From the NCBI GenBank assembly GCA_020056305.1, contig JAGVIA010000039.1, positions 1 to 40,048 on the forward strand: DNA of 40,048 bases. Direction: 5' to 3'. The notes beneath the pieces are model-generated. The model had not been told where the DNA came from. It searched no databases and was given only the letters and a program-made list of their open reading frames with translations. Source of the DNA: an archaeon. Lineage in GTDB: Archaea; Micrarchaeota; Micrarchaeia; Anstonellales; Anstonellaceae. This document shows positions 1-40,048 of the stretch, piece after piece (positions within the stretch are counted from its first letter, which is position 1; every line of letters starts with the position of its first letter). A program made the translations under genes and the position numbers.

Positions 1-277
1 AAAAAAGCTGTTTATAGAGACGATGGAGCGGGGGCTTTTTGACAAGCTCTTTGTAAACGACCCTGATGCCTATTTTTTCCACATCAAAATCAAGCATTAA
101 GTAGAGAGCCTTTTGTGAAGCCCTGCAGCGTTGGAAATATTCCTGTTCGATTGGCTCCAATCTGCCGTGCTCGTCGAGTTTTCAGCTTAGTGCGATTAGA
201 GCCGGCATGTCGCTTATAACGTTGGTGTCGACAGTCATGCTTTTGACTTTTGCAAACGTCATGTCGAACTTAGTCAT
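1..277 (-). pseudogene. PIN-domain-like ORF, truncated by window edge, interrupted by in-frame TGA at 182-184
   Basis: Manual minus-strand translation: MTKFDMTFAKVKSMTVDTNVISDMPALIALS*KLDEHGRLEPIEQEYFQRCRASQKALYLMLDFDVEKIGIRVVYKELVKKPPLHRLYKQLF. The DTNVI motif resembles PIN motif I. The frame is open on both sides of one TGA. Confidence 0.45.
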
Positions 278-327
278 GCAAAAAGAAGTGCAAAGACTGC
301 TTATTATCCTTTCCGAAGGTTCATTGC

Positions 328-780
328 CTATTGCGCTTTCTTCCCCTCTTTCGCAGCATCCAGCGCAGGGAGTATGAGCTCGCCGCCCGACTTCTTTATC
401 TTTTCAACAGCGCCTGCTGATGCGGCTTCTGCGGAAATCTTCACAGGGTGCGTGAGCCTGCCTGTTCCCAATATCTTGCCCTCGAATGCGAATGTGAAGC
501 GCCCGCCCTCTGATTTGAGCTTGCCAGTTGATGCCAGCTGATTTATTGCATAGAGGTTGATGGTCGGAATGTCCTTGTTGCGCTCAAGTGCCGCAAATCC
601 ATGGACGCCAAACCAGTCAGGGGCTTTTGCAGTAACCCAGGTGAACTTGCTCTTGCCCAATCCGGCATTGCCCCAGCCACCCTTGCTGCCCGAGCCCCGG
701 CGGTTTTTCGCATTGCCCTTGCCGTGGTTGCGGGTGCCCAGGAACTTTCGGTTGCGCTTTCCTTTTCTCAAAGTTGCCAT
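328..780 (-). CDS. rpl15: 50S ribosomal protein L15 (uL15)
   Basis: MATLRKGKRNRKFLGTRNHGKGNAKNRRGSGSKGG N-terminus; last ribosomal gene of the operon. The track's GTG start at 789 looks like the SD; ATG at 780 preferred. Confidence 0.95.
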   Translation of the reverse strand: MATLRKGKRNRKFLGTRNHGKGNAKNRRGSGSKGGWGNAGLGKSKFTWVTAKAPDWFGVHGFAALERNKDIPTINLYAINQLASTGKLKSEGGRFTFAFEGKILGTGRLTHPVKISAEAASAGAVEKIKKSGGELILPALDAAKEGKKAQ

Positions 781-818
781 ATGAATCACATTTCATTAAT
801 CCAAAATCCAAATCATAT

Positions 819-1259
819 CTAAATCATTCTTGAGAGCAGTTGCTCGATGTCCTTTCTTGGCCCAAGCTCGCCTGCAGGCAGCCTCTGCTTGGTGCCCCTC
901 TGGTATCCCTTCTGCGGAGGGGTGAGGCCGAAGTTGCACGGGATGCCAAGGTCTGCGAATTTCTTGCCGGACATTGCTTCTTTTGCAAGCTTTGCAATCT
1001 CCTCAGGCTTTTTCTTTGAGGATAGCTTGAACGAGCCCACATAGCCGCGCTTGGTGAGAAGCGCTAGAACCATTTTCTCAGACACTTCGCCCCATGTCGC
1101 ATAGTCCTTGATGACTTCGATCATGCCCTTTGTGGAGGGCGAGTCGGTAATCAGGCGGCAGGAGTTCACTGTGAAAAGCCCAAGGGTCCTTAGCGTCTTT
1201 TTCGGTGCCGGCTTGACGCCGAAATTCCCGCGAACCCTAATTATTGCAAGCATTGCCAT
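819..1259 (-). CDS. rpl30: 50S ribosomal protein L30 (uL30, archaeal long form)
   Basis: MLAIIRVRGNFGVKPAPKKTLRTLGL...; position between S5 and L15. Confidence 0.95.
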   Translation of the reverse strand: MAMLAIIRVRGNFGVKPAPKKTLRTLGLFTVNSCRLITDSPSTKGMIEVIKDYATWGEVSEKMVLALLTKRGYVGSFKLSSKKKPEEIAKLAKEAMSGKKFADLGIPCNFGLTPPQKGYQRGTKQRLPAGELGPRKDIEQLLSRMI

Positions 1260-1271
1260 TCAAATCACATC

Positions 1272-1996
1272 TCAAGCCGCTGCAGCAGGCGCTTCCTCGC
1301 CTTCTTTTTTCTCAGCCTTTTTGTATGAGAATTCCTTCCAGTCGCCGATGTAGTGCATGGAGTTTAGGCGGTCAAGCGCATCCGCGGTTGCCATTGCCAT
1401 GTTGTAAACGTTTGATGTGTAGCCGCGCGCAAATGACCAGATGTCCTTTACGCCTGCCTTTTGCAGCACTTTGCGGACAACCTTGTTTGCCGCCAAGCCA
1501 AGCCCGCGGGGCGCCGGCTTTAGCGTCACTTCCACAGAGCCGCACTTGCCCTTTGTCATGATTGGGATGGAGTGGGGCGTCTTGCAGCCGCATTCCCATG
1601 AGCCGCAGCCGAATTGCACGAATTTTATGTTGCGCTTTGCGTTCTTCACAGCGGTTTCAATTGCGGGGCGAACTTCCTCTGCCTTGCCTGCGCCGATTCC
1701 GAAGTGGCCGTTTGCGTCCCCCACTAGCACGATTGCGCGGAACTGCATCTTCCTGCCGCAGTCAGTCATGCGCTGCGTGGGCGATACTTCGAGAGTCTCC
1801 TCTTCGAGGGTTGGGAGCAAAAAGTCAACTATCTCAGCCTCGAGAATGGGCTTTCCAAGGTCGAATATTTCCTCAATCGTTAGGATTTCCTTATTCTTCA
1901 CCTTGCGACCGATGTCGGTCTTGGGGATCCACTCCGGCTTTGGCTCATCGTTATTTCGCCGATCGCGCGGCCGCCTGTCGTGTCGTCTAAACGCCA
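1272..1996 (-). CDS. rps5: 30S ribosomal protein S5 (uS5)
   Basis: Start trimmed to MAFRRHDRRPRD; contains FRAIVLVGDANGHFGIGAGKAEEV; the track ORF is over-extended upstream. Confidence 0.95.
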
Positions 1997-2584
1997 TTAG
2001 TTCACCTTCTGTGCCTGCACTTTTTGCTTCACAGCATTGAATATGTCCGCAATCTTTGTCGGGTCGAAGTTCTCCGCAATGTATGAGGAGAATGCCTTCT
2101 TGTATGCATCGCTTCCAGCAAGCGACTGCGCATATTTCTGTATGTGCGCGCCATTTATCTGCTCTGCCGCAATCATGCTGCCGTCGTAATTGGTCTTGAG
2201 GCCGGCGTCCTGCGCGCCCTGCGCTGCCGCAAATGCTATAGCGCCCTTGCTTGGGGTTTGCATGCCGATGTCGAGTATGAATGTGCTTGCGCCCTTTGCC
2301 TTTGCCTTCTTTGCCGCGTGCATTGCCGATAGGTATGCGGTCGGCGCGTTTGAGCGCGGCGCCCAGCCGAATGCCCGAAGCTCGTCTGAGTTGCAGCAGG
2401 CAAGCACCTTGTCCCCTGCTGCGGAGAACTCTATGAATTGCACGAGGATTCCCCTGCCGCTCTTTCGCACGACCATGCGCGGAAGGCCGGATTTTAGCAT
2501 GCCCAGGCGCTTTGCGTAATTGGTCTTGTTCTCCCTGCGCCTGCGGAACGCCACTTTGTATGTTGGTCCAGTTGCCCCTGCCAT
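1997..2584 (-). CDS. rpl18: 50S ribosomal protein L18 (uL18)
   Basis: MAGATGPTYKVAFRRRRENKTNYAKRLGMLKSGLPRMVVRKS; operon position. Confidence 0.95.
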   Translation of the reverse strand: MAGATGPTYKVAFRRRRENKTNYAKRLGMLKSGLPRMVVRKSGRGILVQFIEFSAAGDKVLACCNSDELRAFGWAPRSNAPTAYLSAMHAAKKAKAKGASTFILDIGMQTPSKGAIAFAAAQGAQDAGLKTNYDGSMIAAEQINGAHIQKYAQSLAGSDAYKKAFSSYIAENFDPTKIADIFNAVKQKVQAQKVN

Positions 2585-2589
2585 ATTTT

Positions 2590-3036
2590 TCACCGTAGAA
2601 GGTTGTTGTTCTTGAGATAGATTTCAATTGCGGAGATGCCCTTGAAAGCGCCTCCCTTTATCATGCTGTAAATCTTCCTTCCGACCGCCTTGTCAAGCTT
2701 GCCTGCTTTTTGCATGCCAAAAAGATACCTGCGCTGCGAGCGCACCTTTGCCATCCAGGCATCCTTTGAATTGTTGCGCGCGTTTGCAGTGCCCTTCCTC
2801 TTGCCGTGCCCGCGCTGCCTGCCAAGCTTTCGCTGCGCAGCCCGGAGCTTTGCGCGTATGCGCGAAACGCCTTTCACGCGCACCTTTGTGATTGCACCAG
2901 TTGCAATAAGGCCGCGAACGTCGTCATGCGTGAGCGCCTCTCCTGCCTTTGCTAGCGTTGAGGGATCGAACCTTATGCGGTTCTCGCCAACGCGAAGTAT
3001 TTTTGCGGCCAGGCGCCGGACTGTTTTCAAACCCAT
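2590..3036 (-). CDS. rpl19e: 50S ribosomal protein L19e
   Basis: MGLKTVRRLAAKILRVGENRIRFDP...; archaeal/eukaryotic family; operon position. Confidence 0.95.
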   Translation of the reverse strand: MGLKTVRRLAAKILRVGENRIRFDPSTLAKAGEALTHDDVRGLIATGAITKVRVKGVSRIRAKLRAAQRKLGRQRGHGKRKGTANARNNSKDAWMAKVRSQRRYLFGMQKAGKLDKAVGRKIYSMIKGGAFKGISAIEIYLKNNNLLR

Positions 3037-3055
3037 ATTATCACTTTTGAAATAT

Positions 3056-3403
3056 TCATGCATTCAGCACGCGCAGCGATAGTTCGCCTGCGCGCTTTAT
3101 TATTGCGGCGCGCTTCATGGCGCCCACGCCGGATGCAATGCGCACGTGGATGTTGGAAAGCCCTTCAAGCTGCGACACGCGCTCTATTAGCGCCTCCATC
3201 TTGCCGGACGGGTGCATGTAGCGCACCGAATTTGCGTTGCGGTAGCCGATTGACGGGAGCTTTCCCATGTAGCGCAATTTCTTGAGCTGCTTGTTGTCGA
3301 TTCCCCGCGGGCGCTTCCAGCCTTCCTTTATGCGCGAGCGGCTGGTGCGGCCGTAATTGGTCCGCTGGAACGTTGGCTTTTTGCGTTTTGCTATTTCTGA
3401 CAT
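3056..3403 (-). CDS. rpl32e: 50S ribosomal protein L32e
   Basis: PTFQRTNYGRTSRSRIKEGWKRPRGIDNKQ; operon position. Confidence 0.93.
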   Translation of the reverse strand: MSEIAKRKKPTFQRTNYGRTSRSRIKEGWKRPRGIDNKQLKKLRYMGKLPSIGYRNANSVRYMHPSGKMEALIERVSQLEGLSNIHVRIASGVGAMKRAAIIKRAGELSLRVLNA

Positions 3404-3413
3404 ATGTTCACCA

Positions 3414-3902
3414 TTATTCTATTACTGGATACACGCCATCCTGGAACACGCGCGAGTCAAGCTTGCGTATCTTTGTTGCCGTGCGCAGGTTCGCAAGAGT
3501 CTGGCCCACATCATTCTTGCTCGGGCCGGATATTGTCATTGCCTGCCCCTTGGATTCGACTTTCGTGTCCCCGATTATATTTGCGTGCCTTGGCTGCTTT
3601 TCCCCAAGGAAGTTCTTTATCAGGATTTCCTTCCCCTTGATCTCGATTGCGATCGGGAAGTGCGAATAAATTATTTTGAGATTGTGCGAGTGCCCCACTG
3701 TCACGCCATTGGCCATGTTCCGCAAGTGCGCGGCAAAAGTGTTTGCAAACATCTTCGGGCCAGTGATTGTGACTTCGCCGTCCTTTTGCTCTATCTTTAT
3801 GTCATTTGTCGGAAATTGCATGGTGCAGCTGCCCTTGGGGCCCTTCATCGTGAGAGTGGGGCCCGAAATGGACAATTGCACACCTGTTGGAAGTTTCATC
3901 AT
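3414..3902 (-). CDS. rpl6: 50S ribosomal protein L6 (uL6)
   Basis: GPTLTMKGPKGSCTMQFP..., operon position between S8 and L32e. Confidence 0.93.
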   Translation of the reverse strand: MMKLPTGVQLSISGPTLTMKGPKGSCTMQFPTNDIKIEQKDGEVTITGPKMFANTFAAHLRNMANGVTVGHSHNLKIIYSHFPIAIEIKGKEILIKNFLGEKQPRHANIIGDTKVESKGQAMTISGPSKNDVGQTLANLRTATKIRKLDSRVFQDGVYPVIE

Positions 3903-3908
3903 TTTCAC

Positions 3909-4295
3909 CTAATATATGTAAGCCATGAGCCTGCCGCCCAATCCGGACGTCTTTGCCTGGTCATTTGTCATCATGCCCTTGGGAGTGGATACAATGAGAA
4001 GCCCGAACCCGACACCGGGGATGAAGCGCTGCTCCCAGGATGCCCAGTCTGCCTTCTTGACAGGCGAGCGGGGCTTTATGACGCCGCATTGGTTAATCTT
4101 TCCTAGAAGCTTGATGCGGAACACGCCGGACTGGCGCAGGTCGACGAACTCAAAGTCGCCGATGTAGCCTGCGGTCTGCAGGATTTTGAGCGCCTCGCGC
4201 ACTATCTTGGAGGGGCGGACCTCGCACTGCTCGCGGCCTTCGCGCTCGTGCGTTTTTATCGTGTTAAGAGCCTCTGCCAGTGTGTCGTTCGCCAT
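3909..4295 (-). CDS. rps8: 30S ribosomal protein S8 (uS8)
   Basis: MANDTLAEALNTIKTHEREGREQCEVRPSKIVREALKILQ; C-terminal GVGFGLLIVSTPKGMMTNDQA. Start trimmed. Confidence 0.95.
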   Translation of the reverse strand: MANDTLAEALNTIKTHEREGREQCEVRPSKIVREALKILQTAGYIGDFEFVDLRQSGVFRIKLLGKINQCGVIKPRSPVKKADWASWEQRFIPGVGFGLLIVSTPKGMMTNDQAKTSGLGGRLMAYIY

Positions 4296-4306
4296 AAGCA
4301 TGCACC

Positions 4307-4480
4307 CTAGTATTTCCGAAACCCGATCGACTCGCCAACTTCGCGGAAGCAGCGCCTGCATGTTATCAGGCCGTAGCTGCGTATCAGGCCGCGCGCGCTG
4401 CCGCAGAAGCGGCACTTGCGCTTGCCTTTGCCGGCAAAGCGGTGTTCGATCGGGGTCTTCCTCTCTTCATCTGCCAACAT
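4307..4480 (-). CDS. rps14: 30S ribosomal protein S14 (uS14, zinc type)
   Basis: CRFCGSARGLIRSYGLITCRRCFREVGESIGFRKY with two CxxC pairs. Start trimmed to MLADEERK. Confidence 0.95.
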   Translation of the reverse strand: MLADEERKTPIEHRFAGKGKRKCRFCGSARGLIRSYGLITCRRCFREVGESIGFRKY

Positions 4481-4493
4481 ATCACCATTCAAA

Positions 4494-5006
4494 CTATACG
4501 ACGTTGATTCCGATTCCCTTTGCAAACTCAAATGCATCCTCGCGCGTTATTTTGTGCTTTTTGCCAACATCCGAACGCGCATGCCTGCGCAGTGCGACAC
4601 GCGCGCCGCGCCTGCGAAGGCTCACGCACACGTCAAAGCCGATGATGCCGATTTTCGGGTCGTATTTTGCGCCCGGGAAATCAATGTACTCTGGCACACC
4701 GAAGGAAAAGTTTCCGGTCCGGTCAAATGAGCGGCCGGAAATCGCGTTATCCTTTGCCTTAAGCGCCTTTAGCAGGAAATCCATTGCGAGTTTTCCGCGA
4801 AGCGTTGTCTTTGTGCCGATTGGATCGCCCTTCTTCAGGTGGAAGATGGGGTTTCGGACCTTGGCGGTTGTGAGCACTGCCTTGGCGCCAGAGAGCTTCT
4901 CGAGCAGGCCTTTTGCCCCCTCAAGCTCCTTGCCGCTTTTGCCAACGCCTATGTTCAGCGTGACCTTGTCGATCACAATTTGGCGCATTGGGTTTTCTTC
5001 CATCAT
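4494..5006 (-). CDS. rpl5: 50S ribosomal protein L5 (uL5)
   Basis: MRQIVIDKVTLNIGVGKSGKELEGAKGLLEKLSG; operon position. Confidence 0.95.
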   Translation of the reverse strand: MMEENPMRQIVIDKVTLNIGVGKSGKELEGAKGLLEKLSGAKAVLTTAKVRNPIFHLKKGDPIGTKTTLRGKLAMDFLLKALKAKDNAISGRSFDRTGNFSFGVPEYIDFPGAKYDPKIGIIGFDVCVSLRRRGARVALRRHARSDVGKKHKITREDAFEFAKGIGINVV

Positions 5007-5008
5007 TT

Positions 5009-5713
5009 TCACCAATTGAATGAATCGTCAACGGCAAACAGGTAGCCGATTGATGTCGTGAATTCGCCTGCCGCACCCTTGAGCCGCGCGACTGTCGCAA
5101 GCGAGCCCTTTGTGCTCACAATTTCCTCAAGCTTCGCAAGCTCTCCTGCGTGCTTCCCGTGCGTCACCATGCATTTGACGCCTGGCGCAAATGTTATGAC
5201 TTTCATGACTTTCATTGACGGCAGCTCGAAGACAACCGTGTCGCGCACTGCCATCTTTTCCTTTGATATCAGGTTCCTGCCGTCGTGGAAAGAGAAGTTT
5301 GTGCGGCCGCCCACTAATGTGTTCCTGCCGCGTATCTGGCAGAGCTTGCGGCCTGCCTCGCCCTGCTGCACCTCGGTTGGCATAAGCTTGCCATTTCGCA
5401 CTTCAATGCGGTAGTGCTTTCCCTGTGGCGGGATGGATATGATATCCATGAGCCCGATTGGCCGCCTGATGTCGTGCACCTTCTTGCCATCCACCAGAAT
5501 CCCGCCCGATGTGAGCGCTGCCTTTGACTCGCGGCTGTCAAGTGTTATTTTGAGGATGTCGCGAAACAGGACGCCAAGGGGGATTGACTCGAACTTGGGA
5601 TGCGGGCCTGGCATCGGCTTAATCATCCACTTGTGCGCCTTCTTGTCCTGAATCGGGACTAGCGATGTCGCGGTAATGCGCACGAAATGATTTGAGCCAC
5701 CTTTCTTTGCCAT
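5009..5713 (-). CDS. rps4e: 30S ribosomal protein S4e
   Basis: NHFVRITATSLVPIQDKKAHKWMIKPMPGPHP; LGVLFRDILKI; family hallmark. Confidence 0.95.
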   Translation of the reverse strand: MAKKGGSNHFVRITATSLVPIQDKKAHKWMIKPMPGPHPKFESIPLGVLFRDILKITLDSRESKAALTSGGILVDGKKVHDIRRPIGLMDIISIPPQGKHYRIEVRNGKLMPTEVQQGEAGRKLCQIRGRNTLVGGRTNFSFHDGRNLISKEKMAVRDTVVFELPSMKVMKVITFAPGVKCMVTHGKHAGELAKLEEIVSTKGSLATVARLKGAAGEFTTSIGYLFAVDDSFNW

Positions 5714-5726
5714 ATTATCAACTCAA

Positions 5727-6089
5727 TTATTTTTTCCCTTCAAACTTTTTCAGCCTGTCTTTTGTAAAATCCCCTTCTAGAATTTCGATGTTGGAAGGCG
5801 AAATCGGCGCAGGCTTCTCAGCCCCCTTTGCGTTTCGCACCGTTATTCCCTCGATGTAAACTTTGATGTCCGAGTAGTCGGCTTCAAGCACCTTGCCGAT
5901 GTGCTTTTTGTGCTTGCCAACCATGATTTTGACCTTGTCGCCCTTGCGGATGAGCACTGCGCGGGGCCTGCCTGCAAGCTTTGCGCGAAGCTCCTTGGAC
6001 ACGTGCGCATGCATCATGTTCTTGCGCATTGACATTGGCGCAACATAGCGCAGTTTGCGCTGTTTTCTGGGTTTGCCGCTCTCTATCAT
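5727..6089 (-). CDS. rpl24: 50S ribosomal protein L24 (uL24)
   Basis: KPRKQRKLRYVAPMSMRKNMMHAHVSKELR...IRKGDKVKIMVGKHKKHIGKV (KOW). Confidence 0.95.
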   Translation of the reverse strand: MIESGKPRKQRKLRYVAPMSMRKNMMHAHVSKELRAKLAGRPRAVLIRKGDKVKIMVGKHKKHIGKVLEADYSDIKVYIEGITVRNAKGAEKPAPISPSNIEILEGDFTKDRLKKFEGKK

Positions 6090-6107
6090 AAATATCACAT
6101 CATTCCA

Positions 6108-6506
6108 TTACACTACAGCTGCCGCGATTGCGGCGATTTTCGGGTAGCGCTCCGCGACCTCGCGGGCGATTGCGCCCTTAATCTCGGTCCCGACCGGAAG
6201 GCCGTCATCGTCCACAAGCACGCCGGCATTGTCCTCGAAGCGGATGCGAATGCCGTTTGGCCTGCGGTACTCCTTTCGCTGGCGGACGATGCACACACGC
6301 ACCACTTTCTTCTTCATGGACGGGTTGCCTTTCTTAACCGCACATATCACGATGCTGGAAATGCCTGCTGAGGGAACACGGGTGTGGCGCGCCTTTGTGC
6401 CAATAACGCCGATTATCTGAAGTATCTTTGCCCCGGAATTGTCATTGCAGACAAGGCGTGAGCCTACGCTTAGGCCCCGTGTTATGCGCGATCCAAGTCC
6501 CTTCAT
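6108..6506 (-). CDS. rpl14: 50S ribosomal protein L14 (uL14)
   Basis: LVCNDNSGAKILQIIGVIG...RRPNGIRIRFEDNAGVLVDDDGLPVGTEIKGAIAREVAER. Confidence 0.96.
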   Translation of the reverse strand: MKGLGSRITRGLSVGSRLVCNDNSGAKILQIIGVIGTKARHTRVPSAGISSIVICAVKKGNPSMKKKVVRVCIVRQRKEYRRPNGIRIRFEDNAGVLVDDDGLPVGTEIKGAIAREVAERYPKIAAIAAAVV

Positions 6507-6529
6507 ATTTTCACTCGTGAATCATGGGT

Positions 6530-6898
6530 TCATTCTTTCTTCTTCACTGCGAGTGATGGCTCTTTTTCATCAGACTGCTTTGCCATCTTCTCAAGCTTCT
6601 CCTCGCGGATAAGCTCGCCGCGCCTTACTCCCTTTGCAATAATCTTTGTGACTATCCATGACTTTGTCTTTGAGATTTTCCGGCACTCGGAAATCTCAAC
6701 CTCGTCGCCCATCTCGGCTTTCAACTCGTCGGTGTTGTGCGCCGGAATGCGGGATTTTGCGCGCGCATACCGCATGTATTTGGGGATGAAATGCGTCGCG
6801 TCGCGCTCGACAATGACGGTGTTCTTTGCCTTGTCGGAGACTACTATGCCCCGCTGCACAAAGCCGCGGATTGAGAGTGGCCGGTTTTTTTCGTCCAT
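6530..6898 (-). CDS. rps17: 30S ribosomal protein S17 (uS17)
   Basis: RGIVVSDKAKNTVIVERDATHFIPKYMRYARAKSRIPAHNTD...GDEVEISECRKISKTKSWIV. Confidence 0.95.
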   Translation of the reverse strand: MDEKNRPLSIRGFVQRGIVVSDKAKNTVIVERDATHFIPKYMRYARAKSRIPAHNTDELKAEMGDEVEISECRKISKTKSWIVTKIIAKGVRRGELIREEKLEKMAKQSDEKEPSLAVKKKE

Positions 6899-6933
6899 AT
6901 TATCACATTCGATTTTTCACTTTGATTTTTTTC

Positions 6934-7200
6934 TTACTTTGATTTTTTCGTCCGGTCTTCGGAGCGGAACGCGAGGCGCGCGCCGTCTATTGCGGCTTTG
7001 CGCCTTCCAAGCAGGAACGTGAATCGACATTCCCGCTTTGGCAGCGTTTTTTCCCCGGATTCCGTTTGCAGCACAAGCGTGTTCTTGGTCTCATCCACCA
7101 CCATGCCAGAAAGCCCAACGTATGCCTTGCACACGGATTTTGCCACCTTGCATTCCAGCCCGAGAAGTTCGTGCTGGTGCAGGTTCTGCGGCGTCCGCAT
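6934..7200 (-). CDS. rnp1: Ribonuclease P protein component 1 (Rpp29)
   Basis: HELLGLECKVAKSVCKAYVGLSGMVVDETKNTLVLQTESGEKTLPKRECRFTF; operon position between aIF1 and S17. Confidence 0.9.
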   Translation of the reverse strand: MRTPQNLHQHELLGLECKVAKSVCKAYVGLSGMVVDETKNTLVLQTESGEKTLPKRECRFTFLLGRRKAAIDGARLAFRSEDRTKKSK

Positions 7201-7208
7201 GAAAACAC

Positions 7209-7529
7209 CTATTTGACTACGCTTAGCACAACGGTGATTGACGATTCGAGGTACCCGAGCGACACGAGTATGGGCTTGACCTTGCTCTTGTGGTCGCCCT
7301 GCAGTATGATAATGCCGTCCTTGGCCGTTCCGCCGCAGGCGCGCCTTGTCTTGAGCTCCCTTGCAGTGTCCTCGATTTTCCCCTTGTCAATGCCCTCGAT
7401 TATGGTCACGAGCTTCTTGAACTTCTTTTTCGTGACGAATACGCGTATCTTCTGCACGTCCTCCTTTTCGAGGATGTCGCAGGCGCATATTTCCTTCATC
7501 AGGCCGCATTTTGGGCAGATATCAACCAA
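7209..7529 (-). CDS. Translation initiation factor aIF1 (SUI1 family), probable TTG start
   Basis: CPKCGLMKEICAC zinc knuckle plus KKFKKLVTIIEGID...TRRACGGTAKDGIIILQGDHKSKV. Confidence 0.93.
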   Translation of the reverse strand: MVDICPKCGLMKEICACDILEKEDVQKIRVFVTKKKFKKLVTIIEGIDKGKIEDTARELKTRRACGGTAKDGIIILQGDHKSKVKPILVSLGYLESSITVVLSVVK

Positions 7530-7535
7530 CTTTGC

Positions 7536-8030
7536 TCACCTCTTCTCCGGAGGCTTTGCCTCCACTGTTTTTTGCGATGCAGCTGGGGAAACCCCCGGCT
7601 GCGTTTGCTCGTTAGATGGAATTGCAGATTTTGCCTGCGATGGAACATTTTCCGCTTGCGGTTTTTGCTCAACCGGGGTTTTTGCTGCTGGTGATGCTCC
7701 TGCCGTTTTTTCTTGCGCATTTGACGGCGTGCTTGCTTTTTCCGCTTGCTTCTGCACATTCGATGGCGCGCTTGCCTTTTGCTCTCCTGTCTTTGAGCTC
7801 TTCTTCTTTTCCACCGCAACGTGCGCGATGCCGATTTTCCTCTCATGAAGAATGGTGCGGATGCGCGAAATGGTGTGGCGCAGCTCTGAAATCTTGCCAG
7901 GGTTGCTTGTGCGGCCGCCCGTCTTTATCTGGCCGCGCTCAAGCGCCATTTCCAAAACGCATGCGGACAGCTTTTCCTTTAGCTGCTCGTCCGTCATGCC
8001 CCTTGCATCGTTTGCGCGTAGGATTGCCAT
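7536..8030 (-). CDS. rpl29: 50S ribosomal protein L29 (uL29) with about 90-residue low-complexity C-terminal extension
   Basis: Start trimmed to MAILRANDARGMTDEQLKEKLSACVLEMALERGQIKTGG...NPGKISELRHTISRIRTILHER; then Ala/Pro/Ser/Gln-rich tail. Confidence 0.92.
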   Translation of the reverse strand: MAILRANDARGMTDEQLKEKLSACVLEMALERGQIKTGGRTSNPGKISELRHTISRIRTILHERKIGIAHVAVEKKKSSKTGEQKASAPSNVQKQAEKASTPSNAQEKTAGASPAAKTPVEQKPQAENVPSQAKSAIPSNEQTQPGVSPAASQKTVEAKPPEKR

Positions 8031-8031
8031 A

Positions 8032-8760
8032 TTACTTCCTTCTCCTTGGCGGGTGCTTGGATGCTTCCAGCTCCGCCTTCTTTGCTTCCTCCTTCCTGTC
8101 TGCGTCCGTAATTGAAGGCGCGTTTGCAACGTCCTCTGCTGCCGCAATCACGCGAGGAATCTCAATCTTTACATTTTCGCCCCTGCCCGGAAGCTTGGTG
8201 CCCGGCATCAGGATGCGCACAAGCACGCCGATTGCGCCGGACTTCGGATATGCGGTGACATGGGCCCTGTGCACAAGGCGCGCAGGCTCGCCGGCCTTGG
8301 GAATGAAGCCGGACATGACACGCAACTTCTTTGAGCGGCCGCCCTTTGCGGCTATCTTGCCTGATGCGACTATTTCTGCGCCCATTGCGCCAGCGCGCAT
8401 GATGTCGCGAAGCGCCGAGTGCAAAATTGCGCGAAGCTTCTTGCCCATCTCTATGTAGCGGCAGACGTTCTTTGCGATGATGCGCGGCTCAAGTGCGGGG
8501 TTTGCCGTCTCCACAACCGATATTTGCGGGTTGTCAATCTTGAAGTTTGCTTTTATCGCATCAGTAAGGTCCTGTATGGACTTGCCCTTCTTGCCAATCA
8601 CGCGGCCGGGGTTCATGACCTCGACTGCTATGCGCGTGACAAGGGGCGTGCGCTGCACGTCAAGGCGGGAGAATCCTGCCCTGTCAAGCTCGCGCTCAAG
8701 GAAATTGGAAACCTGGTACTTTGTTATTGCCTCTTCGATGAATTTTTTTTCTACAGCCAT
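8032..8760 (-). CDS. rps3: 30S ribosomal protein S3 (uS3)
   Basis: KFIEEAITKYQVSNFLERELDRAGFSRLDVQRTPLVTRIAVEVMNPGRVIGKKGKSIQDLT (KH). Confidence 0.96.
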   Translation of the reverse strand: MAVEKKFIEEAITKYQVSNFLERELDRAGFSRLDVQRTPLVTRIAVEVMNPGRVIGKKGKSIQDLTDAIKANFKIDNPQISVVETANPALEPRIIAKNVCRYIEMGKKLRAILHSALRDIMRAGAMGAEIVASGKIAAKGGRSKKLRVMSGFIPKAGEPARLVHRAHVTAYPKSGAIGVLVRILMPGTKLPGRGENVKIEIPRVIAAAEDVANAPSITDADRKEEAKKAELEASKHPPRRRK

Positions 8761-8777
8761 GATTTGACCCCATATGA

Positions 8778-9533
8778 TTACAATGACGGCTTATTGCCCT
8801 CATGAGTTGAGCTGTGCGCCGCAGTCCTCTGCGCCGCATTCTCGGCATTTTGCGCTATTTTTTGCGCCGCCTGCTCCTCTTTCTTTTCTTCGGCTTTTTG
8901 CGCAGATGATTTTTCAGCCTGCGCCTTTTGCTCTGCGGTTTGCGCTTTTGTTTCCGCTTTCTTCGCGTCGGTTTTCGCGTCCGTCTTCTTTTGCTCGTTC
9001 GCCGCCGTTTTTATTTCCGCCTTCTTCGCGTCTGTTTTCTTCTGCTCCGCAGCCTTCTTTGCCGCAAGCGCCTTGTGATGCTCAGGAATTTTCATCTCCT
9101 GCAATACAACCTGTATGACCGCAGTCTCATAATCCATCCTGATGCGCTTTCCCTTGGGCGACATTCGCGGAAGCGTGTCCTGCTTGTTTGCGGAAATGTG
9201 CGCGATTTTTGTTGGAGCAAGGCCTTTCTTGTTAGCATTGCCAAGCGCGCTTTGCACGACGCCGAGTATCACCTTGGCGCACTTCACCGGCCAGCCGCCC
9301 TTCTTGCCTCCAAGCTCCCTGCGGTGCCCCTTGCCGGAGTTGTGGCTGCGGAACCAGATTGCCTTTTCCCCAACCGCGGCAAGCTGCAAAAATTCTATCG
9401 CGCGCTCGGTGTTGCGGCCGCGCACCGCACTGCATACCTGGCAGGCATCCTTGTACGATATATTGCTGCCGTAGAGTATCGCATGGGCGGACTTGCCCGG
9501 TTCCGGTGCCTTGTATGCGTAGCTGGTTGTCAT
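8778..9533 (-). CDS. rpl22: 50S ribosomal protein L22 (uL22) with about 95-residue Lys/Ala/Gln-rich C-terminal tail
   Basis: ISYKDACQVCSAVRGRNTERAIEFL...RSHNSGKGHRRELGGKKGGWPVKCAKVIL; then repetitive EQKKTDAKKAE tail. Confidence 0.93.
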   Translation of the reverse strand: MTTSYAYKAPEPGKSAHAILYGSNISYKDACQVCSAVRGRNTERAIEFLQLAAVGEKAIWFRSHNSGKGHRRELGGKKGGWPVKCAKVILGVVQSALGNANKKGLAPTKIAHISANKQDTLPRMSPKGKRIRMDYETAVIQVVLQEMKIPEHHKALAAKKAAEQKKTDAKKAEIKTAANEQKKTDAKTDAKKAETKAQTAEQKAQAEKSSAQKAEEKKEEQAAQKIAQNAENAAQRTAAHSSTHEGNKPSL

Positions 9534-9538
9534 GAACA

Positions 9539-9940
9539 TCACTTGAGCGGGATGAACTTTGAGCCTCTCGTTGCGCCAACGCCAGGGCCGGAGTGCAAGA
9601 CTCTGCCGGTCGAGTGCGCGAAATCGCCAAGGCGATATCCTATCTTGTCAATCGTGATTGTGAGCGGCTTGAATTCCTTTCCGCTGTGCACCGAGAACTT
9701 GAGGCCGACCCATTCGGGCAAAATGACTGCGTCGCGCGCCTGCGTCTTTATCACTTTGTCAGGATTGGTTTTCTTTATGCCGTTCACGTGCTTTATGAAT
9801 TGCTTGAAGCGCAAATTCTTTGAGCCGGCGCGCAATACAGCGCGGCGCGCACGGGACGTGAGAAGGGCGAGCCCTTCTTCCTTGCCCATGGCTGCTATTT
9901 CCTCTGCGGTTTTTCCGCGGAATGTTTCAATCTTTGCCAT
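9539..9940 (-). CDS. rps19: 30S ribosomal protein S19 (uS19)
   Basis: LPEWVGLKFSVHSGKEFKPLTITIDKIGYRLGDFAHSTGRVLHSGPGVGATRGSKFIPLK. Confidence 0.96.
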   Translation of the reverse strand: MAKIETFRGKTAEEIAAMGKEEGLALLTSRARRAVLRAGSKNLRFKQFIKHVNGIKKTNPDKVIKTQARDAVILPEWVGLKFSVHSGKEFKPLTITIDKIGYRLGDFAHSTGRVLHSGPGVGATRGSKFIPLK

Positions 9941-9954
9941 AATCATTACCCCGT

Positions 9955-10722
9955 TTACGCCCTAGCCTGCCTTTCCTCAAGCTTCATCTCTTCAACATGC
10001 GACTTCTTGCGGCCGGTGCTGCGCGCTGCGATGTGACCGACTTTCCTGCCCGGCGGCGCGTTGCGGCTCGTCATTGAAGAGCGGCCCTTGTGATGCTGCT
10101 TGCCGCCGAACGGATGCGTGTAAGCTGACATGTGGACACCGCGGTTGACCGGCCACTTGCGGTTCTGCGCGTGCTTCTTGTAGAAGTTTGCGCCTGCCCT
10201 CATCATCGGGCGCTCAAGGCGTCCGCCTCCGCACACGATGCCAAGCTGGCAGCGGCATGCGTCCTGGAGCTTGAGTGTCACCTTGCTTGGAAGCCGCACA
10301 TAAACGTAACCTTTTTCATGCGAGACAACTGTGGCATACGAGCCTGGGCTGCGGACAAATTTTCCGCCAGAGCCTGGCCGTATTTCAAGATTGTATATGA
10401 ACCCGCCGTCCGGGATGCTTGCAATCGGGAGCACTGAGCCGAGCACAAGCTCGCCTTTGGGCCCGGAGTAAACGTTAGAGCCTATTGAGCCGCCTTCGGG
10501 CGCAAGAAGCATTAGCTTCTCGCCATTCTCGTAAAGCACGTTCATCAGAAGCGCGCCGCGGGCCGGGTCGTCTATGAAATCCATTATCTGCCCGCGCAGC
10601 CTGCCTGTGCGCTCGAAATCATCCATCCTGCGATACACTAATTCCGCCTTGTAGCGGTGAGATGGCGCAGTGTAGCACTGCGAGCCCTTTCCCCTGCGTT
10701 GCTGCTTTAGTAGCTTTCCCAT
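9955..10722 (-). CDS. rpl2: 50S ribosomal protein L2 (uL2)
   Basis: MGKLLKQQRRGKGSQCYTAPSHRYKAEL...GGRLERPMMRAGANFYKKHAQNRKWPVNRGVHMSAYTHPFGGKQHHKG. Confidence 0.97.
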   Translation of the reverse strand: MGKLLKQQRRGKGSQCYTAPSHRYKAELVYRRMDDFERTGRLRGQIMDFIDDPARGALLMNVLYENGEKLMLLAPEGGSIGSNVYSGPKGELVLGSVLPIASIPDGGFIYNLEIRPGSGGKFVRSPGSYATVVSHEKGYVYVRLPSKVTLKLQDACRCQLGIVCGGGRLERPMMRAGANFYKKHAQNRKWPVNRGVHMSAYTHPFGGKQHHKGRSSMTSRNAPPGRKVGHIAARSTGRKKSHVEEMKLEERQARA

Positions 10723-10971
10723 TTAGACCATCTTGAGCTTTGCCGCGATTGTGTCGGCCTTGAATCCCTTTGCAAGCTTTATGTACGCGCGCTTCTCGCC
10801 CTTCGGGGTGATGTATGTGTTCACCTTTGCGACCTTTACCGCAAAGCGCTCCTCCATCTCGCGCTTTATCTGCGCCTTTGTCGCGCCCATCTCGACTACG
10901 AAAACCATCTTGTTCTCGCGCTCGACTAGGCCCACTGCCTTTTCCGTTGAGATGGGGTAGAGAATTGCCAT
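10723..10971 (-). CDS. rpl23: 50S ribosomal protein L23 (uL23)
   Basis: MAILYPISTEKAVGLVERENKMVFVVEMGATKAQIKREMEERFAVKVAKVNTYITPKGEKRAYIKLAKGFKADTIAAKL. Confidence 0.96.
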   Translation of the reverse strand: MAILYPISTEKAVGLVERENKMVFVVEMGATKAQIKREMEERFAVKVAKVNTYITPKGEKRAYIKLAKGFKADTIAAKLKMV

Positions 10972-10976
10972 GGATA

Positions 10977-11777
10977 TCACGTTGATTTTGCCATTTCTTC
11001 AAGCGCTGTCTCAGAGTATATTGTGAGCCTGCCTGCGTGCGTGCCTGGCGCAAGCATCATGACAGAGAGGGATTTCACATCCGACACGTCAACGCCGGAA
11101 ATGTTCCTTCCTGCACGCATGATGGGCGCCTCTTTTGCGCCGACGATTATGAGCACGGACTTGGGGGTGCGGTTGCCTCCGATTCTCCGGCTGCCAACAC
11201 CCGAGCGAGCCTTGCGCTTTGCGCCCCGCTCCAAGTCTGCGGTGAGGCCGAGGGATTGCAGCGTTGCAACAACCTGCTTTGTCTTTGAAATTGAATCAAA
11301 TGACTTTTCAAGCACGAGTGGAAGTGCTGCCTTCATGTCTGCTATTTTGTGCCCGCGCTTCTCAACAAGCGATTTGTCGGCGGTTGCGGCAATCGCGCAC
11401 GCAAGCGCCTTTTTGTATTCCTTCCGATTCATGCGCTCGACAATTGTCTCCTCTACTTTGGGCGGGTGGGCGCGCCTTCCTTTCACGGATGATGGAATCC
11501 TGCGCACGCGGCCAAATCTGCCTTTTGGCAATATTTCATGGGGCAATCTTGACATGCCCTTGTTCTTGTTTGAGCCAAAATCGTCTTTCCTGCCTTTGTA
11601 TTTTGCAGATGTTTCCATGCCTGCCCAGATGTAGTTGCCCTTTGGCTGGTATTCCTTTGTCTGGTCGGAAATGACTGCGCGGGAAATCAGCGAGAGGATG
11701 GGGTGCTGGTCAAACTGCTGCGGCAGCTCGACTTTGCGCACCGGCTTGCCTTCGATTGACAAAACATCAGCTTTCAT
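10977..11777 (-). CDS. rpl4: 50S ribosomal protein L4 (uL4)
   Basis: VLSIEGKPVRKVELPQQFD...PSSVKGRRAHPPKVEETIVERMNRKEYKKALACAIAATAD. Confidence 0.96.
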   Translation of the reverse strand: MKADVLSIEGKPVRKVELPQQFDQHPILSLISRAVISDQTKEYQPKGNYIWAGMETSAKYKGRKDDFGSNKNKGMSRLPHEILPKGRFGRVRRIPSSVKGRRAHPPKVEETIVERMNRKEYKKALACAIAATADKSLVEKRGHKIADMKAALPLVLEKSFDSISKTKQVVATLQSLGLTADLERGAKRKARSGVGSRRIGGNRTPKSVLIIVGAKEAPIMRAGRNISGVDVSDVKSLSVMMLAPGTHAGRLTIYSETALEEMAKST

Positions 11778-11782
11778 AAATA

Positions 11783-12736
11783 TCACTGCTTGGAATCCGT
11801 TGAAATGTGCTTGAGCGCGATCGGCTTTGCGCCACCAGAGGGCGCGCGCATTCCGCAGCGCATGCGGATTAGGCGCTTGACAGGGCCTGCTATCGAGCCC
11901 TTGATGAGCACGTAATCGCCGTTAATAATGCCGTAGTGCAAAAATCCGCCCTTGGGGTTTATCCCGTTGCCCGAGCCGATTTTCATAATTCGCTTTGATA
12001 TCTCAGTGCGCTTGTGGTAGCCGTGCTGGCCTGCCATCGGGACAGTGTACATGACATAGCCTGGGTGCCAGGGGCCCAATGTGCCGATGTGGCGGCGCTT
12101 GCCGGTTGCCTTGCGGCGCTGCAATGAGGTGCCAAAGCGCTTTGCCTGCCCTTCCCAGCCCTTGCCTTTTGTGATTGAGAGCGTGTCGATTATTTCGCCC
12201 TCCCGAAAAACATCTGCGAGCTTGATATCTTTTCCGAGAATGGAATTCGCGTATTCGAGCTTTTCCGCGCAGTCCTTGCCGCCGACTGCTATTTCCATCG
12301 CCTCAACGCCCTTCTTTCCAAAGCCGGTCTTGCCCGGGCTTGCGTATGCTAGCACGAAAACATTGTCGATATTAACAGGCGCAGGAATGGCAGGCGAGGC
12401 TTCTTTCTTTTTTATGCCCAGGGGGGCGAGAAGTTTTGCATCAGATGAGAAGAAGTCGGAGAGAACATGGCCGGCTTTATAGAAGCGGATTGCAAAAACA
12501 GACATCGGAGGGACTTCAAGGACCGTGACAGGCGCCGAAACCTCGGTGCCTTTTGTCGGCGAGGGTGAGTCGTCGATGAAGAGGACGTGCGTCATGCCGG
12601 CTTTGTATCCGGCAAACCCAAGAAGCCTTTTTTCAGTGATTTTTGGCCAGGCGCCCACAGTAGGCATCTGGCTGACCGCGCGCTTTCGCGGCCTGAATGC
12701 AAGCGATCCCTTTCGGTGGCTTTTTCTTGCGCCCAT
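11783..12736 (-). CDS. rpl3: 50S ribosomal protein L3 (uL3)
   Basis: KSHRKGSLAFRPRKRAVSQMPTVGAWP...GFAGYKAGMTHVLFIDDSPSPTKGTEVSAPVTVLEVPP; first gene of the operon. Confidence 0.96.
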   Translation of the reverse strand: MGARKSHRKGSLAFRPRKRAVSQMPTVGAWPKITEKRLLGFAGYKAGMTHVLFIDDSPSPTKGTEVSAPVTVLEVPPMSVFAIRFYKAGHVLSDFFSSDAKLLAPLGIKKKEASPAIPAPVNIDNVFVLAYASPGKTGFGKKGVEAMEIAVGGKDCAEKLEYANSILGKDIKLADVFREGEIIDTLSITKGKGWEGQAKRFGTSLQRRKATGKRRHIGTLGPWHPGYVMYTVPMAGQHGYHKRTEISKRIMKIGSGNGINPKGGFLHYGIINGDYVLIKGSIAGPVKRLIRMRCGMRAPSGGAKPIALKHISTDSKQ

Positions 12737-12777
12737 GGCAACAAACTCTCTAAGCCTTGCCTATCCTGCAAGGTGAT

Positions 12778-12795
12778 TTCCGGCGGAAGCCGGAA
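12778..12795 (-). promoter_or_regulatory. Hairpin in the predicted 5' leader of the L3 operon
   Basis: Perfect inverted repeat TTCCGGC-GGAA-GCCGGAA; a T-rich TATA-like element (TTTTTATTC) lies about 25 bp upstream on the minus strand. Confidence 0.4.
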
Positions 12796-12926
12796 GTGTC
12801 ATCTTACTTACACCGAATAAAAATGTAAGAAGAGTGGGATGATTATTGAGACAGGGCTTTAAAACGGTTTCGGCGAGCGCCAAGGTGCTTAAAGGCGTGG
12901 GGAACTAAGATAAAACACCTGATTAA

Positions 12927-13340
12927 ATGCAAATTAGTGAGAGCGCAAAGCGCCCCTATGTGAATTTGAAAAGGCACACGAAAGATACCGACAGGTGGTG
13001 GATGCGGCACTTTGGCGGCGTTTCTTTTTCCCCGGGTGGCACCGCTTACTCATCACACAATGGGAACTGCACCTCTGGCCGCAGTGCGTTCATGCTTCTT
13101 CATGGCGACGAGCTGCCGCACCACATGAGAATGCCGCACAGTGCAAATGGGCGGGAGCGCAATAAAATCCTTGCTGCCGCACGTGAAAATGATGCAAATA
13201 AGCACAATCCGCGGCATATTGGACGGAGAGCCAGCCGCACGCATGAAGAAAAATCGCTTGAGCTTCTTGTGCTCACGCAGGAATTTGTCCTGGAAGTTGA
13301 AGGGGAGGGCGGGGCGAAAAAAAGTATAACACGGAAATAA
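12927..13340 (+). CDS. Hypothetical protein, 137 aa, doubtful
   Basis: Open frame filling the L3-SOD gap; starts right after an in-frame TAA (taaatg); His-rich; no recognised family. Confidence 0.25.
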   Translation: MQISESAKRPYVNLKRHTKDTDRWWMRHFGGVSFSPGGTAYSSHNGNCTSGRSAFMLLHGDELPHHMRMPHSANGRERNKILAAARENDANKHNPRHIGRRASRTHEEKSLELLVLTQEFVLEVEGEGGAKKSITRK

Positions 13341-13388
13341 ATATAATTTGTGGGCGCGAAATGCGCTAACGAGAAAGGGGTGAGTTGC

Positions 13389-14003
13389 ATGGTAGAAAGG
13401 CCATTGATTCCATTGCAGTACAAGGAGCTTGACGGATTGTCCGAGAAGCAGATCGCGCAGCACCATGACGTGCTGTATGCAGGGTATGTGAAAAAGACCA
13501 ATGAGATAAGAAAGGCATTGGAAAACGTTGACCTTGCATCTGCGAATGCTACTTTTTCCGCGCTGCGAGAGCTCAAAGTCGAGGAAACATTTGCGATAAA
13601 CGGCGTGAAATTGCATGAGGGGTATTTTGCGAACCTTGGGGGCAAGGAAGGGGCAGAAGGCGAGATTGCAAAATGGATTGCAGAGGATTTCGGCTCTGTG
13701 GAAAAATGGGAGGCTGAATTCCGCGCAGAGGGAGTCGTGTCGCGCGGCTGGGTCATTCTGGCATTTGACCTCGAAGAAGGGAGATTGTACAATTACGTGT
13801 GCGACATCCACAATCAGGGCGGAGTGTGGGGCTCGGTGCCGGTGCTCATCCTGGATGTGTACGAGCATGCGTACTTCATAGATTATGCGACAAACCGCAA
13901 GGGGTACATTGACGCGTTCTTCAAGAACATAAAATGGGGCGAGTGCAACGAAGTGATAAAGAAGTACAAACTGGCTGAATTCCGCAAGAACCGCAAGGCG
14001 TGA
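13389..14003 (+). CDS. Divergent Fe/Mn superoxide dismutase-like protein
   Basis: QHHDVLYAGYVKKTNEI, INGVKLHEGYFANLGG and VPVLILDVYEHAYFIDY align with SOD regions; the four apparent metal ligands (H, H, D, H) are retained. Start trimmed; SD aaaggggtgag. Confidence 0.85.
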   Translation: MVERPLIPLQYKELDGLSEKQIAQHHDVLYAGYVKKTNEIRKALENVDLASANATFSALRELKVEETFAINGVKLHEGYFANLGGKEGAEGEIAKWIAEDFGSVEKWEAEFRAEGVVSRGWVILAFDLEEGRLYNYVCDIHNQGGVWGSVPVLILDVYEHAYFIDYATNRKGYIDAFFKNIKWGECNEVIKKYKLAEFRKNRKA

Positions 14004-14026
14004 TGCAAGGTTGAAAAAGCGCGCCT

Positions 14027-14839
14027 CTAAGCCTCAGGGTCAAGCTCAGATGCCTTTACGCTGCCGGTGTATTGGAACTTTTTTGCATCTGTCAGGTGCT
14101 GGTGGCGCAGGCGGTACCATTCTACGAAGAATGGGTCGATTTCGCACACAAGCGCCTGCTCCTTTTCATCCGCCTGCGCAATGCATTTGCCATGAGGGTC
14201 GAATATGGCTGAATTCCCGCAGAACTTTTTTTCGCCGCATGCGCCCGCGGGATTGCAGCCCATTGCAAAAAACTGGTTTTCGATTGCGCGGGCGCGAAGA
14301 AGCGTGAGCCAGTGCTCCTTTTCATCCTCTTGGAATGCGCCGGATAAGAAACAAAAGAAGCCCCAGGAGAGCCCGAACTCGCGCATTGCCTCGGGAAAGC
14401 GCAAATCATACGAGAGGAATGTTGCGGAGCGGAAAGTGTATGTGTCAAAATAGGGGATATTTTCGCCGGCTGAAAAATACGGTGTTTCTCCTGCGATTGA
14501 GTGCAGGTGGATTTGCTCGTATTTGCAAATCAAATTGGCATTCTGGTCAAAGACAACGGAAACTTTTTTTGGCAAGCCAGCGGCATTGCTTGCTCCTTCA
14601 ATGAACGAGCCGATTGCGTATGCTTTTTTTTCAGCTGAAAGCATGCGGAGGAATTCTGCTGTTTTGCCTTTCTCATTTTCCGAAAATCTCGCCGCGTCTT
14701 CTATGCACGGGCCGGTTGCGAAAAGCTCGGGGAAGAGGAAAACGTCTGCTGAAATGCCTTTGAGAAGCTCCCGCGCGTGCGCTAAATTTGCATCAATATC
14801 CTTTGGGGAGATTTGCATCTGGGCAAGCGCGATTTTCAT
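14027..14839 (-). CDS. Carbon-nitrogen hydrolase (nitrilase-fold) homologue with apparent loss of catalytic Lys and Cys
   Basis: MKIALAQMQISPKDIDANLAHARELL; FLFPELFATGP; KYEQIHLHSIAGETPYFSAGENI; TFLSYDLRFPEAMRE. Start trimmed. Confidence 0.85.
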   Translation of the reverse strand: MKIALAQMQISPKDIDANLAHARELLKGISADVFLFPELFATGPCIEDAARFSENEKGKTAEFLRMLSAEKKAYAIGSFIEGASNAAGLPKKVSVVFDQNANLICKYEQIHLHSIAGETPYFSAGENIPYFDTYTFRSATFLSYDLRFPEAMREFGLSWGFFCFLSGAFQEDEKEHWLTLLRARAIENQFFAMGCNPAGACGEKKFCGNSAIFDPHGKCIAQADEKEQALVCEIDPFFVEWYRLRHQHLTDAKKFQYTGSVKASELDPEA

Positions 14840-14865
14840 CGTATGCTTTGGGTGCGGAAAAATTA

Positions 14866-16773
14866 TTAGCCCGAGGGTATCGAATCTTTGCAGTAGCCGC
14901 CGTTTGGATTGCTGCATGTGTATGTGCCAGGGCAGTATTCTTGGCATTCCGCATCGTTTTGGCACCATGAAAATTCATTGCATTGAATGTGTGGTGGCGC
15001 TTGGCCGCAAATGCCGTTTCTGCATAAGCCGCCAAAACAGCAATCATATGAAGAGCCGCACGGCTCGCCCTCAAGTGAACATATGCAGGTAGTCTGCTCG
15101 CAATTGCCGCTGCAGCACTCTAAATCCGAGCCGCAAGAGCCGCTTCTTGGAGTGCATGCAGTGCATGTGCGCGTGCTTTCAGAGCACTCAAATCCGCTGC
15201 AGCAGTCGGAATCGCTGGCGCAGCCATCCGCATCCAGCCCGCATGAGGCGGCGCATTGGCCGTTTACGCAATATTGGGATTCGGAGCAGCAGTAGGAGGA
15301 ATCCGCGCAGTCCATGCCTTCTTCGTAGCAGCAGTGATTGTTGTCGCACCTTCCTCCGGGGCAGCATTCTGCATTAACTTCGCACAGCCCGCCGGGAGCG
15401 ACACAGTTTATGATCCTGCAGAAGCCGGGGTTGATAAAAGTTGAGCAGTAGCCGTTGGCACAGCAGCCGCCGTTGTCCGGGTTGCCGCTGTCGCATTGCT
15501 CGGCATTCTCGCTGCAGCGGCAGGTGTATCTTGGAGTGTTGATGTCGCATACGTATCCCTGGCAGCAGCCGCCGTTGTCCGGATTTGCGTTTGTGGCGCA
15601 ATAATCCCCGATGCCAGAGCAGCCGCCCATTCCAAGCATGCATGTGTTGCCAGTGCATGCATTCTCCCCGCAGCAATCCGTTGCTGACAGGCAGTGGCCG
15701 CCCACTTGCGAGCAAACAGTTGAGCACTGGTTCTCCTCGGTGCAATCGTTGCTCAGGCATTCGTTCGGGAAATTGCATGAACCGCTTTCTATCCTGCAAT
15801 ATCCGTTGAAGAAGAATGTGATATCCGGGCAGCAGAGTGCAGGGTTTTGCGTTGCCATGCCCTGCGAAAGGCATCCGCAGTCATCTTGGCAGGTTTCGTA
15901 GTCTTCTTCGCCATTGCATATTTCGTCCCCGCATATTGGAATGGGCTGCATGCAGGTGTTGCCATCGCAGAAATTTGAGCAGCAATTCAAATTGACGCCA
16001 TTGCAGCCGCTTGCGCCATCAGGCATGCAACATGCAGTGGGGCCCTGGCTCCCTATTTGCGCGCATGCGAGGGGCTCGCTTGATTCTGCTGTTTGGCAGC
16101 AGTCCGAAGGCATTTCACATTGGGCGCCGATGCCGCCGAGGCAGCACACGCTTCCAAATCCATCAGGCCGTTCATTGCATGAGGCGCCTTGTGAGCAGCA
16201 TTGGGAAGAATCCGAGCAGAAATCTCCGTTTGCAATGCAGCATTGGCTGCCATCACAAAGTGAGGAGCAGCATTCGGCATTGTCAGCACATGTTTCTCCC
16301 GCTATTGTGCAGAGTGGGATATCGCAATCGGCGCACGGTATGGGAGTTCCATAGTCCCCGCCGCATGTGTCAATCCCATCGGCAGAAGTATAGCAATATT
16401 CCAGCCCGAATTGCGTGCCAGAGGGCATGCCTTCTGGAGTATTTACGCCAATCGTCATGCGCCGCCCTGCCTCAAAAACAATGTTTGCATCTGTTGCGTA
16501 TTTCTCATCCTTTCCAATGGGCTTGACTACGACTTTTCGAAGCCTTGCCGTGTCAGCGGCGTTGTTTTGCATCACTAGGTCAAGCCCTGCGGGCTTTGCC
16601 TTGGAATCAATGACTGCAAAAGGCTGCTGCTGCGCCCATTTTGCGCGCCCCGCATCCTCTCCTGCGGATGCGCCCCAGCCAGGGAAAAAGCCGAGAAGGG
16701 AGGCTGCGATGATGCCGATTATCAGGACCACTGCAAGGATGATTACGTATTCCGTTGTTGAAGTGGCGCGCAT
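14866..16773 (-). CDS. Class III/pilin-like signal plus tandem cystine-knot-like repeat surface protein (shorter paralogue)
   Basis: N-terminus MRATSTTEYVIILAVVLIIGIIAASLLGFF; then about 17 CC pairs in C-x6-C-x5-CC-type modules. Start trimmed to ATG at 16773 with a TATA-like element about 27 bp upstream. Confidence 0.85.
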   Translation of the reverse strand: MRATSTTEYVIILAVVLIIGIIAASLLGFFPGWGASAGEDAGRAKWAQQQPFAVIDSKAKPAGLDLVMQNNAADTARLRKVVVKPIGKDEKYATDANIVFEAGRRMTIGVNTPEGMPSGTQFGLEYCYTSADGIDTCGGDYGTPIPCADCDIPLCTIAGETCADNAECCSSLCDGSQCCIANGDFCSDSSQCCSQGASCNERPDGFGSVCCLGGIGAQCEMPSDCCQTAESSEPLACAQIGSQGPTACCMPDGASGCNGVNLNCCSNFCDGNTCMQPIPICGDEICNGEEDYETCQDDCGCLSQGMATQNPALCCPDITFFFNGYCRIESGSCNFPNECLSNDCTEENQCSTVCSQVGGHCLSATDCCGENACTGNTCMLGMGGCSGIGDYCATNANPDNGGCCQGYVCDINTPRYTCRCSENAEQCDSGNPDNGGCCANGYCSTFINPGFCRIINCVAPGGLCEVNAECCPGGRCDNNHCCYEEGMDCADSSYCCSESQYCVNGQCAASCGLDADGCASDSDCCSGFECSESTRTCTACTPRSGSCGSDLECCSGNCEQTTCICSLEGEPCGSSYDCCFGGLCRNGICGQAPPHIQCNEFSWCQNDAECQEYCPGTYTCSNPNGGYCKDSIPSG

Positions 16774-16934
16774 AGATTGAAGAAATGGGGGCTTGGAATA
16801 AAAAGATATCACAAAAATGGAATGTGGATGCGCTGATGCGCGTGAGTTGCGCTTATTGGGCAGATGCCAAATTGTTGTTTTTCCAGCTGTGCTAAGGATT
16901 AAAAGCGTGCATTCGAAGTAGCTTTCGGGATTCC

Positions 16935-17681
16935 ATGTCATTTGAGCTCATACTTGTTGCAACTCTTTGGGTGAGCATTGTTTCCCTTACCGGAATGGCG
17001 TTTTTCTTTTTGAATGAGAGGTATTTGCGCGTCTCAATAATACTTCTTGCAAGCCTTGCAGGCGGGACGTTTCTTGGCGCGGTTTTTTTGAAGCTGCTGC
17101 CCGTGGCGCTTGCGAATGCGCCGGCGCCGATGGTGACGGGCTTTGTGCTTGCAGGCATCGCACTTTTCTATTTTGTGGAGAGGGTTGTGGACTGGCACCA
17201 GCACGCGCACCAGCACGAGAGGCTTGTCGGCCCGAACAACCTGATTGGGGACGGCTTGCACAATTTCTTTGACGGATTGGCAATCGGCGCGGGCTACATA
17301 ATAAGCCCGGCAACAGGAATCATTGCAACCGTTGCCGTGATCATGCACGAGATACCGCAGGAAATCGGGGATGTGCGCCTCATGATAAAAAGCGGCTTTA
17401 GGAAGGAAAAGGCAGTTGTGCTCAATCTGTTCTCCGCGCTGCTTGTGGTGTCGGGGGGCGTGGGCTTCTTTGCCATTTATTATTATGCCGGGGGGATGAT
17501 TCCCAATCTAGAGTATTATGGGCTTTCCCTTGCGTGCGGCATGTTCATCTACATTGCAGTGACAGACCTCTCGCCTGATTTGCACAGGGAGATACTGCCG
17601 CCGCAGCTCTCGAATTTGCAGTTCGCGCTTGTGCTTGTTGGAATACTGTTCATCGCAAGCGTTGTGGCGTTTGTGCAGTAG
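16935..17681 (+). CDS. ZIP family metal transporter
   Basis: Multi-TM protein with HNFFDGLAIGAGY and MHEIPQEIGDVRLMI metal-site motifs and a His-rich loop DWHQHAHQHE. Confidence 0.92.
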   Translation: MSFELILVATLWVSIVSLTGMAFFFLNERYLRVSIILLASLAGGTFLGAVFLKLLPVALANAPAPMVTGFVLAGIALFYFVERVVDWHQHAHQHERLVGPNNLIGDGLHNFFDGLAIGAGYIISPATGIIATVAVIMHEIPQEIGDVRLMIKSGFRKEKAVVLNLFSALLVVSGGVGFFAIYYYAGGMIPNLEYYGLSLACGMFIYIAVTDLSPDLHREILPPQLSNLQFALVLVGILFIASVVAFVQ

Positions 17682-17683
17682 TG

Positions 17684-19045
17684 TTAGTTCTTCCTGCCGA
17701 AAAAAGATAGTATGGTGCCGACAATTCCTCCTGCGCCGCCGCCATCATTACCAGCTGCCTTCGAATGCCCGCCTTCATCGCCACCGTTTTTGCCAGATGC
17801 CGTTGCATGCGAATCTGTGCCGCCGCCTTTTGATGCCCCACCAGCGCGATCATTTTTTGCATTTCCAGAAATAATCGCTTCAAGATCTTCTGCCTCTTTC
17901 AAATTTGCCAAAATCTTTTCTTTTGTGATGCCGCCAAGCTCTGCCTTTTCCCGCTCAATGCGCAAGTGCCGCGCGAATTCGGCATCATCATCTGATGCGG
18001 TTTTGTCATGAGCAGAAATTTGCGCATATGCATCTGACGCCTGCGGGGAATGTGCTGAGAGGTAGGCAGATGCAGAATCGATTTTGCCGCCTTCCTGCCC
18101 GGAATGCGCGGATGAATTGGCAGGGAAGGCGCCGTGCTTTCCATCTACGCGAAGGAAATGTGAGTTCTCAAGTGCGGCTATCTGCTCAAGCCATGCGCGG
18201 TGCGGCACGATTTGGTGCCTGAATGCCGCAGGCTCTGCCATCTCATGGCGGAGGCGGGATTCGTTCCAATCGCACATCTGGGCAAGTGCAAGCGCCGCTT
18301 TTGACGAAAGCCCCAGTTTCTGCAAAGATGAGGCAAGCGCATCCAAATCTGCTCGTGAAATTTCAGGGAATCCAAATTGCTGCAGGTTTTCCTCCTGCGC
18401 CATTTTGAGCAAATGCGGCAGGGGGAGGGATTTTATTTTGCTTATTTGCCCCAGGCGCGCATTTTGCAATTCCTGCGCAAGCTGCTGCCGCTTTTTGTGC
18501 CTGCCGATTTTCTCCACATCCAACTGGGGCTCTTGCGCAAGGGATTCGATACATGAGAGCAAATTCTGGAGCCTGCCCTTTTCCTTTTGCAACTGCCATT
18601 GCACCTGCTCGATTGCAAACTCATTGTCCTCCATTTTGTGCCCAAGCTCGAGGATGGAATAATATTCCTCCGCGGCATGCGCCGCCTTTTCCATGTCCCC
18701 CTTGCGCATAATCTTGATGATGTCCGCCATGCGCCGCCCGTGCTCAAGGGAAATTTTCTTTGCATCGAATTCGGAAACGAGCGCCTTCTCGAATTTTCCT
18801 ACATCTTTCCCCTTGCGCCGGACTTTGCGCGAGAATTTTATTTTTGTGGCAAATGCGGCGTGCGCAACCTTGTCTTTTTTTGCAAACAGCTCCCCGAAAT
18901 CAGCGATGATGTCTGCCAAGTCATCGGAGAGGGAGAGAAGCGTGGGGAAATCCTCGCTGGAATATTTGGAAAGCGCTGAATCTAGGGATTTTCTTTCGGA
19001 CATGAGGGATTCAATTTCTTTTTTTTCGGGAAGCAAAAAAACCAC
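17684..19045 (-). CDS. Hypothetical helical/coiled-coil protein with Gly-rich linker and hydrophobic C-terminal tail
   Basis: 453-aa ORF, GTG start, charged heptad-like N-terminal half, C-terminus GGGAGGIVGTILSFFGRKN; TATA-like ATTTAAAT about 29 bp upstream of the start. Confidence 0.8.
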   Translation of the reverse strand: MVFLLPEKKEIESLMSERKSLDSALSKYSSEDFPTLLSLSDDLADIIADFGELFAKKDKVAHAAFATKIKFSRKVRRKGKDVGKFEKALVSEFDAKKISLEHGRRMADIIKIMRKGDMEKAAHAAEEYYSILELGHKMEDNEFAIEQVQWQLQKEKGRLQNLLSCIESLAQEPQLDVEKIGRHKKRQQLAQELQNARLGQISKIKSLPLPHLLKMAQEENLQQFGFPEISRADLDALASSLQKLGLSSKAALALAQMCDWNESRLRHEMAEPAAFRHQIVPHRAWLEQIAALENSHFLRVDGKHGAFPANSSAHSGQEGGKIDSASAYLSAHSPQASDAYAQISAHDKTASDDDAEFARHLRIEREKAELGGITKEKILANLKEAEDLEAIISGNAKNDRAGGASKGGGTDSHATASGKNGGDEGGHSKAAGNDGGGAGGIVGTILSFFGRKN

Positions 19046-19215
19046 GTTCGCAAATTGTTTGGCAGGCGGGATTTAAATGGAAAGCTACATGGAGAAGAAA
19101 ATGGCAGATTCATGGCAATAAATAAAATAACGCCCTTCCCTAGGCTAGTGTGGAACTGGATGCGTTAAGGAAAATAAAAAAGCTGAAAGCAAAGGTGCGG
19201 CTGCCCGGTGAAGTG

Positions 19216-20538
19216 ATGGGAAGGAGGCAAGCATCCTACCTGTTTGTGATTCTCATTATGGTGTTAGGCATAGCCATTGCCGGAGCTTCGGCAGGCATGG
19301 GTACGGGCAAACCAACACCGCCGTTTGCGAAAATGGCGGTTGATGAGCGCTCAAACGAGTGCGGGTGGCACTGGTCGAATGGCACGGCGCCTTTGGGTTG
19401 GAAGGATACCTCATGGTACACCGAAAGCGTGATAGCCACTGAGTTCGGCAACTGCACTTTCCGTAGCAACACAATCTATGTGCAGCAGGAAGAAATTGCA
19501 AAGTGCTGCGAAAAGCTTGGGCTAAAATACGCGCCGCAGAATCTTAGCGAGGAGCCACCCGTTTCATTGGAAATAAATAATGTTACCCGTGAATGCAGGG
19601 CGCTTAACTGGAGCGCCGCTGGCAAATACTATGAAGAAGGCTTGCCTGCCCCGAATGGCTCGCAATGGATGCCATATAGTATAGTTGACAGTAAGCGGTA
19701 TGTCAAAACTATGAAAGGAATCTGCTATCCAAGCGTCGGTGAAAGCACGGCAGTCATCAAAAAGTGCTGCGACGAGCTTGGGTATGCCTACGTGAATGAG
19801 ATGAAAAATACTTACGCCGCAGGCGAAACAAGCGGTCCGGGAATAGAGCTTTCAAGATTCAACTGGGGCACCTTCCTTATTTTTGCATTGGCGGCATTCT
19901 TTTTGGTAATTATTGCAACGGCCATATGCTACTTTGCCAGCAAGCGCAAGAAAGGGAAAATGCGGCAGAAAAAAATCCCGTCTGGCTGGCAGAAGGTTGC
20001 GCCCATATTGGCATTTTTTGTTCTTTTGTCAACCGGGTTTTTGCTGTTCATATTTCTTTGGCAGCCGGCCCAAGCGTTTTTTCATGATCTTGCTATTTTC
20101 CTGAGCCTGGAAAAAACACCAGTTATTCTGCCCCATTCCGGCGAAAAAGTAATGCTAAATGTGATACCGAGCTCCGGCAATTACAAAATCAGCAATTATC
20201 GGGCAGAGCTCAAAGAACCGTCACGGTACATATATTACGGGTCCTTTGTTGGGGCTGGCGTGGGATTTCATAGTTTCTTCAACTATTCTGACCACGGGCT
20301 TGGATATACCCGCGAAATCGATTCGTATACTAGTACAAATATCAAATATTCATGCATAAGAGGAGACTGTGGAGGCTTGCTAGAAGACGTAAACCGGACC
20401 ATCCAAAATCTTTCTGGGAGATTTCCGTATCCGTTCAATGCGACAATCTGCTTCTCAAACAATGCATATTCCAATGTTTTTATTGCCTCTAGGGATGAAA
20501 TAGCCGAAAGCACAGGGGCTGGTTGCCCCGTCAGGTAA
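19216..20538 (+). CDS. Hypothetical membrane protein with signal peptide, duplicated Cys domain and two internal TM segments
   Basis: MGRRQASYLFVILIMVLGIAIAGASAG signal-like N-terminus; FLIFALAAFFLVIIATAICYF and ILAFFVLLSTGFLLFIFLW TMs; SD-like ggtgaagtg before ATG 19216. Track start is GTG 19150. Confidence 0.75.
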   Translation: MGRRQASYLFVILIMVLGIAIAGASAGMGTGKPTPPFAKMAVDERSNECGWHWSNGTAPLGWKDTSWYTESVIATEFGNCTFRSNTIYVQQEEIAKCCEKLGLKYAPQNLSEEPPVSLEINNVTRECRALNWSAAGKYYEEGLPAPNGSQWMPYSIVDSKRYVKTMKGICYPSVGESTAVIKKCCDELGYAYVNEMKNTYAAGETSGPGIELSRFNWGTFLIFALAAFFLVIIATAICYFASKRKKGKMRQKKIPSGWQKVAPILAFFVLLSTGFLLFIFLWQPAQAFFHDLAIFLSLEKTPVILPHSGEKVMLNVIPSSGNYKISNYRAELKEPSRYIYYGSFVGAGVGFHSFFNYSDHGLGYTREIDSYTSTNIKYSCIRGDCGGLLEDVNRTIQNLSGRFPYPFNATICFSNNAYSNVFIASRDEIAESTGAGCPVR

Positions 20539-20571
20539 AGCTTCCGCTGCCCAGTAAATAAAAGAAAAAAC

Positions 20572-22764
20572 CTACAAATCCAGGAAATCGTTCGGCGTTG
20601 GCGGGTCTGGTTTATCCCCTTTGCGGGCGCGTATCGCACGGACGACTTTCCCAAGCATGTCGCGCGGCATGGGCTCGTATCCCGCATACTCCTGGTACGG
20701 GATTGCACGGCCCTGTGTCGCCGAGCGCAAGTCGTTTCCAAATCCGAACATCTCCGCAACAGGGAGCTTTACGATTATGTTTGAGGTCTCTCCCTCCTGT
20801 ATCATGTCAAGCAACTGGCCGCGCCTGCCCTGAATCAGGGTGATCACGTTGCCCATGTAATCCTGCGGCACGATGATTGTGACTTTCTGCTTTGGCTCCT
20901 GCAATGTGACGCCCGCGTATAGCATGCCGGCGTATATGGGCCGCTTTGTTGCCGGGATTATCTGCGCAGGGCCCCGGTGCACCGGGTCTTCGTGGATTGT
21001 CGCATCCTCAAGGCGCACTTTCACGCCGACCACTTTCTCCTTTGCAAGCGCGCCTGAGTCCATTGCCTCTTCAAAGCCCTGTATGAGAAGCTCCATTATT
21101 TCGTTTAGGTACTGGATGCCGCGCGTGTCGTTTAGCAAAATGTTCTTGTTGTGTATGTCAAGGATGGATTTTGCCTCGTCACGGGGCATGCCGCACTCAA
21201 CAAGCGTTTCCACAAGCGACTTGCCCTTTGGCCTGCCATCCGGTATTTTGCCCTCCAGCATGGCGTCATACACGGCTTTCTCAATAGGCTCGATTATGAA
21301 TTTGAGCTTGGTGTGCTTGTTTGGGGATTTTCCCTCAATAGGCCCGGCTTTCCCGGAAATCATCTCGCGGTACACAACGATTGGCGGCGAGGTGACGATT
21401 GGGATGCCGCGCTCCTTTGTTATCTTGTATTCGATGATTTCAAGGTGCAGCTCGCCCATGCCGGATATTAAGTGCTCGCCTGTTTCCTGGTTGATTTCTA
21501 CTTTGAGAGTCGGATCTTCTTTCCCGATCTGGCGAAGCGCTAAGATAAGCTTTGCAAGGTCCTTGGATTCCTTTGCCTCGATGCTCTTTGTGACAACCGG
21601 CTCTGCGTAGTGCTTGATTTGCTCGAAGGGCTGTATCTGGTCGGTGCTGATTGTCTCGCCCACATACACATCGCGCAGGCCGACGACGCCGACGATGTTC
21701 CCTGCGACCACATGGTCGACCATGACACGGTCAGGGCCCATGTAAATTGCAACCTGCTGCACCTTTTCCATTGTGAGGCGGGATGCAAGAAACAGCATGT
21801 CGCTTTTCTTCATCTGGCCCGAGAACAGCCGCACGACTGCGACCTCGCCTGCGTGCTCATCGTTCACGACGCCAAAGCAGATTCCGATTGTCTTTCCGTT
21901 CGGATCGCAGTTTGACATCCATATGCCTTCCTTTGACTGCGGGTCGCCGGCCCAGATGACCGGAATCCGGTATTTTTGCGCGACAAGGGGGCAGGGAAGG
22001 TGCTCAATCACCATGCCTAGCAATACCTCGTCAAGGGGGGATTTTTCCACAAGCGTCTTGTGGTCGCCTGCCTTGCAATAATTGTAAATGTCGGAGAACT
22101 TGATGCTGTACTTTGTCATGGACTTTATTGAGACTGCCCACTTGTGGAAAGCCGAGCCGAACACGATGTTGCCCTTTGCAACGCCTATTGCCCATTCGTC
22201 CTTCATGTCGGCAGGCGCATACTGGTCTACGATTTTGTTCAGGCCGTTTATGATTTTGATGAGCCGTGCCTGCATTGCATCCGCATCAAGCTGCAATTCG
22301 TTGATGAGGCGGTCTATCTTGTTGATGAAAATAGTGGGCTTTGCCTTTTCCTTGAGCGCCTGGCGCAGCACTGTTTCGGTCTGGGGCATGATGCCTTCCA
22401 CAGAATCCACGACGAGAACAACGCCGTCAACTGCGCGCATTGCGCGCGTGACATGCCCTCCGAAGTCAACATGCCCGGGCGTGTCAATAAGGTTCACAAG
22501 GTAGTCCTTGCCATCCATGTTGAATGCGAGAGAAATGTTGGCGGATTTGATGGTGATGCCGCGAGCCTGCTCCTGCTCGTCAAAGTCCATGACGCGCTGC
22601 TCGCCTGCAAGGTCCTTTGAGATTAATCCCGCGCGTGCGACAAGGGAATCTGTCATCGTGGTCTTGCCGTGGTCGACGTGCGCGACGATTGCGACGTTGC
22701 GGACGTTCTCCACAGTCTTCATCATCTTGATGACTTCATCTACGACAAATTCCTTTCGCACCAT
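20572..22764 (-). CDS. fusA: Elongation factor 2 (aEF-2)
   Basis: NVAIVAHVDHGKTTMTDSL, DTPGHVDFGGHVTRAMRAVDG, NKIDRL, HEDPVHRGPAQIIPATKR diphthamide region. Confidence 0.98.
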   Translation of the reverse strand: MVRKEFVVDEVIKMMKTVENVRNVAIVAHVDHGKTTMTDSLVARAGLISKDLAGEQRVMDFDEQEQARGITIKSANISLAFNMDGKDYLVNLIDTPGHVDFGGHVTRAMRAVDGVVLVVDSVEGIMPQTETVLRQALKEKAKPTIFINKIDRLINELQLDADAMQARLIKIINGLNKIVDQYAPADMKDEWAIGVAKGNIVFGSAFHKWAVSIKSMTKYSIKFSDIYNYCKAGDHKTLVEKSPLDEVLLGMVIEHLPCPLVAQKYRIPVIWAGDPQSKEGIWMSNCDPNGKTIGICFGVVNDEHAGEVAVVRLFSGQMKKSDMLFLASRLTMEKVQQVAIYMGPDRVMVDHVVAGNIVGVVGLRDVYVGETISTDQIQPFEQIKHYAEPVVTKSIEAKESKDLAKLILALRQIGKEDPTLKVEINQETGEHLISGMGELHLEIIEYKITKERGIPIVTSPPIVVYREMISGKAGPIEGKSPNKHTKLKFIIEPIEKAVYDAMLEGKIPDGRPKGKSLVETLVECGMPRDEAKSILDIHNKNILLNDTRGIQYLNEIMELLIQGFEEAMDSGALAKEKVVGVKVRLEDATIHEDPVHRGPAQIIPATKRPIYAGMLYAGVTLQEPKQKVTIIVPQDYMGNVITLIQGRRGQLLDMIQEGETSNIIVKLPVAEMFGFGNDLRSATQGRAIPYQEYAGYEPMPRDMLGKVVRAIRARKGDKPDPPTPNDFLDL

Positions 22765-22902
22765 TGAAAACTACCTCGAAAAATGAAGGAGCTAACAGAT
22801 GAAAGCCCTAGCGGCGACAAACAGGCAGCCGTTAACTGCACGAATAAATTCGCCGTTGAAGCATTTGCAGCAGCGCATTTTCTGCTTTTGGCACACGCGC
22901 AA

Positions 22903-23502
22903 TTATCTCGCGCTTCTTGCCATGCGTTCTGTCTCATCCTTCTTTTTGATTGCAAACGAGTTGTTCACGTCATTCTTTGCCGCAAGCTCGATTTCATTCG
23001 CAAGCGCCTCGGCAAGAGTGCGTTTTTCGTCAAACGCGCCGATGATTGCGGCAAGGGTGATGTTGCGCAGTGCCATGTCAAGCCGGCGCTGCGCCGAGAC
23101 GTCAACTGCGACCTGGTAGGACACGCCACCGTATGAGACGCGGGTGAAGTCCTCGCGGGGTGCCGAGTTCTCAAGCGCCTCGACAAGCACCTGCACCGGG
23201 TTCTTCTTCGTCTTCTGCTCTATTAGCGCAAATGCATCCTGCACGATCTTGATTGCCTTTGTCTTCTTGCCCTGCATCGAGCCCTGCGTGCGGATGACCT
23301 TGCCAAGCGCCTTTTCGCCCGTGCCCCCGCGCATGAGCTTGTTTGCAAGCCTCTCGACAATGCTCACGAAGCGCTTGCCGAACTGGCGCTTTGTGTGCCT
23401 GCCGTGCGAGTGAGTTGCTGTGGCCAGGCAGATGTAATTGCGCAATGACGGGTCGCGCACTTCAATTGTTGATACGTCGTATTTCTCGAATATTTTCTCC
23501 AT
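22903..23502 (-). CDS. rps7: 30S ribosomal protein S7 (uS7)
   Basis: RFVSIVERLANKLMRGGTGEKALGKVIRTQGSMQGKKTKAIKIVQDAFALIEQKTKKNPVQVLVEALENSAPREDFTRVSYGGVSYQVAVDVS. Confidence 0.97.
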   Translation of the reverse strand: MEKIFEKYDVSTIEVRDPSLRNYICLATATHSHGRHTKRQFGKRFVSIVERLANKLMRGGTGEKALGKVIRTQGSMQGKKTKAIKIVQDAFALIEQKTKKNPVQVLVEALENSAPREDFTRVSYGGVSYQVAVDVSAQRRLDMALRNITLAAIIGAFDEKRTLAEALANEIELAAKNDVNNSFAIKKKDETERMARSAR

Positions 23503-23593
23503 TGCATCACTTTCTCACAAATTATAAGAGGAAAAAAGCGGCAAATTAACATAGGTTGCAAGGCAACGCATGCCAATGCCGCACGAATGAAAC

Positions 23594-23812
23594 TTACTTC
23601 CTTCCCTTCTTCTTGACCATCTTTTCGATGTCGGCTACTTTTGACACCAGCTGCAGATATCCCCCGAGGAGGAACATGAACACAAGGTAGAGCAGCTGCA
23701 ATTCCGTCAGGCGGATGCCCTGCACAGTGTTCACAAGCAGAAGCCCGCCGAACACGACGCCAAGCGCCATGACAAGCTTCCACATTGTCTCTGCCAAGTC
23801 CGAAAACGCCAT
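23594..23812 (-). CDS. Small two-TM membrane protein within the str operon
   Basis: Start trimmed to MAFSDLAETMWKLVMALGVVFGGLLLVNTVQGIRLTELQLLYLVFMFLLGGYLQLVSKVADIEKMVKKKGRK; overlaps nothing after trimming except the S12 stop junction; SD ggtgagcc. Confidence 0.8.
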   Translation of the reverse strand: MAFSDLAETMWKLVMALGVVFGGLLLVNTVQGIRLTELQLLYLVFMFLLGGYLQLVSKVADIEKMVKKKGRK

Positions 23813-23819
23813 ATCTGGC

Positions 23820-24248
23820 TCACCTCTTTGGCTTCTCCTTGCGCTTCTGCACAAGCATTTGGAGATCGACGCCGTTGACTGCTATGACTTTGTAGCGCAC
23901 GCCGGGGATCGACCCCATCTGCCCGCGCTGGGAGCCCCCAAGGCCCTCTATTGTGACTTCATCATGCTCATCTATATAATTGATGGCACCGCTCCGGGGC
24001 GCGAACGCCGTCACAAGCTTGCCGTTCTTGATGAGCTGTATTTTGACGCATTTTATAAGCCCCGAGTGCGGCTGCTTTTGCTCGAGGGATTTCTTCTCAA
24101 TCACGATGCCCTTTGCCTGCGGCGAGCCCTCAAGCGGGTCGAATTTCTCCTTGAGGTGCAGCTTCCTTCTTTTCCAGGTTTTCTTGAGCCAGCGCGAGTG
24201 CTTTGCCCTGCGTTGCAAATCGCGTCCTGCAAATTCTCCCTTTCCCAT
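23820..24248 (-). CDS. rps12: 30S ribosomal protein S12 (uS12)
   Basis: [68 protein letters not shown]. Confidence 0.97.
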
Positions 24249-24270
24249 CCATTCACCATTTTGAGATTAT

Positions 24271-24693
24271 TTACTTTGAATTCAAGCGCAAATCGCAGTT
24301 GAACTTCCGCTGCAGCATTGTGCGGCAGACCTTTATCCGCTCGCCGCCCCGCCCTATGGCAGAGCCGCGGTCGGTTTCAGCGACCGTAACATAGGCGGTT
24401 TTGGAATCCATTTTGTCGTGTATGTTTATATTTGATATGGGTATGCTGCCAAAGAGGCTCCGGATGAAATCCTCTATGTTTTCCGAATCCTCGAACACGA
24501 GCACCTGGCGCCCGAACGCGGACCGCACGCGCGTGATGTTCGCGCCCTTCTTGCCGATTGCGCGGCCCAGCTCTCCCTTGGCAACAAGGAAGACCACTGC
24601 CATGTCGTTTATCATGCAGTCGCGGACAGCCGCGTTTGTGAGGGACTCAAAAAGCGCCATGCACTTTATCGCGTCGTTGTCAAGCTCAACCAT
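24271..24693 (-). CDS. nusA: Archaeal NusA-like transcription factor (KH domains)
   Basis: KGELGRAIGKKGANITRVRSAFGRQVLVFEDSENIEDFIRSLF; GSAIGRGGERIKVCRTMLQRKF. ATG overlaps the L30e stop (ATGGTTGA). Confidence 0.94.
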   Translation of the reverse strand: MVELDNDAIKCMALFESLTNAAVRDCMINDMAVVFLVAKGELGRAIGKKGANITRVRSAFGRQVLVFEDSENIEDFIRSLFGSIPISNINIHDKMDSKTAYVTVAETDRGSAIGRGGERIKVCRTMLQRKFNCDLRLNSK

Positions 24694-25030
24694 TTGCTTC
24701 CTCTTTCTTTGCAAGCGACATTATCTTGGAGTTGCCCGCATCCTGCACAGCAAGCACCGACACCGGGTGCGGCCTGCCGCACACAGAGCCAAGCTCGACA
24801 GAAGTGCCGGGGAACAGAAGAACTGCGACTCCTGAGAGCGCGGCGAATTTCTCAATGCCGGCCTTTTGGTACTTGGGGCAGTTTGCGGATATGACAAACG
24901 CCATTGCCGCGCCTGAGAGCGAGCGCTTGTAAGCTGTTCGCATGCCAAACTCGACCTTGCCGGAATCCACTGCCATGCGGATTGCGCGCTCAAGCGAGCC
25001 TTCGTTTTCGGTTGTTTTTTTCCGTGCCAT
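24686..25030 (-). CDS. rpl30e: 50S ribosomal protein L30e
   Basis: SLERAIRMAVDSGKVEFGMRTAYKRSLSGAAMAFVISANCP...; RNAP-operon position. Confidence 0.93.
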   Translation of the reverse strand: MARKKTTENEGSLERAIRMAVDSGKVEFGMRTAYKRSLSGAAMAFVISANCPKYQKAGIEKFAALSGVAVLLFPGTSVELGSVCGRPHPVSVLAVQDAGNSKIMSLAKKEEANG

Positions 25031-25059
25031 ATAAACGCACCTTTGGGGTTCTGTTTAGG

Positions 25060-28627
<3,568 letters not shown>

Positions 28628-28638
28628 AGTGGCACCCT

Positions 28639-30492
28639 TTACCTTGCCTTGTCCCGCATGAGCAGGCGCGGGAAAATGTGAAGCGATTTTATCTCGTCAA
28701 GCAGCAGCTTGAACGCATAGCTCATCTCAACATAGTGAAGGCTTGTGGAGTCGCAGAGCGGGCAGTATTCCCGGTTTTTTATATGGTCCTTGATTGCGAT
28801 TGAGCCGCACTTGTCGCACACAAGCTCGTATGTGCGGTCGGATTCCTCAAGCAATCTCTCGCGCAGAAGCATGGATGCGCCGTAACCGATTAGGCAGTCG
28901 CGCTCCATCTCCCCGAACCTCAAGCCTCCTTCGCGCGCCCTGCCCTCTGTCGGCTGGTGCGTGAGAAGCTGCACAGGCCCGCGGCTGCGCACGTGCATCT
29001 TGTTGGACACGAGGTGGTGAAGGCGCTGGTAATAAGTGACGCCGATGTATATCTTTGACTTGATCTGGACGCCGGTGACGCCATCGTAGAGTATCTCTTC
29101 CCCGTACTCCTCAAAGCCGTTCTCCCTTAGCACTGCCTTGAACTCCTCTTCCTTGTCGCCGTGGAATGCCGTGCCGTCAGCGAATTTCCCGGACAAGCAC
29201 GCGGCCTTTGCGCCAAGGGTCTCAAGGAGGTGCCCCACTGTCATACGGGAGGGGATTGCGTGCGGATTGATTATGATGTCAGGGACAATGCCGTCCTTTG
29301 TGAATGGCATGTCCTCCTGGGGGAGAAGCAAGCCAAGCACTCCCTTTTGCCCGTGGCGGGATGCGAACTTGTCGCCCGCCTCCGGGATTTTTATCGAGCG
29401 CATGCGGACTTTCACAAGCCGGTTGCCCGAAAGGCTGTCTGTGATCATGACCGAGTCAACTGTGCCTTCCTCGCCGCTCTTCATTGCAAGGGAGTTCTCG
29501 CGCTTCTTTTCCTCCATGACGCCAAACACTGACATTTCCTCAAGGAAACGGGGCGGAGATGTTTTTCCGACAAGCACGTCCTTTGTGGAAACGCGGCTCT
29601 CAGGAACGATGATGCCGTCCTCGCCAAGGTGGCGGTATGCCTTTTCCTCGCGGTAACCCTGCGTAGTGACTGCTGGAATCTCAAATTTGTCCTTTTGCCC
29701 GCCGGGGTAGCGGCGCTCCTCTGCCTCATATGTCTTGTAGAAAACCGAGCGGCCAAGCCCGCGATCCACTGCGCTTCTGTTCATGACAATCGCGTCGCCC
29801 ATGTTGTATCCCTGCATTGACGTGATTGCGACAACAAAATTCTGGCCTGCGGCGCGCTCTGCGAATTTGAGAATCTTGTAAGGCCGCGTGCGCACAAGGG
29901 GCTGCTGCGGGTAATACATTATGTGCCCGCGCGAGTCAGTGCGCAAATTGAAATTCACAGTGTAGGTGCCCAATGACTGCTTTGCCATCGAGCATGCCAT
30001 TGTGATACGCGGGGATGAGTTGTATTCTGGGTAGGGAAGCACTGACACAGTGACTCCGCAAATTGAGACCGGGTCGATTTCAAGGTGCGTGTGCGCAGGC
30101 AGGAGCTCCGGCTCAGTGAGGGCGACATACGCACCCTCCTCTTCCTCTGCATCAAGGTATTCTATTACGCCCAGCTTCACCAGCTTGCTCCAGGAGAGTT
30201 CACCGGTCTTTAGCTGCTCGATAAGCGAGGGGATGAGCTTGCTCTTGCCATCCTCCACTACTATATATGGGCGGCGCGCGCGGCCTGAATCGGTGTTGAT
30301 GTAAACTTCATCAGTGCCACGGTTGTAGTGCACGTTCATCTCGTGCGTTATGGTGCCTGCGCGCCTCTTTTCGCGAAGCTCGCGGGCAAGTGAGGGGCCT
30401 GACTCGTGAAATCCGATAAGCCTGCCGTTAAGGAAGACGCTTGTCTTCTGCCCTGGCAGCTTGAGCCTTTTCTTTTTGCGTTTGACAGCCAT
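28639..30492 (-). CDS. rpoB1: DNA-directed RNA polymerase subunit B' (split B, C-terminal half)
   Basis: GYNMGDAIVMNRSAVDRGLGRSVFY; RHGQKGVLGLLLPQEDMPFTKDGIVPDIIINPHAIPSRMTVGHLLE; CDKCGS...CPLC. Confidence 0.98.
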   Translation of the reverse strand: MAVKRKKKRLKLPGQKTSVFLNGRLIGFHESGPSLARELREKRRAGTITHEMNVHYNRGTDEVYINTDSGRARRPYIVVEDGKSKLIPSLIEQLKTGELSWSKLVKLGVIEYLDAEEEEGAYVALTEPELLPAHTHLEIDPVSICGVTVSVLPYPEYNSSPRITMACSMAKQSLGTYTVNFNLRTDSRGHIMYYPQQPLVRTRPYKILKFAERAAGQNFVVAITSMQGYNMGDAIVMNRSAVDRGLGRSVFYKTYEAEERRYPGGQKDKFEIPAVTTQGYREEKAYRHLGEDGIIVPESRVSTKDVLVGKTSPPRFLEEMSVFGVMEEKKRENSLAMKSGEEGTVDSVMITDSLSGNRLVKVRMRSIKIPEAGDKFASRHGQKGVLGLLLPQEDMPFTKDGIVPDIIINPHAIPSRMTVGHLLETLGAKAACLSGKFADGTAFHGDKEEEFKAVLRENGFEEYGEEILYDGVTGVQIKSKIYIGVTYYQRLHHLVSNKMHVRSRGPVQLLTHQPTEGRAREGGLRFGEMERDCLIGYGASMLLRERLLEESDRTYELVCDKCGSIAIKDHIKNREYCPLCDSTSLHYVEMSYAFKLLLDEIKSLHIFPRLLMRDKAR

Positions 30493-30503
30493 AATAACAA
30501 CCT

Positions 30504-31964
30504 TTAGAGCTTGACATTCATGCGGCCCAGAAGAGATTCAATCGCCTCTTCCGGCTCGCCAGTGGATACTTCGCAGAGAAGCGCCAGGTTTTTCACAAGG
30601 GCGCAGCTTGGGCCCTCGGGAGATTCGTTCGGGCAGAGCTTGCCCCAGTGCGTGCCGTGCAAGTCACGTGCCTTGAAGTGCGGGTGCTTGCGTGAAAGCG
30701 GGGAAATGATGCGGCGCAGATGAGATGTAGTGGAAAGGAAGCTAGTGCGGTCCAGCAATTGCGACACGCCTGTCTGCCCGGCTATCCAGTTGCCGGTTGC
30801 CATCGAGTATCTTATTCTGTCTGAGAGGGCATCTGGGCGCACCAATGTCTGCACTGCCAGGCGCCTGCCTCTTGCATCTGCACGGCCTGCCTGGTATGCA
30901 ATGTCCTTTATGAGGAACTGGAACGCGTATCGGAAAAGCTCTTCCATGAGAGTGCCTGCAAGCTTGATGCGCTTGTTCGCATAGTGGTCCTTGTCATCCT
31001 GCGGTATCTCCTTGTATGCGACCAAGATGGCGCGCTCTGCCATTTTGCAAAGGTAATATGCCTTCTTGAGCCGCTCGCCAGCATCAGTGCCGATGTGCGG
31101 CAATAGATATGTGTCCATGAGAACTTCGGCGCGCTTGTTGCGGTAGTCCTCTGCCTGCCCCGGAGCTGCTTTTTTGCCTAGGTAATCAACGGCATCTTTC
31201 TGGTTCGAGCTTGTGTCCACTTCTAAGTTGAGCAAAATGTCCGAGATGACGTGCTTGTCATCCCCGAATGCCTTTTGTATGTCGCTCTTGTGCTCAAGGC
31301 CAAGCGAGCGGATGACTGACATGAATGAGAGGTCCTTTGGGGATGCGGGGAAAACAACGCGGAGCAATCCTTCGTTTGTGCGCTCGACAGCGGTGCGCGC
31401 GCGGAAGCCTGCGCGCGTTGAGAATACTTTTGCAGTGACAAGAGTGTTTTCCTTTTCGCGGCTCACCATTATCCGGTTTGGCGCAAGATCCTCAATGGAA
31501 ACAAGCACGCGCTCTGAGCCGTTTATGATAAAGTAGCCGCCCGGGTCTGCCTGGTCCTCGCCTGCCGCGATCAGCTCTTCTTCTGACATGTTGTCAAGGT
31601 AGCAGAGCTTGGATTTCACCATCACAGGCAATTCGCCTATGAAAACTTCTGAGAAGATTTTCTTTTCAACGCCGTTAAAAACAGGGATGATTTCAAGGAA
31701 AACAGGGGCAGCATAAGTCAGGTTGCGCATGCGCGCCTCTGCAGGATGAATGGGCCGCTGCGAGCCGTCAGCCTCAATCACTTTTGGCTTCTCAAGGCGC
31801 AGCGCGCCAAAATGAAGCTCAAAGCCCTCGATGGAGGGCTGGATGACGCCGACTCTGTCAATTATGCCCTTCATGCCGAAATCGACAAACTTGTTGTAAG
31901 AGTCAAGATGCTGCTTGACAAGGGAATTTTCGCGGAAATAGGCTTCGAGCAATTCCTTTGTCAT
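30504..31964 (-). CDS. rpoB2: DNA-directed RNA polymerase subunit B'' (split B, N-terminal half)
   Basis: SYNKFVDFGMKGIIDRVG; GGYFIINGSERVLVSIEDLAPNRIMV; LDRTSFLSTTSHLRRIISPLSRKHPHFKARDLHGTHWGKLCPNESPEGPSCALVKNLAL. Confidence 0.98.
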   Translation of the reverse strand: MTKELLEAYFRENSLVKQHLDSYNKFVDFGMKGIIDRVGVIQPSIEGFELHFGALRLEKPKVIEADGSQRPIHPAEARMRNLTYAAPVFLEIIPVFNGVEKKIFSEVFIGELPVMVKSKLCYLDNMSEEELIAAGEDQADPGGYFIINGSERVLVSIEDLAPNRIMVSREKENTLVTAKVFSTRAGFRARTAVERTNEGLLRVVFPASPKDLSFMSVIRSLGLEHKSDIQKAFGDDKHVISDILLNLEVDTSSNQKDAVDYLGKKAAPGQAEDYRNKRAEVLMDTYLLPHIGTDAGERLKKAYYLCKMAERAILVAYKEIPQDDKDHYANKRIKLAGTLMEELFRYAFQFLIKDIAYQAGRADARGRRLAVQTLVRPDALSDRIRYSMATGNWIAGQTGVSQLLDRTSFLSTTSHLRRIISPLSRKHPHFKARDLHGTHWGKLCPNESPEGPSCALVKNLALLCEVSTGEPEEAIESLLGRMNVKL

Positions 31965-31989
31965 ACATATACACCTTTGCGCAAATGCG

Positions 31990-32226
31990 CTAGCTCTGGA
32001 CTACCTGGCGGTAGTGGATGTTCCCATCTTCTGTGTCCTTCCTTGTGATCTTGATGATGTCGCCGTGCTTGGCTTCGAGGTCGCCGATTGCGGCGTCCGT
32101 GATTTTTATCCTTGGAAGCTGGTGCATGCTAAGCTTTGACAAAAGTTTTGCCCGCTCGCCCTCGGGCAGCACTTCGTGCCGGGGTACAAGTTCGTGGGCT
32201 ATAGCCTTGCCTTTCTTCGCATTCAA
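31990..32226 (-). CDS. rpoH: DNA-directed RNA polymerase subunit H (Rpb5-like)
   Basis: HELVPRHEVLPEGERAKLLSKLSMHQLPRIKITDAAIGDLEAKHGDIIKITRKD. Confidence 0.95.
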   Translation of the reverse strand: MNAKKGKAIAHELVPRHEVLPEGERAKLLSKLSMHQLPRIKITDAAIGDLEAKHGDIIKITRKDTEDGNIHYRQVVQS

Positions 32227-32264
32227 AGCAACACCGCTAACTAGATAATTAAGGAAGGTTTACG

Positions 32265-32290
32265 AATTATATATAAAAAGGTTTTTAAAC
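32265..32290. promoter_or_regulatory. Divergent AT-rich promoter region between rpoH and the 32302 gene
   Basis: TTATATATAAAAAGGTTTTTAAAC; TATA-like core about 45 bp from the rpoH ATG and about 30 bp from the opposite ORF start. Confidence 0.6.
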
Positions 32291-32301
32291 GGATCGTTGA
32301 A

Positions 32302-33150
32302 TTGGCAGCAATGCACGAAAAGATGCATAACACAGATTTAAACTATTACTGCATAAATTACAACATGGCAGTTTCTTTGTTTGCTCAGCCCACGACAAAA
32401 ACGGCTAGGGAAAATCGGCTTAATCTGAGTGCAAGATTCTCGACCTACTTCGAAAACCCTTCCGGCACGCGGGAATTGTACGGCGCGCTTGTTCCAAGCC
32501 ACCTTGCCAGTTGCGTGATTGACCAGCTGCGGAAAACCCCGCAGCGCAAAAGGGAATCGTTCATGTGGGAAGTGTCCGGCCTCCTTAACCTCAAGCAGGA
32601 TATTTCGGAGCGCATGCTGCGAAGCATTTTTCAAGCAACCGAATCGCTTTCGCCTGAATACAGGGGAGGCTTCTTGGAAGGCTGCGTGTTTGAAGTACTA
32701 AAGTCAAAACCAGATATCGGAGAGATGGAATTTGGCGCCCTGCTTGGCAGGATTAGTCTGTTCCGGGGATTTCAGGAACACGGGTTCCTTCCGCCGGAAA
32801 TGCTTAGCTTTGTTTCGTGCGGCCGGCTTCGGCACACCTGCCCGGAAACGGCGCAGATGTTTGAAAAGGCTTTTTCCAGAGGCACACTTATCATGGCGCC
32901 TGCCCAAGTGGATGGGAAAGCCAAGATCTTGCTGGTGAAAGGCTTCTTCGGCGGCTCATGCTACCATTACGATACCGGCAAGCAACTGGCCTTCGAACCG
33001 GATTCGGGAAATTTTTATGCAGTCAAAATACAGGGCGGCACGATTGTCGAAACCGAGAGAAGAGGAGTATTTCTAGTCGGAGTCAGGGACAATTTGCTTG
33101 AAGAAATGGCAGACGCAATGCGCAATTCGGCGGGCTTGCCTTCTCTCTAA
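32302..33150 (+). CDS. Hypothetical soluble protein
   Basis: 282-aa ORF with TTG start (ATG alternative at 32311); plausible composition; promoter-like sequence upstream; no recognised family. Confidence 0.7.
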   Translation: MAAMHEKMHNTDLNYYCINYNMAVSLFAQPTTKTARENRLNLSARFSTYFENPSGTRELYGALVPSHLASCVIDQLRKTPQRKRESFMWEVSGLLNLKQDISERMLRSIFQATESLSPEYRGGFLEGCVFEVLKSKPDIGEMEFGALLGRISLFRGFQEHGFLPPEMLSFVSCGRLRHTCPETAQMFEKAFSRGTLIMAPAQVDGKAKILLVKGFFGGSCYHYDTGKQLAFEPDSGNFYAVKIQGGTIVETERRGVFLVGVRDNLLEEMADAMRNSAGLPSL

Positions 33151-33151
33151 T

Positions 33152-33159
33152 TTTATATT
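33152..33159 (+). promoter_or_regulatory. TATA-like box for the long cystine-knot gene
   Basis: TTTATATT centred about 26 bp upstream of the GTG at 33181. Confidence 0.5.
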
Positions 33160-33180
33160 CTTTCCCGTGTTAAGGGAGTC

Positions 33181-36090
33181 GTGCGGGGCCAAGCAGCAGT
33201 AGAATACATGGTGCTTCTTTCCTCAGTCATCATACTTGCACTAGTTGTGGCTGCGATACTGGGGTACATGCCCGGCATCGGCTCCGAGGCGCGCATAAGC
33301 GAGGCTGACACATACTGGCGCTCTGCGCGGCCGTTTGCAATAATGGAGGCAAAGGAAGTGCCTGCAGACAAAAAGCTCATTCTTGTTTTGCAGAACATTG
33401 AGGCAAGCGAGCTATTTTTGCAAAAAGGGGAGGTGAGGCTCGGGCAGCAGACATTCTCCACCCTGATTGTTGATAAGGATGAGCAGAAGTTTGAGATAGG
33501 GCAGCGGAAAACAATCGAGCTTGGCATCCCGCCAAAGAGCGGGAGCGGATCGCGCACTGAATATTACATTTCATTCGAATACAAATCCCAGGACGGCGTG
33601 GTGCAAAAGGAGATTGGCTCAAAAACGCTCATTGTCATATCCCCGCCGCTGAATTGCGGCGCGGATGGGAGCGCGTGCACTTCGTACGGTGATTGCTGCA
33701 GCGAGGCATGCCAAACTGGCACATGCTGCTCGGATGGCGGCGCGTGCTCCGATGATTCACAATGCTGCAGCGGGCATTGCACTGATGGATGGTGCTGCCA
33801 GCAGGAAGGGCTGTCATGCAGCGGGAACGAGGAATGCTGCGGCGGGACTGCGTGCAACGTTGTGAACAATGTTGGCACTTGCCTTGCGTGCAATGGAGCA
33901 GGGTATTATCCTTGCGAATCGGCTGCCGATTGCTGCCCTGCAATGAGCTGCACTGCGCACGATGAGGAGGATGAGGATGGGAACATGGTGCATGTTTCCG
34001 GCACGTGCTGCCGGAGCACTGGCGCCCGCTGCCGCCATGATTATGACTGCTGCGGAGGGAGCTTCTGCGATTTGTCGCCTGAGGGCCCGACTTCATTCAC
34101 ATGCCAGCTGTGCAAGACGTCAGGCCCGTGCTCGGGGGACAACGAGTGCTGCGGGGACGGCAGGGGCGGCGGGAATTACTACTGCAACATGGGGAGCGGG
34201 CAGTGCGAGGCATGCAAGACAAGCGGCGGCGCATGCACGCTTTCTGACGGCGAAAAATGCTGCGATAATGTTGGCAGGTACACGCCAAGCGACCCGCAGT
34301 ATTGGCGCCAGCTTGCCTGCATAGGAGACCCAGGAGTGTGCTGCCAGGGAGACGGCTACACGACATGCACGTGCCTTGGGCCAGGATGGACTCATGACCC
34401 ATATGAACTGGAAGAAAATGACTGCTGCATTGACAGAAACTTCCCTGGCTGCACAACTGATGCCGACTGCTGCTGGAACAACTATTGTGTTAACGGCGTT
34501 TGCACAGAGGTATTGGATTACGGCAACACATGCGAGCGGGACAGGCAGTGCTTCCAGAATGCGACAGAGGGGGGAAATGGCAATTATACGTGGTGCCTTG
34601 CTGGCCAGTGCTGCATCAATTTCAACATGGGCACGCCGCAATGCACGGACAGCGCCCAGTGCTGCGAAGGCGGCGTGTGCAGGGAGTATGCTGATGGCTC
34701 GAAAGTGTGCTGCAAGCCTCTTGGCGCTGCTGCAAACAATGCGCAGGAATGCTGTGTTATTGGGCCTGATGAAATAAGCGTTGAAAACGGGCTGTGCTGC
34801 CGTGACTCGGGGGGGCAGTGCGCCGGCGCATCCGAATGCTGCAACCAAATCTGCGAAAATGGAGAATGCTGCAGCCATTTTGGAAGCAGATGCTCGCGTG
34901 ATGAGGACTGCTGCCAGAGCGGGGCTGCGGGATTCTGTGATTTGCCTGCCGGCGCCTGCGTGCCGAAATTGGGATATGGACAGGCATGCGAGCGCGGGAT
35001 GCAATGCGCATCAGGCATTTGCAGGGGAGGATATTGCGACAGCGGGTGCCCAAGCGGCATTGCATGCGAGGATGATTCGGAATGCTGCGCAGTGGACGGG
35101 CTTGGTGTCCGGGAGATTTGCGATTCGGTGACTAATTTGTGCGGGCTGCCCTCAGGGGCTGGCGAGCCGTGCACGAGGAATGAGGAATGCACGCCAAGGT
35201 GGTATCCGTCCCTTTATTGCGATTTGGCGGACCAGACTTGCCAGGAGAGCGGAAGGGTCGGAGATAGGTGCGACCCGGCATATCAGGCAAGCTGCTACAA
35301 CATGCCTGGGTTGCCAGGATATTATATTTGCAGCAGCGTGACAGACCCGCCAACTTGCCAGCAGTGCACCATTAACGGAGCATGCGAGAGCAATACAGAG
35401 TGCTGCAGCGGATATTTCTGCGATTCCTCAACACAGCATTGCACGCAGTGCATTGCAGCAGGGAGCTCATGCCCGGCAGGCACGCAATGCTGCCCTGGCG
35501 CAACATGCGATGGGACGATATGCCTCTCCACGTCATCATGCACTATTGATGATAATTGCGCTTCCGGAATGCGCTGCGACCTTGCGACGCATATGTGCTG
35601 CGGGATAAATTCCTGCGGGCAGGGGGTGCAATGCTGCGGCACCCAGACATGCAGCCAGCAGAACACATGCTGCTCGGTGAATGCATGCCCGACTGGGAAC
35701 GGGTGCTGCCCGGGCTTTGCGTGCGATGGCGGCACTTGCTGCTCGCAGCTTGGCACAAGCTGCAGGAGCGTTGAGTGCTGCAGCGGGCAGGGGCTGCAGT
35801 GCATTGATGGGCAGTGCCTGACGTGCTCGGACACAAGCTGCGCAAACGGCGTGCCATGTTGCGGGGATTTGGTTTGTGATGAATCAAACCAGCGGTGCGG
35901 CATACGCTCTGGCGGCCAGTGCAGTAGTGTTGACGATTATTGCTGGGGCGGCGTGCCATGCAATACTGATTACGGCAGGTGCTGCGTTGGGTTAGGTGGA
36001 AGCTGCGCCATGGTTGACTGTTGCAGTGAGGTAGCCCAGTGCAGCGGTGAAAACCCGCCAGTTGAAACGTGCATCCCTAACCCTAACTGA
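33181..36090 (+). CDS. Giant tandem cystine-knot-like repeat surface protein with class III/pilin-like signal (longer paralogue)
   Basis: GTG start; MRGQAAVEYMVLLSSVIILALVVAAILGYMPG N-terminus; stalk-like domain; then about 33 CC pairs by manual count in ICK-like spacing. Confidence 0.9.
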   Translation: MRGQAAVEYMVLLSSVIILALVVAAILGYMPGIGSEARISEADTYWRSARPFAIMEAKEVPADKKLILVLQNIEASELFLQKGEVRLGQQTFSTLIVDKDEQKFEIGQRKTIELGIPPKSGSGSRTEYYISFEYKSQDGVVQKEIGSKTLIVISPPLNCGADGSACTSYGDCCSEACQTGTCCSDGGACSDDSQCCSGHCTDGWCCQQEGLSCSGNEECCGGTACNVVNNVGTCLACNGAGYYPCESAADCCPAMSCTAHDEEDEDGNMVHVSGTCCRSTGARCRHDYDCCGGSFCDLSPEGPTSFTCQLCKTSGPCSGDNECCGDGRGGGNYYCNMGSGQCEACKTSGGACTLSDGEKCCDNVGRYTPSDPQYWRQLACIGDPGVCCQGDGYTTCTCLGPGWTHDPYELEENDCCIDRNFPGCTTDADCCWNNYCVNGVCTEVLDYGNTCERDRQCFQNATEGGNGNYTWCLAGQCCINFNMGTPQCTDSAQCCEGGVCREYADGSKVCCKPLGAAANNAQECCVIGPDEISVENGLCCRDSGGQCAGASECCNQICENGECCSHFGSRCSRDEDCCQSGAAGFCDLPAGACVPKLGYGQACERGMQCASGICRGGYCDSGCPSGIACEDDSECCAVDGLGVREICDSVTNLCGLPSGAGEPCTRNEECTPRWYPSLYCDLADQTCQESGRVGDRCDPAYQASCYNMPGLPGYYICSSVTDPPTCQQCTINGACESNTECCSGYFCDSSTQHCTQCIAAGSSCPAGTQCCPGATCDGTICLSTSSCTIDDNCASGMRCDLATHMCCGINSCGQGVQCCGTQTCSQQNTCCSVNACPTGNGCCPGFACDGGTCCSQLGTSCRSVECCSGQGLQCIDGQCLTCSDTSCANGVPCCGDLVCDESNQRCGIRSGGQCSSVDDYCWGGVPCNTDYGRCCVGLGGSCAMVDCCSEVAQCSGENPPVETCIPNPN

Positions 36091-36139
36091 AAAAAATAGT
36101 AATATAATACGCCTTGCTGCAAAGCAATTCCGTGAGAGC

Positions 36140-37534
36140 ATGAGAAAGGAATTCGACTTCCTGGGCGCAGTGTCTGTGCCAGCCGATGCTTATTACGGAG
36201 TGTTCACGGTGCGCGCGATGAAAAATTTCCAATTGTCAGGCTTGCGCGCAAAGCCTGTTTTCATTCGCGCGCTTGGCATTGTCAAGAAATCGGCGGCAGA
36301 GGCAAACAAGGAACTGGGAGCGCTGGATGCGAAAAAGGCAAATGCAATAATTTCCGCAGCGGATGAGGTGATTGCAGGCAAATTGGATGCGCACTTTCCC
36401 CTTGATGCATACCATGCAGGCGCAGGAACGCCGTTTAACATGAATGCGAATGAAGTGATTGCGAATAGGGCAATTGAAATGCTCGGCGGGAAGCTTGGAG
36501 ACTATTCTCTCATTAACCCTAACAATGACGTGAACATGGCGCAGTCGTCCAATGATGTCATTCCGACAACGATTAGGGTTGCGTGTGTATTGGAGAGCAA
36601 GAAGCTGCAGGAAGAGTTGAAGATGCTGCAGGCTGCGCTGAATAAAAAAGGCGCCAGCTTTGCAAAAATAATAAAGACAGGAAGGACGCACATGCAGGAT
36701 GCGGTTCCGATAACGATGCAGCAGGAGTTTGACGCATGGGCAAATGCAATAGAAGGGGATTTGCCTGCATTGCATGCCAGCATTGAAAGATTGCGAATTC
36801 TTGGCATTGGAGGGACGGCAATTGGCACAGGGATAAACACGCACCCGAAATTCAGGAAGATGGTAATTGAGAGAATAGCTGCAAATTCCAATGAAAAATT
36901 CGTTGCGTGCAAAGACCCAATCGAGCTCACCAATAACATGAATGCATTCCTGGAATTTTCATCCTCAATGCGCAGTGTCGCAGTCACGCTTGCACGAATT
37001 GCAAATGACCTCAAGCTTCTTTCTTCCGGCCCAAAAACCGCAATCGGAGAGCTTTATTTGCCGGAAGTGGAGCCTGGCTCGTCAATCATGCCTGGGAAAA
37101 TAAATCCATCCATTCCGGAAGCAGTTGAGATGGCAGGCTATCAGGTGATTGCGAATGACACGGCTGTCCTGCTTGCGTGCAAAGGCGGGCAGTTGCAATT
37201 GAACACGAATACGCCGCTCATTGCACAGAATCTGCTCTTTTCAATTGAATTGCTTTCGAATACGGCAAAAATGTTCAGGGAGATGTGCATTGATGGCATC
37301 AGGGCGGATGAGGAGAGGTGCAAGGAATTGCTGTATTCAGGTCTCATTCTTGCAACTGCGCTCAACCCGTATTTCGGCTACCAGAAAATGAGCGAACTGG
37401 TGAAGGAAGCATTGGCGCGCAAGATGACAATATACGAAATCATACTTGAAAAGAAGCTTCTTACAAAAAAACAGCTGGATGAATTGCTTTTGCCAGAAAA
37501 TCTGGTCAAGCCGCAGGAAAAAAAGAAACTTTAG
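36140..37534 (+). CDS. Aspartate ammonia-lyase / class II fumarase superfamily (aspartase favoured)
   Basis: GSSIMPGKINPSIPEAVEM signature, GRTHMQDAVPITMQQEFDAW, NMNANEVIANRA. QDAVP is more aspartase-like. Confidence 0.93.
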   Translation: MRKEFDFLGAVSVPADAYYGVFTVRAMKNFQLSGLRAKPVFIRALGIVKKSAAEANKELGALDAKKANAIISAADEVIAGKLDAHFPLDAYHAGAGTPFNMNANEVIANRAIEMLGGKLGDYSLINPNNDVNMAQSSNDVIPTTIRVACVLESKKLQEELKMLQAALNKKGASFAKIIKTGRTHMQDAVPITMQQEFDAWANAIEGDLPALHASIERLRILGIGGTAIGTGINTHPKFRKMVIERIAANSNEKFVACKDPIELTNNMNAFLEFSSSMRSVAVTLARIANDLKLLSSGPKTAIGELYLPEVEPGSSIMPGKINPSIPEAVEMAGYQVIANDTAVLLACKGGQLQLNTNTPLIAQNLLFSIELLSNTAKMFREMCIDGIRADEERCKELLYSGLILATALNPYFGYQKMSELVKEALARKMTIYEIILEKKLLTKKQLDELLLPENLVKPQEKKKL

Positions 37535-37619
37535 CCCCCTTATACCTCCGTTATCTACTTTTTACAACTCATGGGGTCTTGATTAAAAATCCCATTTGGA
37601 TTACGTTTTCGGTGATATC

Positions 37620-39575
37620 ATGCCAGAGGCAGACATCTCCGTGCTCCTAAAGGAAAAGAGAATTTTCAAGCCCTCACAAAAGCTCGTATCGGAAAGCAAT
37701 GTGAAAAAATGGATGGACAAACAAGGCATTCGCTCATACGAGGAACTCATGAAGAAGAGCCAGGACACCGAGTGGTTCTGGGGCGAGGCTGCAAAGGAAT
37801 TCGTTGAATGGTATTCGCCGCCAAAAAAAGTGCTAGACTGGAAATTGCCGTATTCCAACTGGTTTGTCGGCGCAAAATACAACATCGTGCATGATGCTGT
37901 TGACAGGCATGCAAAGAGGCATCCGGACAAGGTCGCGTATTATTTTGAAGGTGAGCCTGGGGACAGGCGCAAGATGACATACAAGGAGCTCTCGGATGAG
38001 GTGTGCAGGCTTGCAAACGCGCTAAAGAAGCTGGGCTTGAAGCGCGGGGACAGGGTTTCCATTTATTTGCCAATGATACTTGAGCTTCCGGTTGCGATGC
38101 TTGCGTGCGCGAAAATAGGCGTTGCGCACTCGGTAGTTTTCTCGGGATTTTCCTCGCTTGCGCTGGCGGATAGGATAAATGACTGCGGGGCGCGAGTGCT
38201 TATCACGTGCGACACGTTCTGGAGGCGTGGAAAGACAGTTGCGCTAAAGGCTGCGGCAGATGAGGCTGCACGCCAGGCGCCATCCATTGAGCATGTCGTT
38301 GTTGTCAAGCGCACCGGGGAGAATATTCCTTGGACAAATGGCAGGGACCTCTCTTACCAGGATATTACTGCGAATGAGAGCACTGCATGCGAAACGGAAA
38401 AAATGGAAGCGAACGATTTGCTTTACATTCTCTATACGTCCGGCACTACCGGCAAGCCAAAGGGCGTGATGCAGAGGCACGGCGGGTATGCGGTGAATAT
38501 CGCGCTCACGCTCTCCTGGGTGTTTGACCTAAAGGACAACGACATTTGGTGGGGCGCTGCTGATGCGGGCTGGGTAACAGGGCACAGCTACATTGTGTAT
38601 GCGCCGCTCATCCTTGGCACCACATCGATAATATACGAGGGTGCGCCAGACTGGCCAGAGGCTGACAGGTGGTGGGATATCATTGAAAATTACAAGGTGA
38701 CCGTGTTCTACACCTCTCCAACGGCAATACGCATGTTCATGAAACTCGGGACAGAGTGGGTGAAAAAACATGACTTGTCCTCATTGCGGCTGCTTGGCTC
38801 CGTGGGCGAGCCCATCAATCCAGAAGCGTGGATTTGGTATCAGCTGAACATTGGAGGGGGCAGATGCCAGATAATGGACACGTGGTGGCAGACCGAGACT
38901 GGCGCGTTTGCAATCGCGCCGCTTCCGATATCAGAGCTAAAGCCCGGCTCTGCTGTCCGGCCTCTTCCGGGAATGGCAGCGGACATTTACACTGATGAAG
39001 GGAAACGGGCGCCTGCGGAAACCGGCGGAAACCTTGTGCTGCTTTCGCCCTGGCCAGCCATGCTTGGGGGCCTGTACAAGAACCCTGAGAAATATCAGGA
39101 GACATACTGGGCAAAATACCCAGGAGTGTATCTCACCGGAGATATCGGGAGAATTGATGCTGACGGGTATTACTGGGTGCAGGGGAGGGCGGATGATGTG
39201 CTAAAAGTGTCAGGGCACAGGCTTTCCAACTCTGAGCTTGAGTCAAGCCTTGTGAGCCACATGTCAGTGAGCGAGGCTGCGGTGATTGGAAAGCCCCATG
39301 AGCTAAAAGGCGAGAGCATTGTGGCATTCGTGATTCTCAAAAAAGGAATTGAGGTGTCCGAGCCGCTGCGAAAAGAGCTCAGAGAGCATGTTGGAAAAGA
39401 GATTGGAAAAATCGCAATGCCCGATGAAGTTTGGTTCGTTGCAGACCTGCCAAAGACGCGCTCGGGAAAAATCATGCGCCGCGTAATTAGGAAGAAAGTG
39501 ATTGGCGAGCCTGTCGGGGACATATCGACTCTTATGAATCCGGAAGCTGTTGCGGAACTGGACAAGGCAAAGTAG
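37620..39575 (+). CDS. acs: Acetyl-CoA synthetase, AMP-forming
   Basis: YTSGTTGKPKGVMQRHGGYAV; WWGAADAGWVTGHSYIVYAPL; DTWWQTETGAF; YLTGDIGRIDADGYYWVQGRADDVLKVSGHRLSNSELES; PKTRSGKIMRRVIRK. Confidence 0.96.
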   Translation: MPEADISVLLKEKRIFKPSQKLVSESNVKKWMDKQGIRSYEELMKKSQDTEWFWGEAAKEFVEWYSPPKKVLDWKLPYSNWFVGAKYNIVHDAVDRHAKRHPDKVAYYFEGEPGDRRKMTYKELSDEVCRLANALKKLGLKRGDRVSIYLPMILELPVAMLACAKIGVAHSVVFSGFSSLALADRINDCGARVLITCDTFWRRGKTVALKAAADEAARQAPSIEHVVVVKRTGENIPWTNGRDLSYQDITANESTACETEKMEANDLLYILYTSGTTGKPKGVMQRHGGYAVNIALTLSWVFDLKDNDIWWGAADAGWVTGHSYIVYAPLILGTTSIIYEGAPDWPEADRWWDIIENYKVTVFYTSPTAIRMFMKLGTEWVKKHDLSSLRLLGSVGEPINPEAWIWYQLNIGGGRCQIMDTWWQTETGAFAIAPLPISELKPGSAVRPLPGMAADIYTDEGKRAPAETGGNLVLLSPWPAMLGGLYKNPEKYQETYWAKYPGVYLTGDIGRIDADGYYWVQGRADDVLKVSGHRLSNSELESSLVSHMSVSEAAVIGKPHELKGESIVAFVILKKGIEVSEPLRKELREHVGKEIGKIAMPDEVWFVADLPKTRSGKIMRRVIRKKVIGEPVGDISTLMNPEAVAELDKAK

Positions 39576-39716
39576 GAAATGGCGGGCTGGGGCGCTTGAA
39601 CGCGCCTGTTGCATCCCGTTTCGAGGTCGGCAATGCGGGTAAATTGCACTAGGAAATGATGTTAGGATCTGAGCAGTCTTCGTCAGTTAATACATATTAT
39701 ACCTAATTTCAACACA

Positions 39717-39724
39717 TTTATAAA
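39717..39724 (+). promoter_or_regulatory. TATA-like box for the terminal helical-repeat gene
   Basis: TTTATAAA centred about 26 bp upstream of the ATG at 39747. Confidence 0.55.
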
Positions 39725-39746
39725 CTAAGCGATTCATAATACATTC

Positions 39747-40048
39747 ATGCCTATCGAAGACGAGCTTGCCAGCGCAGGTTTTTCAGCTATGGAAATAGCG
39801 CAGCTGGCTAAAGACCCATATACAGTTAGTCATTCTTCGAACAAAACGGGCAATGCTGTTTCAATCTTAGAAAAAATCAAGGCAATATCGGGCGTATACA
39901 AAATATCTGAAGCAGAAGTCCGGGGGGCAATCATGGCTCACCCTCGATTCGCAGACTATGATCACGAGCGTGTGCTAAAAGGAATCACGGAAGCATACGG
40001 CTGCACAAAAGAGCAGGTTGCAAAGGCAGTGCTGGCTCACCCTCCATT
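39747..40048 (+). CDS. Helical-repeat protein, 5' part only (runs off window)
   Basis: Manual translation MPIEDELASAGFSAMEIAQLAKDPYTVSHSSNKTGNAVSILEKIKAISGVYKISEAEVRGAIMAHPRFADYDHERVLKGITEAYGCTKEQVAKAVLAHPPF; repeat period about 33 aa; not in the ORF track. Confidence 0.8.
   Translation, partial: MPIEDELASAGFSAMEIAQLAKDPYTVSHSSNKTGNAVSILEKIKAISGVYKISEAEVRGAIMAHPRFADYDHERVLKGITEAYGCTKEQVAKAVLAHPP

What the first reader, a model, noticed from the sequence alone, without database searches (positions are those of the whole stretch)
33181..36090. Tandem knottin (inhibitor-cystine-knot-like) array on a class III/pilin-like signal in an archaeon
Seen directly: MRGQAAVEYM + hydrophobic segment, about 120 aa of Cys-free domain, then about 800 aa packed with modules such as C-QQEGLS-C-SGNEE-CC-GGTA-C-NVVNNVGT-C and C-SHFGSR-C-SRDED-CC-QSGAAGF-C-DLPAGA-C. 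The order C..C..CC..C..C is that of ICK/knottin peptides, best known from animal toxins and plant inhibitors. About 33 CC pairs were counted by hand. Inference: a disulfide-stabilised surface fibre or adhesin, possibly for host-cell contact if this is a DPANN symbiont.
Basis: partly seen in the sequence, partly recalled or inferred. Interest (0 to 1): 0.78.

Follow-up and report, generated by a model that had tools for sequence, protein, structure and literature searches.

The report
Archaeal pilin carrying tandem cystine-knot modules
A tiny uncultured archaeon (Micrarchaeota) encodes a family of pilus subunits whose outer ends are long chains of small disulfide-braced modules of the kind best known from spider and cone-snail toxins, probably a tough, variable binding surface for sticking to other cells.

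Summary
Window 33181-36090 (+) encodes a 969-aa protein: a 3-residue leader plus N-terminal helix (MRG|QAAVEYM..., Glu at +5), a Cys-free beta domain to residue 158, then 146 Cys. These tile without remainder into 27 modules: 19 six-Cys (C-x6-C-x5-CC-x3/4-C-x4..-C) and 8 four-Cys. The spacing far exceeds chance. The contig is Micrarchaeota. The N-terminal domain folds like archaeal type IV pilins, and the genome carries pilus ATPases, platform proteins and a prepilin peptidase. Four-Cys modules mostly lose exactly the Cys pairs that an inhibitor cystine knot would bond (1-4 or 2-5). Profiles of the modules find spider ICK toxins and Dickkopf-4 among solved structures, with modest E-values. Related arrays occur in 33 of 301 Micrarchaeota genomes and 0 of 197 Methanothrix-phylum genomes, on pilin, Sec, lipoprotein or single-helix anchors. 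Best reading: minor or tip pilins displaying a rigid, protease-resistant, sequence-diverse knot array for adhesion. Disulfides, export and host contact are not shown. New variant of a known kind.

The parts
33181..36090 (+). Knot-array pilin gene (969 aa, GTG start)
   Evidence: ORF and translation
33181..33264 (+). Class III / type IV prepilin-like N-terminus: MRG | QAAVEY..., Glu at mature +5, hydrophobic helix (about residues 1-28)
   Evidence: Sequence; AF2 helix 4-27; same MRG/MKG-xxxxEY pattern in paralogs and bare pilins; Pfam Class_IIIsignal sub-threshold
33265..33654 (+). Cys-free beta-sandwich pilin domain (residues 29-158)
   Evidence: AF2 helix plus about 8 strands, pLDDT 67.9; Foldseek top hit archaeal type IV pilus 8fk7 E=9.5e-5, rank 8 S. 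acidocaldarius AAP filament; shared with bare pilins at 35-39% identity
33655..36072 (+). 27-module Cys array (residues 159-964): 19 six-Cys modules, 8 four-Cys modules, no leftover Cys
   Evidence: Segmentation; shuffle test
34510..34611 (+). Example four-Cys module lacking C1 and C4 (residues 444-477); others at 34966-35037, 35149-35241, 35248-35358, 35524-35598, 35899-35982
34711..34797 (+). Four-Cys module lacking C2 and C5 (residues 511-539)
34342..34425 (+). Irregular four-Cys module (residues 388-415), missing pair ambiguous (called 4,5)
35599..35817 (+). Three tandem six-Cys modules (residues 807-879) used for structure prediction
   Evidence: AF2 pLDDT 76.6, short hairpins near C5-C6 in the modules; Foldseek hits weak but mostly cystine-knot peptides and Dkk4
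14866..16773 (-). Second knot-array pilin in the window: 635 aa from Met at 16773, 94 Cys tiling into 17 modules (13 six-Cys, 4 four-Cys)
   Evidence: N-terminal homology to the first

Best explanation
The gene encodes a minor or tip-type archaeal type IV pilin of a Micrarchaeon. After prepilin peptidase cuts MRG|Q, the N-terminal helix packs into a pilus or stays in the membrane and the beta-sandwich domain joins the filament surface. The C-terminal 800 aa projects as a stalk of 27 head-to-tail inhibitor-cystine-knot-like modules. Each module is probably braced by C1-C4, C2-C5 and C3-C6 disulfides (the 8 four-Cys modules by two), which makes the chain stiff and protease-resistant while loop residues vary freely. 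About a dozen paralogs with the same pilin domain and different arrays suggest a repertoire of surface binders for adhesion to surfaces or partner cells. Shown by sequence: module grammar, pilin-like domain, paralog family, presence of pilus machinery. Inferred: disulfide bonding and its connectivity, filament incorporation, adhesion and host contact.
For: Module grammar and shuffle test. Pilin-like domain fold and conserved sequence pattern shared with bare tandem pilins of 173-198 aa open frame. Prepilin peptidase, T2SSE ATPases and T2SSF platform proteins in the genome, three ATPases sharing a contig with T2SSF genes. ICK connectivity: of 25 interior four-Cys modules, 21 lack a pair that an ICK would bond (18 x 1,4; 2 x 2,5; 1 x 3,6) against 20% expected from a masking control; in the wider set 21 of 26, with 277 intact and 7 five-Cys interior modules. 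Module profile finds ICK toxins (5fzv 0.0016, 1hvw 0.0019) and Dickkopf-4 (0.0078) in the PDB; Pfam Dickkopf_N and conotoxin/Toxin_12 models hit many members, some above cut-off. Array present in 33 of 301 Micrarchaeota genomes, 0 of 197 genomes of the Methanothrix phylum. Very few Lys (6) in the array and inter-module linkers mostly 0-2 residues argue for an intact stalk.
Against: No disulfide, filament or binding data. The (1,4)-less modules look like one inherited subtype, so the 1e-11 p-value, which treats modules as independent, overstates the case. PDB and Pfam similarities are to short Cys-dominated profiles and could be convergent. Foldseek on the three-module model gave nothing significant (E 6-9) and AF2 confidence is moderate. 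The disulfide-forming machinery is unclear: only a short VKOR-like ORF with one Cys where a CxxC would be expected. In other Micrarchaeota the arrays sit on other anchors, so pilus incorporation is not a general property. No ortholog of this array was found in 38 relatives.
Confidence: 0.6

Rival explanations
1. Structural stalk or wall component: the array is a disulfide-stiffened spacer that lifts or cross-links the cell surface, with no specific ligand.
For: Arrays of very different lengths (about 3 to 27 modules) on several anchor types; CARDB-like and RCC1-like domains in some paralogs look like the presented parts.
Against: Loops are extremely diverse (15% non-Cys identity) and there are about a dozen paralogs, more than a passive spacer needs.
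Confidence: 0.25
2. Disulfide-rich modules that are not knotted (ladder, inter-module or domain-swapped disulfides).
For: Foldseek not significant; several four-Cys modules are irregular; 13 CC junctions could allow inter-module bonds.
Against: Every module has an even Cys number in both window proteins; pair losses follow 1-4 and 2-5; closest solved relatives by profile are knotted.
Confidence: 0.2
3. Polyprotein precursor of released knottin toxins or antimicrobial peptides aimed at neighbours.
For: Resemblance to animal ICK toxins.
Against: Pilin anchor, mostly 0-2 residue linkers, no recurrent cleavage site seen and only 6 Lys in the array.
Confidence: 0.07
4. Metal-binding or redox cysteine array (metallothionein-like or electron-conducting).
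For: 18% Cys.
Against: Exported pilin context, few His (8), ICK rather than metal-site spacing.
Confidence: 0.04

Closest known systems
Archaeal type IV pilins / adhesive pili (P. calidifontis 8fk7, S. acidocaldarius AAP 8q30)
   Same: Short leader, Glu+5 helix, beta-sandwich; pilus machinery in the genome
   Different: The solved pilins matched are 136-141 aa chains; here an extra 800-aa Cys array is fused
Inhibitor cystine knot (knottin) peptides, including the double-knot toxin DkTx
   Same: C1-C2-C3C4-C5-C6 order and loop lengths; profile hits 5fzv, 1hvw, Tau-theraphotoxin-Hs1a
   Different: DkTx has two domains (PMC6262176); here 27, in an archaeon, on a pilin, and 8 modules have four Cys
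Dickkopf_N (PF04706), Dkk4 N-terminal domain
   Same: Most frequent non-toxin Pfam hit to the modules (22 of 35); PDB 9x64 E 0.0078
   Different: This protein scores below cut-off (20.6 < 25); long tandem array and pilin anchor
SCREPs (secreted cysteine-rich repeat proteins; PMC6262176)
   Same: Tandem Cys-rich repeat architecture with an avidity hypothesis
   Different: The passages read describe bacterial and eukaryotic classes; the only 'archaea' match in that text was in its reference list

Membership tests
Archaeal type IV pilin | Class III leader: G/A at -1, Glu+5, hydrophobic helix | tested here: met
   MRG|QAAVEYM, helix 4-27; but Pfam PF04021 only 12.9 bits against 23.7
Archaeal type IV pilin | Helix plus beta-sandwich fold | tested here: met
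   AF2 pLDDT 67.9 from two sequences; Foldseek top 8fk7 E=9.5e-5, TM about 0.42-0.48; TRAP and other beta-sandwich chains also match
Archaeal type IV pilin | Cognate peptidase, ATPase and platform in the genome | tested here: met
   PF01478, PF00437 x4, PF00482 x6
Archaeal type IV pilin | Incorporation into a filament | not testable with these tools
   Needs EM or proteomics
Inhibitor cystine knot (knottin) | Cys order C1 C2 C3C4 C5 C6 with ICK loop lengths | tested here: met
   19 of 27 modules
Inhibitor cystine knot (knottin) | Disulfides 1-4, 2-5, 3-6 | tested here: inconclusive
   Paired Cys losses fit (21 of 25 interior four-Cys modules); no coordinates or chemistry
Inhibitor cystine knot (knottin) | Knotted fold | tested here: inconclusive
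   AF2 76.6 with short hairpins; Foldseek best hits mostly knottins but E 6-9
Dickkopf_N (PF04706) | Score above the curated cut-off for the window protein | tested here: not met
   20.6 against 25 bits; a relative's doublet reaches 26.4

The most novel reading that the evidence does not exclude
Micrarchaeota run a paralogous, diversifying repertoire of pilus-displayed cystine-knot arrays as recognition modules for partner cells, an archaeal counterpart of the animal and plant knottin binding scaffolds.
Probability: 0.3. Interest if true: 0.85.

Novelty: new variant of a known kind. Interest (0 to 1): 0.62.

Why it matters
How DPANN archaea recognise partners is a long-standing gap. Type IV pili are implicated in Saccharibacteria (PMC12206443) and proposed for Nanohaloarchaeum (PMC11291902). 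A genetically defined family of pilins tipped with long knottin-like arrays gives concrete, expressible candidates for the binding end, and extends the ICK-like framework to archaea at a scale (27 modules in one protein, about a dozen such genes in a 1.38 Mb genome) for which the full-text searches here found no report.

Tried and rejected
Searching relatives with the whole array as a single sequence found nothing, probably because only Cys is conserved; module profiles did. NCBIfam and phmmer against the PDB gave no hits. The 33 CC pairs alone are weak evidence (shuffle mean 22). Literature terms for archaeal knottins, DPANN plus Dickkopf, and similar found no report (absence in this library only). 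Similar arrays elsewhere: one Streptomyces plasmid at 22% identity, none in viral contigs. VKOR as the oxidant: only a short VKOR-like ORF, so not used as support. Mobile-element origin: no sign seen, housekeeping genes on both sides.

Full report
Observation. The window ORF at 33181-36090 (+) is real. It has a pilin-like N-terminus, 158 Cys-free residues, and 146 Cys afterwards. A spacing model tiles all 146 into 27 modules with none left over: 19 six-Cys (C-x6-C-x5-CC-x3/4-C-x4..-C) and 8 four-Cys. Shuffles of the same composition rarely give such spacing (9 strict motifs against 0.06), although the CC count alone (33 against a mean of 22) is less striking.

What it is. RpoB' on the contig is 84% identical to a Micrarchaeota genome, and ribosomal, elongation-factor and RNA polymerase genes surround the gene. 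A search of the genome found about 20 places sharing the N-terminal domain: tandem bare pilins (173-198 aa open frames) and about a dozen proteins with Cys arrays attached, including a second in this window at 14866-16773 (-) whose 94 Cys also tile completely, into 17 modules. AF2 on two window sequences gives a helix plus beta-sandwich; the best Foldseek match is an archaeal type IV pilus (8fk7, E 9.5e-5) and the S. acidocaldarius AAP filament is rank 8, though TRAP and other beta-sandwich chains also score. A prepilin peptidase, four T2SSE ATPase matches and six T2SSF matches are present.

Is it a knot? In arrays of several genomes, interior four-Cys modules lack C1+C4 (18), C2+C5 (2) or C3+C6 (1) in 21 of 25 cases. 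Masking random pairs shows the method itself would give 20%. The (1,4) class is probably one inherited subtype, so the independent evidence is smaller than the p-value suggests, but the (2,5) class is a second pair that also fits. Profiles of module pairs hit ICK toxins and Dickkopf-4 and several toxin and Dickkopf Pfam models. The AF2 model of three modules has short hairpins near C5-C6, while Foldseek hits are non-significant, though mostly cystine-knot peptides.

Distribution. Arrays occur in 33 of 301 Micrarchaeota genomes at E<=1e-4 and 0 of 197 genomes of the Methanothrix phylum. Outside the pilin family they sit behind Sec-type leaders, lipoprotein-like leaders or single N-terminal helices.

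Mechanism and rivals. The best-supported account is a pilus-displayed, disulfide-braced adhesive stalk with diversified loops; a passive spacer and a non-knotted disulfide chain are the main rivals. Disulfides, export and ligand are not shown. Searches of the held literature found no description of archaeal knottin arrays, which is not proof of absence.

Noticed in passing
   Followed up: partly
L005-L007 (G000:C89:13303-15379): Three tandem bare pilins of 173-198 aa open frame with the same N-domain: likely major pilins.
   Followed up: partly
L040 (G000:C20:24000-38500): Paralogs combining knot modules with CARDB-like (983-aa frame) and RCC1-like (966-aa frame) repeats.
   Followed up: no
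L149 (G000:C22:27854-28078): Short VKOR-like ORF (103 aa) with a single Cys where a CxxC would be expected; disulfide oxidant of this genome unclear.
   Followed up: partly
L205 (G015:C11), 270-aa frame: Pilin with near-identical repeated modules at its C-terminus, suggesting growth of arrays by recent tandem duplication.
   Followed up: no
L193-L197 (order relatives): Same modules behind a single N-terminal hydrophobic helix instead of a pilin domain.
   Followed up: partly
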